Assembly (NCBI RefSeq): GCF_039962255.1
Contig: NZ_JAMPKY010000001.1
Span: forward strand, 496,001-560,000
DNA: 64,000 nucleotides
Source of the DNA: Leptolyngbya subtilissima AS-A7
GTDB lineage: Bacteria; Cyanobacteriota; Cyanobacteriia; Phormidesmidales; Phormidesmidaceae
Direction: 5' to 3'
Shown here: piece after piece, positions 1-64,000 of the stretch
Layout of the letters: each line of letters opens with the position of its first letter
Position numbering within the stretch: position 1 is the stretch's first letter
Translations under genes and position numbers: made by a program
Notes under the pieces: model-generated
What the model saw: only the letters and a program-made list of their open reading frames with translations
Told to the model about the DNA's origin: nothing
The model's database searches: none

Positions 1-15
1 AATGCAAACTGTGTG

Positions 16-39
16 TCCTGGGGCCGTTGGCCAGCAGGA
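16..39 (-). terminator. Possible terminator hairpin downstream of nirA
   Basis: An imperfect hairpin with arms TCCTG/CAGGA and GGCC/GGCC around a three-base loop lies just past the nirA stop codon. There is no strong T tract on the minus strand, so intrinsic termination is uncertain. Confidence 0.3.
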
Positions 40-46
40 CATTTTT

Positions 47-1642
47 TTAATCCACTGTCACCATCACGCCATTGAGGTTGGCAGCGGTGCTCCTGGGCTG
101 GGCACCGAAGTTTTTGATCAGCAGCGATCGCAGCACCCCATGCAGCTCATCGCAGGGAATGCCCTGCTGCACCTTTTCGCCCAGGTGAGCCTCCTTGCCC
201 ACCTTGCCGCCCATGAAAATGTCCACCCCTTCCACGGTTTTGCCGTCCTTGCGCACCTTGGTGCCCATCAGGCCAATATCGGCCACTTGGGGCTGACCGC
301 AGGAGTTGGGGCAGCCCGTCCAGTGAATGCGCACCGGCTGCGATAGGGTGAGTTCTGCGTCTAGGGCCTCGGCTAGGGCCACGGCGCGCTGTTTGGTTTC
401 CACCAGGGCAAAGTTGCAGAACTGTGACCCGGTGCAGGAGACCAGCGATCGCATTAGCGCCGAGGGGGCGATCGAGAATTTCCCCAGCAGCGGCTCTTGC
501 CGCAGCACCGCCAGCCGCGAGTCGGGCACGTTGGGAATAATTACGTTCTGCTCCACCGTCAGGCGCAGTTCGCCGCTGCCGTAGACCTCCGCCAGGCGGG
601 CCAGGTCAAGCAGATCGCTGGCCTGCAATCGCCCCACCGGAATGTGCAGCCCCACGTAGTTGAGCCCCACCTGCTTTTGGGGATAAATGCCAATGTGGTC
701 GCGCTTGTCCCAGTCCATTTCATCCTTGGGCGCAGCTGACAGCAGCGGCTGCCCGTAGGCAGTTTCCACCGCGGCCCGAAATTGCTCCATGCCCCATTCG
801 TCAATCAGCCACATCAGGCGGGCCTTTTGCCGGTTCACCCGCGGGCCATGGTCGCGGTACACCTCAAGAATGGCGCGACACAGCTCCACGACACTGTCGT
901 CGTCGGAGGGTACCCAGGCGTTGAGCGGAATGGCGGCCTCACAGCGGCGGGCAGAGAAAAAGCCCCCTACCACGACGTTAAAGCCCAGCACACCCTCTCG
1001 GTAGGCGGGCACAAAGGCAATATCGTTAATCTCCGCATGGATGGAGTTGTCGCGCCCGCCCTCAATGGCGATATTGAATTTGCGGGGCAGGTTGCTAAAG
1101 GCCGCGTTGCCTTCGCCATTGGCGGTGATCATGTCTTGAACTTTGCGCACCAGCCCTTGGGTGTCTATCAGCTCGTCGGCGTCAAGGCCCGCCACGGGCG
1201 ACCCGGTGATGTTGCGTACGTTGTCCATGCCCGATTGGATAGAGGTCAGCCCCGCCGCGTGCATGCGCCGAAAAATATCGGGAATGTCTTCGAGCAAAAT
1301 ACCGCGCAGCTGAAGGTTTTGTCGGGTGGTGATGTCGGCGCTGCCATCTTCGCCGTAGCGTTGGATAATTTCCGCTAGGGTGCGGGCCTTATAGCCGTTG
1401 AGCAACCCGTTGGGCAGCCGCAGCCGCAGCATAAACTTGCCAGGCGTCACCGGGCGAAAGAAAATGCCCAGCCATTTGAGCCGATGGGTGAGGTCGGTGT
1501 CGTCCACGGCTTCCCACCCCAGCTGAGCAAACTGCTCCAGCTCGTGCTTGACTAGCAGACCGTCTTTGTCGGCCTTAAACTGTTCAAACTTATTGAGTTT
1601 GGCGGTGGCCGCTGTGCTGGCCGTGTTTATAGAAGTGGTCAC
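47..1642 (-). CDS. nirA: Ferredoxin-nitrite reductase
   Basis: Assimilatory nitrite reductase, reducing nitrite to ammonium with six electrons from ferredoxin in the cytoplasm. The 531-residue product has the duplicated siroheme/4Fe-4S reductase fold. The cluster and siroheme cysteines are visible as CTGSQFC (about residues 403-409) and CPNSC (about 444-448). Length is normal for cyanobacterial NirA. The start is a GTG at 1640-1642 with no clear Shine-Dalgarno sequence. A canonical NtcA-dependent promoter lies about 130-170 bp upstream, so the gene should be induced by nitrogen limitation. The neighbouring ntcB homologue supports the assignment. Sulfite reductase is the main alternative, but the NtcA/NtcB context favours nitrite. 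Confidence 0.95.
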   Translation of the reverse strand: MTTSINTASTAATAKLNKFEQFKADKDGLLVKHELEQFAQLGWEAVDDTDLTHRLKWLGIFFRPVTPGKFMLRLRLPNGLLNGYKARTLAEIIQRYGEDGSADITTRQNLQLRGILLEDIPDIFRRMHAAGLTSIQSGMDNVRNITGSPVAGLDADELIDTQGLVRKVQDMITANGEGNAAFSNLPRKFNIAIEGGRDNSIHAEINDIAFVPAYREGVLGFNVVVGGFFSARRCEAAIPLNAWVPSDDDSVVELCRAILEVYRDHGPRVNRQKARLMWLIDEWGMEQFRAAVETAYGQPLLSAAPKDEMDWDKRDHIGIYPQKQVGLNYVGLHIPVGRLQASDLLDLARLAEVYGSGELRLTVEQNVIIPNVPDSRLAVLRQEPLLGKFSIAPSALMRSLVSCTGSQFCNFALVETKQRAVALAEALDAELTLSQPVRIHWTGCPNSCGQPQVADIGLMGTKVRKDGKTVEGVDIFMGGKVGKEAHLGEKVQQGIPCDELHGVLRSLLIKNFGAQPRSTAANLNGVMVTVD

Positions 1643-1771
1643 TGGTACACCGTTGTAGCAAGACGTTTACCGACGCATCCCCTAACTGGTGAAAGTCTCC
1701 CAGTCTCCCCCAGACGCTACTGCCTCAATCGCTACAGAACGATCGAGATCAGCCTAGGGTTAGGTGTGGCT

Positions 1772-1813
1772 AGCCTAGAACCGCTCTAGAGAGGCTTTTG
1801 TATAGACTCATAC
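1772..1813 (-). promoter_or_regulatory. NtcA-activated promoter of nirA
   Basis: The sequence GTATAGACTCATAC at 1800-1813 is a perfect NtcA box (GTA-N8-TAC). Read on the minus strand it is followed after exactly 22 bases by TAGGCT (1777-1772), which fits the TAN3T -10 element. This is the classical class II NtcA arrangement and points at nirA. No equivalent -10 box lies at that distance on the plus strand, so the site appears one-directional. Transcription would start near 1765. Confidence 0.85.
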
Positions 1814-1869
1814 GTTTTTTGAAGCACCATGCAGGCTCCGCAAGAGGCGGCTGCGCGAACTGCATAGTC

Positions 1870-1891
1870 AAACCTCGGGAAACCCAGGTTT
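1870..1891 (+). other. Hairpin in the leader of the HEAT-repeat gene
   Basis: AAACCT and AGGTTT flank GGG/CCC with a one-base bulge and a three-A loop, giving a compact nine-pair hairpin about 75 bp before the GTG start. There is no T tract. It may be an mRNA leader structure or an operator-like dyad. Confidence 0.3.
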
Positions 1892-1967
1892 AGGTCCTAT
1901 GGTGTAGAAGGCCGGTTCCCGCCGATGCCAGTTCCAGAGCCAACCCAGAGCCAACTAGGAGCGCCCT

Positions 1968-3080
1968 GTGTCCTCTTTTGATCAGTTTGCGGTTTCATCA
2001 TCTCCGTCGGAGGCGGCCCGAACTACGGTAGCCAAGTTAGGCGCCGGAGACTTCCACGATCGCTGGGAGCAGTCGCGCCAGGTCGCCGATCTGGGCGATG
2101 CGGCCTTAGACGATCTGCTGGCTATGCTTCAAGACAGTGAGTGCGATTGGGAAGCCCGCTGGTTTGCGGCCCGCGCTTTGGGAGAGTTCGATCGCCCCGA
2201 GGTAATTGCCGCCCTGGTCAACACCTTTGCCACCACAACCGACGAAGACCTGCGCCAGGCGATGGCAGCGGCCCTAACTCAGATTGGCCCTGGGGCGATC
2301 GCCGCCCTGGGTGAGCAGCTCGCTCAACCCGAGCTGCGGCCTGCGGCGGTGCAGGCCCTAGCCCGCATTCACCACCCCGCCACAATTCCTTGGCTAAAGC
2401 TGGCGATGGCCGATGCGCGATCGCCCGTGCGAGCTACTGCTCTCGATGCTCTCAGCGCCTTTGCCGACCTCACTCTGCTGCCCATGGTGCAGCAAGGCCT
2501 AGCAGATCCGGCGGCAGCGGTGCGGGCGGCGGCGGTGCGGGGGCTGCTGGCACTGCGATTGGGCCTGCCTGCCCAACAGCTAATCGACGCTCTCACGCCG
2601 CTGCTCGGAGACGCAGATGAACGGGTGGCCCAGCAGGCTACCTATGCTCTAGGGCGGTTGTCGAGTGCGGCGGCGGCAGCGCCTCTGCTACAGCTACTGC
2701 AAGCCCCCGGCACCCCTGAAGCTCTACAAATTTTCGCTGTGCAGGCTCTGAGTTGGCAGAATACCGCCACAGCCTTAGAAGGCCTGATTCAAGCCTGGGA
2801 TTGGCTAGAGCTTCCCGCTCGGTTGACCCTGGTGCAGGGGCTAGCGGCTGTGGCCTCCAATCAGCGGTCGCGGGCCACAGCCGCTCTGGCGAACTGGCTA
2901 CAGCTGTTGCCGCCCACCGCTGACAACAGCACCCTGCGTCGCCACCTGGTACTGGCCTTAGGGCAGGTCGGTGATTCTGTGCTGGAGTCAGAGCTGCGAT
3001 CGCTGCTGCACGACCCTGACCCTGGGGTGCAGCTCCACGCTGAGGCGGCCCTGCGTCAGCTCCAGACCCAATCTGTCTAA
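1968..3080 (+). CDS. HEAT-repeat protein divergent from nirA
   Basis: A 370-residue, Ala/Leu-rich soluble protein built almost wholly of helical HEAT/PBS-lyase-type repeats (for example WEARWFAARALGEF, RPAAVQALARI, ERVAQQATYALGRL, PGVQLHAEAALRQL). Such repeats act as protein-binding scaffolds; some cyanobacterial members help attach bilins. No signal peptide or membrane segment is seen. The GTG start is supported by AGGAG seven bases upstream. It sits back-to-back with nirA and is followed by a hairpin terminator before ntcB, which suggests a role linked to nitrite reduction. That link is inference from position only. Confidence 0.85.
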   Translation: MSSFDQFAVSSSPSEAARTTVAKLGAGDFHDRWEQSRQVADLGDAALDDLLAMLQDSECDWEARWFAARALGEFDRPEVIAALVNTFATTTDEDLRQAMAAALTQIGPGAIAALGEQLAQPELRPAAVQALARIHHPATIPWLKLAMADARSPVRATALDALSAFADLTLLPMVQQGLADPAAAVRAAAVRGLLALRLGLPAQQLIDALTPLLGDADERVAQQATYALGRLSSAAAAAPLLQLLQAPGTPEALQIFAVQALSWQNTATALEGLIQAWDWLELPARLTLVQGLAAVASNQRSRATAALANWLQLLPPTADNSTLRRHLVLALGQVGDSVLESELRSLLHDPDPGVQLHAEAALRQLQTQSV

Positions 3081-3201
3081 TCGCTTTTAGCCTGCTGCTG
3101 GGGAAGACTTAGGGACCAAGCATCCGTTATGCAAGGGCCGGAGTGAACTGGCCGGCTTGCGGCTCGCTGCTTTTCGCCAAGAACCCCGGCGACCTAAACC
3201 G

Positions 3202-3222
3202 GGTATCGCTACTTTTGATACC
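3202..3222 (+). promoter_or_regulatory. LysR-type operator upstream of ntcB
   Basis: GGTATC-N9-GATACC forms a perfect 6+6 dyad containing ATC-N9-GAT, a recognised form of the LysR-family (T-N11-A) binding motif. It lies 96 bp before the start of the LysR-type regulator gene, the usual place for autoregulation. Binding by NtcB itself is inferred. Confidence 0.5.
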
Positions 3223-3260
3223 AAGTGCGGGAGTGCGATCTGCTAATCAAGACAAGGGCG

Positions 3261-3288
3261 GCCTAACGAAACCCCGTTAGGCTGTTTT
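3261..3288 (+). terminator. Terminator or attenuator between the HEAT gene and ntcB
   Basis: GCCTAACG and CGTTAGGC form a perfect eight-pair stem with a six-base loop, followed by TGTTTT. It could end the HEAT transcript. Because it lies downstream of the LysR-type dyad, it could also act as an attenuator in the ntcB leader. Confidence 0.6.
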
Positions 3289-3317
3289 GCTAGCAGCGGT
3301 GTGGATACCTGTCAACA

Positions 3318-4244
3318 ATGCGCATAGAACAGCTCCAGGCGTTTCTATCGGTGGCTGAAACCGGCAGCTTTCAGTCGGCGGCGCAGCAGTGCGCGGTGAC
3401 GCAGTCTACCGTCAGTCGCCAGGTGCAGGCCCTAGAGGCCGAGCTGGATGCGCCGTTGTTTCACCGGGGTGCCCAGGCCAAACTCACGGTGGCCGGAGAG
3501 CGTCTGTTGCCCAAGGCCCGGCGCATCTACCAAGACTGGATGCAGGTTTCTAAAGATATCGCCGATCTGATGGCCGGTAAGCAGCCCGAACTCTGCGTGG
3601 CGGCGATTCAGTCGGTGTGCGCCACGGTGCTACCGCCGGTGCTCCAGCAGTTTTGCTCGGAGTATCCTCAAGTGCAGCTGCGGGTGACGGCCTTGGGCAG
3701 CGATCGCTCCCTTAAGGTGCTGCGCGACGGCCTGGTTGATCTGGCCATTGTGATGGATAACCCTCGCCTCACCACCCAGCCCGAAATGGTGGTCACGCCC
3801 CTCTTTGAGGAGTCGGTTGAGGTGCTGATGGCAGGCAACCACGACCTGGCTCGCCAGCCCGTCATTTCCTGGGAGATGCTGGCTCGGTTTCCGCAGATTA
3901 TTTTCAAAGATGGCTACGGCATGGCGCGGCTGGTGCAGCAGCAGTTTCAAGATCGGGGCGAAGAGTTTAACCCAGCGATGGAGCTTAATACCCTCGACGC
4001 CTTTCGGGCGGTGATTCGCCAGGGTAATTTTGTCGCGCTGCTGCCCCAGTCGGCTCTAGCCGACTGCCACGATGACCCCACCCTAGCGGTGCGCCCCACC
4101 GAAGCGCCGGTGCTGACCCGCTCAGTGGTGCTAGTGACTACCCGCGATCGCCTAGTGATTCCCCCCATCCAGCGGTTTCACGACCTGGTGCAGAGCCTGG
4201 CCACCCCCATTCGCCCTAGACCCGCAGCGGTGTCTTACAGTTAG
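3318..4244 (+). CDS. ntcB: LysR-family regulator, NtcB-like activator of nitrate assimilation
   Basis: A 308-residue LysR-type transcriptional regulator. The N-terminal helix-turn-helix (MRIEQLQAFLSVAETGSF, then TQSTVSRQVQALE) covers about residues 1-60, and the effector-binding domain runs to about 295. Length and N-terminal wording match cyanobacterial NtcB, which senses nitrite and boosts transcription of nitrate-assimilation genes together with NtcA. Its place near nirA supports this. CbbR/RbcR-type LysR proteins are the alternative, but they usually sit beside carbon genes. The TrpD-like gene follows 46 bp downstream and may be co-transcribed. Confidence 0.8.
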   Translation: MRIEQLQAFLSVAETGSFQSAAQQCAVTQSTVSRQVQALEAELDAPLFHRGAQAKLTVAGERLLPKARRIYQDWMQVSKDIADLMAGKQPELCVAAIQSVCATVLPPVLQQFCSEYPQVQLRVTALGSDRSLKVLRDGLVDLAIVMDNPRLTTQPEMVVTPLFEESVEVLMAGNHDLARQPVISWEMLARFPQIIFKDGYGMARLVQQQFQDRGEEFNPAMELNTLDAFRAVIRQGNFVALLPQSALADCHDDPTLAVRPTEAPVLTRSVVLVTTRDRLVIPPIQRFHDLVQSLATPIRPRPAAVSYS

Positions 4245-4290
4245 GTAATCATCCTTTACGAACCCCTTGTTCCCAGGGTCAGCAGTCTCT

Positions 4291-5373
4291 ATGAGCCATG
4301 AGTTTCGGGATTTGCTCAAGCAAGTTGGCAGCGGCAGCCACACCTCTAAGGCGCTGACCCGCGCCGAAGCCGCTGCCGCCACCCGCATGATGCTGACCCA
4401 AACGGCTACCCCAGCCCAGATTGGTGCGTTTATGATTGCCCACCGCATCAAGCGCCCCACTGTTGATGAGCTGGCGGGCACCCTGGATGCTTATGAAGCG
4501 CTGGGGCCGACCCTGCCCGCGATCGCCCCCGACAGCGCCTACAGCCGCCACGCTCTGGTGCTGAGCTGTCCCTACGACGGGCGGTCGCGCACCGCCCCCG
4601 TGAACCCGATCACGGCGCTGGTAGTGGCGGCAGCCGGGGTGCCAGTGGTGATGCACGGGGGTGATCGCATGCCCACCAAGGAAGGCATTCCACTGATTGA
4701 ACTGTGGCAACAGTTGGGCGTTGACCTTCGCTCCCACAGCCTAGAGCAGGCCCACACCCTGCTCAACCGCACCGGTCTGGGTTTCGTCTATCTGCCTCAG
4801 CATTTTCCGCTGGCCCATGGGCTGGTGCCTTACCGCGAGCAGATCGGCAAACGCCCCCCCTTTGCCACGGTAGAGCTGCTGTGGTCGCCCTACGCTGGTC
4901 CACACACCCTGGCAATGGGCTTTGTTCACCCACCCACCGAGGAGTTCGCCAAGGGAACTTTTGCTCTGCGGGGCCAAACCGACTGGATTACCGTTAAAGG
5001 GCTGGAGGGCAGCTGCGACCTGGCGCGGGGAAGGACGGCGATCGTTGGGGTCAACCACCCTGGCCAGACCGATCGCCTGCTGCTGCACCCCCGCGACTAT
5101 GGTCTAGAGGGCGACGATGTGGAGCTGGGCGATGAACTGACGCTGGGCGATCGCCTGCTAGACGTTCTGGCGGGCGGTACCACAGAACTTGCCAAGACTG
5201 CTCTGTGGAATGCCGGGTTTTACCTGTGGCAGGGCGGCGTGGCCGATTCTCTCGCAGGGGGCTTGGCCGAGGCCCAAACGCTACTGGCTACCGGTAAAGC
5301 ACTGGCTAAACTAGAGGAATTCCGCCAGCAATCTGCCGATTTGACCCAGCCTCTCATCTACAGCCACAGTTAA
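4291..5373 (+). CDS. Anthranilate phosphoribosyltransferase-like (TrpD family) protein
   Basis: About 360 residues with the glycosyltransferase family 3 fold: an N-terminal helical domain (residues 1-75) and a C-terminal PRPP-binding-type domain. The segments that carry the TrpD signature are changed. GTGGD is replaced by CPYDGRSR, and the KHGNRS loop reads MHGGDRMPTKEG. Standard anthranilate transfer therefore looks unlikely; the family also contains TrpD2/YbiB-type nucleic-acid binders. I start it at the ATG at 4291 rather than an upstream TTG at 4267, because homologous sequence begins at MSHEFRDLL. It lies downstream of ntcB, so a nitrogen-linked role is possible but unproven. Confidence 0.8.
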   Translation: MSHEFRDLLKQVGSGSHTSKALTRAEAAAATRMMLTQTATPAQIGAFMIAHRIKRPTVDELAGTLDAYEALGPTLPAIAPDSAYSRHALVLSCPYDGRSRTAPVNPITALVVAAAGVPVVMHGGDRMPTKEGIPLIELWQQLGVDLRSHSLEQAHTLLNRTGLGFVYLPQHFPLAHGLVPYREQIGKRPPFATVELLWSPYAGPHTLAMGFVHPPTEEFAKGTFALRGQTDWITVKGLEGSCDLARGRTAIVGVNHPGQTDRLLLHPRDYGLEGDDVELGDELTLGDRLLDVLAGGTTELAKTALWNAGFYLWQGGVADSLAGGLAEAQTLLATGKALAKLEEFRQQSADLTQPLIYSHS

Positions 5374-5755
5374 ATTACCGCAGAGTGAACCAATACTGTC
5401 TGTTGGCGTTTTCGACATTAATTAAAGATCAAGCCGGCATTTGCCGCCATAAATCAAGGGAAAACTCAGTTGACAGGAGTATTCTTGATCAAGTAGCGGA
5501 AAAGTCTCTGATAGAAACAAAATTTCGCTGCTTATCAAAGAATCGTGAAGGTTGCATAGAATTTCTATAAAGTGCCTCTGGCCCTGCAACACCTGGGTTT
5601 TGGGCGCGTCATGGAAGTTCAGCAATGAGGAGCATTGCGATTTCGATCGATGAGATGGGCAGACTGCGGATGTTGCACATGTACATGGTGCTACAAGAGT
5701 GTCTGTCTACCGCATCACTATTACACTCCAAAGACTCTACGGGGAATGAACGAGA
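5374..5755. other. Gene-free stretch upstream of the SLH gene
   Basis: This 380-bp stretch is less GC-rich than its neighbours. A TTGACA hexamer occurs near 5471, but no good -10 box follows. ATAGAA-T-TTCTAT near 5557 is a small dyad. A short open frame on the plus strand has no ribosome binding site or recognisable sequence. It probably holds the promoter and leader of the SLH gene. Confidence 0.4.
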
Positions 5756-6889
5756 ATGACTCAAACTAACTGGGCTAAGCTACTGCGGGTAGCACCGCTT
5801 TCGGCGCTTTTGGCTACCTTGACCGTCGGCAGTGCGGCAGCGATCGCCCTAGCCGCCGAAGGGCCTATTCAAAATTTCAACTGGCTCAAAGATGAAGCCC
5901 TGCTCGACCAGGCTCTCGATGCAGCCCACACCAAAGACGATGACGACGACGATGATGACGATGACGGTGATGACGTCGAATCGGGCGAAGTCATCTACCA
6001 GCAGCAGCGCACCACGACCACGACGACCACCACCGTCAACCAGGTCAGCTTTAGCGATATTTCCACCAACTACTGGGCCAGCAACTTTGTCTATCGCCTC
6101 TCGGCCATCAAAGTCGTCAGCGGATTTCCCAGCGGAAATTTTCTGCCGAGCAACAATCTCACCAAAGCCCAGTATGCGGCGATGATTGCTCAGGCCTTTG
6201 ATATGCCTGCTTCGCGTCAAACCGTCACCCTGCGCAACGTCAACCGCAGCTACTGGGCCTACAGCGCCATCCAAAAAGCCTATTCCATGGGCTTTTTAGA
6301 GGTCTCCAATGGGACGTTTGACACCAACGGCACCATGACCCGTCTCGACATGTTGGTGATGCTGGCCCGAGGGCTTAACATTACCCAAGTCACCTCTGGG
6401 CAGTCGGTCGATAGCCTGTTGAGCATCTTCAGCGATGCCAACCAGATCCCTAGCGAGTATCGCGTCATTATCGCGGCTCTGGTAGAGCGCGGCATTTTGG
6501 TGAACTATCCCACCATCACCCAGCTAAACCTGTTTGGGGTGGTTTCTCGCGCTGAAGCCTGTAGCTTTGTCTATCAGGCCCTGGCTTACATGGGCAAGGT
6601 CGAAACCGTTGAGTCGGCCTACATCGTCAACAGCAGCAACTTTTCCAATCTGACTGAAACCATCACCAACACCACCGAAACTACCACCGAAACTGGTGAG
6701 ACTACCACCGAAACTGGTGAGGTGGATATGGGTGATGACGACGACGATGATGATGACGACGATGATGATGATCGCAGACAGAACTGCAACCAGGGCATCG
6801 GCAATGGTGCAGAGGGCTGTGACCCCGGCAACTCTCGCCCCCACGGCGGCAGCAATGACGAGGGTGGTCGCACCCCCGGCAACCGCTAG
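5756..6889 (+). CDS. SLH-domain envelope protein with two poly-aspartate tracts
   Basis: A 377-residue exported protein. An N-terminal signal peptide of about 33 residues ends near ALAAEG. A tract of about 11 consecutive Asp follows near residues 62-73, then a Thr run, then three S-layer-homology units (FSDISTNYWASNFVYRL, NVNRSYWAYSAIQKAY and a more divergent FSDANQIPSEYR unit) spanning about residues 97-285. A Thr/Glu-rich spacer with a repeated TTETGE motif leads to a second tract of 13 Asp near residue 330 and a Gly/Asn-rich tail. SLH units bind cell-wall polymer. The acidic tracts would bind Ca2+ or other cations (inferred). A strong terminator follows the gene. Confidence 0.85.
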   Translation: MTQTNWAKLLRVAPLSALLATLTVGSAAAIALAAEGPIQNFNWLKDEALLDQALDAAHTKDDDDDDDDDDGDDVESGEVIYQQQRTTTTTTTTVNQVSFSDISTNYWASNFVYRLSAIKVVSGFPSGNFLPSNNLTKAQYAAMIAQAFDMPASRQTVTLRNVNRSYWAYSAIQKAYSMGFLEVSNGTFDTNGTMTRLDMLVMLARGLNITQVTSGQSVDSLLSIFSDANQIPSEYRVIIAALVERGILVNYPTITQLNLFGVVSRAEACSFVYQALAYMGKVETVESAYIVNSSNFSNLTETITNTTETTTETGETTTETGEVDMGDDDDDDDDDDDDDRRQNCNQGIGNGAEGCDPGNSRPHGGSNDEGGRTPGNR

Positions 6890-6920
6890 TCTACGTTCTC
6901 TGTCCTTATAAGTGTTACAA

Positions 6921-6945
6921 GACGCCCTGCGGGGCGTCTTTTTTT
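6921..6945 (+). terminator. Rho-independent terminator of the SLH gene
   Basis: GACGCCC-TGCG-GGGCGTC forms a perfect seven-pair stem followed by seven T. It sits between the convergent SLH and marC genes. Confidence 0.9.
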
Positions 6946-6949
6946 GCGC

Positions 6950-7621
6950 CTAAGAATCAGGGGTGGGGGTGTCGATGCCAAAGGCTTGAGCGGGGGGCAG
7001 TTGGAGCAGGCTGAGCAAGCCATCGAGCATGTACTGCACGGCCAAGGCTGCCAGCAGGACCCCCAGCACTCGGGTCACCACGTTGATGCCAATTTGGCCC
7101 AGCACCTTGGCCAGCGGCCGCGACAGCAGCAAAAACAGATAACACAGCAGCAACACCACCGCCGCTGCCGCTAACACCACACTCAGGCCCAGGTAATAGT
7201 TAGTTGACTCCCGCGATAGCACCAATATGCTGGCTAAGCTGCCCGGTCCGGCAATCAACGGAATTGCCAACGGAAACACGCTGACATCCTGCTTGGTACC
7301 CGCTTCCTGTGCTTCGGCTTCGGTTTCGCGCTCCTGGTGCACAAAGATCATGTCGAGGGCGATCTTAAACAACAAAAACCCCGCCGCAATTTGAAAGGCT
7401 TGCAGGCTGATGCCCAGGTTGTGCAGCACGTAGGCCCCCGTCAACCCAAAGGCTAAAAGAATGCCTGCCGACACCGCCACTGCTCGGGTGGCGATCTGGG
7501 TTTGCTCGGTCTCGGTGCGATCGCTCACCAACGCCAGGTACAAGGGCGCTAGCCCCACCGGGTCAATCACCACAAACAGGGTCAGAAAGGCTTTAGCAAA
7601 CAGCGGCAGAATGATCGGCAT
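6950..7621 (-). CDS. MarC-family integral membrane protein
   Basis: A 223-residue inner-membrane protein with about six hydrophobic helices. The family signature FVVIDPVGLAPLYLAL lies in the first helix region, and IPLIAGPGSLASILVL near residue 120 is equally typical. MarC/SNARE-like proteins were once linked to multiple antibiotic resistance, but that role was withdrawn and the function is unknown. The gene converges on the SLH gene and stands alone. The family call is firm; the function is not. Confidence 0.9.
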   Translation of the reverse strand: MPIILPLFAKAFLTLFVVIDPVGLAPLYLALVSDRTETEQTQIATRAVAVSAGILLAFGLTGAYVLHNLGISLQAFQIAAGFLLFKIALDMIFVHQERETEAEAQEAGTKQDVSVFPLAIPLIAGPGSLASILVLSRESTNYYLGLSVVLAAAAVVLLLCYLFLLLSRPLAKVLGQIGINVVTRVLGVLLAALAVQYMLDGLLSLLQLPPAQAFGIDTPTPDS

Positions 7622-7730
7622 AGGGACGCTTAGGAGACTGCCTCAAATCTACCGCTGTTCGGGGTAAACGGTCGCTCTCCCTTGTGTTAGATCAAGGGTA
7701 TAGATCACCAGTCCAAACAGGTTTCAGCTA

Positions 7731-8381
7731 TTGCAGTCAAGACCCAGCGATTTTCCCAAGGGATTAACTAGCTACCAGATCAAAGTCTTAGCGGCGGTGA
7801 CCATGCTGGTGGATCACATCGGCGTGGTGTTTTTCCCTGAGGCGATCGCGTTTCGAATTATTGGGCGGATCAGCTTTCCGCTGTTTATCTGGCTGCTGGT
7901 ACAGGGTGAGGCCCACACCAAGCATGTGGGACGCTATGGGCTGCGGCTGGTGGTGTTGGGCGTGGTGTCTCAGCCTATCTATCAAGCCACCTTTGATACG
8001 ACTGAGCCCAATATTTTGTTCGAGCTGCTTTTGGGGCTGATCTGTCTGCGGTTGGTGCGGGCGTTTCCTCGATTTCAGCTGCCTATCTGGATTGGGGGGG
8101 CGGGTTTGAGCGAACTGCTGGCTATGGGCTACAGCAGCTACGGCATTGGGTTAATTGCTCTCACCCGATACTACCGCCCCACGGTGCCGTGGGGGTTGGC
8201 CTGGATCGGTTTTCATCTGCTTTGGGCCTGGATAGAGGGGCCATTTCAACTGCCGGCGATCGCAGTCCCCCTGATCTTTTGGCTGGCCAGTGGGAAGCGA
8301 GGACCCAAGGCGCGATGGTTCTATGCCTTCTATCCCGGTCATCTTGCCCTGCTATGGCTCATTCAGCAGGGTTTGAACTAA
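7731..8381 (+). CDS. TraX-family membrane protein
   Basis: A 216-residue polytopic membrane protein matching the TraX family (N-terminal LTSYQIKVLAAVTMLVDHIG, then RIIGRISFPLFIWLL). TraX of F plasmids acetylates the N-terminus of pilin. Chromosomal homologues are common and mostly uncharacterised, so an acyltransferase role here is only suggested by the family. The likely start is a TTG at 7731 with AGG about ten bases before it; no in-frame ATG precedes the conserved region. Confidence 0.85.
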   Translation: MQSRPSDFPKGLTSYQIKVLAAVTMLVDHIGVVFFPEAIAFRIIGRISFPLFIWLLVQGEAHTKHVGRYGLRLVVLGVVSQPIYQATFDTTEPNILFELLLGLICLRLVRAFPRFQLPIWIGGAGLSELLAMGYSSYGIGLIALTRYYRPTVPWGLAWIGFHLLWAWIEGPFQLPAIAVPLIFWLASGKRGPKARWFYAFYPGHLALLWLIQQGLN

Positions 8382-8524
8382 CAGCAGGAGGCACCCTCTT
8401 ACGATTTGAGGGCCAGGAGAACTCACGTCTGCGGCACCGCCTAGCAATAAACCCCCACCATCAGCAGTTGCTCTGCCGCCCGGCGGGGGTTACTGATTCA
8501 AGATAGAGGCGGTTTAAGCCAGGT

Positions 8525-8689
8525 CTACAAAAAGTGGTCGATCGCTACTGCTGAAACGGCTGCAAATGCAGTAATTGCCAGGCCCACAAACGGATTCTGC
8601 CCTTGGGCAACCGCAAAGCTAGTAATCACGCCAGCCCCTAGAGCCGCGATCGCAACGGAGCCAATCCAGTCTTTTTGTAGGTTATGCAT
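8525..8689 (-). CDS. Small hydrophobic protein, 54 residues
   Basis: A short open frame encodes a 54-residue protein that begins MHNLQKDWIG and ends AIDHFL. After a polar start it has two hydrophobic stretches (SVAIAALGAGVITSFAVA and LAITAFAAVSAVAI) separated by QGQNPFVG, so it would form a two-helix membrane hairpin. The clean alternation of polar and apolar segments and the HIP1-containing codons suggest real coding. No strong ribosome binding site is visible. Function is unknown. It lies between traX and the SH3-domain gene, both about 150-230 bp away. Confidence 0.6.
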   Translation of the reverse strand: MHNLQKDWIGSVAIAALGAGVITSFAVAQGQNPFVGLAITAFAAVSAVAIDHFL

Positions 8690-8919
8690 GGGTTCTTAAA
8701 AATGGGGTATGACGCACAAGAATTGAGCAGCCGTTGTGTGTAGAAACTGCGTACCCAACTCTAGGGCTGTTCAGACCTCACGCTATCACCCTGGCCGAGT
8801 TCAAACGAAACCGCAGCCAGGAACTGATACCAAGCTTAAGGCTTGGTTAGATTAATTAACATTCCTCCCATAGGAGGAGCAGGCTCAACGGCAAAATCAG
8901 TCTTAGGAGAGGGGTTGGG

Positions 8920-9381
8920 CTATTCAACACGGCGGGTATTGCCTGCCTTGACCCAGCCTTCCTGACCGTTAGACACCACCCGCACCTTAACCCACGACTT
9001 GTCGGCGGGTTCTTCAAGCACCACCACCGCTTCGTTGACATCCACGCCCCCCACTTGGGGAAACTCGACACCGGGACCTTCGCGCATGACTAGGCCAATG
9101 GGCTGCACCACCGTGGCGTTGTAGTCACCAGGCTCGAGGGCGGGCTCTGCCGGCGGCTCCGCTGGGGCCGGTGAGGCTTCGACTACAGGCTCGGCAGGGG
9201 CTTCTGGAGCAGCCTCTGGGGCTGGGGTCGGCATTTCATCGCCATACAGTGGTTTGGGCGGCAGCACCGACAGGCGACCCATGAAGTAGCGGGCGGTGGC
9301 CACCCCCGCCATCGACAGCAGAATGAGGGCGATCGCCATGCCCAAGATTAATTTCGATAGGCCAATGAAAAATCCTTTCAT
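8920..9381 (-). CDS. Membrane-anchored SH3-domain protein
   Basis: About 153 residues from the ATG at 9381; a TTG 60 bases further up is less likely because the preceding residues look non-coding. One transmembrane segment (LILGMAIALILLSMAGVA, residues 10-28) is followed by a Pro/Ala/Glu-rich linker of about 55 residues and a C-terminal bacterial SH3 domain (GLVMREGPGVEFPQVGGV through GWVKAGNTRRVE). Such domains bind peptidoglycan or proteins outside the membrane. It lies 74 bp downstream of ycf46 on the same strand and may be its last co-transcribed neighbour. Confidence 0.8.
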   Translation of the reverse strand: MKGFFIGLSKLILGMAIALILLSMAGVATARYFMGRLSVLPPKPLYGDEMPTPAPEAAPEAPAEPVVEASPAPAEPPAEPALEPGDYNATVVQPIGLVMREGPGVEFPQVGGVDVNEAVVVLEEPADKSWVKVRVVSNGQEGWVKAGNTRRVE

Positions 9382-9455
9382 GGAGGCAGCGGGCCGGAGG
9401 TAGGGTCTACAGGTTGCTAATGGTACAGCACCTCTTGGCAATCGGCATCGGGAAG

Positions 9456-10976
9456 CTAATCGCCACTGGGAAGAGTTGGGCGAAACCGGGAGTCGATACC
9501 GCCGCGGGATGCCATGCGGGCTTTGCCTGAGGCCGCCCAGGCTTGCAGCGCCTCAATTTGCTCCTGGGCAGTGCGGGCTAGAGGCACCATTTCGCTGGCG
9601 GCGGTGAGGATGTCGTCGGTGGTGAAGTCGCGGCTTTGACTAAAACCCAGGTGCATGGCCTCGACAATCGCCTGTTCGATCTCAGCCCCTGAGAAGTCGG
9701 GGGTTTCGTAGGCCAGCCGGGTGGTGTCAAAAGTTTTGAGAGTGTGGGGCCGCAGCCGCGAGAGGTGGACTTCAAAAATGGCCTGGCGATCGCTCTGGCT
9801 GGGCAGCCCGACAAAGAAAATTTCGTCAAAGCGGCCCCGGCGCAGCATCTCCGGCGGCAGCGCCTGAATGTTGTTGGCGGTGGCTACGACAAACACCGGT
9901 GAGGTTTTCTCCGCCATCCAGGTGATGAAGGTGCCAAAAACTCGGCTGGCGGTGCCCGAGTCGCCCCGGCCATCCATACCAGCAAAGGCTTTGTCGATTT
10001 CGTCAATCCACAGCACGCAGGGGGCCAAGGCTTCTGCCAGCTGAATCATTTGGCGGGTGCGGGCCTCTGACTCGCCCACCAGGCCACCAAACAGCCGGCC
10101 CACGTCGAGGCGCAGCAGGGGCAGGTGCCAGTGGTGGGCGATCGCCTTGGCGGTCAGCGACTTGCCCGTACCCTGAATGCCCAGCAGCAGCAGCCCGCGC
10201 GGATGGGGCAGGCCGTACTGGCGCGCTTTTTCGGAGAAGGCGGTGCCCCGCTTGAGCAACCAGTCTTTGAGGTTGTCGAGCCCACCGATGTCAGAGATCT
10301 GTTCCCTGGCAGGGTAGTAGTCGAGAATTTGGGTCTGGCGAATGCTTTGGCGCTTTTCGTCGAGAATCAGGTCGAGGTCGTTGGGGTCAAAGGCTCCGTG
10401 GGCGGCGATCGCCCGCGACAGCACCCGCCGAATGCGCTCTAGCGACAGCCCTTGGCAGGTGCGCACAACCTCCTCTAACATCGCTGGCGGCAGGTTCGTG
10501 CCGGTCGAGCCCAAGAGCTGCTGCACCTCGTGCCGAATGGCGGCGGCATCGGGCAGGGTAAACTCCAGCACCGTCACGGTCTCGCTCAGCTCGTCAGGAA
10601 TGGTGAGCTGAGCTGAGAGAATGATCAGCGTCTTGGGTTGGGCCTTGAGCCGGCGGGCCAGGTTGCGCAACTTGCGAGAGATGGCAACGTCGTCTAGAAA
10701 GCGGTGAAAGTCGCGCAGCACAAAGATGGCTGGAGCCGTGGCGGGCAGCTTTTCCACCAGTTCTAGCGCTTGCAGAGGGTTGCGCTTGCCAAAACCTGCG
10801 TCGTTGAGGTTGCCCTGGTAGCCATCGACAAAATCCCAGGTGTAGAGGGCGCGATTGCCCTGCTGGGTGGCGCAGGCCGCGATATCGGCCTCGGCCCGCT
10901 CTTCCTCGGCGGTGGCGATGTAGATAATCGGGTAGCGGGCGCGAATCAATAAGCCCAGTTCGTCAGTAAAACCCAT
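9456..10976 (-). CDS. ycf46: AAA-family ATPase Ycf46
   Basis: A 506-residue ATPase matching cyanobacterial/plastid Ycf46. The N-terminal regulatory half ([26 protein letters not shown]) is diagnostic. The C-terminal AAA module has Walker A GIQGTGKS (residues 266-273), Walker B VLWIDE (321-326) and arginine-rich [14 protein letters not shown]. In Synechocystis this protein has been linked to inorganic-carbon and photosynthesis regulation. It is the downstream member of the rpmH-to-ycf46 block, 108 bp from DUF177. The first 20 residues give no membrane signal, so it acts in the cytoplasm. Confidence 0.92.
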
Positions 10977-11084
10977 GTCAGCGCGACTCAGTTATCCCAT
11001 AATGCTCAGTTGATGTCTCCAGCCTATCGGATTTTAAGGAGTCTCTGATTCTCTCGTGAGCATGAAGCTGTAGACTTCTGTTCT

Positions 11085-11600
11085 TTAGCGATCGGGCTGG
11101 TTGAGCTGCTGCTGAAGCTGAGTCAGGGCGGCCCAGCGGTGGTCTACGGGTTGGGCAGCGGCTGTCCCCTGCCCTCGCAGCTCAATACCGGGGCAGTCTT
11201 CGTCGCAGATCTGAGGCATAGGTAGCGACAGGCAAATCTGTTCGTAGACCCAGGTTTCAGGGTAGAAGTGACCATTAGGGGGTAGGGTTTCGAACAGGTC
11301 CTCCACCGCCACCTCCCGTTCTAGCGGTAGGGTGGCGGGGTCGGGCTCATTCTCAAGCCAAATCAGCTCCTGGGCCGACAGCGCTACGCGGTGGTTGTAG
11401 GCCTGCAGGCAGCGATCGCAGGTCAGCGTCACAATCGTATCGGCTCTGGCTTTGACCTCCAGGTAGGTGCCCTGGTGGGTAATCGTCATCTCGCCCCGCA
11501 CGGGGGTTAAAGTCTCCAGCTCCGCCAGGTGCTGGTCAAGCTCAACGGTGAGAGTCTTCTCAGGCCGCTGTAGCAGGTGGGGAATATAGACTTTCTCCAT
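11085..11600 (-). CDS. YceD-family (DUF177) protein
   Basis: A 171-residue soluble protein. The family's metal-binding-type cysteines are CDRC near residue 79 (TLTCDRCLQAY) and CDEDC near residue 145. In plants and bacteria, DUF177/YceD proteins are needed for normal 23S rRNA accumulation or sit next to rpmF. Here it is part of the rpmH-rnpA-yidC-jag block, 39 bp after jag, which fits ribosome biogenesis. The C-terminal 30 residues are Gln-rich and low in complexity. Confidence 0.85.
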   Translation of the reverse strand: MEKVYIPHLLQRPEKTLTVELDQHLAELETLTPVRGEMTITHQGTYLEVKARADTIVTLTCDRCLQAYNHRVALSAQELIWLENEPDPATLPLEREVAVEDLFETLPPNGHFYPETWVYEQICLSLPMPQICDEDCPGIELRGQGTAAAQPVDHRWAALTQLQQQLNQPDR

Positions 11601-11639
11601 TGTTTTTGCCTCCCATGGCTCGCGCTATCTCTGTGCGAC

Positions 11640-12155
11640 CTAGCCGTCTGTAGCCTCGTTGTCCTGCTGCCCAGCTAAGCAGACCACCAAACGGCGATCG
11701 GGCTCGCGGCCCCGGCTGAAGGTGGCCAATCCCTCGTGGGCCGACATGAAGTGGTGCATTTGCCGCCGCTCCGCGGACGAAAGCCCCTGAATTTCGTACT
11801 CCTCACCGCTGGCCAGCACACGCTCTGCGGCTTCAGCAGCCATGGTCTTAAGTTCTTCGAGCCGCTTAGCTCGGTAGCCCGCTAGCTCGATGGTAAAGGC
11901 CTGCTGCTCCGCCTGCCCTTTGCCCAAATTGAGCGTAGTGTTGGCCAAATACTGAATTGAGTCAAGCACCGTGCCGCCGTCGCCGATCAACGCCTGCACC
12001 TGCTCGGGCGACAACGTGTCTTCAGCAATGGTGAGCCAGCAGCTCTCCCCAGACTCGTCTTCGACCGGGTGGGCAGTGACAGTGCTGGTTAACCCCTGCA
12101 TGGTAAGCAGGGTCGTTAGCCAGTTTACCCCGGCTGTGGCAGCATCGGTGACCAT
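11640..12155 (-). CDS. Jag/KhpB-type RNA-binding protein (KH and R3H domains)
   Basis: A 171-residue protein of the Jag (SpoIIIJ-associated, KhpB) family. A KH-like segment with VLDSIQYLANTTLN is followed by a C-terminal R3H domain (SSAERRQMHHFMSAHEGLATFSRG, about residues 125-150). Jag proteins bind single-stranded RNA. The usual N-terminal Jag domain is short here. The gene starts three bases after the yidC stop, so translational coupling with the insertase is likely. This pairing is very widely conserved. Confidence 0.9.
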   Translation of the reverse strand: MVTDAATAGVNWLTTLLTMQGLTSTVTAHPVEDESGESCWLTIAEDTLSPEQVQALIGDGGTVLDSIQYLANTTLNLGKGQAEQQAFTIELAGYRAKRLEELKTMAAEAAERVLASGEEYEIQGLSSAERRQMHHFMSAHEGLATFSRGREPDRRLVVCLAGQQDNEATDG

Positions 12156-12158
12156 AGG

Positions 12159-13313
12159 TTACGCCTTTTTCTTCTTGCTACGCCCGGGCTCAAAGGGCAG
12201 GGTCTGCCGATTGTCCTCGGTCTTGACAGTTTCGGCATCGACGATTTTTTGCAGATTCTCAGGCAGGGGCTCTCGCGAAAGAATAAACGTCTGCAGGGTC
12301 TGGAAAATGTTTGCAATCAGCATATACATCAGCACCCCGGCGGGTAGGGGAAAGAACAGGAACATGCCGGAGAAGATGATCGGCGTGAACTTGTTAACAG
12401 CCGCCTGTTGAGGATTATCGCTGGTGGTAGAGCCCTGGCCCGAGAGCACCTGGTTCAGGTACAAGCTGGCCCCAAAGCCCAGAATCATAATCAAAATATC
12501 CCAGTGAATGGCACCGTCTTCACCGGTTACACCAATCCGGCCCAGGGCTTTGATGAACAAAAACCCTTTGTTGGCGGCCAGACCGGGAGCCTGCACCCGC
12601 ACGGTCGCCTCACCAGGAGCCAACGCGGTGATGTGACCCTCGGCATCGACCGCAACGACATCCTCACCCTTGGTGATCTCCCATTTGGGCTGGAAGCTGT
12701 CTACGTCTTCGTTGTACTGGGAAGCCAGCGCTTCAATAGTTTCGCCCTCGGCGGTTTGCAGGCGCACGTCGGTTTTTTCGCCCACCACGAGCTTATTGCC
12801 ACCGGGCATCACCGCCGAGATGGGGAAGTGAGAACCGTCAGACACGTAGATAGCCTTAGGGGGCGTGGTAAACACTTGGGGCTGAATCTGCTCAATCTTT
12901 TCTTGGGGAAAGACCTGAACGTTGACGTCGTAGTTGATGTCAGAGAACGGCGACCCCCGCAGGGTGGCAAACAGGGCAAAGAGAATGGGCATTTGTAGCA
13001 GCACCGGAAAGCAGCCTGCTAGGGGGTTGCCAAACTCTTTGTAAACCCCGCTCATCTCTTCTTGCAGCTTGGTGGGGTTGTCTTTGTAGCGCTCTTGGAT
13101 CTCTTTAACGCGCTTTTGCATCAGGGGCTGGGCCACCTTCATGCGTCGCATGTTGCGAATGGAGCCCGCGTTGAGGGGGTACAGGGCGAAGCGAATTACC
13201 AGGGTGAGGGCCACAATGGCTAACCCGTAGCTGGGCACGATTCCATAGAAAAAATCTAGGATCGGCAACATGATGTTGTTAGTCAGAAATCCAATTCCAA
13301 AATCCATGGGCAC
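12159..13313 (-). CDS. yidC: Membrane protein insertase YidC/Oxa1
   Basis: A 384-residue insertase that places proteins in the plasma and thylakoid membranes, alone or with SecY. The first transmembrane region ([24 protein letters not shown]) and the conserved [18 protein letters not shown] segment frame the hydrophilic groove. An extra-membrane loop of about 130 residues (about 135-265) contains a Big_2-like stretch ([17 protein letters not shown]), typical of cyanobacterial YidC. The C-terminal tail is Lys-rich (RSKKKKA) for ribosome contact. Flanking jag, rnpA and rpmH confirm the identity. Confidence 0.95.
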
Positions 13314-13414
13314 CTGAACCCTGCTACAGGGGATACGACGTTAACTGCTCAGTTACCTAATCTACCCCATCGTTGGGGAGGCAAGCCGCCCCAACGGGTT
13401 GGGATTGCCGTAAG

Positions 13415-13810
13415 TTAGCTTTTGCTAGAGGTGCCGCTGACGGCTTCAGCTGCTGGAGAGATGCGCTCGTTCATATATTCGTACACCTCGCGAAAACGGG
13501 GCATAGAGCGCAGTTCTAGGCGGCTGCCATCTTTAAGGGTGACGACCATATCGCCCCAGAGGCCCAGCCCGCGAGGCACCGTGACAATTTTACTAATTTC
13601 GTTGTAAATCAGGTCAGTGCGCTCACGCCCCATCCAGCCGCCGGTTACCGACAGCCGCCGGCTGGTGATGCGGTAGCGCAGCCAGAGGGCACGGGTAATG
13701 GCTCCAACCGTGAGGGGAAGGCAGATAATTGTGAAACCCAGCAAAATATTGAAAATCAAATCGCCAATGTGGGGGCCGCCCTCATAGAACACATCCTCAC
13801 GAATGCCCAT
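13415..13810 (-). CDS. PH-domain membrane protein
   Basis: A 131-residue protein with one hydrophobic segment (FNILLGFTIICLPLTVGAITRALWL, residues 18-42) followed by a bacterial PH domain (YRITSRRLSVTGGWMGRERTDLIYNEISKIVTV and onward). Its start overlaps the end of rnpA by 14 bp, so the two are probably translationally coupled. The gene is regularly found between rnpA and yidC in cyanobacteria. A role in insertase assembly or membrane-lipid contact is only suggested by this position. Confidence 0.85.
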   Translation of the reverse strand: MGIREDVFYEGGPHIGDLIFNILLGFTIICLPLTVGAITRALWLRYRITSRRLSVTGGWMGRERTDLIYNEISKIVTVPRGLGLWGDMVVTLKDGSRLELRSMPRFREVYEYMNERISPAAEAVSGTSSKS

Positions 13811-14174
13811 GGAATACCTCTAGCTTGGTAAACAACTGCTCCAATTCTCGCAAAAATTCGCCATATTCGCACTCGGCCGCCTCTGGCTTGAGGCTGATGA
13901 CGATCCACTGAGCGGGATGCAGACGGGGCAGTAAGGTGCGCAGGGCGGCGCGCACTCGCCGCTTGAGGCGGTTGCGCACTACGGCTCGCTTGTGCACCTT
14001 AAGGCTTACAACAATGCCGATTCGCGGCGCAGAGCCGTTGGGTGCCCCGGCCTTGGCCGCAGGGGGTACTGACCACACGCGCAACAACAGATGAGCAGAG
14101 GCCGCTTTTCTGCCCTGCCGATAGACCTGGGAAAAATCTCGCGATCGCCGCAGCCGATGGTGTTTGGACAGCAC
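13797..14174 (-). CDS. rnpA: Ribonuclease P protein component
   Basis: The 125-residue basic protein subunit of RNase P, which helps the RnpB RNA remove tRNA 5' leaders. It begins MLSKHHRLRRSRDFSQVYRQG and carries the RNR signature as KRAVVRNRLKRRVRAALR (about residues 70-87). Length is normal. It lies 99 bp downstream of rpmH, the near-universal rpmH-rnpA order, and its end overlaps the PH-domain gene. Confidence 0.95.
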   Translation of the reverse strand: MLSKHHRLRRSRDFSQVYRQGRKAASAHLLLRVWSVPPAAKAGAPNGSAPRIGIVVSLKVHKRAVVRNRLKRRVRAALRTLLPRLHPAQWIVISLKPEAAECEYGEFLRELEQLFTKLEVFHGHS

Positions 14175-14273
14175 TACCGATCCTCAACGCGCAACAATAG
14201 CCCCAGAGCTTAAGGTAGCCCCAGGGCTATGTAATGATCTACAAACGATGAATGAGGTAAACCCCAGCCAGCG

Positions 14274-14411
14274 CTAGACTGCGAGCTTGGCCCGACCCTT
14301 GCGGCGGCGAGCTTTAATCACCTCCTGGCCGGTGTGGGAGCGCATACGAGCGCGAAATCCGGAGGTTCGCTTTTGCTTTCGGTTGGTGCCCTCTAGGGTG
14401 CGCTTGCTCAT
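14274..14411 (-). CDS. rpmH: 50S ribosomal protein L34
   Basis: A 45-residue very basic protein, too short for most automatic calls, that reads [19 protein letters not shown] at its start and ends [11 protein letters not shown]. The central [22 protein letters not shown] is the universal L34 signature. It is the first gene of the rpmH-rnpA block. A TATTAT hexamer about 45 bp upstream on the minus strand could be the -10 box. Confidence 0.97.
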
Positions 14412-14474
14412 GGCTTAGTCTCTGCCTGTTTCTGCTAAAAAGTCACGGTCTCATATAATAGCACCCGCTGGCTC

Positions 14475-15050
14475 CTAGCGGCTGTGATCATTGTCTGAGG
14501 CAATTTCCATGGGCCAGGTGCCAACGTACTGGTTGACCACGTCGCCTTGGTACATCATTCTCAAATTGAAGTAGTGGTAGCCATAGCGGCGGGGGTTGCG
14601 CACGTCGGAGAGCACCACCACCAGGTCGGTGTTGGCCTCAATCGGCTGCTCAGGGATGATTTCAATGCGGTTTTCCTCCTGAATCCAGTCGATAGCCTTG
14701 ACTGGAATAACTTCACCACCGCGCCACTCACCCTTGCGTAGCTCGATGGCGTCGGCGTCAAACCGACCGCCCACTTCGGTAAAGGTATCGGGATAGTCAA
14801 TTTCTAGGGAAATTACATCGCGCGGCAGCTTGGTGCGCATGATGTTGAGGTAATAGCGGGAGTCGGTGCTGAAGGGATAGTTGAAATCGATCATATATCT
14901 GAGGCGATATTCAACCTCAACGCCGCCAAAGATGGTCAACCCGGTTTGAGCCTGGATCGGCTGGGGCAGCGCGGTGCTGAGGCCGACCGCTGTGGCCACA
15001 GCGGCCAGCCCGAGGGCGGCCAATTTAAGAAATTTCTTAAGGGATGTCAT
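14475..15050 (-). CDS. DUF2808-domain exported protein
   Basis: A 191-residue secreted protein. The signal peptide (LKKFLKLAALGLAAVATAVGLSTA, cleaved near IQAQ at about residue 34) precedes a DUF2808 domain with YYLNIMRTKLPRDVISLEI and a tail with NPRRYGYHYFNLR. This family is almost restricted to cyanobacteria and its function is unknown; the domain looks like a beta-sandwich for the cell envelope. It lies upstream of rpmH on the same strand but is probably transcribed separately. Confidence 0.9.
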   Translation of the reverse strand: MTSLKKFLKLAALGLAAVATAVGLSTALPQPIQAQTGLTIFGGVEVEYRLRYMIDFNYPFSTDSRYYLNIMRTKLPRDVISLEIDYPDTFTEVGGRFDADAIELRKGEWRGGEVIPVKAIDWIQEENRIEIIPEQPIEANTDLVVVLSDVRNPRRYGYHYFNLRMMYQGDVVNQYVGTWPMEIASDNDHSR

Positions 15051-15262
15051 GGTTTACCTCCAATGAAAACTGTCTGGCCGGGTAGCTTGGGGCAACCAAT
15101 CTAGGCCACCCATCACAATAGCTCTAGCGGCATAAAGGCGCACTCCGATCTGTGCCAGTGGTGCAACCGGGTTCCTGATATTGGGGAATTATACGGAATT
15201 AGCCCCTAAACCTCTCCCGATCCTACCATTTAGCCTCTGTTCCTCAGGGCCTGCTGGCGGAG

Positions 15263-18200
15263 CTACTCGTCGTCGTCGATGATGGCATTGCGATCGAGCA
15301 GCAGCAGGTTGCGCAGCTGGTCGGTGTCGAACTCGGTGAGCCAGCCTTCGCCCGCGCTAACTACCTGCTCGGAGAGGGCTTTTTTGCTTTCGATCATCTC
15401 GTGGATGCGCTCTTCGAGGGTGCCGGTAGTGACAAATTTGTGCACTTGCACGTTGCGGGTCTGGCCAATGCGGAAGGCGCGGTCGGTAGCCTGATTCTCG
15501 ATCGCCGGGTTCCACCAGCGATCGTAGTGGAATACATGGTTAGCGCGGGTGAGGTTGAGGCCGACGCCGCCCGCCTTGAGAGACAGAATAAACAGGCGCG
15601 GCGCGGCGGGGTCATTCTGGAAGCGCTCGACCATGGCCTCGCGCTGATTTTTGGTAGTGCTGCCGTAAAGAAACAGCGCCTCTTGACCCAGATAGGACTG
15701 GAGGTGTCGCTGGAGCAGCTTGCCCCACTCGGCAAACTGGGTAAAGATTAGGGCGCGATCGCCCTCGGCAATCACTTCCTCTAGCATTTCATCGAGCCGT
15801 TGAAGCTTACCCGATCGCCCCTTTAGCCCCAGGCTCGACTCCTGCAAAAACTGAGCCGGGTGGTTGCAGATCTGCTTCAACCGGGTCAGGAGAGCGAGAA
15901 TTTGCCCCTTGCGCTGTACTCCGGTGGCGTCGTCCAGGGTTTCTAACGCCGCATCGACGGTCTGCTGATAAAGGTTGGCCTGCTCGGCCGACAGACCGCA
16001 GTACACGCTCATCTCCTGCTTTTCGGGCAGGTCTTGAATGATGCTGCGATCGGTTTTAAGGCGGCGTAAAATAAACGGCTGCACCAGACCCTTCAGCGCC
16101 TTAAGGGAGGCCACATCGCCATAGCGCTCGATGGGTGTGGCAAAGCGCCGTTGGAAGAAATTCTTTGGCCCTAGGTAGCCGGGGTTGAGAAAGTCCATAA
16201 TCGACCACAGCTCACCTAGGCGGTTTTCTACTGGGGTGCCGGTCAGGGCAACGCGGAACTGAGCCTCGATCTGGCGGGCCGCCTTGGACTGCTTGGCGTC
16301 GGAGTTTTTGATGTTTTGAGCTTCGTCGAGCACCAGGCAGGGCCAGCTCACCGACTGGAGGGGTTTGAGATCGCGATAAATTAGCGCGTAGCTGGTGATC
16401 ACCAGGTGTTTGCCCTGCACGGCTTTGGCAAAGCTGGCCCCCTTGGGACGGCGATCGCCATGGTGCACCAGGGTTTTAAGCTTAGGGGCAAACCGCTTGA
16501 CTTCCTTTTCCCAGTTGCCTAGCACTGAGGTGGGGCACACCAGCAGTACCGGGGTCTCAAGCCAGCCGTTGTCTTGCAGGTAGAGCAAAAAGGCAATCAG
16601 CTGAATGGTCTTGCCCAAGCCCATGTCGTCGGCCAGGCAGGCCCCTAGGCCCCACTGTTCTAAAAACGCCAGCCACGACACCCCGCGCGCTTGGTACGGC
16701 CGCAGCTTGCCTTTAAAGCCGCTGGGGGCCTCCATTTCTTCGAGAGTTTGGTTGCCGGTGGTGAGGGTTTCAATCAGGGTTTGCAGTGCCCCGGTGGCCT
16801 CAAAGCTGACCACCGGCAGCCGATCGATCAGCTGGGTGTCGCCGGTGCTAATTCGCAGGGCGTCTTCCACTGACAGAGGCGTGGCGGTCTTTTGGCCTGC
16901 CAAGAACTGCCGGGCCGCCTTCACATCTTGGGGCTTGAGCTCGACCCAGCGCCCGTTGATTTCGACCAGCGGTGAGCCCTGGTTGATCAATTGCTCAAAC
17001 TCGGCGGCGGAGAGGGTTTCCCCAGCGATCGACAGCTCCCAACGAAAGTTGAGCAGGCTCTTGAGACCGAGCCGCTGCCGCTGGTTTTGGGGCGGCACCT
17101 CCGCCTGCACCTTGAGACCCAGTCGCCCAGCCCCGTCTTCGGCCGTTTGGGCTAGGCCAGGGGGCAGTTGGACCTCGACGCCGTTGTCTTGCAGCTGCCA
17201 GGCCGACGCTTTAATAAACTGGTAGGCCTGGATCGGATCAAGATCGCAGTGGGCCGGATGCTGCTGACGCAGACTCTCGCGAATCGGTTCGTACAGCCGG
17301 GCAGCGCGCCCCAAAGCTCCTAATAGGGTTTCTTGAGGTGATTTGAGGGTCGCCCCCTGGTGATGCAGCTCGTCTACAGGATGCTGCCAGATCAGATCTG
17401 CCCCCATCTGCCAGTCGGGGTTAGCGGCTGACTGAAGCTGGTACAGAAGCTGCCAGGGCTGATCGAGCTGTGGGGGTGGCTGTAGCACTAGACGCAGGCG
17501 AAACTGGGTGGCGGGGTCTTCCGCCAGGGTCTGTAGTGGCGTGGTCCAGGTGATGAGGGCCTCTTGCAGGCGAGCGGCAGCGGCGGCGGGGGCCTCTAAA
17601 GTACTTTCTGGCTGGCTTAGGGCCTGAAGCCACGGCTGTAGTGGTAGCTCTTTGCTGAGATTGGCCAGACCGCTGAGGGACTGTGCCTGGGCAGCCTGGC
17701 GCACTTGGTGGTCGACCAAGGCAGCTAAAAAGGTGAGTAGTTGAGGCTGAGGGTCGAGGAGGGGAACTCCGCAGCCTAGGGGAAGCTCGCCCTTGGCAAT
17801 GGGCGGCAAATGAGTGCGAGAAATCAGAGGCATGGCTCGCGCGAAATTGCGCAGTCGCTCCTGGTCGGGGGCGCTATCAAGCAGGGGGTGCCAGCCCGCC
17901 GCCAGGGTTTGACTAGTAAGCTCTAGGCCCGGCAAAAACTTGCCCCGAGCCAGAAGATTGAGCCCCCAGCGAGCAATGTGGCCCCAGTAGCGCAGGTCAG
18001 CTCCGATTTCGCCGGGGCCAGTGAGAGTTTGCTGTCCCAGGGGCAAAGCCAGCAGCATCGGCAAAAAGTCGGCTATTCCCAGGTGCCACCCCTGCACTCG
18101 CCAGGGGTGGAGCACCATATTGGCCTGGGCCGAATCGTCGGTCTGGGCATCGACTCGGGCTGAATGGACTGGCACGAGGGCCGATGGCGTAATCTGGGCG

Positions 18201-18553
18201 GGCAGCGGCAGGGCCAGCTCTCCCCAAATCGGTCCGATGGCGCGCGTCGCTGCTTTTGGTCCGCGTGATGCCCCTCGCCGACCGCTGCTTTCCGGTGCTT
18301 TTTTGGCGCTTTTGCCAGTGCCCGCCGCCTTGGTTAACGCCTCTGGAAATAGCTCCCCATTTGCAGAGCGGCCCACTAGCTGCTTTTGCATGGCGGTGAG
18401 CACCTGGGCTAGGTCGGTTTGAGCCAGGGAGTAGGGATGGGGGTGCAGGCCGTCCCAGGGGGCGAGCCCATCCGGCGGCAGGGGCTGCCAGGCTTCGGCC
18501 CAGAGAAAGAACTGCTGCGCCTGGGGAACCCAACTGACGTGTAGTATTGCCAT
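15263..18553 (-). CDS. SNF2-family DEAD/DEAH-box helicase (HepA-like)
   Basis: About 1096 residues from the ATG at 18553, which has AGGG just upstream; an earlier in-frame codon at 18628 adds 25 residues that do not look conserved. The N-terminal 550 residues include the SNF2-associated bacterial region. The SNF2 motor follows: motif I DDMGLGKT, motif II as DEAQ in LVLDEAQNIKN, motif III ALTGTPVENRLGELWSIMDF, and a C-terminal helicase lobe with GGVGLNLTRANHVFHYDRWWNPAIENQA. These enzymes use ATP to move along DNA or displace proteins from it. A Lys/Ala-rich low-complexity stretch lies near residue 100. Confidence 0.92.
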   Translation of the reverse strand: MAILHVSWVPQAQQFFLWAEAWQPLPPDGLAPWDGLHPHPYSLAQTDLAQVLTAMQKQLVGRSANGELFPEALTKAAGTGKSAKKAPESSGRRGASRGPKAATRAIGPIWGELALPLPAQITPSALVPVHSARVDAQTDDSAQANMVLHPWRVQGWHLGIADFLPMLLALPLGQQTLTGPGEIGADLRYWGHIARWGLNLLARGKFLPGLELTSQTLAAGWHPLLDSAPDQERLRNFARAMPLISRTHLPPIAKGELPLGCGVPLLDPQPQLLTFLAALVDHQVRQAAQAQSLSGLANLSKELPLQPWLQALSQPESTLEAPAAAAARLQEALITWTTPLQTLAEDPATQFRLRLVLQPPPQLDQPWQLLYQLQSAANPDWQMGADLIWQHPVDELHHQGATLKSPQETLLGALGRAARLYEPIRESLRQQHPAHCDLDPIQAYQFIKASAWQLQDNGVEVQLPPGLAQTAEDGAGRLGLKVQAEVPPQNQRQRLGLKSLLNFRWELSIAGETLSAAEFEQLINQGSPLVEINGRWVELKPQDVKAARQFLAGQKTATPLSVEDALRISTGDTQLIDRLPVVSFEATGALQTLIETLTTGNQTLEEMEAPSGFKGKLRPYQARGVSWLAFLEQWGLGACLADDMGLGKTIQLIAFLLYLQDNGWLETPVLLVCPTSVLGNWEKEVKRFAPKLKTLVHHGDRRPKGASFAKAVQGKHLVITSYALIYRDLKPLQSVSWPCLVLDEAQNIKNSDAKQSKAARQIEAQFRVALTGTPVENRLGELWSIMDFLNPGYLGPKNFFQRRFATPIERYGDVASLKALKGLVQPFILRRLKTDRSIIQDLPEKQEMSVYCGLSAEQANLYQQTVDAALETLDDATGVQRKGQILALLTRLKQICNHPAQFLQESSLGLKGRSGKLQRLDEMLEEVIAEGDRALIFTQFAEWGKLLQRHLQSYLGQEALFLYGSTTKNQREAMVERFQNDPAAPRLFILSLKAGGVGLNLTRANHVFHYDRWWNPAIENQATDRAFRIGQTRNVQVHKFVTTGTLEERIHEMIESKKALSEQVVSAGEGWLTEFDTDQLRNLLLLDRNAIIDDDE

Positions 18554-18774
18554 TAGCCCTGTATCTACGACTCGCTCAAAAGTTTGGCATGGGTTGGGAG
18601 CAGGTAGATGGGGCCAGTTACCCCTCAATTGCGGGTCAAACGCCAGTAAATACTCCGGCGGGTAAGCCCATTTCCAATGCCCCGTCCTTGGTTACGCCTG
18701 GTGTGCAGAAAACCTGCTTAGTTCGCCTATCTTACCCTCTCCGGTTGGCCCTAATTGGGTACCCTCTAGAACCT

Positions 18775-19563
18775 TTAGGCATATTCCATAATGACTGGGG
18801 TGTGGTCGCTGGGTTTTTCCCAGCGGCGAGGTTCGAGGTCAATGGTGCAGCTGAGGGCGCGATCGCTCAACCCCGCTGACAGATAATGATGGTCAATGCG
18901 CCAGCCCATATTCCGCTGAAAAGCGGCGGTTCTATAGTCCCACCAGCTAAAGTGACCCCCCTCATCGTTAAATAGGCGAAAGCCATCCTTGAGCCCTACC
19001 GCCATTACCTCCTTGAGCGCCTCTCGCTCGGTGGGCGAAGACATAATGTGTTTCTCCTTGCCTTCGGAGTTGTAGATATCTTTGTCTTCAAGGGCGATGT
19101 TGAAGTCACCGCAGACGTTCAAGTTGGGATGCTCGGTGAGTAGGGCAGCCAAACATTCTTTTAAGCAGGCTAGCCAGCGCAGCTTGTACTCGTACTTTTC
19201 GCTGCCAACAGAACTGCCGTTGGGCACGTAGAGGTTCACTATATAGATGTCGTCCCACAGCCCGGCGATCACCCGCTTTTGGTCATCTAAGTCGCCGACC
19301 CGATCTTCCCCCAGCACGGGAGCAAAGCCGTATTGCACCTTATCTAGGGGCTGACGACTGAGCAAGGCTACTCCGTTATAGGACTTTTGGCCGTGGATAT
19401 AGGCGATGTACCCCAGCTCGGAAAAGGCTGCTGTCGGAAACGTCTCGTTGACCACCTTGGTCTCTTGCAGGCACAGCACGTCCACGGGGTTAGTTTGCAG
19501 CCACTGGGTCGCATGATCGAGGCGCGATCGAATGGAGTTGACGTTCCAGGTGGCAACTTTCAT
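18775..19563 (-). CDS. xthA: Exodeoxyribonuclease III (AP endonuclease)
   Basis: A 262-residue enzyme of the exonuclease III family that cuts DNA at abasic sites in base-excision repair. Catalytic motifs are NVNSIRSR (residues 8-15), LQETK with Glu34, CGDFNIA near residue 146 and SDHTPV at the end (Asp253-His254). Length is normal. The gene stands alone between the SNF2 helicase (same strand, 221 bp away) and the small gene on the opposite strand. Confidence 0.95.
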   Translation of the reverse strand: MKVATWNVNSIRSRLDHATQWLQTNPVDVLCLQETKVVNETFPTAAFSELGYIAYIHGQKSYNGVALLSRQPLDKVQYGFAPVLGEDRVGDLDDQKRVIAGLWDDIYIVNLYVPNGSSVGSEKYEYKLRWLACLKECLAALLTEHPNLNVCGDFNIALEDKDIYNSEGKEKHIMSSPTEREALKEVMAVGLKDGFRLFNDEGGHFSWWDYRTAAFQRNMGWRIDHHYLSAGLSDRALSCTIDLEPRRWEKPSDHTPVIMEYA

Positions 19564-19639
19564 AGAGGGCGGTAAGGTGAAAAGAGATTAGTCACAGTGT
19601 TCTAGCTTAAGGGCTTGACTGCCCAAAAGGATCGCGCCC

Positions 19640-19921
19640 GTGCCGCCAGAATCTCCCCTTGAGGGAAAAGCTTTAGTTAAGGAAGTGTGTCGCCGCATTC
19701 GGCTAGCTCGCAGCTATTGGGATGCCCACAACAACGCAGCCTGCCGGGGTGAGCGAGAAAAGGCGCTGGCCCTCTACAACACTCTGACCAAGGAGCAAAA
19801 AGACGAGATTCCTCAAACCCTGCGGGTGTGGCTGCGCTACCGCAGCGAGAAATATTTTGGCGCGCATCAAACGCAGCCAGGGAATAAGGGGCGATCTGCT
19901 AAGGGCCGAGGTAAGAAGTAG
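19640..19921 (+). CDS. Small basic cyanobacterial protein of unknown function
   Basis: A 93-residue soluble, basic protein starting at GTG (19640). It contains a helical segment (VKEVCRRIRLARSYWDAHNNAA), a central EQKDEIPQTLRVWLRYRSEKYFG stretch, and a Lys/Arg/Gly tail ending KGRGKK. No catalytic motif is seen; the charge suggests nucleic-acid binding. It reads convincingly as coding and resembles short conserved cyanobacterial proteins, but I cannot name it. It lies 69 bp before tRNA-Ala. Confidence 0.7.
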   Translation: MPPESPLEGKALVKEVCRRIRLARSYWDAHNNAACRGEREKALALYNTLTKEQKDEIPQTLRVWLRYRSEKYFGAHQTQPGNKGRSAKGRGKK

Positions 19922-19953
19922 ACAGGGGTTTTGGTAGAATACTGGCAAGTTCA

Positions 19954-19984
19954 GGGAAGTTAGCTCAGTAAAGGTGCATCGCAC
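19954..19984 (+). pseudogene. Partial tRNA-like copy before tRNA-Ala
   Basis: GGGAAGTTAGCTCAG followed by GGTGCATCGCAC repeats, with gaps, the acceptor, D-arm and anticodon 5' side of the tRNA-Ala gene that begins six bases later. No T arm or 3' acceptor strand follows. It looks like a broken duplicate of the tRNA 5' half. Confidence 0.4.
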
Positions 19985-19989
19985 AACAA

Positions 19990-20062
19990 GGGGAATTAGC
20001 TCAGCTGGTAGAGCGCTGCGATCGCACCGCAGAGGTCAGGAGTTCGAATCTCCTATTCTCCA
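19990..20062 (+). tRNA. tRNA-Ala, anticodon CGC
   Basis: A 73-base cloverleaf: acceptor GGGGAAT pairs with ATTCTCC, the D arm is GCTC/GAGC, the anticodon stem CTGCG/CGCAG closes loop ATCGCAC with anticodon CGC, and the T arm is AGGAG-TTCGAAT-CTCCT. The G3-U70 wobble pair, the identity signal for alanyl-tRNA synthetase, is present. The 3' CCA is not encoded. A HIP1 octamer GCGATCGC spans the anticodon stem and loop. Confidence 0.95.
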
Positions 20063-20087
20063 TCTTTGAAAACACCTCAAACCATTA

Positions 20088-20120
20088 CGCAACAAGGAAC
20101 ACATCCTTTGTTGCGTTTTT
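20088..20120 (+). terminator. Terminator of tRNA-Ala
   Basis: CGCAACAA-GGA and TCC-T-TTGTTGCG pair in an 11-bp stem with one bulged T, followed by five T. It lies 25 bases after the tRNA. Confidence 0.85.
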
Positions 20121-20386
20121 ATATTTTGGCTACTTTTAGATCGATTTAGGCCGTTCTAGGCACTTTGGGAACTCTTGGGCACTCTCGGAAACCCTTGTGG
20201 TTGAGTGTTTTGAAGGCCTTTTTGATGCACTAGTACTATGCTCAGAGGTGCCAGACACTGCGGTCAGGCTCCTATCGTAATAAGTAGATTCCAAAAACTT
20301 AATAAGAGCACAGGTTCGGTTTTAGTCAGAAGAGACCGCTAATCCTGCGATGGCGAGTTGACGGATCGAACAAGAAAGTGTTGTGA

Positions 20387-23018
20387 AGTTGCCCAAGTTC
20401 ATCACCCACCGGCACCCCTACCCGCTTTCAGCAAAAGGTAGACGATGGCGGCCGCTGGTACGAGGTCTATGTCTTTCGAGTGGGAGACCCGGCCCGGCGC
20501 CAGATCGGCATCTTGATTAACGACATTAGCGATCGCAAGCAGGCGGCCCTCGCCCTTCAGCGCCAGATTCAGCAAGAATATCTGCTCAACGACATCAACG
20601 AGGATATTCGCCAATCTCTCGATCTAGAGGCGGTACTGGCACGGGCGGTGGAGCGCAGCCAGGTAGTGCTAAAAAGCGAGCGGGTGGTTGTGTTTCGGTT
20701 GGTAGGCAGTGAGGAGGGCCAGGTGATTGCCGAATCGGTGGGCAGCGAGTTTGCGCCAATTCTCGGCAGCACCATTCACGACCCCTGCTTTAGCGATCGC
20801 TAAAGCAGGGGTCTATCGCCAGGGCCGAGTAGGGTCGATTGATGACTTAGAGCAGGCCGATATTGAGCCCTGCCACGCCAACCTGCTGCGGCAGTTTCAG
20901 GTCAGGGCCAATCTGGTGGTGCCGATTTTGCGCAGTGAGGCCGGGGCGGATGGCGACCACCAGAGCACCGATCTCTGGGGCCTGCTGATTGCCCACCAGT
21001 GCGCCGCCCCTCGCCAGTGGCAGCCCGCCGAAAAGGCCCTGCTCAAGCGCATTGCCAGCCAAACCAGCGTTGCCATTCAGCAGTCAGAACTCTACGGCCA
21101 GGTGCTGCAAGAACTCCAGGAGCGCGAACGGATGCAGCAGGTGCTGCAGGAGAGCGAGGCCCGGTTTCGCACCCTCAGCGCCACCGCCCCCATTGGCATT
21201 GGCCAGCTCGACAGTCAGGGGCGCTGCGTCTACACCAACGCCCGCTGGCAGGCGATCGCAGGGCTGAGCGCTGAAGCATCCCTCGGGAAGGGCTGGCTGC
21301 AGGTGGTGCACCCCGAGGATCGGCCCCGCCTGGCCCTCGTCTGGGAAGAATATCTGGCCGGTTGTCGCCCACGCCTGCCCGAGTTCCGCCTGCTCACCCC
21401 CCAGGGCGACCTGCGCTGGGTCGAGGGGGCGATCGCCCCCATTCATACTGCTACGGGCGACATCAGCAGCTACGTCAGCACGGTCGAAGACATTACCCAG
21501 CGCAAAGAGGCCGAGCGCCAGCTGCGGCAGCAGGCGGCCCTGCTCGACATTGCCTCTGACGCCATTTTTGTGCGCGACCTCGACCACCGCTTGCTCTACT
21601 GGAACCACGGGGCCGAACGTCTCTACGGCTGGAGCGCCGACGAGGCCCTCGATCGCCCGGTGCACGATCTGCTGGACGGCGACCTGCCCCAGCTGAACAG
21701 CATTATGCAAACCCTCTACAGCGAGGGCGAGTGGCGTGGCGAGCTGCACGAGGTCACCAAAACCGGCCAGTCAGTGATCGTATCGGCCCGCTGGACCTTG
21801 GTGCCCGACGAGGCGGGTCAGCCCCGCTTCATTCTCTCGGTGGAGACCGACATTACCGAGAAAAAAGCGCTCGAAGCCCAGTTTTACCAAGCTCAGCGGC
21901 TAGAGAGCTTGGGTCGCCTCTCTAGCGGCATTGCCCACGACCTCAACAATGTGTTTACCCCCATTTTGACCATGACCCAGATGCTGCGCTATAGCCAAAA
22001 GGGCCTCAGCGGCAATGCCCAAGAGCAGCTGCGCCTGCTCGAAGACAGCGCCAAACGGGGCATCAGCATGGTGCAGCAAATCTTGTCGATCACCCGCTCC
22101 AGCAGTGGGGTGCACACTGAGGTTGACCTGTCGCCGCTGCTGCAAGATCTCAGCCGCATGCTGGAGCAAAGTTTGCCCCGGCAGATCACGTTGCGACAGG
22201 TGGGGTTTGAGCCTGGGGTCGCGCTGCCCCGGGTTAGTGCCGACCCCACCCACCTGCACCAGGTGCTGATGAATCTCTGCGTCAACGCCCGCGACGCCAT
22301 GCCCGATGGGGGCACGCTCACCATTGCTGCCGAGCCAGTGGCGATCGATGCTGCCACCACGACCATTCACCCCGATGCCCAGGTGAGCCAGTATCTGCGG
22401 CTGACCGTGGCCGACACGGGTACGGGCATTGACCCAGCGGTGCGCGATCGCATCTTTGACCCTTTCTTCACCACCAAGGGCCAGGATCAGGGCACCGGGC
22501 TGGGGCTGGCCACGGTGATGGGCATCGTTAGAGGTAGCGGAGGCTTTGTGCGGGTCGAAAGCGCGGTGGGGCAAGGCACCCAAATGCAGGTCTATCTGCC
22601 TGCCCTATCTACCACCCAGAGCGACAGCCCCCAGGCTGCCGGGCCAGAGACTCCCCCATCGGGCCAAGGAGAGATAATTTTACTGGTCGATGACGACGAC
22701 TCGGTGCAGCAGGCCGTGCGATCGCTGCTAGAAAACTACAACTACAGCCCCCTGATCGCCAGCAACGGCCTGGAGGCGATTGATCTCTGTGCCCAGCACC
22801 AGCCCACCCTGGTAGTGCTCGACATCATGATGCCCGGCATGGATGGCCTCACCCTGATTCAGCGCCTCAAGCACCGCCAGCCCGACCTTCTGATCATTGC
22901 TACCAGTGGTCTAGCCACCTACCAGGCAGCGGCGATCGCCGCTGGAGCCAAGACCTTTTTGCCCAAGCCCTACGATTTTCGCGATCTGCTCAGGACCATA
23001 GCCGACCTGCTGCGTTAA
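20387..23018 (+). pseudogene. Truncated and frameshifted hybrid sensor histidine kinase
   Basis: Coding sequence for a hybrid kinase. From the left: the tail of a PAS/PAC domain (WYEVYVFRVGDP...GILINDISDRK), a GAF domain, two PAS domains, a HisKA dimer with phospho-acceptor GIAHDLNN, an HATPase_c with N box (NLCVNARDAM) and G boxes (DTGTGID, GTGLGLA), and a C-terminal receiver with VVLDIMMPG. Two faults are visible. An in-frame stop at 20384 and the absence of any PAS start mean the 5' end is missing. The GAF frame breaks at about 20801 (DPCFSDR then stop), while the rest, from AGVYRQGRVGSID, runs in the next frame to 23018. The kinase and receiver parts are intact and could still be expressed by re-initiation. 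Confidence 0.8.
20780..20813. repeat. Perfect 34-bp palindrome at the GAF frameshift
   Basis: The left arm GACCCCTGCTTTAGCGA is followed immediately by its exact reverse complement, with no spacer. The centre is a HIP1 octamer GCGATCGC. The left arm encodes the conserved DPCF of the GAF domain, while the right arm replaces the usual YVEx residues and adds one base. Confidence 0.95.
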
Positions 23019-23630
23019 CCCTCTACTCGCTTTGACTCCGATGAGCCACTCGAACCCGCCCATTGCCCGCTGTGGCTAAGCGTTGGCAACCAGCTCACCC
23101 ACTCTATTGGTTTTGGCGGTCCCGAGAATTATGGTGAGTCTGTTTCTACCCATAGCTTTTTGGTAATCGGCGTTGACTCAGCCTGGCTCCTAGGGCTCAG
23201 CTAGATGTTCTACAAAACGATATTCACACCGCTATGGTTCGGCCCGCGGTCAAACGCTCAGCGTTATTCGCTATATTCCGTGTCCTGTTCAAACAGCTTT
23301 TAGGACGTGTTAGAAAACTTCGACCTTTCTTTCTGCTGTTGATTATCAAGAAGGCTTAGTGTCCAAATATTTACCTGCTGCGTCTTGGCAAGTGTTTTAA
23401 AGATTGGCTGAAGAAATCTTGACATTGCCACTCCAGTAAGGCTCAATCCTTATTGAGATTAATTTTCATTTGTCTGTGGGAGGTCTATGGGCTGTAAGCC
23501 TTTGACTTCTGTTCATACTTGGTACAGGCGTTTGGGGCTATAGATACTGCTGGGTAGCGTCGAGGCAGGCTAAACCCTAGTAGCGTTTTGGTAGCAATAC
23601 CAAAGCGCTGCCACCTACATCTGAGAGCCT
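23019..23630. other. Gene-free stretch with a coding-like remnant
   Basis: No complete gene is seen. From 23019 to about 23200 the frame of the kinase stays open after its stop and reads protein-like words (PLWLSVGNQLTHSIGFGGPENYGE in pieces), without a start codon; I cannot assign it. The rest is more AT-rich. It ends with the hairpin described at 23582. Confidence 0.4.
23582..23609 (+). other. Strong GCAA-tetraloop hairpin before the PPTase gene
   Basis: AGCGTTTTGGTA and TACCAAAGCGCT form a 12-pair stem (one G-U) capped by GCAA, a GNRA-type tetraloop. It ends 21 bases before the ATG of the next gene and has no T tract, so it is more likely a leader structure than a terminator. Confidence 0.6.
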
Positions 23631-24419
23631 ATGGCAACCACTCGGCTGAGCCAAAACTGGCTGTTTCCGGCCACTGTCCCGCTATTTGGCGGGGGGGATG
23701 AGGTGCATGTTTGGCGCATAGATTTGTCGTTAGCTCCAGCTTGTCTAGAGCGGCTTCAGCTACTGCTTTCTGCCGATGAACGAGCGCGGGCGGGAAAATT
23801 TCGATTTCAGCGGGATCGCGATCGCTTCACAGCCACTCGGGGGTGTTTACGGCTGCTGCTGGGCCACTATCTGGGGGTAAAACCGGAGACCCTGCAATTT
23901 TGCTACGGACCCAATGGCAAGCCTGCCCTTCAGTTACCGTTTGCAACGGCGCTCTCGTTTAATGTCTCGCATGCTGGCGATTGGGCTCTAGTCGCCATTG
24001 GCCAAGGGCAACCTGTGGGTGTCGATCTGGAATGTGTTCAACCTAATTATGCTTGGCAAGAGGTCAGTGGTTTGGCGCTCTCACCGAGGGAACGGGCGAT
24101 GTTAGCGGCGCTGCCACCGGAGGCCCAAAGTGCTGCCTTTTTTAGGCTTTGGACGGGTAAAGAAGCCTATGTCAAAGCGACAGGGGAAGGGCTATCAAGG
24201 CCCTTTAACCAGCTAGAGGTTTGGGAATTTGATCGGTTAGAGGCTGACGAAGATTTGGCGGCTACGTCGGTGCACTTGCCCGACCCCGAAGTCCCTGAAA
24301 GGAATCAACTCTGGTGTTTGTATCTGCTCCACCCCGTGCCAAATTATGTTGCCACCTTGGCGGTCCTGGGGCCTGCCGCCCTGAGCTGTTGGCAATGGCA
24401 CGCTGAACTTTTAGCCTAA
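23631..24419 (+). CDS. Sfp-type 4'-phosphopantetheinyl transferase
   Basis: A 262-residue enzyme that moves the phosphopantetheine arm from coenzyme A to a serine of acyl- or peptidyl-carrier proteins. The family motifs are present: VGVDLECV near residue 125 (Mg2+ ligands) and FFRLWTGKEAYVKATGEGL near residue 182. Cyanobacteria often have one broad-specificity enzyme (HetI/Sfp type) serving fatty-acid, polyketide and peptide synthases. Here it directly precedes remnants of a penicillin-acylase and an iron-binding gene, so it may once have served a siderophore or lipopeptide cluster. That context is inferred; no synthase gene lies in the window. Confidence 0.92.
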   Translation: MATTRLSQNWLFPATVPLFGGGDEVHVWRIDLSLAPACLERLQLLLSADERARAGKFRFQRDRDRFTATRGCLRLLLGHYLGVKPETLQFCYGPNGKPALQLPFATALSFNVSHAGDWALVAIGQGQPVGVDLECVQPNYAWQEVSGLALSPRERAMLAALPPEAQSAAFFRLWTGKEAYVKATGEGLSRPFNQLEVWEFDRLEADEDLAATSVHLPDPEVPERNQLWCLYLLHPVPNYVATLAVLGPAALSCWQWHAELLA

Positions 24420-24435
24420 GGGCAATTGATTAGAC

Positions 24436-25030
24436 ATGATGCTGACGCAAAAACTGGCGATGGTTGGTCACCCCTGGCTCGGTCTGCGCCGGGGGTTACG
24501 CCGGGGTGTAGCCCTGCTGCTAGGGGTCGTGATGATGGTGACGATTGGCTTTTGCAGCCCGAGCTCGGCCCAAAGCTCCCTTGAAATTCTCTGGGACACC
24601 TATGGGGTACCGCACATACACAGCCGAGATGCCCAAGGGCTGTTTTATGCCTTTGGCTGGGCGCAGATGCAGAGCCACGCTGATTTGCTGCTGCGGCTGT
24701 ATGGTCAGGCGCGGGCGGGCGGCGGAGTACTGGGGAGAAGACTATCGCGACTCGGATGTGTGGGTGCGCACGATGGGCATTCCTGAGCGAGCAGCAGAGT
24801 GGTACACCGCTCAAAACCCCGATTTTCGCGCCGATCTAGAGGCCTTTGCCGCAGGCATCAATGCCTATGCTCAGACCCATGGCGATCGCATTGATCAGGC
24901 TTTTGCTCAGGTTTTGCCCGTGACGGCTATCGATGTTTTGGCCCATCAGCAGCGAGTGCTGCATTTCACCTTTGTCGTGAATCCGGAAGAAGTTGCCGAT
25001 TTAGCCCTAGAGGCTGGTGACGAGTCGGCA
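24436..25030 (+). pseudogene. Penicillin-acylase-family fragment (N-terminal part, frameshifted)
   Basis: The first ~195 codons of an N-terminal-nucleophile acylase (penicillin amidase/PvdQ family; family members run to about 700-800 residues). A signal peptide ([24 protein letters not shown]) and the family opening [30 protein letters not shown] are seen. At a GC-rich run near 24707 the frame shifts, and the matching sequence continues as [21 protein letters not shown] up to about 25020. Everything beyond, including the autoprocessing serine and the beta chain, is absent. It lies 16 bp after the PPTase gene. Acylases of this family mature siderophores or cleave acyl chains. Confidence 0.75.
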
Positions 25031-25049
25031 CGCTCGCCTGTCAGACCTC

Positions 25050-25932
25050 TCCCTCCACCCGGCTTCCTCCGACCGCCGCATGGTGCAGCATCCTCTAGGG
25101 GAGACCTGTGTGCCCATGCAGCCAAGTCGAGTGGTCGCCCTCAATCACACCACTGCTGGTAATTTGCTGTCGATGGGGATAACCCCTATTGGGGTGGCCA
25201 GCAACTTGCTGCCCCAGCTGGCTGAGCGATTGCAGGGGGGTGCCACGTCTGGGGCAGAGCGAGCAGATCAATCTAGAGGCGTTGGCGGTTCTACAGCCTG
25301 ATTTGATTATTGGGTTTACCTCGGATCTAGAGGTTACCTACGACAAGCTGTCGGCGATCGCCCCTACCGTTGCTTTTGAGATGCAGACCACCACCGATTG
25401 GCAGCAGCCCTTCCGCTTCCACGGCCAGGTTCTGGGTATGGTGGCCCAGGCCGAGGCGGTGCTGGGCCAATATCAACAGCGAGTAGAGGCCTTGAGAAGT
25501 CAACTGAGCGCATCGCCTATGCAGGTCTCTCTGGTGCGGGTGATGGCGCAGTCAAGCCAGGTCAGTTTGTACCTAAAAAACTGCTTTGGCGGCTCTATCT
25601 TGGCCGATATTGGCTTTGACCGGCCCCCCGCCCAAAATAACGGCACCCCTAAGCAGCCGCCTTTTACCAAACAAATTGGCCGCGAAGCTCTGCCCGAGGC
25701 TGATGGCGACGTGATTTTGCTCTTCACCTTTGGCGCGACTCCAGAGGTTGCCGCCGAAGCCGAAGCTGAGTTAGAGCGCCTGCGAACCGTCTCCCTTTGG
25801 CAGTCGCTGCGGGCCGTGCAGAAAAATCAGGTCTACAGCGTGGGGCACTATTGGGGCTCGGGCAACAGTCCCCTAGCGGCGGAGTGGGTGCTAGCCGATA
25901 TTGAGCAATATTTGATTAAACCCGCCACCTAG
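25050..25932 (+). pseudogene. FecB-like siderophore-binding protein, headless and frameshifted
   Basis: Most of a periplasmic iron-siderophore-binding protein. The mature start is recognisable (MVQHPLGETCVPMQPSRVVALN, from about 25080), followed by GNLLSMGITPIGVASN, INLEALAVLQPDLIIGFTSDLE and the C-terminal VYSVGHYWGSGNSPLAAEWVL. The signal peptide is missing and the region is joined to the acylase fragment. A second fault occurs near 25235, where a run of six G appears to carry one extra base: the frame LAERLQGG must shift to continue as VPRLGQSEQINLE. Neither half could make a secreted protein as read. Confidence 0.8.
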
Positions 25933-25970
25933 CCAGGGAAATAGAAAAAACTAGAGCGCCTTTATCCCTG

Positions 25971-26933
25971 TCAAGATGCAACCGCTGACAGCCCGGTATA
26001 GGCGGCGGAATCACCCTTCAGGGCTAAGCTGGTTTCGCCATTGGCGTTGATGGGCAGATCGCCTGCCACCGTGACCCGACGCACACGGCGGGGTTGACCG
26101 TCATAGTCGTAGACCCCGTAGTGCTGGGTAGCCCGGTTATCCCAAAAAGCGACATCGCCCAGCTGCCAGCGCCAGCGCACGGTGTTTTCGGGTCGGGTGA
26201 CGTAGCTTTGCAGCATGCGCAGCACATCCGCCGACTCAAACGTCGAAAGGCCACGAAGGTGACGCACAAAGCCACCGAGAAAGAGGCAGCGCTCTTGAGT
26301 CTCGGGGTGAACACGCACCACTGGGTGCAGGGTTTCGTAAACAGTGGCTGAGAATTTTTCTTGGAATGCTCTGGCTTCGGCGGAGAGAGATTGGGGTGCG
26401 GCAGCGTAGTCGTAGGCATTGCTGTGGATGGCCCAAGCACTGTCGGCCAGGGTTTTTAGGCAGGGGGGCAGGTCTTGGTAGGCGGTGACGGTGTTGGCCC
26501 AGAGGGTGTCGCCACCCGCAGGAGGCAATTCTAAAACACGCAACACTGAACCCAGCGGCGGCCGATCGACAAAGGTGACGTCGGTGTGCCAAAAGTTGGT
26601 GCGCGACGGGGTGCGGCCATAGTCGATATCGAGAACGGCGGGGTGGTCGGCGGGCGGGGCCACTGTGGGGTGAGCGCCGGTAATGTCGCCAAAGCAGCGG
26701 GCAAAGGCCACTTGACTAGGGTCATCTAGCGATTGGTTGCGAAAAAAGATCACTTTGTACTTCAGCAAGGCCTGGCGAATTGCAGCGACGGTGCCATGGT
26801 CAAGAACCGGCCCAGAAGGGCGATCGCCCAGCAGCCCTCGCAAATTTACCCCTCGAATTTCGGCCCCAATGCGTCCGCTGAGGGGTTGAATATCAAGGTC
26901 AAGGGCCACTGGGCGAAGGCTAACTGAGCTCAT
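25971..26933 (-). CDS. TauD/TfdA-type Fe(II)/2-oxoglutarate dioxygenase
   Basis: About 320 residues from the ATG at 26933, which has GGAG eight bases upstream; a longer reading to 27068 adds unconserved residues. The facial triad is visible as HTD (His116, Asp118 in FWHTDVTF) and His271 (TQHYGVYDY), with the 2-oxoglutarate arginine in RRVRRVTV. TauD enzymes release sulfite from taurine; relatives attack alkyl sulfates, sulfonates or 2,4-D. Since the island to its right is rich in sulfur genes, an organosulfur substrate is the best guess. It is transcribed away from that set, across an AT-rich gap. Confidence 0.9.
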   Translation of the reverse strand: MSSVSLRPVALDLDIQPLSGRIGAEIRGVNLRGLLGDRPSGPVLDHGTVAAIRQALLKYKVIFFRNQSLDDPSQVAFARCFGDITGAHPTVAPPADHPAVLDIDYGRTPSRTNFWHTDVTFVDRPPLGSVLRVLELPPAGGDTLWANTVTAYQDLPPCLKTLADSAWAIHSNAYDYAAAPQSLSAEARAFQEKFSATVYETLHPVVRVHPETQERCLFLGGFVRHLRGLSTFESADVLRMLQSYVTRPENTVRWRWQLGDVAFWDNRATQHYGVYDYDGQPRRVRRVTVAGDLPINANGETSLALKGDSAAYTGLSAVAS

Positions 26934-27840
26934 CGTTATCACTCCAAACATTAGTGTGGTGGGATGTCTCCCCGCCCTCACATAGCTCACGGCGGGGCAA
27001 GAGTAGAAAAGTCCGAAATTTTGATTAATTCTCGACCAACCGGTTGATTGATCGTGGCCGTCAAACACTCAGCCTGAAAAAGCAATAAGCCAAGTTAATT
27101 TTGAGATTCAGCTTACAAAAAGCAAATCTACTGTAATCCGGTCGGCTTGCCGGGGTAATTAATTCTGTACAGAGTAGCATGGTTTTTTCTTTGGTTGCTA
27201 GTGCTTATCTGCGTTTTTTGAATCTAATTTCTTAAAGAGTTTACCGCTAATTCAAATGTTTCTGACGCTACAATTTTTAATAAAAACAGACTTTGTGGAA
27301 GCTAAAAAATATCTGATCTACTAAGTTTTTTACTTGATTCTCTATTTAAAGTCCTTTTTTATGGCATTGTTCTTAAGTTATTCAGTGCCTTGAGTGTTTC
27401 TTCAAGAAATGTTGTCTCAATTACTTTTGAGAAACACTTAATGCAAAACATTGTTTTCTGGGCAACAAATATCTTTGCTGACACTTGCAATAGGTAAGGC
27501 AGCTGCCAATGAGTTCAGCAAAATAAGCCGAGATTTTTAATCACTTTTATTTAATCTACTGTAAACCTATCGACAAACCGTTCTTTATGTGGCAACTTGG
27601 TTAAATAAAGTTTTAGATAGCTGCTAAGCCAGATTTTTTGCAAGGTTCTATTAAGTGTCAATAGGGTTGGAAGATGCTCCGACCCATACTCTTTTTGCTG
27701 GCAATATCGCGGCTCATCTCGGTGATGCATCTTGCGGTAGGGCGATTTGTCTTTGCAAGCGCGCTATCTGTAGCAGACCTAGATGAATGACGGTTTGGCA
27801 ATGGCAGTCACTAACCCTAGATTTTGCTGAAGGATGAACG
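26934..27840. other. 900-bp AT-rich gap between tauD-like gene and the BLH gene
   Basis: The longest gene-free stretch in the window, much richer in A/T than the genes around it and with no HIP1 site. It contains the 12-mer AATCTACTGTAA twice (27125-27136 and 27553-27564), the hairpin at 27393, and many T runs. No open frame looks coding. It probably holds divergent promoters or decayed DNA. Confidence 0.5.
27393..27438. other. Inverted repeat within the AT-rich gap
   Basis: AGTGTTTCT (27393-27401) pairs exactly with AGAAACACT (27430-27438), with three more pairs after a one-base bulge. Inside the loop, TCTCAA and TTGAGA form an alternative six-pair stem. It could be an RNA structure or a regulator site. 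Confidence 0.35.
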
Positions 27841-28338
27841 ATGGAATACGGAACAAAGGTGACCGATACCTTGACTACCATGGGGCAGGTGCGAGTCGAA
27901 CAGCTGCAAGAAGCGGTGCAGGAAGGATTCAACTCAGTGTTGAACCTGAGAGTGCCCAATGAGCTGGGGTTTTGGGCCGGGGAGCAGCAGGTCGCAGAGT
28001 CTTTGGGGCTGTGCTATGCCCACATTCCCCTTCGGCTAGAGCATTTAGAAGAAGCGGTGATCGCTCAAATTTTGCGGCAGCTCGATCAGTTACCTAAGCC
28101 GGTGTTGGTACACTGTGCGGCTGGAATGCGATCGACCGCTATTGCCCTATTGAGCACTGCGATCGCCGAACGACTCACCCCCGAGCAAACCGTCGAAAAA
28201 GCCTACGCCATTGGCTTTCATTACATCGACAACACCCTAGTCAGTCCCCAGCTTAAGGAGCGTTTTTTCGACTATGTGGCCCAGCATTCTAAGGCGAAGC
28301 ATCCGGCGGAGCCTCAAATTGAGGCCTGGGCAGCCTGA
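27841..28338 (+). CDS. BLH/DUF442-type sulfurtransferase- or phosphatase-like protein
   Basis: A 165-residue protein of the beta-lactamase-hydrolase-like (BLH, DUF442) family. The active loop HCAAGMRS (Cys92) has the C-x4-R spacing of rhodanese-like enzymes and sits after the strand PVLV. The N-terminal VRVEQLQEAVQEGFNSVLNLRVPNE is typical. In other bacteria BLH is fused or adjacent to a persulfide dioxygenase in sulfide detoxification. Here it stands alone, 280 bp before an OsmC gene in a sulfur-rich neighbourhood. Handling of sulfane sulfur released from an organosulfur compound is a reasonable inference. Confidence 0.85.
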   Translation: MEYGTKVTDTLTTMGQVRVEQLQEAVQEGFNSVLNLRVPNELGFWAGEQQVAESLGLCYAHIPLRLEHLEEAVIAQILRQLDQLPKPVLVHCAAGMRSTAIALLSTAIAERLTPEQTVEKAYAIGFHYIDNTLVSPQLKERFFDYVAQHSKAKHPAEPQIEAWAA

Positions 28339-28415
28339 GTAAAAAGGTATGGATGGGAGGGGGTGGGCGGAAGATATCTCCTGCCCATCCTGAGCCCGAG
28401 CATCGACTATCAATT

Positions 28416-28432
28416 CAAATTAAATCTCAATT
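28416..28432 (-). promoter_or_regulatory. Candidate regulon motif, copy 1
   Basis: Read on the minus strand this is AATTGAGATTTAATTTG. It resembles two sites before other genes of the island (34915 and 41555). It lies about 185 bp before the osmC-like gene at 28617. The match is short and one base longer than the others. Confidence 0.3.
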
Positions 28433-28616
28433 GGAATTCAATCGGCTTGCATTTCAAGCCAAGTTATGGCAATCTTCAGTTTCAACAACAGCAATTTCCT
28501 CCGACAGGTTGACACGATTCGGCTTCTAGCCAGGCCGAATTCTCGAGTGCAGAAGTAGCCCTAAGAGAATGCCTCAGGCTTTCTTCTGATTGAATTGTGT
28601 AGAACGTTCTATTTGA

Positions 28617-29162
28617 ATGCATGCAATGACTCAACTAACTGCTAAAAGCCAAGGACTGCGCCCTGTGAGCCCAGAGGGTCTGAAGGGACTAGCCGAAAAG
28701 GCGCGCAACAACCCCAATGCGATCGCTACCGTCAAGGCCAAAACTATTTGTGAAGGTCAGTTTCGCAATCTCACCTACGTGCGCGATCTGCCTGCTCACG
28801 TGATCGACGAGCCTCCCACGTTGTTGGGGCAGGACACCGCGCCCAACCCCTCGGAGGCCGTGCTAGCGGCGTTGGGTTCTTGCCTGTCTGTGGGTATTCA
28901 TGCCAACGCCATCGGGCGCGGCATTCAGCTCACCAAGCTGGAACTGGAGTTGGAGGGCGACATCAACATTACGGGCGTTTGGGGCATTGGCGACCTTTCG
29001 GAAAAGCGCCTGGGCTTTAGCGACATTCGCGTCAAAGTCAATATTGAGGGCAATGCCAGCCGCGAAGAGCTGGACAACTTGGTGGCCCACGCCAACGATT
29101 GGTCGCCTGTGGCCAATACCCTACGGCTGCCGGTGAACGTCGAGGTTGCCCTGGCCCAGTAA
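28617..29162 (+). CDS. OsmC-family protein (first copy)
   Basis: A 181-residue protein of the OsmC/Ohr superfamily, which uses reactive cysteines to reduce organic peroxides or handle thiols. The family helix is EAVLAALGSCLSVGIHANAIG with Cys89; a second cysteine at residue 45 (KTICEGQF) is earlier than in typical OsmC, so the usual two-cysteine centre is not obvious. The start may be at 28617 or at the third ATG (28626). It precedes a SfnB/DszC-like monooxygenase by about 80 bp, and OsmC proteins of this kind often accompany organosulfur genes. Confidence 0.88.
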   Translation: MHAMTQLTAKSQGLRPVSPEGLKGLAEKARNNPNAIATVKAKTICEGQFRNLTYVRDLPAHVIDEPPTLLGQDTAPNPSEAVLAALGSCLSVGIHANAIGRGIQLTKLELELEGDINITGVWGIGDLSEKRLGFSDIRVKVNIEGNASREELDNLVAHANDWSPVANTLRLPVNVEVALAQ

Positions 29163-29188
29163 GAAGTGAGGATTGGGGGAACGGCCCA

Positions 29189-29240
29189 GCACCCCTACTC
29201 CATCACTCCCCGACCCCTTACTCCTTACCCCCTCACCCCC
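29189..29240 (+). repeat. C-rich pyrimidine intergenic string
   Basis: A run of C/T-rich words of the type CCCCTACTCCATCACTCCCC fills the gap between the OsmC gene and the next start codon. Similar strings occur at 32571, 39760, 49731 and 63882. Confidence 0.7.
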
Positions 29241-30394
29241 ATGCTCCCCAACGCCCTACTCGATCGCGCCTCGGAACCTTTCCCGCCAGCGGTGGTTCCC
29301 TTTGACCTTGCAGAGATTCAAAGCGCGATCGACCAGCATCTAGCTCCTCTGGTGCCCGCCATTGACCAAGAGGGGGTTTATCCCAGCCAGTTTATGCACC
29401 GCCTGGGCGCTCTGGGTGGCTTTGGCCAGACCTTCAGCCCTGACTTTGGCGGCCGGGGTCATGGGTTTCGCGCGGCGGTGCAGGTGATTGAGGCGGTGTC
29501 TCAAACCTGCCTGTGCACGGGGTTTATTACCTGGTGCCACATCGCCTGCGTCTGGTATGTCCAAAACGCCGACAACGTTGCTCTAAAGGAGCATTTGCTG
29601 CCCCAGATTGCCAACGGTGAGGTGCTGGCGGGGACGGGGCTGTCGAACCCGATGAAGCACTTTGCGGCGATCGAAAAAATTGCCCTGGTAGCTGAACGGC
29701 GAGAGGGGGGTATGTAATCGACGGGCTACTGCCTTGGGTATCGAACCTAGGGCCGGGGCACTACTTTGCAGTGGTGGCCAAAATTGCCGGCAGCGATGAC
29801 TACCTGATGGCGATTGTTTCCGATCGCCTGCCGGGACTAACCCTGAAATCGACGGCTCACTTCATTGCCCTAGAGGGCAGCAACACCTTTAGCTGCCAAC
29901 TGCGCCAGGTATTTGTATCCGACGAATGGATTTTGGCAGCCCCCTGCGCCGACTATATCGATCGCATTAAGCCAGGCTTCGTGCTGGCCCAGGTAGGCAT
30001 GGGGCTGGGGGTTATCCAGGCCTGCGTTGACAGCATGAAGCGGTCGAATCAGCGCTATGACCATGTAAACAACTACCTAGATGATTCGGTAGATCGCATT
30101 GAGGCAGATTTGGGGCGGTTGCGATCGCAGACCTACGCCCTGGCTGACACCCTCAATGCGCGGCCCCCCTACTGTGACCCTGGCTTCTTGCGACGGGTGG
30201 TGCAGGCCCGGGCCGACGCCTCCGAGCTGTCGCTGCGGGCCTCCCAGGCCGATATGCTCCACGCCGGGGCCAGGAGCTATTTGCAGGGAGGGGCGATCGA
30301 GCGCCGTCTGCGCGAAGCCTACTTTGTGGCCATGGTCACCCCGGCTCTCAAGCATTTGAAAAAAGTCTTGCAGAATCTACCTGCTACCCCATAA
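29241..30394 (+). pseudogene. Acyl-CoA-dehydrogenase-fold monooxygenase (DszC/SfnB-like), frameshifted
   Basis: Together the two frames encode about 384 residues with the acyl-CoA dehydrogenase fold: helical N-terminus, flavin-binding middle (GTGLSNPMKHFAAIEKIALVAE) and C-terminal four-helix bundle. Members such as DszC and SfnB use reduced flavin and oxygen on sulfur compounds (thiophenes, dimethyl sulfone); true acyl-CoA dehydrogenases are the alternative. The frame breaks near 29707: after ERREGG a run of six G leads to a stop, and adding one G restores GYVIDGLLPWVSNLGPGHYF, which continues to 30394. If the missing base is a read error, the enzyme is intact. I begin at the ATG at 29241. 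It runs 19 bp into the ABC-importer operon. Confidence 0.8.
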
Positions 30395-30413
30395 TCCGGA
30401 GCGCATCAGTCCT

Positions 30414-31244
30414 ATGAATGCTCGATTGCATCCGTCTTCGTCCCCGGTTGTCCAGGGAAATTCGACTGACCGTGCTGCCTTAGTGGTGGACGATCTGGCC
30501 AAGCAGTACACCACCCCTCAGGGACCGTTCACGGTCTTTGACGGCATTCACCTGACGGTGCAGTCCGGTGAGATTGTCTGCCTGCTGGGGGCCAGCGGCT
30601 GCGGTAAGTCCTCTTTGCTCTCCACCATTGGCGGGCTACAACCAGCAGACCGGGGGCACATCTACCTACAAGGCGATCGCATTCAGTCCCCCGATCCCCG
30701 CATTGGGCTGATCTTTCAGGAGGCCGCCCTGTTGCCCTGGCTGACGGTGCAGCACAACGTTGCCCTGGGCCTACAGCTCAGCCACATGCCGCGCCTCTCG
30801 CGTCCGGCACTGCGCAGCCGCATTGACCAGGCCTTGCTCAGTGTAGGGCTAGAAAAATTCCACCGCACCTATCCCCGCCAGCTCTCGGGGGGGATGGCCC
30901 AGCGGGTCGCGATCGCCCGCACGATTGCCCGCGATCCGCAACTACTGCTGATGGATGAACCCTTCAGCGCCCTCGACGCCATTACCCGGCTAGAGATGCA
31001 GCAGCTCCTGCTGGGGATTATCGCTCAGCAGCGTTGTGCTGCCCTGCTGGTTACCCACGACATCGACGAGGCGCTGCTGCTGGGCGATCGCATTTTGCTG
31101 ATGAGTCGCAACCCTGGTCGTATCTATCGCGAATGGGTTGTCACCACTCCCCAGCCGCGAGTGCGCCACACCGAAGGCTTGATGGCCCTGCGCGCCGAGA
31201 TCTTCACCGCTTTATCTGAAGTGATGGCTCGCTCCACCCTATAA
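30414..31244 (+). CDS. ABC importer ATP-binding protein, SsuB/TauB type
   Basis: A 276-residue ATPase. Walker A is GASGCGKSS, the signature LSGGMAQRVAIART and Walker B LLLMDEPFSALD are intact, and the D-loop/H-loop VTHDIDEALLLGDR follows. The sequence falls in the nitrate/sulfonate/taurine importer group. It forms one transcript with the binding protein (27 bp downstream) and the permease, and follows the DszC-like gene by 19 bp. Import of a sulfonate-type or related organosulfur compound is inferred; nitrate or pyrimidine precursors are other known substrates of this group. Confidence 0.92.
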   Translation: MNARLHPSSSPVVQGNSTDRAALVVDDLAKQYTTPQGPFTVFDGIHLTVQSGEIVCLLGASGCGKSSLLSTIGGLQPADRGHIYLQGDRIQSPDPRIGLIFQEAALLPWLTVQHNVALGLQLSHMPRLSRPALRSRIDQALLSVGLEKFHRTYPRQLSGGMAQRVAIARTIARDPQLLLMDEPFSALDAITRLEMQQLLLGIIAQQRCAALLVTHDIDEALLLGDRILLMSRNPGRIYREWVVTTPQPRVRHTEGLMALRAEIFTALSEVMARSTL

Positions 31245-31271
31245 CTCCCACCCATCCCCCCCCAATCCTTT

Positions 31272-32552
31272 ATGAACTCTCTCTGTGCCTGCTGCGGCCT
31301 CAACCGCCGCAACTTTCTTAAACTTGCCTCCCTCTTCTCTGGCTCTGCGGCCCTCAGTGTAGTCGCCGGGGGCTGTGGTACCCAGTCCACTACCGCTGAG
31401 AACACCGCTTCTGAAAGTACGCCAGCGCCGAATACCGCCGCTGGCAATCTCGATCAGCCTGTCAAAATTGGCTATCTGCCCATTCTCGACGCCTCTCCCC
31501 TGCTGATTGCCCACGCCAATCAACTCTACGAAGCCGAAGGACTCACCACCGAGCAGCCCATTCTGTTTCGCTCTTGGGCCGACATTGTCGAAGCCTTTTT
31601 GGCTCGACAGGTTAACGTGGTGCACTTGCTCAGCCCCATTACTGTATGGCTGCGCTACGGTGCTCAAAAAGTACCCGGCAAAATCGTCGCCTGGAACCAC
31701 ACCGACGGTTCAGCCCTCACGGTTCAGCCCGATATTAATGATGTAAAAGATCTGGGCGGCAAGGTGATCGCCGTACCCTTCTGGTACTCCATTCACAATG
31801 TGGTGCTGCAACAACTGCTGGGACAGGCGGGTCTCACGGTGGTAACTAAGGCTGGCACCGAGCCGATTCAGCCCGATGAAGTCAACCTGGTTGTCATGCC
31901 GCCCCCTGAGATGGTGTCGGCTCTGGCTAACAAAAGCATTGCTGGCTACATCGTGGCTGAACCCTTCAACGCTGCTGGTGAAACCTCCGGCAACGGCAAG
32001 GTACTGCGGTTTACCGGAGACGTGTGGAAAAACCACGCCTGCTGCGTCGTCTTTTTGCACGAAGACGACCTTACCCAGCGCCCGGAGTGGGCCCAGGGCG
32101 TGGTGAATGCTGTTGTCAAGAGCCAAGTCTGGATTCGCGATCATCGCGCCGAGGCGGCCAAACTGCTCTCAAAAGAAGGGGGCAGCTACACTCCCCACCC
32201 CGAGGCGGTGCTGCAAAAAGTGCTCACTGGCTTCGATGCTGCCGCCTACGCCAAACAGGGAGCAATTCAACACCCCGACTGGGCCGCCCAGCGTATCGAT
32301 TTCCAGCCATACCCTTTCCCCTCCTACACCGAGGAGCTGGTGCGGTTGCTCCAGCAAACCCAGGTGGAGGGCGACAACGGCTTTCTACAGGGGCTACAGC
32401 CCGCCGAGGTGGCCCGCGACCTGGTAGATGACTCCTTCGTAAAGCAGGCCTTGCAGGCGGTAGGCGGCCCCCAAGTCTTTGGCCTACCCGACTCCCTACT
32501 GCGCGAAGAAACCCTCCAAGTCGCCCGTCTAGAGCATTCATCGCAGGCCTAG
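31272..32552 (+). CDS. ABC importer substrate-binding protein, SsuA/TauA-like
   Basis: A 426-residue exported binding protein, longer than SsuA or TauA (about 320). The N-terminus has a twin-arginine motif (NRRNFLKLA, residues 11-19) and a hydrophobic stretch ending in VAGGC at Cys35, so it is probably Tat-exported and possibly lipid-anchored. The NMT1/SsuA-type fold begins with VKIGYLPILDASPLLIAHANQLYEAEGL. Several cysteines precede the Tat motif (CACC). It binds the substrate outside the membrane for the adjacent permease and ATPase. The specificity cannot be read from the sequence. Confidence 0.9.
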   Translation: MNSLCACCGLNRRNFLKLASLFSGSAALSVVAGGCGTQSTTAENTASESTPAPNTAAGNLDQPVKIGYLPILDASPLLIAHANQLYEAEGLTTEQPILFRSWADIVEAFLARQVNVVHLLSPITVWLRYGAQKVPGKIVAWNHTDGSALTVQPDINDVKDLGGKVIAVPFWYSIHNVVLQQLLGQAGLTVVTKAGTEPIQPDEVNLVVMPPPEMVSALANKSIAGYIVAEPFNAAGETSGNGKVLRFTGDVWKNHACCVVFLHEDDLTQRPEWAQGVVNAVVKSQVWIRDHRAEAAKLLSKEGGSYTPHPEAVLQKVLTGFDAAAYAKQGAIQHPDWAAQRIDFQPYPFPSYTEELVRLLQQTQVEGDNGFLQGLQPAEVARDLVDDSFVKQALQAVGGPQVFGLPDSLLREETLQVARLEHSSQA

Positions 32553-32570
32553 GTTGTCAGCGGTCGGAGT

Positions 32571-32633
32571 TCTGAACACTCCCCCCACCCATCCACCCGC
32601 CACCCATCCACCCCCTACCCCTACCCCTCACCC
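32571..32633 (+). repeat. C-rich pyrimidine intergenic string
   Basis: Repeats of CACCCATCCACC and CTACCCCTACCC fill the space between the binding-protein and permease genes. Its wording is close to the strings at 29189 and 63882. Confidence 0.7.
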
Positions 32634-33413
32634 ATGTCCCTCACCGCCGCTCCACCCCGCCGCCACCTTCGCTCCGCCCTTCCCATCTCCCTCTGGGGAT
32701 TGCTTGGGACGCTGCTGCTCTGGTGGCTGGCTACCACGCCCCTGTGGCACAGCGGTGTGATTGGCGATTTTTCACCGGAGCGAGCCTTTGCGGCGATCGG
32801 GCAGCTCGTGGTTTCGGGAGCGATCTTCCCGCACATTTGGGCCAGCCTGCGGCGGGTATTTGTGGGCCTGTTCGCCGCTACGCTGATTGGCATTCCTCTG
32901 GGGTTGTTGATTGGCCTGTCGCGGGTGCTGGAGCAGGCGACATCGGTGCTGTTTCAGTTCGTGAGGATGATTTCACCGGTGTCGTGGATGCCGGTGGCGG
33001 TGATGGTGTTTGGCATTGGCGACTGGCCAGTCTACTTTTTGCTGACGGTGGCCGCCGTTTGGCCGCTGATATTGAATGCGGCAGCGGGGGTGGCAGCGGT
33101 CGATCGCCGCTGGCTACTGCTGTCGCGCAGTCTCTGCGCCACCCGTTGGGAAACCGTGGCGAAGGTGATTATGCCCGCGACGATTCCCCACTTGCTGACG
33201 GGGCTACGGTTGGCCGTGGGCATTATTTGGATTGTGCTGGTGCCGGCAGAAATGCTAGGGGTGAGAGCAGGGTTGGGCTATTTTATTTTGGATACCCGCG
33301 ATCGCCTCGCCTATTCAGAGCTGCTGGCTGGCATCTTGATCATTGGTGCGATCGGCTACCTGCTTGACGCCACCTTTCGCTGGGCGAATCAGGTCTGGCA
33401 GCATCGGTCATAA
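32634..33413 (+). CDS. ABC importer permease, SsuC/TauC type
   Basis: A 259-residue inner-membrane permease with about six helices. The binding-protein-dependent transport signature appears as an EAA-like loop (SLCATRWETVAKVIMPATIPHLLTGLRLAVGIIWIVLV). It completes the importer with the two preceding genes. The first 20 residues (MSLTAAPPRRHLRSALP) are Pro/Arg-rich and may be an extension translated from the C-rich spacer. A TetR-type regulator follows 53 bp later. Confidence 0.92.
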   Translation: MSLTAAPPRRHLRSALPISLWGLLGTLLLWWLATTPLWHSGVIGDFSPERAFAAIGQLVVSGAIFPHIWASLRRVFVGLFAATLIGIPLGLLIGLSRVLEQATSVLFQFVRMISPVSWMPVAVMVFGIGDWPVYFLLTVAAVWPLILNAAAGVAAVDRRWLLLSRSLCATRWETVAKVIMPATIPHLLTGLRLAVGIIWIVLVPAEMLGVRAGLGYFILDTRDRLAYSELLAGILIIGAIGYLLDATFRWANQVWQHRS

Positions 33414-33466
33414 TCTTACTCAGACCTGATTAACTCTAGGCTGATCGCATTGGAGCAACGCCAGGG

Positions 33467-34078
33467 ATGGTTCATCGCAAACGCACCCGTGAAGACATCC
33501 TTGAGGCCATGCTTGGCAGGGTGCACCGCAAGGGGCTAAATGGCATCGGGCTCAATGAGCTGTTCAAGGTGAGTGGGGCCTCCTCTGGCAGCTTTTACAA
33601 TTATTTTGCCTCTAAAGATGAGCTGGGCCACGCGCTAATTGATTTTGACTGGCAGCGGCTCAAGACCCACCTGATCGACCCGGCTGCTGCCCAGGCCGAT
33701 GACCCCATTGCCCAGATTTTCTGGATGATTGATGCGTTGGAAGCCAAGCACATCAACGGCGGCGACTGCTTTGGCTGCTTTCTCGGCAACCTAGTGGTGG
33801 ATTTAGCTGAGTACGACCCGGCCTATCGCAACCATTTGATTGAAGTGTTTAAGCAGTGGCAGCAGGCGTTTGCCAATCGACTGGTCTTGGCTACGGCCAA
33901 GCTCAAGCCAGGGGTTGAGCCTCAAGCCCTGGCGGAAGAACTCTTGACGCTAATTCAGGGGGTGCTGCTGCTGGGGCGGCTTTACCAGCAGCCCCAGCGG
34001 TTAAAGGCCGGATTTGACCAGGTGCGCCGCCACCTGCGCGAGGCTTTGATAGAAGAACCTGGTACTGGGTTGGGATGA
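33467..34078 (+). CDS. TetR/AcrR-family regulator
   Basis: A 203-residue one-component repressor. The N-terminal helix-turn-helix (RTREDILEAMLGRVHRKGLNGIGLNELFKVSGASSGSFYNYFASKDEL, in parts, residues 4-55) is standard; the C-terminal half is the ligand-binding domain with a GDCFGC pair of cysteines near residues 100-105. Those cysteines could sense oxidants or a thiol compound (inferred). It follows the importer permease on the same strand and may control the island. Confidence 0.9.
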   Translation: MVHRKRTREDILEAMLGRVHRKGLNGIGLNELFKVSGASSGSFYNYFASKDELGHALIDFDWQRLKTHLIDPAAAQADDPIAQIFWMIDALEAKHINGGDCFGCFLGNLVVDLAEYDPAYRNHLIEVFKQWQQAFANRLVLATAKLKPGVEPQALAEELLTLIQGVLLLGRLYQQPQRLKAGFDQVRRHLREALIEEPGTGLG

Positions 34079-34371
34079 ATTTGACGGGCGGGGTGGATGG
34101 GTTTGGGGGAGTGGTTAGATTTTGGTAGGGTTGTCGGTGGCGGCGTAGGTCTCGCCAGGGCGATCGCGGTAAATTACATCGTGCGCCACCCAGACTGTAG
34201 CCCGACGTTTTCTCACACCAGGGCGAAATACAAAAGCCCAAACCGAGTGAACTCGGCCCAGGCAGCAACTCAGCGTTAGTTGCGATCGCCCACTATGGCT
34301 ACCGCAAAGATTGAGGGCAGAGGCAATGGAGGGGCCACAACGACCGATCGTTAACCATCGCCCGCTACGCC
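34079..34371. other. Intergenic stretch between tetR and the second osmC gene
   Basis: Nearly 300 bp between convergent genes. I see one HIP1-like GCGATCGC site near 34283 and no convincing gene or terminator. Confidence 0.4.
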
Positions 34372-34845
34372 CTAGGCTCGAATCGACCAGTGGTTGCTAA
34401 TTGGGATGCCGCTGCGCTGGAACAGCTGAAAAATAGGACATCGGCGCTCGGTCTCAGCTTGTAGGGTTTGAAAATCTGTGGCCGATGCACTGGTATCCAC
34501 CACTGCGCGAATGGCAACCTGTTCAAAGTTAGGGTTGCCGTTTCGCGAGCCATTCACCAGCACAGCGGTGTCGAGGTCTGCGCGAATGTCAAACTCAAAG
34601 CCATTGAGCTGAATACCCAGATCCTTCGCAACCAGCTGAGCCGTGACCTGGGAGCAGGAGATCAGCGAACTCAGGGCATAGGCAATGGGGCTAGGGTGCT
34701 CGTCGTGCCCGCCAAACACCGGCGCTCCGTCAACCTGAATGATGTGCTGGGAGCCATCAATTTCAATAACTTGAGCCACCCCCTTGCCCTGAGAACGCAG
34801 TTTAAATGTGGCAGTCGTTGGCTTGACGCGAATAGCTGCGGTCAT
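34372..34845 (-). CDS. OsmC-family protein (second copy)
   Basis: A 157-residue OsmC/Ohr-superfamily protein with the two expected cysteines: Cys64 in SSLISCSQVTAQLVAKDLGI and Cys136 in ETERRCPIFQLFQRSG. This is the arrangement of an active peroxidase/thiol-handling centre, unlike the copy at 28617. Acting in the cytoplasm, it may remove peroxides or sulfenates formed by the flavin enzymes nearby (inferred). It is transcribed toward tetR, with a candidate regulon motif 70 bp upstream. Confidence 0.92.
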   Translation of the reverse strand: MTAAIRVKPTTATFKLRSQGKGVAQVIEIDGSQHIIQVDGAPVFGGHDEHPSPIAYALSSLISCSQVTAQLVAKDLGIQLNGFEFDIRADLDTAVLVNGSRNGNPNFEQVAIRAVVDTSASATDFQTLQAETERRCPIFQLFQRSGIPISNHWSIRA

Positions 34846-34914
34846 AGATTGTTCCGGTGTGAATGTTAGCTGCGACTGGAATCATCCTTCCACACCTCGC
34901 TTGAAATTGATGTG

Positions 34915-34936
34915 AATCGAGATACATTTACAAATG
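34915..34936 (+). promoter_or_regulatory. Candidate regulon motif, copy 2
   Basis: AATCGAGATACATTT followed by ACAAATG, which also contains the dyad CATTT-GT-AAATG on the opposite strand. It shares GAGATACATTT exactly with the site at 41555. It lies in the promoter region of the second osmC gene. Confidence 0.4.
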
Positions 34937-34969
34937 AATTGGAGTTATTCTGTCTCTCCTTCTCACCCT

Positions 34970-35959
34970 TCACTCAATCACCTCCCGCCTCAGTTGCGGA
35001 AACACCTTCCCCACTTTCCCCAGCACATAGTCGCCATAGGTGCCCTCAAACAGGCTCAGGCTAGCCCCATCCCAGCGCTCCTGCCAGTTGTCCGGTTGTG
35101 ATTCAACCAGTGTGGGGATGGGCTGAATCTTAGCCTCAAAATTGGGGTCAAAGAAAAACGGAAAAGAGAGCCGGTCGTGGCCCGATCGATTCTTTACTCG
35201 GTGGGGCGTAGAGCGGTATAGGCCGCCAGTGATGCGATCGAGCATGTCGCCGATGTTGCAGATAAAGGTATTGGGAACAGGCGGAGCCTCAATCCAATGG
35301 CCTTGAGACTTTACCTGTAGACCTCCTAGGTGGTCCTGCTTGAGAATGGTCAACAGACCGTAGTCGGTGTGCTCGCCGACCCCCCACTGGTCGCTATCAC
35401 TGGCTGCCGCAGGATAGTTAAAAATGCGAAATAAAGTTAGCGGGTCGTGGGTATAGCGCTCCTCGAAATAATCTGCCTCCAGCCCCAAACTAAGCGCAAT
35501 TCCTCGCATTAAGACGTGACCCAGCTCCGTCATCGCCGCCATGTAGTCCAACACTGTCTGGCGCAGTTCGGGCAGTGTGGCGGGGAAAAGGTTCTGCCCG
35601 TGCAGAGGGGTGCCCGCCTTCACCAGAGGATGGCTATTGTCAAGTTCGGCCCCCAGGTAAAGCCCCTCCTTTAAATCAGGTTTGCCCGACGTCAACTCTC
35701 CCCCGACCGGGAAGTAACCCCGCCAGGCCCGCCCGCCTTTGGCCATGGCAATTTGCAGTTTGACAGCCGCATCTTGGGCAAAAAACTGACGACTGAGGGT
35801 TTCGAGCCGCTGCTGCAAGCTCTGGTCAACGCCGTGGCCGGTGATATAAAAGAACCCATACTGGCGACAGGCTTGCCCCAGCTGCTCGGCCACCACGGTG
35901 GATGACCCTAAGGAGGTACGCAACAACGTGATGTCGATGATGGGGATAGTCTCTAACAC
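34970..35959 (-). CDS. Isopenicillin-N-synthase-like 2-oxoglutarate/Fe(II) oxygenase
   Basis: A 329-residue non-heme iron oxygenase. The N-terminal DIOX_N domain begins IPIIDITLLR; the catalytic jelly-roll has the HxD pair in VGEHTDYGLLTIL, the distal histidine in STPHRVKN and the RLS motif in DRLSFPFFF. It starts at a GTG (35957-35959). Relatives hydroxylate or cyclise small molecules, including sulfur-bearing peptides, but the substrate cannot be told here. It lies 124 bp upstream of the second osmC gene on the same strand, so both may form a unit. Confidence 0.9.
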   Translation of the reverse strand: MLETIPIIDITLLRTSLGSSTVVAEQLGQACRQYGFFYITGHGVDQSLQQRLETLSRQFFAQDAAVKLQIAMAKGGRAWRGYFPVGGELTSGKPDLKEGLYLGAELDNSHPLVKAGTPLHGQNLFPATLPELRQTVLDYMAAMTELGHVLMRGIALSLGLEADYFEERYTHDPLTLFRIFNYPAAASDSDQWGVGEHTDYGLLTILKQDHLGGLQVKSQGHWIEAPPVPNTFICNIGDMLDRITGGLYRSTPHRVKNRSGHDRLSFPFFFDPNFEAKIQPIPTLVESQPDNWQERWDGASLSLFEGTYGDYVLGKVGKVFPQLRREVIE

Positions 35960-36324
35960 AGTTAATCGTCGTTTTTTAGGTTAGAAAAATTGGCTCGGCT
36001 GTGAACAGCCAATAGGATTACTCCACTCTAAATGAGCGGTGAATTTTGAGCGGCTTATTTGTAGCTCAAACTACAATTACGGTCAAATTGCAAGGAGCTG
36101 TTCGTGCCAACCACGGGCTCGGTAGAGACTTAGTAGTAAAGGTCGGGTCAAATCTCTACGCCTATTGCAGGCAGGGTTTCTTCCTTCTTCTACAAAAAAT
36201 CGTCATTCCCCATAAAAATGCTCAAGGTCTTAGTTGTAGCTCGGGCAACTGACGCTAATGAATTAGGGTTATAGACTGGGGAGCTAGATTCTAAATGTAT
36301 GGATGGTGCTCCTTGTCCAATCAA
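35960..36324. other. Divergent promoter region between the oxygenase gene and metQ
   Basis: This 365-bp gap contains several dyads: ATTGGCT/AGCCAAT (35989 and 36007), TTGTAG/CTACAA (36059-36076) and GTAGAGA/TCTCTAC (36122-36159). TTGTAGCTC recurs at 36232. They may be operators or a folded metQ leader. I do not recognise a known riboswitch. Confidence 0.45.
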
Positions 36325-37149
36325 ATGAATCGTCGATTTTTTCTGCTTACGGCCGGCTCCTTTGCCGCCACCACAATGGTCGCAGGCTGCGGTGCTACTC
36401 GATCGGGCGGCGGCAATGCTAGCGGTAACACACTCAGAGTGGGGGTAAACCCCGTGCCCCACGGCGAAATCTTAGCCTACGTGCGAGATAACCTGGCCGC
36501 TAGCGAAGGGTTGACCATTGAAGTTGTCGAGTTCTCTGACTACGTGCTGCCCAACACCGCCCTCAACGATGGGCAACTGGAGGCCAACTACTTTCAACAC
36601 GTGCCCTACATGGAAGACTTTGCTAAGCAGCGGGGGCTAGATTTGGTATTTGTCAAAGGAGTTCATTTAGAACCCTTGGGGCTCTATTCAAAGAAAGTGA
36701 CGGTTTTAAGCGAAGTGCCAGAGGGGGCGCAGGTTTCGGTGCCCAACGATGCTACAAATCTGGGGCGCGCCCTCAAACTGCTAGATGACAACGGATTGCT
36801 TACCCTCAAAGGCGGAGCGGGGGTAAATGCCACCAAGCAAGACATTGAGGCCAATCCTAAAAATCTCAGCCTGGTGGAGTTAGAGGCGGCACAGTTGCCC
36901 CGCGCTCTAGACGATGTAGATATTGGCGTAGTTAACGGCAACTATGCCCTTGAAGTAGGGTTGAACCCCGCTAAAGATGCTCTGGCGCTGGAAAAATCTG
37001 ACGGCAACCCCTACGCTAATGGACTGGTGGTGCTGAGTGGGCAGGAAAATGATTCAAACATTCAAAAACTGGCTCAGTTGCTGAACTCTGATCAGGTCAG
37101 AACGTTTATTAACGATAAGTACCAGGGGGCAGTGATCCCAGTTTTTTAA
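36325..37149 (+). CDS. MetQ/NlpA-type ABC importer binding lipoprotein
   Basis: About 274 residues from the ATG at 36325; a longer reading to 36295 lacks signal character. A signal peptide with RRFFLLTAG ends in a lipobox VAGC with Cys22, so it is a lipoprotein; the arginine pair makes Tat export possible. The NlpA domain begins LRVGVNPVPHGEILAYV and shows YFQHVPYMEDF. MetQ family members bind methionine, but close relatives (YxeM type) serve S-modified cysteine derivatives. The metN and metI genes follow with tight spacing. Confidence 0.92.
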   Translation: MNRRFFLLTAGSFAATTMVAGCGATRSGGGNASGNTLRVGVNPVPHGEILAYVRDNLAASEGLTIEVVEFSDYVLPNTALNDGQLEANYFQHVPYMEDFAKQRGLDLVFVKGVHLEPLGLYSKKVTVLSEVPEGAQVSVPNDATNLGRALKLLDDNGLLTLKGGAGVNATKQDIEANPKNLSLVELEAAQLPRALDDVDIGVVNGNYALEVGLNPAKDALALEKSDGNPYANGLVVLSGQENDSNIQKLAQLLNSDQVRTFINDKYQGAVIPVF

Positions 37150-37168
37150 TGCTCCCTGAGGTAGGGTC

Positions 37169-38176
37169 ATGATTACGATTCGAGACTTGCGGAAGGTGTA
37201 CGGGTCGTTTGTGGCTCTCGACACCTTTAACGAAGAAATCAACGCCGGAGAAATTTTTGGGGTAATTGGCCAAAGTGGAGCTGGCAAAAGCACCCTGATT
37301 CGCTGCATTAATCGGTTGGAAACGCCTACCTCTGGCCGTGTGATTGTGGCTGGCCAGGACATTACCGCCCTGTCGGGTAGCGACCTGCGTCGGGCGCGGC
37401 AGCAGATGGGCATGATTTTTCAGCACTTTAACTTGCTGAGCTCGCGCACTGCTGCTGAAAACATTGCCATGCCCCTGGAGGTGATGGGTTATAGCCGTCT
37501 GCGTATCAAGGCGCGGGTAGCAGAACTGCTGTCTTTGGTGGAGCTAGAGGGCAAGGGTGATAGCTACCCCGCCCAACTGTCTGGGGGGCAAAAACAGCGG
37601 GTAGGCATTGCTCGGGCCTTAGCCGCTGACCCCAAGGTGCTGTTGTCGGACGAAGCAACCTCGGCCCTAGACCCCCAGACTACTCAATCTATTCTGTCGC
37701 TGCTGAAGAAGTTGAACCAGCAAATTGGTCTCACCATTTTGCTGATTACCCACGATATGGGAGTAGTGAAGCGGATCTGCGATCGCGTCGCCATTTTAGA
37801 GCAGGGTAAAGTCATTGAGCGCGGCAGGGTGGCTGACTTAGCATCCCAGCCTCACTCCCGCCTAGCCCAGGACTTTTTTCCTCGGCTGACGGGCTACCAA
37901 CCTCGGCCTGACGTGCTGCTGGTCACCATTGCTTTTCGGGGTGAGGTAGCCAATGAACCATTTATTGCCACCCTGGTGCAGCGGTTCAATGTGGGGGCCA
38001 ACATTATCAATGGGGCAATTGAAACCATTGGGGGGCAGCCGGTGGGGCAGTTTCAGATCGAACTGGCAGGGCCAGAGCGGTACGTTGCCCTCGACTATTT
38101 GACCCAGCTCAATCTTGCCGTGGAGGTACAGGATGGACGCACAGCTGCTGAGCAATTTGTGGACAGCAACCCTTGA
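37169..38176 (+). CDS. MetN-type ABC importer ATP-binding protein
   Basis: A 335-residue ATPase. The ABC core has Walker A GQSGAGKST, signature LSGGQKQRVGIARAL and Walker B VLLSDEATSALD. The C-terminal 80 residues form a NIL domain (VTIAFRGEVANEPFIATLVQRFNVGANIINGAIE), which in MetN senses intracellular methionine and shuts transport off. This favours an amino-acid-like substrate. Its 3' end overlaps the permease gene by about 44 bp. Confidence 0.93.
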   Translation: MITIRDLRKVYGSFVALDTFNEEINAGEIFGVIGQSGAGKSTLIRCINRLETPTSGRVIVAGQDITALSGSDLRRARQQMGMIFQHFNLLSSRTAAENIAMPLEVMGYSRLRIKARVAELLSLVELEGKGDSYPAQLSGGQKQRVGIARALAADPKVLLSDEATSALDPQTTQSILSLLKKLNQQIGLTILLITHDMGVVKRICDRVAILEQGKVIERGRVADLASQPHSRLAQDFFPRLTGYQPRPDVLLVTIAFRGEVANEPFIATLVQRFNVGANIINGAIETIGGQPVGQFQIELAGPERYVALDYLTQLNLAVEVQDGRTAAEQFVDSNP

Positions 38177-38843
38177 GACGCTCTATATGGTGAGCGTTTC
38201 GTCGCTGCTGGCGGCGGTGTTTGGCTTACCCCTGGGGCTGCTGCTGGTGATTACGGGAGCCAGGGGCTTTTTGCCGAACCCATTGGTAAACCAGGGGCTG
38301 GGTTGGGTGATCAATGGGGTGCGATCGCTGCCCTTCATCATCTTGCTGGTGGCGATTTTGCCCCTCACCCGCTTAATCGTTGGCACAACCATTGGCAGCA
38401 CCGCCGCCTTGGTACCTCTTACCCTCTCAGCCATTCCTTTTTTTGCCCGTGTGGCCGAAACTGCCCTCCTCGAAGTTGACCCAGGCCTGGTGGAAGCCGC
38501 CGAAGCCATGGGCTGTAGCTACTGGGATATCGTTCGCAAGGTGTTAATTCCAGAGTCACGGCCCGCTTTGGTGCTGGGTTTGACCCTGATGGTCATTAGT
38601 CTGGTGGGCAACTCGGCGATGGCTGGGGTCGTAGGCGGTGGCGGTTTAGGCGATCTAGCAATTCGCTACGGCTTCCAGCGCTTTGACACGCGGGTGATGG
38701 TGTACACGGTGGTCATTTTGATTGCCTTGGTGCAGCTGATTCAGTGGTTTGGCGACGGCGTGGCCTACCGGCTGCGCCGTACCGGCAATGTAGCGCCCTC
38801 CCCCGGTTGGACCAATCCCTTGGCGCGGCTGCGAAAGACCTAG
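38133..38843 (+). CDS. MetI-type ABC importer permease
   Basis: About 236 residues from the ATG at 38133, which is preceded by GGAGG with six-base spacing inside metN; an upstream codon at 38115 is less likely. Five to six transmembrane helices with the conserved EAA loop (VEAAEAMGCSYWDIVRKVLIPESRPALVLG) define a MetI-family permease. Together with the two genes before it, it forms a complete MetNIQ importer. Confidence 0.93.
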   Translation: MDAQLLSNLWTATLETLYMVSVSSLLAAVFGLPLGLLLVITGARGFLPNPLVNQGLGWVINGVRSLPFIILLVAILPLTRLIVGTTIGSTAALVPLTLSAIPFFARVAETALLEVDPGLVEAAEAMGCSYWDIVRKVLIPESRPALVLGLTLMVISLVGNSAMAGVVGGGGLGDLAIRYGFQRFDTRVMVYTVVILIALVQLIQWFGDGVAYRLRRTGNVAPSPGWTNPLARLRKT

Positions 38844-38964
38844 GCTGTGCCTATATCGAACCTAGCGCCCTGGTGGAATTTCTTTACTCTTTAAATCTCT
38901 ATGACAACTACCCTCAAGGAGGAGCTTTTGAGTCTGATTCGCCATCGATCGAGGTTGTTTTAGC

Positions 38965-39753
38965 ATGCGCGGTGTCTCCTACCTCTCCCCCAATCTGCTT
39001 TGGCTGTATCGGGCTGTGGGTGACTACCTCGGTCGTCGCTTGGGCTGCTCGGTGGATGTGATGCAGGGAGCCGATGATCCTCTGACCGATCCAGATCTGG
39101 TGGGCGATCGCTGGGATCTGCTCTTTCTCTGCGGCCTGCCCCTGATGCGCTATGCCCAGCGGGTTCCTGATCAGCTGCGGCCCCTGGTAGCTCCGGTGAT
39201 GGATCAGGCTCGCTATGGTGGGCAGCCGGTGTACTTTTCAGATGTGGTGGTGCGGAGCGATCGCCCCTTGCATACCTGGGACGACCTGGCACAGACGGTA
39301 TTTTGCTACAACGATCGCGGCTCTCACAGCGGCTACAGCCGGATGGGCTACGAGCTGCACCAGAGAGGACTAGACTGGGGATTCTTTGGGCAGAAGCTGG
39401 AATCGGGGAGCCATTTGCGATCGCTCCATGCCATTCTCATGGGCCAGGCTGACTGCGCTGCGATCGACAGCACCGTACTCGACCAGGCCCTGAGAGACGA
39501 CCCCATCCTCGGCCAAAAGATCCGCATTATTACTAACCTCGGCCCCTCTCCCATGCCGCCCATTGCGATCTCTCAACGGTTGGGTCAGGACGTGCTGCAA
39601 ACCTGGCAAGCAGCACTCCTTCAACCCGACGCCACGTTGCAGCAGCAGCTTGCCCAGGCTGGAATCCAGCGCTTTGCGGCAGTGGACTATAGCATCTATG
39701 AGCCGGTTTTGGCGATGTATGAGGGGAGTAAAGGAGTTGGGGGTGAAGGGTAG
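38965..39753 (+). CDS. PhnD/SsuA-like binding-protein domain without signal peptide
   Basis: A 262-residue protein matching the PhnD-type (phosphonate/phosphite) periplasmic-binding fold: SYLSPNLLWLYRAVGDYLGRRL, FLCGLPLMRYA, CYNDRGSHSGYSRMGYELHQRG and SGSHLRSLHAILMGQADCAAIDS. Nothing like a signal peptide or lipobox precedes it, so it appears cytoplasmic. A 20-codon frame (38901-38963) ends just before its start and contains AAGGAGG, which would serve as the ribosome binding site only at long distance. It follows metI by 121 bp. It may be an intracellular sensor or carrier rather than part of an importer. Confidence 0.82.
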   Translation: MRGVSYLSPNLLWLYRAVGDYLGRRLGCSVDVMQGADDPLTDPDLVGDRWDLLFLCGLPLMRYAQRVPDQLRPLVAPVMDQARYGGQPVYFSDVVVRSDRPLHTWDDLAQTVFCYNDRGSHSGYSRMGYELHQRGLDWGFFGQKLESGSHLRSLHAILMGQADCAAIDSTVLDQALRDDPILGQKIRIITNLGPSPMPPIAISQRLGQDVLQTWQAALLQPDATLQQQLAQAGIQRFAAVDYSIYEPVLAMYEGSKGVGGEG

Positions 39754-39759
39754 GCAGTA

Positions 39760-39806
39760 AATTGCCCCTCTACCCCTTACTCCCTAACCCTCTACACCCT
39801 GTCCCC
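39760..39806 (+). repeat. C-rich pyrimidine string
   Basis: CCCCTCTACCCCTTACTCCC and related words overlap the 3' end of the small minus-strand gene at 39784, and so encode its last residues. Confidence 0.55.
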
Positions 39807-39978
39807 GCCAAGCCAAAAAAGCCTCCAGCGTCGGAAAGTAGCGAATCACCTCATCAAGGCCTATCGGTCTACCCGAGCGGTAGCCATCCCAATAGGCGGC
39901 ATCGGTACTTTTGGGCAGTAGACCCGCATCGCGATCGCGGCACCCCCGCTGAAAAAATTCTTCTCGACGGCTTTTCAT
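39784..39978 (-). CDS. Small conserved-looking protein, 64 residues
   Basis: A 64-residue soluble protein from the ATG at 39978, supported by GGAGG five bases upstream. It reads KSRREEFFQRGCRDRDAG at the start and contains STDAAYWDGYRSGRPIG; the aromatic/charged pattern is typical of short cyanobacterial proteins of unknown function. There is one cysteine and no membrane segment. It converges on the PhnD-like gene. Confidence 0.65.
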   Translation of the reverse strand: MKSRREEFFQRGCRDRDAGLLPKSTDAAYWDGYRSGRPIGLDEVIRYFPTLEAFLAWRGQGVEG

Positions 39979-40221
39979 CACAACCTCCAGGACTCAACCA
40001 AAATGCACCCTTGCCATGCCGTGCCAATAGAACAGCAGCAAACCGGATTGCAGTAATGGCCAGGGTTTTAACCCTATGAGTTGATCTTACGAAGGTGGTT
40101 TGATAAGAGCAAATAGTCTTTTTTGTGAAAGTAATAGATTTTGTTGATGGAAAAGGCAGAGCTAGGAAAAACGGTGCGAATGTTGAGGTTTTGCTCGGTA
40201 TCAGGGACCCAAACCTTTGCG

Positions 40222-41481
40222 CTATGCTAGCGCCTGCCGCAGGGCAAACTGCTGCGGAGCCTGGGCCTGCTGCTCTACAGCGTGACGATACACTTGCTTA
40301 AACAAGGTCTGTTGCGTGTGGCTGCCCCCCAGGCGATAGAGGTGTGGCAGCACGGGGCGCAGGTGGGCGATCGCCCCCACCCAATCCCCATTAGCGTGGG
40401 CCACTAACCCCTGAGCAGCGGGAACAGCCAGTTTGAGCCAGCGTGTTTTGGTCAGCTCATCCTGGCGATGGGCGTGGCGGACCATGTCGTCGATCATGGT
40501 GGCGGCATAGTCGTTGCGATCGCCTCGGGCCAGGCCATAGACATAGTGCAGGTCTTGAAAAGGCAGGGCATGCTCTTGCAGACGCGCTCGCAGCGGTTTG
40601 GCCAGCGATCGCCAGCGATTACCCACCGATACCCCCGCTAGCTCTAGCCGCAGCAGTAGCGAAATTGCCCCTACCTGGTCTTTGGGGGTGTGCCTGCGGG
40701 CCAGTCCCCATACGTGCTGGTCATAGAGTCTGAGCACCGTGGCGGTGTCGCCTTGGGCTAGATAAGCCAGGGCCACGTGCCACCAATTGTGGGTATAAAG
40801 CATCGAGTTACAGCCGCGCCAGGTGTCGGCGTTGGCCTCCATCCAGTCAATGTTTTCGCGGTGGTGACCCTGGACATCAAGCACGTGGGCTACGGCGTGG
40901 TGCGCCCAGGGGTTGTGGCGGCGCAGCTCTGTGGCCCGTCGGCCCAGCGCTTCGGCCTGGTCATACTGGTGGCACTGCTCTAGGCCAAAGGCCACCATGC
41001 TGTAGAGCAACGGGTGTTCGGGATGTGCCGGAAGGGCCGCCAGGGCAACTTCTAGCAACCCCTGGCTCTCTCCCTGATAAAAGTAGTGGTACTGGGCCTG
41101 CTGCACCGCCAGCAAATCCTGCGGGAAGGCCTGCACTAGAGCAGTTTGATAAGCGATCGCCTGCCGAATGTGGCCCCTAGCCCAGGCCGCAATACCGTGA
41201 ATATAGCCCTGCTCTCGCGGCGATGCCGACGCTAATCTGGCTAGCGCTCGGTTGAGGTAAGGTCTGGCACGCAGCCGATCGGTGCGGTTTTCTTGGCTGA
41301 GGTAATAAGCGGCCGCGTAGGCATGGGCGATCGCACAGTTGCCGTCTGCCTCAATCGCCTTGAGAATCGTCGTCTCTGCCTGGTCGCCGTAGGTCAGCGC
41401 CTGGTCGATAAATTGGTCAATAGCGGTCACCGCTTGAACAGAATCAGTGGTGACCAGCAAGCCTTGAGCGTCTTGAAGCAT
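40222..41481 (-). CDS. Tetratricopeptide-repeat protein of the TTC38 type
   Basis: A 419-residue helical-repeat protein resembling the TTC38 family found in animals and many bacteria. Diagnostic stretches are AIAHAYAAAYYL, ASPREQGYIHGIAAWARG, NPWAHHAVAHVLDVQGHHRENIDWM and LYTHNWWHVALAYLAQGD. No signal peptide is seen. TTC38 proteins have no settled function; the conserved His/Trp-rich middle suggests binding of a small molecule or metal (inferred). It is divergent from the SSS symporter gene, and a candidate regulon motif lies 75 bp upstream. An AAGGTT-N7-AACCTT dyad at 41489-41507 almost touches the start codon. Confidence 0.85.
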   Translation of the reverse strand: MLQDAQGLLVTTDSVQAVTAIDQFIDQALTYGDQAETTILKAIEADGNCAIAHAYAAAYYLSQENRTDRLRARPYLNRALARLASASPREQGYIHGIAAWARGHIRQAIAYQTALVQAFPQDLLAVQQAQYHYFYQGESQGLLEVALAALPAHPEHPLLYSMVAFGLEQCHQYDQAEALGRRATELRRHNPWAHHAVAHVLDVQGHHRENIDWMEANADTWRGCNSMLYTHNWWHVALAYLAQGDTATVLRLYDQHVWGLARRHTPKDQVGAISLLLRLELAGVSVGNRWRSLAKPLRARLQEHALPFQDLHYVYGLARGDRNDYAATMIDDMVRHAHRQDELTKTRWLKLAVPAAQGLVAHANGDWVGAIAHLRPVLPHLYRLGGSHTQQTLFKQVYRHAVEQQAQAPQQFALRQALA

Positions 41482-41554
41482 TACTTATAAGGTTGAGATT
41501 GAACCTTTGACCTGAGCTTTAAGACAATCAGCGATTAAGTTCAAATTGAAAACA

Positions 41555-41576
41555 AATTGAGATACATTTGTAATAT
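41555..41576 (+). promoter_or_regulatory. Candidate regulon motif, copy 3
   Basis: AATTGAGATACATTTGTAA lies 74 bp upstream of the TTC38-type gene and shares the 11-mer GAGATACATTT with the site before the second osmC gene. Confidence 0.4.
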
Positions 41577-41680
41577 ATTTTAACTTTAGCGAATAATTCA
41601 AGCTGTAAATGTTGTAAACCGTCCTTAGGAAAAACTTTGTCTTCACTCAGCGATCAAATGTTTAGTACTTCTATGATTCC

Positions 41681-41712
41681 CCCATTGCAAGAGCTATGGG
41701 TCTTGCAATGGG
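41681..41712. other. Perfect 12-bp inverted repeat
   Basis: CCCATTGCAAGA (41681-41692) and TCTTGCAATGGG (41701-41712) pair completely around an eight-base spacer. No T tract follows on either strand, which argues for a protein-binding site or element end rather than a terminator. Confidence 0.7.
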
Positions 41713-42099
41713 TGGAGATGGCTAGTTAGATTTGAGGTGCAAATTAATTTCTGATTCTGAATTGAAGGCAATTGTAACCCCAGATGCTTTTTTGCACAAA
41801 AGCAGAATGTTAATATCGCCCAGGCTGATGACTTGGAGAAAGCCGCATGGCGCCAAAAGCTCGGTACTTAGGAGTTTTGTGTCTTCTAATGAAATAGGTT
41901 TTAGTTTGATTAGAGCAGCTCTTGTCCACTTTAAAGTGTGTTAGAGGGCAGATTTAAGCTGAGGCCTTAAAAATCTTTATCTGTTGCAAATTCGTCATAA
42001 GAAGCATTAGGAATTGGACCGAGGCGACACTGTTAGCGCAGTGGATCTACATTCTATTTCAGCTATTTTTTGCCTAAAGCTAAGTAAAGGAAAGAGTTT

Positions 42100-43614
42100 A
42101 TGCAGGAATTTGAATTTGTGAAGGCGTCACTAACGCCAGCACAAGGGATTTTTACCTTAATTGCATTAGGGCTTATCTTGCTTGCCCTAGCGAATTATGT
42201 GCGAGTCACCCTTGTCAAAAACACCCACGACTTTGTGATTGCTGGTCGCAGATTGGGTTTTGGATTTGGAGTGGCAGGCATCATTTCAATTTGGACATGG
42301 GCGATGGCCGTGATGATGTCCTCTGCAATGACATATACATATGGGACTTCTGGACTCTGGTGGTTTACTGTTCCCAACGGTCTAGCGGTAATACTTATAA
42401 TTCCATTCGCTAGACGATTGAGGGCGAAGATGCCGCACGGCTACACGATTGGAGAATTTATCAGTTCCCGCTTTGACGGAGCAGGTTTAGCACGTGTTGT
42501 GATGACAGCGGGTTTGTTGTTTGGCGCTTTGCTAGCCATCATTATTAACTTGAAGGGCACCTCGCTCGTAATCTCAACTGTATTTGGGGTTGACCAGGGT
42601 ACAGTAGCTATCATTACGGCAATCATTGTTCTAGCCTATACAGTTTTGGGTGGGCTGTGGGCTTCTATCTCAACCTCTACTTTGACAACACTGTTCATTA
42701 CCGTACCGACAGCTTTTGTCGTTACTGCCGTATTAAGCCAGGTTGGTGGAGCTGAGTTTGTTTGGCAAACAGTTGCTAGCAAAAGCACTGACTTTCTGTC
42801 AGTAGCTCGTCCAGAGGCCGCAGTTGGCTTTGGTATTACCCTGGCGCTTGGCCTGATCACAGCTACCGTCGTTGGGCAGGATTTTTGGCAAGTTGTTTGG
42901 GGTTTGAGGGAGAGAGAAGTAAGCCGTACCTTCTTTTGGGCTGGCGCGCTGTTCTACCCTATTCCTATTTGCCTTGGGATCCTAGGACTTGTAGGTATTG
43001 CTCTTAACGTGGATCTAGCAACCCATCTAAACGGCGATGCTGCCGCTGTTGGACCGTTTGTTATTTCTCACATCGGATTGCCTACCTGGCTGATTCTAAG
43101 CTATGTATTCGTGATTTTGTCGGCCTGTTATTCGACCATTGATGGTTCTCTTTCGGCAATTTCGTCCGTTGCAGCTGTTGATGTGATTAAGCCTTTTTCT
43201 CCCAATATTTCTGAGCACAAACTGTTTTCCTACACCAGGCTATCGATGGTGATTGCCGCCCTGATTGCGACGCTGGTTGTGTTAAGCGGTGTTGACTTTG
43301 TCACCATTGTTTTGACAACCTACGCGATTCGTACCGCTGTGCTAATTCCGTTTATGCTGGCGGTCTTTTGGGATCGAATGACAGCGGCTGGGTTTTTTGG
43401 GGGAACCGTTGCGGCGATCGCGATTGGGATGCCCGTTCACTTTACCTATGGTGAATTGCCAGGCAGCATCACCATTTTAGTTATTAGCGCAATTGTTCCA
43501 TTAGTTCTAGGATTTCAAAATCAAAATCGATTCGACTACGATCGCCTCAAAAAAGCTGCAGATATTTCGGATAACTCTGCTCCCGTTAACCCAATCATTC
43601 CGGTTAACAACTAG
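42100..43614 (+). CDS. Sodium:solute symporter (SSS family)
   Basis: A 504-residue membrane transporter with about 13 helices and the SSS fold. Family sequence includes DFVIAGRRLGFGFGVAGIISIWTWAMAVMMSS near residue 45, LRAKMPHGYTIGEFISSRF, and AYTVLGGLWASISTSTLTTLF near residue 180. It brings in a solute with Na+; urea, proline, acetate or sulfur-containing solutes are all known for the family, so specificity is open. Base composition is clearly more AT-rich than the surrounding genes, with few HIP1 sites until the end, which hints at recent transfer. GGAAAGAG upstream supports the start. A small membrane gene follows at 49 bp. Confidence 0.9.
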   Translation: MQEFEFVKASLTPAQGIFTLIALGLILLALANYVRVTLVKNTHDFVIAGRRLGFGFGVAGIISIWTWAMAVMMSSAMTYTYGTSGLWWFTVPNGLAVILIIPFARRLRAKMPHGYTIGEFISSRFDGAGLARVVMTAGLLFGALLAIIINLKGTSLVISTVFGVDQGTVAIITAIIVLAYTVLGGLWASISTSTLTTLFITVPTAFVVTAVLSQVGGAEFVWQTVASKSTDFLSVARPEAAVGFGITLALGLITATVVGQDFWQVVWGLREREVSRTFFWAGALFYPIPICLGILGLVGIALNVDLATHLNGDAAAVGPFVISHIGLPTWLILSYVFVILSACYSTIDGSLSAISSVAAVDVIKPFSPNISEHKLFSYTRLSMVIAALIATLVVLSGVDFVTIVLTTYAIRTAVLIPFMLAVFWDRMTAAGFFGGTVAAIAIGMPVHFTYGELPGSITILVISAIVPLVLGFQNQNRFDYDRLKKAADISDNSAPVNPIIPVNN

Positions 43615-43663
43615 CGACACTTCATCACGCTGATTTCTATCCTCTTACCTTGCGGAGACGCCC

Positions 43664-44134
43664 ATGCAGCCCTCGTCTAATCGTTCATACGGGTTGAATT
43701 TCTTTGGAACTTCAAACAAGCATCTCTTGATTGCGATCGCTACTAGCATTCTCGCCGCTCAGGGGCGATCGCTTGCTACCACAGGCTCAGCTAATTCTAC
43801 CGAACCCAGCTTCTTTGTTTCTACCGAGACGGCGATCTTCTTCTTTATTGGCATTGTCATCTCCTTTTTTTATATCAAAGGGATGGCTGGGGTTTTACGT
43901 GATGCAGTTAGAACTTACTCTTCCGAAGAGGAAGACACTCGTGACACTTTCACCAAAGGTTTCGTCGGAGCTATTCTAGCGGCGATCGCCTCTGCCGTTG
44001 TGATCTGGTCCTATGGGCTTGGTGCCTATTTTCTTTATGTTGGACCAGTGCTTAGTTTGCTTAGCCCCATCGGCATCATCTACTTTATGGCTCTCGACAT
44101 TCAGCGATACAAAGAGACCTCAAGTCCCAAGTAG
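43664..44134 (+). CDS. Small membrane protein paired with the symporter
   Basis: A 156-residue protein with a signal-like segment (HLLIAIATSILAAQG, residues 21-35), then hydrophobic helices FFFIGIVISFFYIKGMAGVL, GAILAAIASAVVIWSYGLGAYFL and PVLSLLSPIGIIYFMAL. An acidic loop EEEDTRD separates the first two. I do not recognise the family. The 49-bp spacing, shared strand and similar composition suggest it is co-transcribed with the SSS transporter, perhaps as an accessory subunit. GGAG precedes the ATG. Confidence 0.75.
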   Translation: MQPSSNRSYGLNFFGTSNKHLLIAIATSILAAQGRSLATTGSANSTEPSFFVSTETAIFFFIGIVISFFYIKGMAGVLRDAVRTYSSEEEDTRDTFTKGFVGAILAAIASAVVIWSYGLGAYFLYVGPVLSLLSPIGIIYFMALDIQRYKETSSPK

Positions 44135-44415
44135 TTTGAAATATTTTTTAGGAACAGCACAAGCCAATTCTGTAAGAGCTTGTAGAGATTTCCTTGGACA
44201 TGGTGTTCAAAATCAGCTCCTATAAGCATCTCAAAACATAACCTTGTCAAACATAAAAACGATACTTGAAGAGGCCTGGGTTTCGACGATTCACCATAAG
44301 GTGCTAAGAAAAAGGGCTCTATCGGTCGCGGGGTCGCCGTTGGTGATGCAGGTTTTTATCACTACACTGTCAAATTTTCTAGTCGAATTTATTCTTTGAG
44401 TACACAGCAGGTTCT

Positions 44416-45741
44416 ATGGCATCTCAGAAAAAGCAGGCCCATCTTTTAGGCTTCATTCAACATGGAGTAAACAGCCACGCCACCGGTATGTGGCGACATC
44501 CCAAAGACAAAGTTAATTGGGACTGGAGCCGCCCGCCCTACTGGCAACACATGGCCCGCACCATGGAGCGGGGGCTGTTTGATGCCATGTTTATTGCCGA
44601 TGAGCTAGCCCCCTACAACAACTATGAAAAAAGCTCCGATGCCTGCGTGAAATATGCGGTGCAGTGCCCTACCCATGAGCCATCTACTCTGGTGCCCATC
44701 ATTACGACGGCGACTAAACACCTAGGGGTTGGGGTAACGCTGTCCACTGCCTTCGAGCATCCTTACTCCATGGTCCGGCGGCTCTCTAGCCTCGATCATC
44801 TTTCCGACGGGCGCATTGCCTGGAATATTGTCAGTTCCTATTCCAAAAGCGAGTGGGATGCCTACGGGGCCGAAATGAGCGATCGCGGCCACCGCTACGA
44901 GCGCATGGAAGAGTACATGGAACTCTGCTACCAACTGTGGGATTCGTGGGCACCTGATGCCATTGTTGCTGATAAGGCCAGCGGCATTTTTGCCGACCCA
45001 GCTAAGGTAAAGGAGATCAACTTTGAAGGCGAGTTTTTCCGCAGCAAAGGGCGATCCTTCTGCTACCGATCGCCTCAAGGTCGTCCAGTGCTTTGGCAGG
45101 CCGGTTCCTCCGATCGGGGGCGCGACTTTGCCGCCAAACATGCCGAAGCCATTTTTGCCGTACACCCCAACGTCGATCGAATGCGGCAGTACAGCGACGA
45201 CCTAAATCAGCGGCTGATCAAGACCTTTAACCGTCCCCCCGGCAGCGTCAAACTGATCTATGGCTTGCAGTGCATCGTAGGCGAATCTCGCGCCCATGCT
45301 CAGGAAAAGTACGAGCAAATTCGCGCCAATATTCCCCTAGAGGGTGCCCTCGCCTGGATCTCGGGCCACTTCGGCCCCGACTTTTCCACCTACGATCTCG
45401 ACGAGTACGTGCAGAACATCGAAATCCCCGGCATCCAGGGCTTGTTTGAGAGCATTATCTACGCTAAGGGTGGCGACCCGATTACCGTAAAAGAAGCTGC
45501 CCTCTACTACGCCATGGGCATGGGTATGCCGATTACTGTGGGCACTGCTTCTGATATTGCCGACACTTTGGAATATTACATGGACGAAGGCGGTGCTGAC
45601 GGGTTCATGCTAGTGGCCACCTACACCCCTGGCTGTTTTGAAGAATTTGTCGATTTAGTGGTGCCAGAACTCCAGCGGCGCGGACGCTACCGCACCACTT
45701 ACCCCGGTACAACCTTGCGCGAAAACCTACTCGCTGATTGA
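44416..45741 (+). CDS. NtaA/SnaA/DszA-type flavin-dependent monooxygenase
   Basis: A 441-residue bacterial-luciferase-like (LLM) oxygenase of the long NtaA/SnaA/DszA/DmoA branch. The opening LLGFIQHGVNSHATGMWRHP, central GVGVTLSTAFEHPYSMVRRLSSLDHLSDGRIAWNIVSS and GRPVLWQAGSSDRGRDFAAKHAEAIF are characteristic. These enzymes use FMNH2 made by a separate reductase to cleave C-N or C-S bonds (nitrilotriacetate, dimethyl sulfide, dibenzothiophene sulfone, S-alkyl cysteines). No flavin reductase gene lies nearby. Full length and all conserved blocks suggest it is functional. Confidence 0.92.
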   Translation: MASQKKQAHLLGFIQHGVNSHATGMWRHPKDKVNWDWSRPPYWQHMARTMERGLFDAMFIADELAPYNNYEKSSDACVKYAVQCPTHEPSTLVPIITTATKHLGVGVTLSTAFEHPYSMVRRLSSLDHLSDGRIAWNIVSSYSKSEWDAYGAEMSDRGHRYERMEEYMELCYQLWDSWAPDAIVADKASGIFADPAKVKEINFEGEFFRSKGRSFCYRSPQGRPVLWQAGSSDRGRDFAAKHAEAIFAVHPNVDRMRQYSDDLNQRLIKTFNRPPGSVKLIYGLQCIVGESRAHAQEKYEQIRANIPLEGALAWISGHFGPDFSTYDLDEYVQNIEIPGIQGLFESIIYAKGGDPITVKEAALYYAMGMGMPITVGTASDIADTLEYYMDEGGADGFMLVATYTPGCFEEFVDLVVPELQRRGRYRTTYPGTTLRENLLAD

Positions 45742-46075
45742 TTGAGGATGGGCTTCGTTCCTAACTAGCCATTGTCTGTAACCTAGATCTGGTGGCACTA
45801 GTTTTCTAACGGATGATAGGTAGAACGTGGGTTAGTGATTGTCTCCTGGCTAATGCGGTGTCCTAATCGCTCGCGATCGTGCTTATTGCCGTTCGCGATA
45901 AAACAATCAAACTGACAAGACCACTTCCAATGCAAGATATGGAGGCAATGAAAGAGAGCAGTATCTAATACCTGTTTTTCCAGGGCTGAGTTTCAGTTCA
46001 GCATTGAGCAACTTTGAGATTGACATTGAAGCAAAGACTTTTCTCCTAAAGTCTGAAACTCTATCGAAATAAAGG
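45742..46075. other. Gap at the right end of the accessory island
   Basis: About 330 bp between convergent genes. Apart from two partial HIP1 sites near 45870-45890 I see no gene, terminator or repeat. Confidence 0.4.
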
Positions 46076-46834
46076 TTATGGGGGCGGGGTCGTTGGCTGG
46101 GTCACGCGGTTGACTAGCTGCTGAATGCGATCGTAGTGAGCCCCCTTCCAATAGATCTGAGCACAGCCCTGGCAACGGGCAAACTCGTCGTAGTGCAGGC
46201 GGGTGAGTGGCAGAAGTTGATCCGCTATTTCTGCTTTGTCGACCGGTAGCAGGGTGTCATTGCAGCGGGGGCAGCGCTCTAGGGGCGCAATGGCATCCTG
46301 TAAGCAGAATCGCTCTAGCACCTCTCGGGTCTGGGTCTCTGGTATGTGGGAGCGAACAATGTACCCGTGGGTGACAATACTGCGCTTCAAGAGACCTCGA
46401 TCTTGGGTGAGCAGAATGCGCTGTTCTCGGTTTGCAAGGTGGGCTAGGTCACTATCCTCATAGTCGTTGCGGTAAAGCGCATCGAACCCCAGCAGTCGCA
46501 GGTAGGTGGCTAGCTTGCCCAGATGCACGTCCAGCACAAACCGCGTAGTGACCAGCGGGTGAGGACGCACTAGCGAAACCGGGCTGATATCAAGCTGCTT
46601 GAAGTAGGGGTAGACAGCGATGCGATCGCCATCCTGAGCCAAATAGCCAAAGCCAACAGACTCGCCGTTGACCAAAATCAAATCCACTTCTGGGTGAGGG
46701 ATACCCAAGGACTCGATTACGTCCTTAATAGCAGCGGGCTCGTTGATCTCGTGGGCAAACTCTACTTGCTTGCGATCGGCAGGTAGAAAGTCGTTTAACT
46801 CAGCATAGAACCGGAAAATGAGCTGCAACATCAA
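46076..46834 (-). CDS. Mut7-C RNase-domain protein with ubiquitin-like N-terminus
   Basis: A 252-residue protein. The first 80 residues form a ThiS/MoaD-like ubiquitin fold (LIFRFYAELNDFLPADRK, LVNGESVGFGYLAQDGDRIAVYP). The rest is a Mut7-C (PIN-like) RNase domain with FVLDVHLGKLATYLRLLGFDALYRNDYEDSDLA, acidic residues and a C-terminal zinc ribbon (CPRC...CQGC near residues 190 and 230). Such proteins are predicted RNA nucleases, possibly of a toxin-like or RNA-turnover type; the substrate is unknown. It starts at 46834 or at the next ATG three bases in. Confidence 0.9.
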   Translation of the reverse strand: MMLQLIFRFYAELNDFLPADRKQVEFAHEINEPAAIKDVIESLGIPHPEVDLILVNGESVGFGYLAQDGDRIAVYPYFKQLDISPVSLVRPHPLVTTRFVLDVHLGKLATYLRLLGFDALYRNDYEDSDLAHLANREQRILLTQDRGLLKRSIVTHGYIVRSHIPETQTREVLERFCLQDAIAPLERCPRCNDTLLPVDKAEIADQLLPLTRLHYDEFARCQGCAQIYWKGAHYDRIQQLVNRVTQPTTPPP

Positions 46835-47059
46835 CGCTTACAGGGCAATCCAAGGCCAGAGGTCCATCCTCTTGATCTTGATAGAGTATTCTTCAATGAC
46901 TTGGCAGTAGATAATTCAGGTATGAGGGCTGAGAGCTAAATAGCCGTAACGACAGCGCCCCGCACGGCTAACCCGACAGCGAGGTTTGAGACGAACATTG
47001 TTAAAGATACCGAAACCTCTTTGTTGAGGTGAGAAGCTTTGAAGCTGCTTAGGCATTCC

Positions 47060-47896
47060 TCATCGCGGCATTTGTGTGAGCCCAAACTGTCGCTTGAGTA
47101 GAAAATCCATCAGTTTGGGCGGCAACAGCTGCTTGAGCAACGGCAACCACCTGCTTTTTCTCCCTAGTCGGACTGTCACGGGTGGATGAGGCTTCATCAC
47201 CAGTGCCACCAGCTGTTCGGCAAAGTCGTGGACAGGCGTAGCATTGGCTTGAGACAGCACCGCCCTGGCGCGAATCTTCGACTCCAGCGGCGCGTACCAC
47301 GAGTTTGGCGAGAGCACCCCGGTCAATCCCTGACTCGCAGCTTGGCCAAAGTTCGATTGGATGGCACCGGGCTGCACAGTAACTACGTGGATGCCAAACG
47401 GGGCTAGCTCCATCCGCAGCGCCTCCGACAGGCTGTGCAAGGCTGCTTTTGACGCGCTATAAGCCCCAGAAAACGGCGTTGTAACTATCCCCGAGATACT
47501 GCCGATGTTGACGATGGTGCCCGATCGCTGCTCCTTCATCGCCGGAGCCACTCGCTGCACCAGCTCTAGAGGGGCCAGTACATTGGTGCGAAACTGGGCC
47601 TGAATCTGCGCCGGACTGAGATCCATTAGTGGGCCAAACTGGCCAAAGCCCGCATTGTTGACCAAAATATCGATTCGACCGACCTGGGCTAAAACGGTGT
47701 CAACGACCGACTTCATAGTCGCTGGGTCAGTGACGTCGAGCGGCAGGGTAAGAATGCCTTGGGCTTTCAAGTCATCTATGGCCTCTAGCCGTCTGGCTGT
47801 GGCCACAACCTGGCAGCCCCGCTGATGAAACGCCTGACATAACGCTTTGCCAATGCCCGATGAACAGCCGGTGACGATGACGACGGGAGAGGTCAT
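47060..47896 (-). CDS. Short-chain dehydrogenase/reductase
   Basis: About 278 residues from the ATG at 47896 (an upstream start at 47929 is possible). Classical SDR: cofactor motif TGCSSGIGKA (residues 8-17), NNAG at about 84, and the catalytic set Ser-Tyr-Lys with YSASK near residue 150. The length and the SYNAGFGQFGPL-like region suggest a NADP-dependent oxidoreductase acting on lipids or ketones; substrate unknown. It stands alone, divergent from modA. Confidence 0.9.
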   Translation of the reverse strand: MTSPVVIVTGCSSGIGKALCQAFHQRGCQVVATARRLEAIDDLKAQGILTLPLDVTDPATMKSVVDTVLAQVGRIDILVNNAGFGQFGPLMDLSPAQIQAQFRTNVLAPLELVQRVAPAMKEQRSGTIVNIGSISGIVTTPFSGAYSASKAALHSLSEALRMELAPFGIHVVTVQPGAIQSNFGQAASQGLTGVLSPNSWYAPLESKIRARAVLSQANATPVHDFAEQLVALVMKPHPPVTVRLGRKSRWLPLLKQLLPPKLMDFLLKRQFGLTQMPR

Positions 47897-48149
47897 AGGG
47901 ATAGAACGGGTAGGCGATAGCTTTAGCAAGGTCTCTAGAGAATCCTAAGCAATGATGGGGTCAATGGGAGCGAAAAAACTGATGGCGAATGGTCAGATAA
48001 GTAAAGCTTTTGCAGGCAGATTTTCCGGCGATCGCTACCTCGTAGTTTATTGCACCGCAGGGGCTAGCCTAGCCTGAGGACAATGTGTGTTTTTGGAAAC
48101 CGCTGGCTTATGCTCAACAACGTTACTACTGGGGAAAAAGGAGGTTTTT

Positions 48150-48971
48150 ATGACTTCAATCAAGGGCCGTAGATTTTTGCTTCGGGTTTGTGGGGGTCTA
48201 GCGATCGCTTTATTTGCCGCTAGCTGCGGTCCTTCTGCTCCAACACCTAACCGTGCCGAGCCCCCAGCGCAGACGGTCGAACTCACCGTATCGGCGGCGG
48301 CTAGTTTGCAAGATGTTTTAGAGGCCATCACACCGCAATTTCATGCGGCCTATCCCACGATTAAAATTAGCTATAACTTTGGTGCCTCGGGTGCCTTACA
48401 GCAGCAAATTGAGCAGGGTGCTCCAGCCGATATCTTCTTTTCTGCCGCTGCTAAACAGATGGATGCATTAGCTGAGAAGGGATTAATTCTGAAGGATTCT
48501 CGGCAGGATGTGTTGACGAATAGCCTGGTGCTGATTGCCCCAGCTCAGTCGCAACTTGCGATCACAGATATTGCCCAACTCAAAGATGCTGAGGTGGGCG
48601 TCGTTGCGGTAGGCGAGTTTCGCAGCGTGCCGGCAGGGCAGTATGCAGAGCAGGTGTTCACCAAGCTAAATTTGCTGGAGGCCTTGCAGCCCAAGCTGGT
48701 GTTTAGCAACAGCGTGCGGGGGGTGTTGGCCGCTGTAGAGAGCGGCAACGCCGACGTGGGCATGGTCTATGCCACCGATGCGGCCCTCTCGGAGCGAGTT
48801 AAGGTGTTGGCGACGGCGACCGCAGCAAGTCATCAACCGATTGTTTACCCGATCGCAGTCGTCAGCAATAGCCCTAACCCCGACGCCGCGAAGACATTGA
48901 TCGCGTTTTTGCAGACCCCTGCGGCCCGAACTAAGTTTAAGGAATTTGGCTTTGGGGTTGTCGCTCCGTAA
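48150..48971 (+). CDS. modA: Molybdate ABC transporter binding protein
   Basis: About 273 residues from the ATG at 48150, which has a near-perfect Shine-Dalgarno AAAGGAGG five bases before it. The lipoprotein signal ends at Cys26 (FAASC). The mature protein has the ModA opening ELTVSAAASLQDVLEAI, then YNFGASGALQQQIEQGAPADIFFSA and ANADVGMVYATDA-type residues. It captures molybdate (or tungstate) outside the membrane and hands it to the fused ModBC encoded 33 bp downstream. Confidence 0.95.
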   Translation: MTSIKGRRFLLRVCGGLAIALFAASCGPSAPTPNRAEPPAQTVELTVSAAASLQDVLEAITPQFHAAYPTIKISYNFGASGALQQQIEQGAPADIFFSAAAKQMDALAEKGLILKDSRQDVLTNSLVLIAPAQSQLAITDIAQLKDAEVGVVAVGEFRSVPAGQYAEQVFTKLNLLEALQPKLVFSNSVRGVLAAVESGNADVGMVYATDAALSERVKVLATATAASHQPIVYPIAVVSNSPNPDAAKTLIAFLQTPAARTKFKEFGFGVVAP

Positions 48972-49003
48972 CGGCCTGCCATCCTACGGCTGCAAAACCT
49001 ACC

Positions 49004-50845
49004 ATGACCTTCTCTCCCCTGTGGATCTCCCTCCGGATTGCTGCGATCGCTACCCTGCTGGCATTTGTCTCAGGCATTGCTGCCGCGCAGTTTATGCAGG
49101 GCTATCGGGGTCGATGGCGATCGCTCTTAGACAGCCTGTTTTTGGCCCCTATGGTGCTGCCCCCTACGGTGCTGGGCTTTTTACTGCTGCTGCTGCTGGG
49201 TCGGTATGGCCCCCTTGGGGCCTTGATGGGGACAGCCGGTATCAACGTCGTGTTTACCTGGTATGCAGCGGTGATCACAGCGACGGTAGTGGCGTTTCCG
49301 CTGATGTACAAAACTGTGCTGGGTAGCCTAGAGCAGATCGATCGCTCGGTGCAGCAGGCCGCCCGCACTTTGGGTGCAACGGAGTGGCAGCTGTTTTTGG
49401 GCATTACGCTGCCCCTGGCTCTGCCCGGCATTGGGGCCGGTACCGCCCTGGCCTTTACCCGTGCCCTGGGCGAATTTGGGGCCACCCTCATGCTGGCAGG
49501 CAATATTCCGGGCAAAACCCAGACCCTACCTATGGCGATTTTCTTCGCCGTGGAGGCCGGGGCCTTTCACGAAGCCGCCCTGTGGACTGGGGTAATCTTG
49601 GCCATTTCCCTAGGCGGACTGGTGCTGATGAACCGCTGGCAATCCCAAGGTGCTAGGCTGCCAGCCCTGCGGTGGCTCGATCGAGGCTGGGCTGTTGTCT
49701 GCCGCACCCTGCACAGGCCATTCAACCGTCAACGTCCACCCCTTACGCCCCAACCCTTACGCCCTACCCCTCAACCCCCTCACCTCTCCATCAACCTCAC
49801 CCACCACCTGCCTGGGTTCACTTTGGATGTGGCTTTCTCCACAGACCACTATCCCTTGGGTTTGCTGGGGGCATCGGGAGCAGGCAAAAGCCTAATTTTG
49901 AGATGTTTGGCGGGGCTAGAGACGCCCCACCGCGGCCGCATTGTAATGAACGGGCGGGTGCTGTTCGACTCAGCGTTGGGCATTAATCTACCCAGCCGCG
50001 ATCGCAGAGTCGGCTATCTCTTCCAGCACTACGCTCTGTTTCCTCACCTGACGGTGGCCCAAAACATTGCCTACGGACTGCGGGGCGAGTCGAAAGCGGC
50101 GATCGCCCGTAAGGTAGCTGAGCAGCTTCAGCAGGTGCAGCTGGTTGGGTTTGGCGATCGCTATCCCCACCAGCTCTCTGGCGGTCAGCAGCAGCGGGTG
50201 GCTCTGGCTCGCGCTCTGGCTCCCAACCCCAAAATTCTGCTGCTCGATGAGCCCTTTTCGGCCCTCGATGCCCACCTGCGTAGCGAACTTGAAAAGCAGC
50301 TGCTCAAGACCTTGGCTAGCTACCCGGGGCTGACCTTATTTGTTAGCCATAATTTAGAAGAAGCCTACCGGGTGTGTGAGCGCTTGCTGGTGCTCTCGGA
50401 GGGCAGCGTCGTGGCCGAGGGGCCAAAACAAGCCATTTTTGACCGCCCCGGCAGCGTGACCGTAGCCCAGCTCACCGGCTGCAAAAACATCTCGGCCCTG
50501 CGACGCCAAGGCGATCACACCCTAGCCGCGCTGGACTGGTGCTGCCCCCTGCAAACCCTGGAGCCGGTGCTGCCCATTCATACCCACGTGGGCATTCGCG
50601 CCCATCGTCTGACTTTCCCCGAGCAGCCCACTCAGCCCAACACCTTCCCCGGCTGGATTGCTTGGACCAGCGAAACGCCCCACCGCATTAGCCTTTATCT
50701 CAAGCTGGGCAGCCCCCCATCTGGCCTCGACGATTATCACCTTCAGGCAGAGGTTTTTAAAGATAGATGGGCTGAACTGAAGGAGCGGCCTTTTCCTTGG
50801 TATGTGCACCTCGATCCAGCCCAGCTACTTCTATTGGGGAGATAG
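49004..50845 (+). CDS. modBC: Fused molybdate permease/ATPase (ModB-ModC)
   Basis: A 613-residue fusion. Residues 1-225 are the ModB permease (PMVLPPTVLGFLLLLLLGR, EAA loop AARTLGATEWQLFLGITLPLALPG, and LGEFGATLMLAGNIPGKTQTL). Residues about 260-480 are the ModC ATPase with [23 protein letters not shown] and LLLDEPFSALD, and a TOBE/mop-like tail binds molybdate. ModBC fusions are known in cyanobacteria. The linker (RPPLTPQPLRPTPQPPHLS, about residues 243-261) is encoded by a C-rich string of the same kind that lies between other genes here. Confidence 0.94.
   Translation: MTFSPLWISLRIAAIATLLAFVSGIAAAQFMQGYRGRWRSLLDSLFLAPMVLPPTVLGFLLLLLLGRYGPLGALMGTAGINVVFTWYAAVITATVVAFPLMYKTVLGSLEQIDRSVQQAARTLGATEWQLFLGITLPLALPGIGAGTALAFTRALGEFGATLMLAGNIPGKTQTLPMAIFFAVEAGAFHEAALWTGVILAISLGGLVLMNRWQSQGARLPALRWLDRGWAVVCRTLHRPFNRQRPPLTPQPLRPTPQPPHLSINLTHHLPGFTLDVAFSTDHYPLGLLGASGAGKSLILRCLAGLETPHRGRIVMNGRVLFDSALGINLPSRDRRVGYLFQHYALFPHLTVAQNIAYGLRGESKAAIARKVAEQLQQVQLVGFGDRYPHQLSGGQQQRVALARALAPNPKILLLDEPFSALDAHLRSELEKQLLKTLASYPGLTLFVSHNLEEAYRVCERLLVLSEGSVVAEGPKQAIFDRPGSVTVAQLTGCKNISALRRQGDHTLAALDWCCPLQTLEPVLPIHTHVGIRAHRLTFPEQPTQPNTFPGWIAWTSETPHRISLYLKLGSPPSGLDDYHLQAEVFKDRWAELKERPFPWYVHLDPAQLLLLGR
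49731..49796 (+). repeat. C-rich pyrimidine string inside modBC
   Basis: CCACCCCTTACGCCCCAACC and following words match the style of the intergenic strings at 29189 and 63882, but here they are translated as the Pro-rich linker of ModBC. Confidence 0.65.
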
Positions 50846-50870
50846 GAGATTGCCTTAGGGATTGCGGTTT

Positions 50871-50924
50871 GGGGTTCAGGGTTTGAGGTGTACGGTTTAA
50901 GGCAGATTATGACCCTGAATCCCC
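50871..50924. repeat. Inverted repeat after modBC
   Basis: GGGGTTCAGGGT (50871-50882) pairs with ACCCTGAATCCCC (50912-50924) with one bulged base. The words GGGTTTGAGG and GGTTTAAGG in the loop resemble the longer repeat at 57047. Confidence 0.6.
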
Positions 50925-51142
50925 GCTAACTTGGCATCTTCGGCTTAGCAGACTGCTGGTAGCCTGTTCACCGTCACTAAGAAAGTCCACTGTGCCGCAG
51001 CGATCGCCGACATGGCCTTTGCAACGCTTTTTGGGCTTTGGGCTAGCTCACCCCTCCCTGGAGGGGATGACGCTGGCCCATTTCTGTCCTTCTCTGGGAG
51101 AGAACCCCAAGGTCGTGTATTAACCACGTGAGGATTTTGACC

Positions 51143-53845
51143 ATGCTGACCCGCCCCGACCCAGTCATGGATCTTTGGAAAACCGGGAGCCATCCCCTCG
51201 ACCCCATCTTTGCTCCCCGGTCGGTGGCAGTGATCGGGGCCACCGAGCGTCCCGGCAGTGTGGGTCGCACGGTGCTGTGGAATCTGATCCGCCACCCCTT
51301 TGGCGGCACGGTGTACCCAATTAATCCCAAACGGCGCAATGTGCTGGGTGTTCAAGCGTTCGATCGCATCCAGTCTCTTCCTGAAGTAGTGGATTTGGCG
51401 ATCATTGCGATTCCTGCCCCTGGGGTGCCTGCCGTGGTGCAGGATTGCGTGGATGCTGGGGTCAGAGGCGCGATTATTCTCTCGGCGGGGTTTAAGGAGA
51501 TTGGTGCCGAGGGTGTTGAGCTAGAGCGGCAGATTAGGGCGATCGCCGCGGGTCGTATGCGGTTGATTGGCCCTAACTGCCTGGGCATTCAGAATCCGCT
51601 GACGGGGCTCAACGCAACCTTTGCCAGCCACTTGGCGAGGCAAGGCAACGTCGGCTTTATCAGCCAAAGCGGGGCGCTGTGCACCTCCATTCTCGACTGG
51701 AGCCTGCGGGAAAACGTGGGCTTCAGCGCCTTTATCTCCCTGGGTTCCATGCTCGACGTGGGCTGGGGCGACCTGATCGACTACCTGGGCGACGACCCCC
51801 ATACCCACAGCATCGTCATCTATATGGAGTCGATTGGGGATGCCCGGTCGTTTTTGTCGGCGGCGCGGGAGGTAGCGCTAAGCAAGCCGATCATTGTGAT
51901 TAAAGCGGGGCGTACCCAGGCGGCGGCTCAGGCAGCGGCCTCTCACACCGGGGCGCTAACGGGCAGTGATGCGGTGCTAGATGCGGCCTTTCGGCGCTGC
52001 GGCGTGCTGCGGGTTGATCACATCGATGAGCTATTTGATACCGCCGAAGTGCTGGCCAAGCAGCCACGCCCCCGAGGCCCGCGCCTGAGCATTATCACCA
52101 ACGCGGGCGGGCCGGGGGTGCTGGCAACAGATGCGTTGATTCGCGCTGGGGGGACTCTGGCAAAGCTTTCTGCCGCTAGCGTGGATGCTCTAAATGGGGC
52201 GCTGCCCTCCCATTGGAGCCACAGCAATCCTGTTGATATTCTGGGGGATGCTGAACCGGCCCGATTTGCCCAGGCACTCAAGACCACCCTGGCCGACCCC
52301 GACAGCGACGGCTGCCTGGTGGTGCTCACCCCTCAAGCTATGACCGACCCGACCAAAACCGCCCAGGCGGTAGTCGAAACCTGGCGCAACAGCGAATCGA
52401 GCCAGCCGATTTTGGCCAGCTGGATGGGGGGAGCTGAGGTCGATGCCGGCGAAGACATTCTCAACCGAGCGGGGATACCCACCTATCGCTACCCCGATCT
52501 GGCAACGCGGCTGTTTGGGCTGCTGTGGCGGCACAGCTACGCCCTCAAAGGGCTCTACGAAACCCCGACCCTAACCACCAACCACGGCATCGATCGCGCC
52601 ACCGTTGCCACCCTTCTGCAAACGGCTCAGGCTGAAGCCCGCTCGCTGCTCACCGAGACCGAGTCAAAGGCGTTGCTGGCGGCCTACGGCATTCCGGTGG
52701 TGCCCACGCAGGTGGTGGCGACAGTGGAGGAAGCAATCGCCGCTGCCGACCAAATTGGCTACCCGGTAGTCCTCAAACTCTATAGCCTCACCCTCACCCA
52801 CAAAACCGATGTGGGCGGTGTGCAGCTCAACCTTGACGATAGCCATGCCGTCGCTCGGGCCTTCGATCGCATCCGCACTGGCGTGACCGAAAAAGCCGGA
52901 GCCGAGCACTTTCAGGGCGTTACCGTGCAGCCGATGATTCGCGTCGATGGCTATGAGCTGATTTTGGGCAGCAGCCAAGACCCGCAGTTTGGCCCGGTGC
53001 TGCTGTTTGGCACTGGCGGCCAGCTAGTCGAGGTGTTTCAAGATAGTGCGATCGCCCTGCCTCCCCTCAACAGCACCCTGGCCCGTCGCTTAATGGAGCA
53101 AACCCTAATCTACAAAGCCCTCCAGGGTGTGCGGGGCCGCGAGGCTGTGGACTTGGATGCCCTAGAGCAGCTTTTAGTGCGCTTTAGCCAGCTAGTGGCA
53201 GAGCAGCCCGATATTGCCTCTATTGATATCAACCCTCTAATCGCCTCGTCTGACCAACTGCTGGCCTTAGATGCTCGGGTGATACTGCGTGCTCCCGACT
53301 CACCGCCAGCCCGTTTGGCCATTCGCCCCTACCCCACCCAATATGTCTGGTCAGGACGCAACGGCGTCACCATTCGCCCCATTCGCCCCGAAGACGAGCC
53401 GCTGATCACCGCCTTCCACGACATGGTGTCTGAGCAGAGCGTTTACCTGCGCTACTTCCATGCTATCAAGCACAGCACCCGCGTCGCCCACGATCGCCTC
53501 ACCCGCATCTGCTTTAACGACTACGATCGCGAGATCGCCCTGGTGGCCGAAATGAGCGGCCCCGATCCCAAAATCATCGGCGTCTGTCGGCTCACCCAAA
53601 AGTACGCACTGCCCGAGGCCGAGTTTGCCATGCTGATAGCCGACCCCTACCAGGGACAGGGCTTTGGCACCGAGCTGCTGAACCGCCTGATCGAGGTAGC
53701 CCGCGCCGAAGGGCTGCACCGCCTGACAGGGGAAATTTTGGCTGAGAACCACGGCATGCAGCGCCTGTGCAAGCGGGTCGGCTTTCAGCTCAATCCGACG
53801 CCGGAACCCGGCATTTTATCCGCCACCTTAGACTTGATTGTCTGA
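51143..53845 (+). CDS. ADP-forming acyl-CoA synthetase fused to a GNAT acetyltransferase
   Basis: About 900 residues. In order: CoA-binding Rossmann domain ([18 protein letters not shown]), succinyl-CoA-ligase-like domains with the phospho-histidine region ([23 protein letters not shown]), an ATP-grasp domain (about 480-690; [23 protein letters not shown]), and a C-terminal GNAT domain (about 730-900; [26 protein letters not shown]). This is the Pat-like architecture in which the GNAT part acetylates proteins such as acetyl-CoA synthetase. Whether the ligase half makes acetyl-CoA or only senses cofactor is unclear. GAGG nine bases before the ATG at 51143 supports this start; a GTG at 51128 is possible. 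Confidence 0.9.
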
Positions 53846-54019
53846 GGTGGCAGAAACAACAGTTACCTGCCTAAGATGACCCACAGCCGCATGGGTGAGT
53901 TGCAGTCGCTAACTCCTAGCCAGCGTGTCTGGCTTGGAGTGCTTTTGTCGCCACCTTGAGCAGCCGTCGCTCGATCGACAACTTGCCCTTCCCCATTCAC
54001 CTAACGAGCCCCGCTTGGA

Positions 54020-54373
54020 TTACTGGGATGGATTGGAATTCAATACCTCCTTGACCTCTACTTCTAAAATCGATTCGCCTGTGGTGAGGGTCAGCCGCCT
54101 AAACTCACCCCGCAACTGAATCGATTTGTTGAGTAGTTGGTAGAGAGCTTCTGTATTGGTAGCCTGCGACCTTAGGTAGACCGGTTCCAGCTCGAGGTCT
54201 ACCAGATAGAGCCGATTGGTCATCCGGCTGTCGGGGTGGGTGGCGCTATCGACGGCCAGTCGCCCCAACAGCACAACATCCGCTGGCTGCGCTAATGCTT
54301 TCACCAGGCCCAGGCAAGCGATCGCACCGGCAACTGCGCCAACCAGCATGCCCTTGAAAAACCCTTGCGGCAT
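54020..54373 (-). CDS. Small exported protein of unknown function
   Basis: A 117-residue protein with a signal peptide or anchor (FKGMLVGAVAGAIACLGLVKALAQ, residues 6-29) and a soluble part containing LLGRLAVDSATHPDSRMTNRLYLVDLELEPVYL and a C-terminal LRGEFRRLTLTTGESILEVEVKEV. The latter suggests a small beta-barrel. I do not recognise a family. It is divergent from moaA with about 105 bp between. Confidence 0.65.
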   Translation of the reverse strand: MPQGFFKGMLVGAVAGAIACLGLVKALAQPADVVLLGRLAVDSATHPDSRMTNRLYLVDLELEPVYLRSQATNTEALYQLLNKSIQLRGEFRRLTLTTGESILEVEVKEVLNSNPSQ

Positions 54374-54478
54374 GGACTATTTCCCCAATCAGCAGATGCC
54401 GCCAGTTTAAGCCAACCCACCCCCTGGTTTTGGTGAGGGTGCCATAATCGGAGCATGCACCCTGTGGTTCCACCCCCT

Positions 54479-55465
54479 ATGCCCGCCATTGACTACCTGC
54501 GCATTAGCCTTGTGGATCGCTGCAACTTTCAGTGCCAGTACTGCATGCCGGAGGGGGCTGACTTGCAGTACCTACCCCAGAAGGCGTGGCTGACCCGCGC
54601 CGAACTGCGGCAGCTCCTAGAGGAGGTCTTCATGCCTCTGGGGTTCTCAAACTTTCGGCTCACCGGGGGCGAGCCGCTGGTGCGACCCGGCATTGTAGAT
54701 ATCGTGCGCGATATAGCAGAGTTGCCGGGGACAAAAGACTTATCCTTGACCACCAACGCCTTTTTACTCGGTGGCCTAGCCCAAGATCTCTGGAACGCCG
54801 GGCTGCGGCGCGTCAACATTAGCCTCGATTCGCTAGATCCCGTCATCTTTGATCAAATCGTGGGCGGGAGAGGAAAATCTCGCTGGCCCCAGGTTTGGGA
54901 CGGCATTCAGACCGCTCACCAAGTCGGATTCTCACCGCTCAAGCTCAATGTGGTGGTGATTCCGGGCGTTAACGACCACGAAGTGTTGGATCTGGCGGCC
55001 CTAACCCTCGATCGCGAGTGGCACGTGCGCTTTATTGAGTTCATGCCCATCGGCAACGACAGTTTGTTTGAGGCCAAGGGCTGGGTCGATTCGGAGACGC
55101 TGCGCGATCGCATTCGCCAGCGCTGGGGCCTGACCGCAGGCGACGTGCTCGGCCACGGCCCGGCAGATGTGTTCCAGATTCCGGGCGCTAAGGGCACCGT
55201 GGGTTTCATTAGCCAAATGTCAGAGTGCTTTTGCGATCGCTGCAACCGCATGCGCCTGTCGGCCGACGGCTGGCTGCGCCCCTGCCTGCTCAATGAAACT
55301 GGGCAGCTCGACCTCAAAACCCCCCTACGTCAGGGCGTCTCCACCGCTGACCTGAAGCGCCAAGTAGCGGCCCTACTAGCCGATAAGCCCGAGATCAACT
55401 ACAAAATGCGCCAGTCGGGCACCACCGGAGCCTACGGTCGCACCATGTCGCAGATTGGTGGTTAG
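54479..55465 (+). CDS. moaA: GTP 3',8-cyclase (molybdenum cofactor biosynthesis)
   Basis: A radical-SAM enzyme of about 328 residues that rearranges GTP in the first step of molybdopterin synthesis. The SAM cluster motif CNFQCQYC lies at residues 15-22, and the second cluster uses CFCDRC and a later Cys (LRPCLLNE) near residues 255-275. The C-terminal SGTTGAYGR carries the GG-like end needed for activation. I start at the ATG at 54479; one at 54455 has GGAG too close to be a good binding site. It lies with modA and modBC in the same 7 kb. Its stop overlaps that of ilvA. Confidence 0.95.
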
Positions 55466-56973
55466 CCCAAAAACAGCTTGTAGGCGGGGTTTTGGTTTTC
55501 GTCCCAATACTGATAGCCGAGGGTGTCGAGAAAGCTCTGCCACTGGGGCATTTCCTGGGGCGGCACCTGAATGCCGGTGACGATGCGGCCATAGTCAGAG
55601 CCGTTGTTGCGGTAGTGAAACAGGCTGATATTCCAGTCGGGGCTCATGGCGCTGACAAACTTCATCAGCGCGCCGGGGCGCTCGGGGAACTCGAAGCGGT
55701 AGAGCAGCTCGTCGTGGGCCAGGGATGACTTGCCGCCGACCATGTGACGCAGGTGCATCTTCGACAACTCATCGTCGGTTAGATCCAGCGTCTTCAAGCC
55801 TTTGGATTCAAACACTTGAGCCATAGCAGCAGCATCGGCCCGACCTTGGACTTCTAGTCCAACAAAAATGTGGGCCTCGTGGTTGTCGGCAATGCGGTAG
55901 TTAAACTCGGTCAGGTTGCGAGTGCCCAGGCATTCGCAAAAGGCCTTGAGGCTGCCCGGCGTTTCAGGGATGGTGACGGCAAAGATCGCCTCACGGTGTT
56001 CACCGATCTCGGCTCGTTCGGCAACAAACCGCAGGCGATCGAAGTTCATGTTGGCCCCGCAGGCCACAGCTACCAAGGTTTGGTCGGTGATGCCTATGCT
56101 TTCGACGTAGGCTTTGGCTCCGGCGATCGCCAGTGCCCCCGCCGGTTCCAAAATCGATCGCGTGTCTTCAAAAACATCCTTAATGGCGGCGCAGATGTCG
56201 TCGGTGCTCACCAAAATAACGTCGTCCACATACTGCTGACAGAGGCGAAAGGTTTCTTCGCCCACCTGGCGCACCGCTACACCATCGGCAAACAGGCCGA
56301 CGGTGCTCAGCCGGACTCGCTCTCCAGCCTTCAGCGATCGCGACATAGCATCAGCCTCGATCGGCTCCACGCCAATGATCTTGATCTCAGGTCGCAGCCG
56401 CTTCACGTAGGCGGCAATGCCGGAAATCAACCCACCGCCGCCGATCGCCACAAACATGGCGTGAATGGGCTGGGGATGCTGCCGCAAAATCTCCATGCCG
56501 ATGGTGCCCTGGCCCGCAATCACATCCGGGTCATCGAAAGGATGCACAAAGGTCAGCCCCTTTTCCTCGGAGAGCTGACGGGCGTGGGCATAGGCATCGT
56601 CGTAGGTTTCGCCGTAGAGCACCACTTCGCCGCCCCGCGCCTTCACCGCGTTCACCTTCATCATCGGCGTCGTGGTGGGCATCACAATAATGGCGCGGGT
56701 GCCCAGCTGCTTGGCCCCCAGTGCTACACCCTGGGCATGGTTGCCCGCCGATGAGGCAATCACCCCCGCCGCCAGCTGCTCCGGCGATAAGTGAGCCATT
56801 TTGTTGTAGGCTCCCCGCAGCTTGAACGAAAACACCGACTGCATATCTTCCCGCTTCAGCAGCAGCCGGTTGTGCAGCCGCGCTGACAGGCTCGGGGCAA
56901 TATCCAAAGGCGTTTCCTGCGCTACGTCGTAAACCCGGGCGGTGAGAATGCGTTCGAGGTAGTCGGTAGGCAT
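55462..56973 (-). CDS. ilvA: Threonine deaminase (biosynthetic)
   Basis: A 503-residue PLP enzyme that turns threonine into 2-oxobutanoate, the first committed step to isoleucine. The PLP lysine is Lys51 in [19 protein letters not shown] binds the cofactor phosphate side, and GGGGLISG follows. Two ACT-like regulatory domains (about residues 325-400 and 420-500) allow feedback inhibition by isoleucine, as in the long IlvA form. The gene overlaps the moaA stop codon by four bases in a tail-to-tail layout. Confidence 0.95.
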
Positions 56974-57046
56974 TGCAGGTGAGAGGCGAAGGGATAAACC
57001 CTCATTTTAGAGGGGCGGCGTGTTTAGTCATCATCAACAATTTTTG

Positions 57047-57113
57047 GGGCATAGGGTTTTGGGTATAAGGTTCAAGGGGCTCCCCCAAACCTTGTACCCG
57101 AAACCCTATACCC
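57047..57113. repeat. Long imperfect hairpin repeat between ilvA and the chemoreceptor gene
   Basis: The arm at 57047-57072 pairs with 57088-57113 over 26 positions: 23 Watson-Crick, two G-U, one mismatch. Wording such as ATAGGGTTTTGGGTATAAGG resembles short repeats seen between cyanobacterial genes. No T run follows it on the minus strand. Confidence 0.75.
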
Positions 57114-57145
57114 TTCCCCAGCCTTGTCCATCAACTACCCCACAT

Positions 57146-58660
57146 CTAAAGCTTAAAGTAGGCCATGGCCCGCTGGAGGTGGGCTGCGTGGGACGCCATG
57201 GCATGGCTAGAGGTTGCCAGTTGCTCTGCCGCTACCGCATTGTGCTGGGTGACTTCGTCTAGCTGCCCCATAGCGCTGTTGATTTGGGCAATGCCGTTGT
57301 TTTGCTCTAGGCTAGCGCGGGTGATGTCGGCCATTAGCCCCGAGGTTTGATGAATGCTGGGGACAATTTGCTTGAAGAGATCGCCGGTGCGTTTGCTGAC
57401 TACCATGCTGCGATCGGCTAGGGCCGTAATTTCCTCAGCGGCAGTGCGACTGTGTTCGGCCAGCTTACGCACTTCCTTGGCGACTACAGCAAACCCTCTG
57501 CCATGGTCGCCGGCCCGGGCGGCCTCCATAGTGGCGTTTAGGGCCAGCATGTTGGTCTGTTCGGCAATGTCTTCGATGACGTGGATTTTAGCAATAATTT
57601 CTCGCATCACTTGCACCGTTTCAGTGACGGCTTTTTCGCCCTCATTCACCATGGTTGCCGACTGAACTGCCGATTGGTAGGTGTGCTTGGCTTTTTCGGC
57701 ATTGCTGTTAATGACGACATTCATTTGCTCAATCGACACTGTCGTTTGAGCCACCCCAGCTGCTTGCTTAGAATTGCCGAAGGAAAGCCCTTGGGCAGCA
57801 TCGTTGAGATGGGCAGAAATCTCCAGCATCTGTTTGGCCGCCACCTGTTCATCTTGAATAATGGTGGACAGACGCGTTGTCATCATCCTCAGGGCCTCCA
57901 GCATGCGGCCAATTTCGTCATCCCTACCGGCCGGAATTTCGACATGCAAATCTCCGTCGGCAATGCGCTGCACGATCGCCGCCGTAGCGAGAATCGGCTG
58001 CGTAATGCGACCCGCCAGATAGTAGGCCAAGACGATCACCCCAAGGCCAACTAAAATGCTGCCCCACAGGATGCCCAGCGCTAGCTGGGATGAAAAATCA
58101 AGGGTGCTGTTGAGATCACTTTCCAGGGCGGCGAGCCCGTTTTGAGAATCGTTCAGAAAACTCTCGATAGTTTCGGTATAGGCATCTTTAGCCTGTTGGT
58201 ACTCAGCACCATCTAGTACAGCCAGGGCTTGTTTAGGTTGCCCCGCCTCTAGCAGCTTAAGGGATTCTGTCTCTAACTCAGCCAGTGTGTCGTTGAGCCC
58301 CTTTTGCTGATCAAAAAGCGCCTGAATTTTAGGGTCAGCGGCATCGGCCTGGGCAGCAATAATCAGGTCTTCTAGCGGGGTGAAGTAGAAATCGTAGCGT
58401 TCTTGCCAGCGGCTGTCTTGGGTCAATACATAGTTGCGCATCGACTGAGTGAGCACTTCGTCTAACCACATGATCTGCTGAGCGCGGGAGAGTTGTTGTT
58501 GTGATGCGCTGACAGAAACTAGCCTGGCGCGAATTTGCTCGATGGCGAAGTAAGTCACGGTACCGATAGCGGTGAGCGTGAGTGCACCGAAGAGATAACC
58601 CACAAAAATCCGCGTGCGAATTTTGCTAGAGGCCAATCTCTTAAATAGAAACATCATCAC
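57146..58660 (-). CDS. Methyl-accepting chemotaxis protein
   Basis: A 504-residue membrane chemoreceptor. A first membrane helix ([20 protein letters not shown], residues 19-38) precedes a four-helix sensor region with [22 protein letters not shown], the second helix ([23 protein letters not shown]) is near residue 205, a HAMP linker follows, and the signalling hairpin contains [41 protein letters not shown]. It controls CheA kinase or a Pil-type phototaxis system; no other chemotaxis gene lies here. The start has three Met codons in a row. Confidence 0.93.
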
Positions 58661-58972
58661 GTTTTCCCTGTTTGCTGTAGATGTGGTTGGGCGGCGGCAG
58701 TGGTATCAGTAACAGACCGTCCTGATGTTCTGTTCTGATAGAGGATCTCCCCACTAGTTGAAATGCTCCTGGTCTGAGCAAAGAACGCTACACAATTCTT
58801 CCCGTTATAAAGTGTTACCCAACGTCTCTCTAGCGAAAGAATTTCGGCTTTGGGGGTGCTTGCTAGCCGCGGGCGGGGCTTGAACTTCGTCAACCGCCGG
58901 GAAAAGGCCTCGCTGGAGGATCTGCCCTTGGTATCCTGCGATAGAGTTGCAGAGGAAATTGGCGCAGTTCCT

Positions 58973-61249
58973 ATGCCCCTTCGTTTAGCTCGTCGTCCTA
59001 AGGTTTCAACCGCCAGCGCTCCGGGTGCCGTGCAGATTTGGGTCGGTACTCGCTCTCGTCGGCTCTGGCGCAGGCCGCTGGTGCTGGTGCTGGTTGCCGT
59101 TGGGCTCAGCGGCGGACTGCTGCTGCTGGGGCTGAGTTTTCGCCTGGGGCTGCGGCTAATGCTTGACCCCGAGGCGTTGCCCCAGGCCCTAGCTCGCTTG
59201 ACGCGATCGCAGCCAGTGGCCCTGCCCCCTGCCATTAGCCTAGAAGAGCTGCGCCAGCAGGCGGAGGTGAGCCAGCAGCAGGTAGGAGAACCGCTGCGCT
59301 TAGAGCTGCCTGGGGCTAAGGACCGGGAGGTGCTGATCGTGCCGGTGCTAGAGGCGACGGGAGCGATCGCTTCCCTCCACCTGTTTGCCAACGATGACAA
59401 GGGGGGAGAGCTGAGGGCGATCGCTACCCTGCCTACTGCGGCCCTGCCCAAAGATACAGTGCTAGCGCCCTGGCTCAGCAGCCCCCAAGCACCTACGGCC
59501 GCTCCGGCAAATTTTGACTTCACTCGGGTCGTGGCGCTGCCGGCTCCCCCCGTTGCCACCGATGGGCTTTGGTTTACCCTAGAGGGCAGCTGGCAGCAGC
59601 AGGGCCTCACCCTGCGCTATGGTCAGTTGCTGCATGTTGACTCCCAGGCCCAGCGGCTAGAGCTGCTCACCCCCTGGAGCAGCCCGGCCAACCGCCCGCC
59701 CCAATGGGCCGACCTGGATGGTGACGGCCCCAGCGATCTAGTCATTGACGAAACCGTGGGGTTGGAACCGGCCCTGCGCGGGTTCCAGGTGATGCCTGAA
59801 CCGCGCTTGCAGCCTGTGTCGTGGGTGCGAGTGCCTGTGGATGCCGGTGCCCAGGCAGGCGACTACCAGCAGGCCCTGCGTCTGGCTCGTGGCGGGCTCT
59901 GGCATCCCGCCCAGGCCCAGCTGGCCACCCTTAAAACAGGTTTAGCCCAGGCCTGGAACCCGGCAGCGGAGGCCCAGCTGCGGCTGATGGAGCGCCATCG
60001 GGCGATCACCCGTCAGCAGGCTGAGCAAGATTGGTCAACGCCAACCCAGCACATTCTCGCTCTGCTAATCGACGGGCGATGGGAGCCAGCCCTGACCCGG
60101 CTGGAGGCCAACCCTGAGCTGCTGCCCACCCTGCTAAATCGCCTCGGCGTTGACCAGGGCCGCCTGTGGAACCGCATCAGTGCCGCCGCCGCTCTGCCCG
60201 ATCCGCCACCGGCTGTGTATGTGTGGGGCGGTCTGGCCATCAAAGCACAGCAAAACAAACCCACCAATCGAGATGGGGCTACCCCAGACTGGCTTAACCG
60301 TCAGCCAGTGCCCGCCGCCGCCCGCCAGCGGTTGGCCAAGGTTTTGGCTACTTTGACGACTACCCAGGCACAAGCGGTTGCCAGCGCTAAGGGTGCAACC
60401 GCTGCGATCGCCGCCCAGCCCCCTAGTGCCCAAGCAACAGGGAACCTTGCCCTGCCGCCCATCACTGCCCTCATTGGCCAGGCTCGCCCCATTCCTGCAC
60501 CCCAGTCTGGCTATGCTGCCCCTGGTCAGTCTCTCGATGCCGCCCTAGGTCAGTGGTATGCCATTGATGTGCAGGCCGTGAACCAGAGTCAAGCCTGGCA
60601 GCAGGGAACTGGGTTAGTTCCCGCTGGGGCCACCCCAGCGGCGGTCTGGCCGGTGGTGCAGCCGGCAGCCCAGGCATCACCTCAGCTGCTGCGCTGGGTG
60701 AGCCCTACTACCGGCGTTTCAGCATCCCTGACCGTGCGCGGCCTTAGCTTGACCAATGGCACCGTGACGCTACTGGCCACTGGCCCTGCCACCAATACCT
60801 CTGCCTTGCCGCCGCTGGTCTTTTCCCAGGGGGCGCTGATGTGGCTTGATGGTAATCAGGGCCAAACCGCAGAACCGGGGGCGATCGCCGCCACGGCCAC
60901 CGCAATCTTTGGCGATCAGCCGCTACCGGCAGACTTTGCATCTGCTCTGGCTAGTCTCACCCAGCACAGCATTGACCTGACCGGTGATGGCCAGCCAGAG
61001 CGAGTGCTGACTTGGGATGAAACGGCGCTGACCCAGCTGAAAAACTGGCGCGTTCAAGTAGAGCCAACTGCCGTCAAAACCATCATACTCAGCGCCGACG
61101 ATCGAGTGCTCTACAGCGACATGTTTGCGCCTCAAACCGTAGTGGCGCTCACCAACCCGACCCTGGGTGGACCAGTCGGATTGCTGGTGCATCAGGCGGG
61201 GAGATATGAGCTGCTATCGTGGCAGGCGGCCAGTCAGCAGTTTGAATAA
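58973..61249 (+). CDS. Large membrane-anchored protein of unknown function
   Basis: About 758 residues from the ATG at 58973; an upstream reading adds 41 residues overlapping the divergent promoter. One membrane helix (PLVLVLVAVGLSGGLLLLGLSF, about residues 33-54) anchors a very Ala/Gln/Pro-rich outside part. Two short calcium-loop-like words occur: ADLDGDGPSDLVID near 260 and DLTGDGQPERVLTW near 690, of the type seen in FG-GAP repeats. Between them is a helical region (WHPAQAQLATLKTG...) like a TPR pair. I cannot place the whole protein in a family. It may be an envelope scaffold; that is a guess. Confidence 0.7.
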   Translation: MPLRLARRPKVSTASAPGAVQIWVGTRSRRLWRRPLVLVLVAVGLSGGLLLLGLSFRLGLRLMLDPEALPQALARLTRSQPVALPPAISLEELRQQAEVSQQQVGEPLRLELPGAKDREVLIVPVLEATGAIASLHLFANDDKGGELRAIATLPTAALPKDTVLAPWLSSPQAPTAAPANFDFTRVVALPAPPVATDGLWFTLEGSWQQQGLTLRYGQLLHVDSQAQRLELLTPWSSPANRPPQWADLDGDGPSDLVIDETVGLEPALRGFQVMPEPRLQPVSWVRVPVDAGAQAGDYQQALRLARGGLWHPAQAQLATLKTGLAQAWNPAAEAQLRLMERHRAITRQQAEQDWSTPTQHILALLIDGRWEPALTRLEANPELLPTLLNRLGVDQGRLWNRISAAAALPDPPPAVYVWGGLAIKAQQNKPTNRDGATPDWLNRQPVPAAARQRLAKVLATLTTTQAQAVASAKGATAAIAAQPPSAQATGNLALPPITALIGQARPIPAPQSGYAAPGQSLDAALGQWYAIDVQAVNQSQAWQQGTGLVPAGATPAAVWPVVQPAAQASPQLLRWVSPTTGVSASLTVRGLSLTNGTVTLLATGPATNTSALPPLVFSQGALMWLDGNQGQTAEPGAIAATATAIFGDQPLPADFASALASLTQHSIDLTGDGQPERVLTWDETALTQLKNWRVQVEPTAVKTIILSADDRVLYSDMFAPQTVVALTNPTLGGPVGLLVHQAGRYELLSWQAASQQFE

Positions 61250-61266
61250 GGCTGAACTAACTCTGT

Positions 61267-61530
61267 CTACTTAACAGCGAACGGGGTTGTGTAGATGCGG
61301 TGAATCCGAAACTCTAAAGCGGTAGTCTGGTGCTCCCAGGTCAGTTTTTCGATGACAATGTCGCCGTGGGCAAGCCAGTTTTCATCGACTAAACTCAGCG
61401 GCACGTCGATGGGAAAAATGCGATAGCCGCCTTTTTGCACCTGGTGGCGAGCCCCAACGTCGAGAACGGCGGGGTAGCCCTGACCGGGCTTAAGTTTGAG
61501 CAAACTGTTAATTTCACAGGGCATTCCCAT
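61267..61530 (-). CDS. DUF2584-family protein
   Basis: An 87-residue protein that begins MGMPCEINSLLKLKPGQGYP, the typical DUF2584 opening, and continues GGYRIFPIDVPLSLVDENWLAHGDIVIEKLTWE. The family is nearly confined to cyanobacteria and plastids and has no known function. One cysteine (Cys5) is near the N-terminus. It is tail-to-tail with the large anchored protein, 17 bp apart. Confidence 0.85.
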   Translation of the reverse strand: MGMPCEINSLLKLKPGQGYPAVLDVGARHQVQKGGYRIFPIDVPLSLVDENWLAHGDIVIEKLTWEHQTTALEFRIHRIYTTPFAVK

Positions 61531-61717
61531 TGGCGGTACCTGGGTTTTTGGGGAGGATAATCTAGCGAAGAGATAGAGATTAGCGTCTCCTGAGCTGCTG
61601 CGTCTAGCTTTGACCCTCTGCGGCTCACAAATAGATCAGGTAAAGGAATTATCCTAAGTCTGTGGGTTTCATCTCGATATGAAACTTTTGCCACTTTAGC
61701 GTTCACGCGATCGCCCT

Positions 61718-62455
<738 letters not shown>

Positions 62456-62486
62456 CAGCCGACTGCCCTTTGTTTGGTAATGCTCC

Positions 62487-63881
62487 GTGCCGCCCGAACC
62501 CCACCCCGATACTTCCACCCGTGCCAATGTTTCGGCAGATGCTGACCCGCTCTCGCCAGATCCTTTAGCTTCGGTGGAAACTGCCAGACCCCTTAGTCCT
62601 GGCCTATTCGATGACGACCTGCTCGACGATGGCGATCGGGCCAACTCTCGCCCTGGGCTTAGGTGGCTCATGGCGTCGGGGCTAGTGCTGGTGCTGGGCG
62701 TGGGTGGCTGGCTGGGCTATCGCACTTGGCAAAGCCGCAGCGTTGACCCTGTGGTGGTGACTACGGGTACCCCCAGCCGCGACACCTTAGAAAACCGGGT
62801 TGATGCCTCCGGCACCATGAGCCTGGGCAACCAGCAAATTCTCAAAGCACCGGGGGATGTCACTGTGGAGGCGGTGCTGGTAGAAGAGCGCCAGCGGGTA
62901 GCGAGGGGCACAGTGCTGCTGCGGCTGCGCGATCGCAGCCTAGAGCAAGAGCTGGACGAGGCCCAAATTGAGACCGAAATTCTCAGGCTGCAGCGGCAGC
63001 GCAACGCCGAGGTGCTGCAAGACCACCGGCGCACAGTGCAGAGGGCTGAAGAGCGGCTGAGTGAGTCGCGATCGCTAGTTGCTCAGGGGTTTATCTCCGA
63101 GGATGACTACAACGACGATCGCAACGCTTTAGAAGCGGCCCAGTCTGAGCTGCGGGGGGCCGAGGTTGAGCTACAGCGCTCCGAGCTAGAGATTCGCCAA
63201 AACCAGGCCAAACTAACTAACGTTCGCGCCCGCATTGCCGACAACGCCATCGTCGCCCCCTTCGACGCTGTAGTGCTCAATATCGACGTGCAGTCCGGCG
63301 ACGGCGTGCAGAGCGAAGGCACCCTGCTCACCATCGGTGACCCCAACCAAGAGGTAGTGCTCTTTGACCTTATGACCCTCGACGCCAACAAGGTGTCGGT
63401 CAACATGCCCGTGCGGGTCAGCGTCATCGGCCCCAACCCAGAAAAATATCTAGGTCGGGTGGTCAGCATTGCCCCCCAGGCGATTACCGACAGCGACAGC
63501 GACGGCGGCGGTGGCTCCCAGGCTATGGTCAAGGCGATCGCCCAGCTCGATCGCCCCAGCGGTGTACTCATCTCTGGTAGTTCTGTCAGCGTCGAAGTTA
63601 TTCTGGTGCAGCGAGAGAATGCCCTAGCCCTGCCCACCAACGCGATTCAGCAAGCAGACGGCGAAACCTTTGTCTGGGTCGTCGATGCCGACAGCCGCGC
63701 CCAAAAGCGCTCCATCACCACCGGCCTCGACACCCTAGAGGCGGTTGAAATCGTCTCTGGCCTACAAGACACCGACACCGTCATTCTCACCCCCCCACCC
63801 GACCAACCCCTCGAAGCAGGCATGACCGTAGAAACAACTCCCTCTAGCTTCCCCGCAAGCAGCCCCCGCCCCACCCTCTAG
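62487..63881 (+). CDS. Periplasmic adaptor (HlyD/MacA/DevB type)
   Basis: A 464-residue membrane-fusion protein starting at GTG (62487). A cytoplasmic acidic head of about 55 residues precedes one membrane helix (LMASGLVLVLGVGGWLGYR, about 61-79). The lipoyl/barrel-sandwich halves (ILKAPGDVTVEAVLVEERQRVARGTVLLRL and DNAIVAPFDAVVLNIDVQSGDGV) flank a coiled coil of about 90 residues (about 150-240). It links the MacB-type pump to an outer-membrane channel. The long N-terminal cytoplasmic stretch is unusual. The C-rich string follows its stop codon. Confidence 0.9.
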   Translation: MPPEPHPDTSTRANVSADADPLSPDPLASVETARPLSPGLFDDDLLDDGDRANSRPGLRWLMASGLVLVLGVGGWLGYRTWQSRSVDPVVVTTGTPSRDTLENRVDASGTMSLGNQQILKAPGDVTVEAVLVEERQRVARGTVLLRLRDRSLEQELDEAQIETEILRLQRQRNAEVLQDHRRTVQRAEERLSESRSLVAQGFISEDDYNDDRNALEAAQSELRGAEVELQRSELEIRQNQAKLTNVRARIADNAIVAPFDAVVLNIDVQSGDGVQSEGTLLTIGDPNQEVVLFDLMTLDANKVSVNMPVRVSVIGPNPEKYLGRVVSIAPQAITDSDSDGGGGSQAMVKAIAQLDRPSGVLISGSSVSVEVILVQRENALALPTNAIQQADGETFVWVVDADSRAQKRSITTGLDTLEAVEIVSGLQDTDTVILTPPPDQPLEAGMTVETTPSSFPASSPRPTL

Positions 63882-64000
63882 CTCACCACCCCCTTACTCC
63901 ATCACTCCCCACCCCCTCACCCTCCTCATCTCCCCCAGCTTCCCCACCCATCCACCCTCTACCCCCGCTCCCCACCTCACCCTTCCATGCCCCTCTCCCC
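63882..64000 (+). repeat. C-rich pyrimidine string at the window's right edge
   Basis: Almost pure C/T sequence with words like CTTACTCCATCACTCCCC and CACCCATCCACCCTC, near-identical in style to the string at 29189. It continues beyond the window. Confidence 0.75.

Follow-up and report, generated by a model that had tools for sequence, protein, structure and literature searches.

Probable template switching at a HIP1-centred inverted repeat in a truncated cyanobacterial sensor-kinase gene

How does a bacterial reading frame come to end inside a perfect inverted repeat? The question is raised by a locus in what is called here the window, a stretch of 64,000 nucleotides (G000:C1:496001-560000) from a genome of 5.66 Mb in 18 contigs (G000). 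A preliminary description of this DNA had reported a perfect 34-bp palindrome at 20780-20813, and the palindrome is indeed present, with two 17-nt arms that are 100% complementary and separated by a spacer of 0. The right arm occupies 20797-20813, and the other elements of the site are the following.

20780..20813, no strand: the whole palindrome, with a 33-base non-palindromic counterpart in G013, G011 and G015
20780..20796, + strand: left arm, ancestral and the likely template; identical in G013 and G015, 1 base different in G011
20793..20800, no strand: HIP1 octamer GCGATCGC, the palindrome centre, read from the sequence and found at the same place in G013, G011 and G015
20801..20803, + strand: TAA stop made within the palindrome
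20803..20809, + strand: rewritten segment AAGCAGG, which replaces six bases (TATTGA in G013)

The left arm encodes DPCFS and thus contains the conserved DPCF that had been assigned to it. DPCF and the Y of YRQGRV are separated by 22 bases in the window and by 21 in G013, G011 and G015, which agrees with the spacing given earlier. The palindrome was originally considered to have created a frameshift that broke the gene. One base has in fact been added and the frame downstream is shifted by +1, but the first lesion is a different one. The reading frame runs through DPCFSDR and then meets the TAA at 20801-20803, which is made from copied bases and lies upstream of the extra base. Because this in-frame stop comes first, the extra base has no chance to act.

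The ancestral state of the site could be established from relatives found in a search of 26 genomes of Nodosilinea, the genus to which the window also belongs. Three of these supplied the comparison: a sister species (G013), Nodosilinea sp. FACHB-131 (G011) and Nodosilinea sp. LEGE 07298 (G015). The alignment proposed in the preliminary description was run, and G013, which matches the window at 96% identity over 751 bases, carries a counterpart of 33 bases that is non-palindromic, in frame and reads DPCFSDRYIEVYRQGRV. Its length and frame are shared by G011 and G015. Relative to this form, six bases of the right arm have become seven, a net gain of one, and this replacement sequence complements the left arm exactly. 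The earlier proposal that one arm was copied from the other around HIP1 with the addition of a single base is therefore borne out by the alignment of relatives.

The ancestral 33-base form, as preserved in G013, is itself an imperfect inverted repeat, in which GACC/GGTC form the outer pairs and TAGCGA/TCGCTA the inner pairs. This arm pairing is short, with four outer and six inner pairs, and the predicted DNA hairpin of the ancestral form (-1.3 kcal/mol) folds no better than shuffled sequences. For the palindrome the predicted value is -17.1 kcal/mol. An intermediate state was seen in none of the three aligned relatives (G013, G011 and G015).

The palindrome is very probably the result of a quasipalindrome-correcting template-switch mutation, in which one arm was rewritten from the other. 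Every changed base is templated by the other arm, and the change made the repeat more perfect over a span of 34. An imperfect inverted repeat existed at the site beforehand, though one that is weak as a hairpin. Under this model, the polymerase would have passed the HIP1 centre of the ancestral 33-base repeat and primed on the folded nascent strand, read the left arm in place of the true template, thereby synthesising its complement, and switched back to the true one at GGTC. Such an event would convert six bases into seven, perfect the palindrome, create the in-frame TAA and shift the frame by +1, all of which we infer to have happened in one step. Because the left arm is the unchanged arm, the simplest geometry is that of a self-folded nascent + strand; this strand presumably served as the template, and the replication strand is assigned on the same presumption. 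As background that carries no weight in this verdict, a search for exonuclease families found SbcD and the ExoVII large subunit and did not find the ExoI C-terminal family.

The switch mechanism is known, and the present locus is a clean natural case of it. It has been established in E. coli (PMC7202029, as far as the text was accessible), and PMC8604942 (available text) reports the same model for genes of phage T4, E. coli and yeast. At the E. coli thyA hotspot and in lacZ QP reporters, an imperfect inverted repeat is likewise perfected by arm copying, with changes of frame or codons. However, those cases are selected mutants and reporters, whereas the present one comes from natural species and has HIP1 at its centre (compare the accessible part of PMC7202029). 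Among yeast strains, comparison of relatives has likewise revealed multinucleotide changes in genes that arose through homogenisation of arms, but these are amino-acid replacements, in contrast to the stop and frameshift observed here in a cyanobacterium (compare the available text of PMC8604942). The core octamer of the palindrome is the one described as HIP1 in cyanobacteria (PMC4390886; PMC3219970). In the portions available, those two papers treat methylation, mismatch repair and RNA polymerase rather than template switching, and the words hairpin and quasi are absent from PMC4390886. A loss of this kind by template switching in cyanobacteria, or a tie between HIP1 and template switching, was not found in searches of open-licence papers.

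The preliminary description implied that the gene was intact before the event, and this implication did not hold. The full-length homologue in G011 comprises 1292 codons and encodes PAS, GAF, HisKA, HATPase and response-regulator domains. Homology of the window begins about 420 codons into that gene, and G000 and G013 both lack approximately the first 420 of the 1292 codons. The window-G013 alignment is unbroken across 20407 and the sequence upstream of it, and no close copy of the missing 5' part is present in the G000 or G013 genome (best match 49% identity). The relevant features are given below.

19990..20062, + strand: tRNA-Ala (cgc), the gene upstream of the remnant
20407..23018, + strand: remnant of a 5'-truncated hybrid sensor-kinase gene; homology with the 1292-codon G011 gene begins at 20407
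20817..23018, + strand: part of the remnant after the palindrome, open in the ancestral frame to the stop, with the GAF end, PAS, HisKA, HATPase and response regulator
22199..22250, + strand: ancestral form, at the start of the HATPase domain, of a site that became an inverted repeat in G013

Outside the two inverted-repeat sites, comparison of the remnant between G000 and G013 revealed no stop and no frameshift, and a 6-base in-frame indel is the only length difference. For the remnant, G000 and G013 give a dN/dS of 0.123, from 31 nonsynonymous and 75 synonymous changes in 843 codons. For neighbouring open reading frames the pooled value is 0.06 over 34, with single frames ranging from 0 to 0.25, so that the value for the remnant falls within the range of single neighbours. 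This comparison used 34 of the 46 open reading frames of at least 200 aa, after the remnant, overlapping frames and a few others had been left out by eye. Lineage-specific codon changes, scored over 865 codons, number 20 synonymous and 11 nonsynonymous in G000 and 35 and 10 in G013. Taken together, the dN/dS value, the otherwise undamaged frame and these lineage-specific changes suggest that selection probably continued to act on the shortened frame once the two lineages had split, until recently. Between the tRNA-Ala gene and the remnant (20064-20386), 6 of 323 bases have diverged from G013, compared with 117 of 2603 in the remnant.

A second event is evident in the same remnant. In G013, the sequence corresponding to 22199-22250 has become an inverted repeat with 22-bp arms and a 4-base loop that is four bases shorter than its counterpart, a -4 frameshift that breaks the G013 frame. 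At this site the ancestral frame is still intact in the window, G011 and G015. The predicted hairpin changes from -12.0 kcal/mol in the window form to -30.6 kcal/mol. At both sites the left arm matches the sister species (in G013, over its outer 20 bases), and it is the right arm that has changed. Judged from these alignments, each sister lineage carries one disabling inverted repeat in the same gene, and each is explained by a local arm. The two gene losses, in G000 and in G013, appear to have been recent and independent. The palindrome may have survived because it fell in a kinase that had already lost its 5' part and was dispensable. If the template-switch reading is right, the locus provides a natural, outgroup-polarised case in which a template switch ended a reading frame in a bacterium, and the sister species carries a second such case in this gene.

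Among the other explanations, the one that survives best is that the palindrome is an artefact, produced either by an error in the consensus or, while the library was prepared, by fill-in of a strand folded back at the HIP1 palindrome. The palindrome itself is known from one assembly, and enzymatic fragmentation has been reported to give false multi-nucleotide changes at palindromes (PMC6941819, available text). However, 90.4% of such false palindromes are nested within 30 bases of a read edge, according to the same portion of that source, and errors that lie mostly near read ends should seldom be kept by an assembly consensus. Furthermore, the sequence goes back to its ancestral form at GGTC, and a like event is found in the separate assembly of G013, in the same decaying gene. 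An artefact is therefore unlikely. One implication is that what looks like a frameshift at a palindrome in a draft genome can be a genuine mutation.

A far less probable account is that several independent point mutations and an insertion completed the palindrome by chance. Substitutions between the two species are frequent (36,046 in 706,624 aligned columns), yet the seven new bases stand in a row and each of them is complementary to the other arm, and the three aligned relatives offer no intermediate. The role of chance was assessed by scanning the window-G013 alignment for clusters of at least 3 differences. Each whole cluster plus 2 bases on each side was sought in the reverse complement within 150 bases on either side, with the reversed and the complemented sequence as controls. 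Clusters of differences explained by one local switch have likewise been described in great ape genomes, where the statistics come from a pair hidden Markov model, whereas ours come from a simpler scan for exact matches, controlled with the reversed and the complemented sequence (PMC7954356, available text).

Within the 64-kb window, 2 of 222 clusters (444 tests) match the local reverse complement at 14 nt or more, with spans of 34 and 22. The reversed and complemented controls gave 0 and 0 at 14 nt, and their longest match was 12. An extended scan covered the 706,624 aligned columns, with 2679 clusters and 5358 tests per control. The numbers of matches to the reverse complement, the reversed control and the complemented control were 19, 30 and 4 at 10 nt; 9, 8 and 1 at 14 nt; 8, 1 and 0 at 16 nt; and 6, 0 and 0 at 18 nt. 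Reverse-complement matches with spans up to 14 nt are thus not separable from the reversed control. Judged against these control counts, short matches are meaningless and spans above 17 occur in the reverse complement only. The longest control span is 17 in 5358 tests each, and the palindrome, with its span of 34, stands above every control, as does the span of 22.

Eight tests in the extended scan reached at least 16 nt. Three of them were judged by eye to be alignment effects and were dropped: at G000 220235 three bases differ next to a palindrome that is kept in both species, and G000 644224 and 644260 lie in a repeat array of T and A. The five candidates kept are G000 516803, G013 371338, G013 522129, G000 165871 and G000 459101. 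Only 516803 and 522129 are polarised by outgroups, and for G013 371338 the alignment of relatives is compatible with either form as ancestral. Two of the five fall in one 2.6-kb gene, for which the probability by chance is roughly estimated at 0.04 for events chosen after being seen; their sharing of one gene is in this weak sense improbable. Long perfect palindromes are also rare in their own right. Across 860 kb of G000, palindromes with no spacer become fewer up to an arm of 9, none have arms of 10-13, and four have longer ones (14, 14, 17 and 19). Among those four, 20780-20813 is the only one centred on HIP1 (1 of 1042 HIP1 cores).

Two further accounts, that a mobile palindromic repeat was inserted or that a similar sequence at a distance was copied, can be set aside with near certainty. 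HIP1 is abundant, with 86 copies in the 64-kb window, but a 19-base arm query found only two exact matches in the genome, which are the two arms themselves. It returned 19 other matches with at most 3 mismatches; the nearest has 1 mismatch, and most of the rest share the HIP1 half. Thus, the local donor has no equally good source elsewhere in the genome, and a repeat with several genomic copies was rejected on this result. The net gain of one base and the ancestral left arm also mean that nothing of the size of a palindrome was inserted. Equally implausible is a functional hairpin serving as a terminator or programmed frameshift signal, which the strong predicted hairpin might suggest, because the site is non-palindromic in the three aligned relatives and lies within a conserved coding stretch, and a search for an intrinsic terminator (a GC-rich stem followed by a T run) found 0 in 20500-21100.

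The position of HIP1 at the centre of the palindrome raises the possibility that this octamer, which is over-abundant in cyanobacteria, is a ready-made nucleus for template switching, with a HIP1 site occasionally turning, in a single event, into a perfect palindrome of at least 30 bp. If this were true, genes would be broken within coding DNA, hairpins would be written near gene ends, and HIP1 would be a measurable source of lineage-specific mutation. In the 860 kb of G000 and the 868 kb of G013 examined, perfect arms centred on HIP1 become fewer up to a length of 9, and the only longer ones measure 15 to 17, at 1 of 1042 cores in G000 and 3 of 1041 in G013. In 200-kb samples of other genomes, they occur at 2 of 247 HIP1 cores in G003 (arms 17 and 18), 0 of 230 in G002 and 0 of 250 in G023 (longest arm 10). 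Overall, arms of at least 15 are present at 6 of 2810 cores, where about 0.01 would be expected from geometric decay, and none are of 11-14; these counts are not independent, since G000 and G013 share most HIP1 cores.

Other palindromic cores behave similarly. Arms of at least 12 occur at 6 of 2810 HIP1 cores and at 11 of 6654 other 8-bp palindromic cores in the five genome samples (Fisher p = 0.60), and a HIP1-specific hotspot, with more long perfect palindromes per core than others, is not supported by this comparison. Two of the four HIP1 palindromes of G000 and G013 could be aligned between these two sisters, each of them being perfect in just one of the pair; those at G013 763378 and 854925 are without an aligned orthologue in the G000 stretch compared. 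The three non-HIP1 palindromes in G000 with arms of at least 14 are kept in G013. Two further non-HIP1 palindromes in G013 (22 and 48 bp) are imperfect in G000, so species-specific perfection is not confined to HIP1. A special role for HIP1 as a nucleus is therefore doubtful, and it may simply be the commonest 8-bp palindromic nucleus. Quasi-palindromes centred on HIP1 are nevertheless ready test sites at which such mutation could be measured in cyanobacteria.

Several other palindromes were encountered in these genomes. In G018 (L240-L249), which is of the same genus, the 200 kb sampled contain no HIP1 octamer, whereas the other genomes sampled have more than 1 per kb. Two perfect HIP1-centred palindromes were observed in G003, one of 34 bp inside a signal-peptide-like open frame (L230 4664-4697) and one of 36 bp about 50 bases past an open frame (L236 5729-5764). 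The 48-bp palindrome of G013 (G013:C11:689350-689397; L116 1350-1397) is perfect, has the core CGATCGCGATCG and lies shortly after an open frame. Its G000 form is nearly, not fully, palindromic, and either correction or decay is possible. A HIP1-cored hairpin of G013 (G013:C11:371315-371346; L083 12316-12347) is a perfect 32-bp palindrome downstream of a gene that is presumably tsaD, judging from how it reads. Among the orthologues of this hairpin (L250-L261), that of G024 is a perfect 34-bp palindrome with different arms, and those of G000, G011, G006 and G022 are imperfect. The longest palindrome near the tsaD-like gene is HIP1-cored in 6 of the 12 loci examined.
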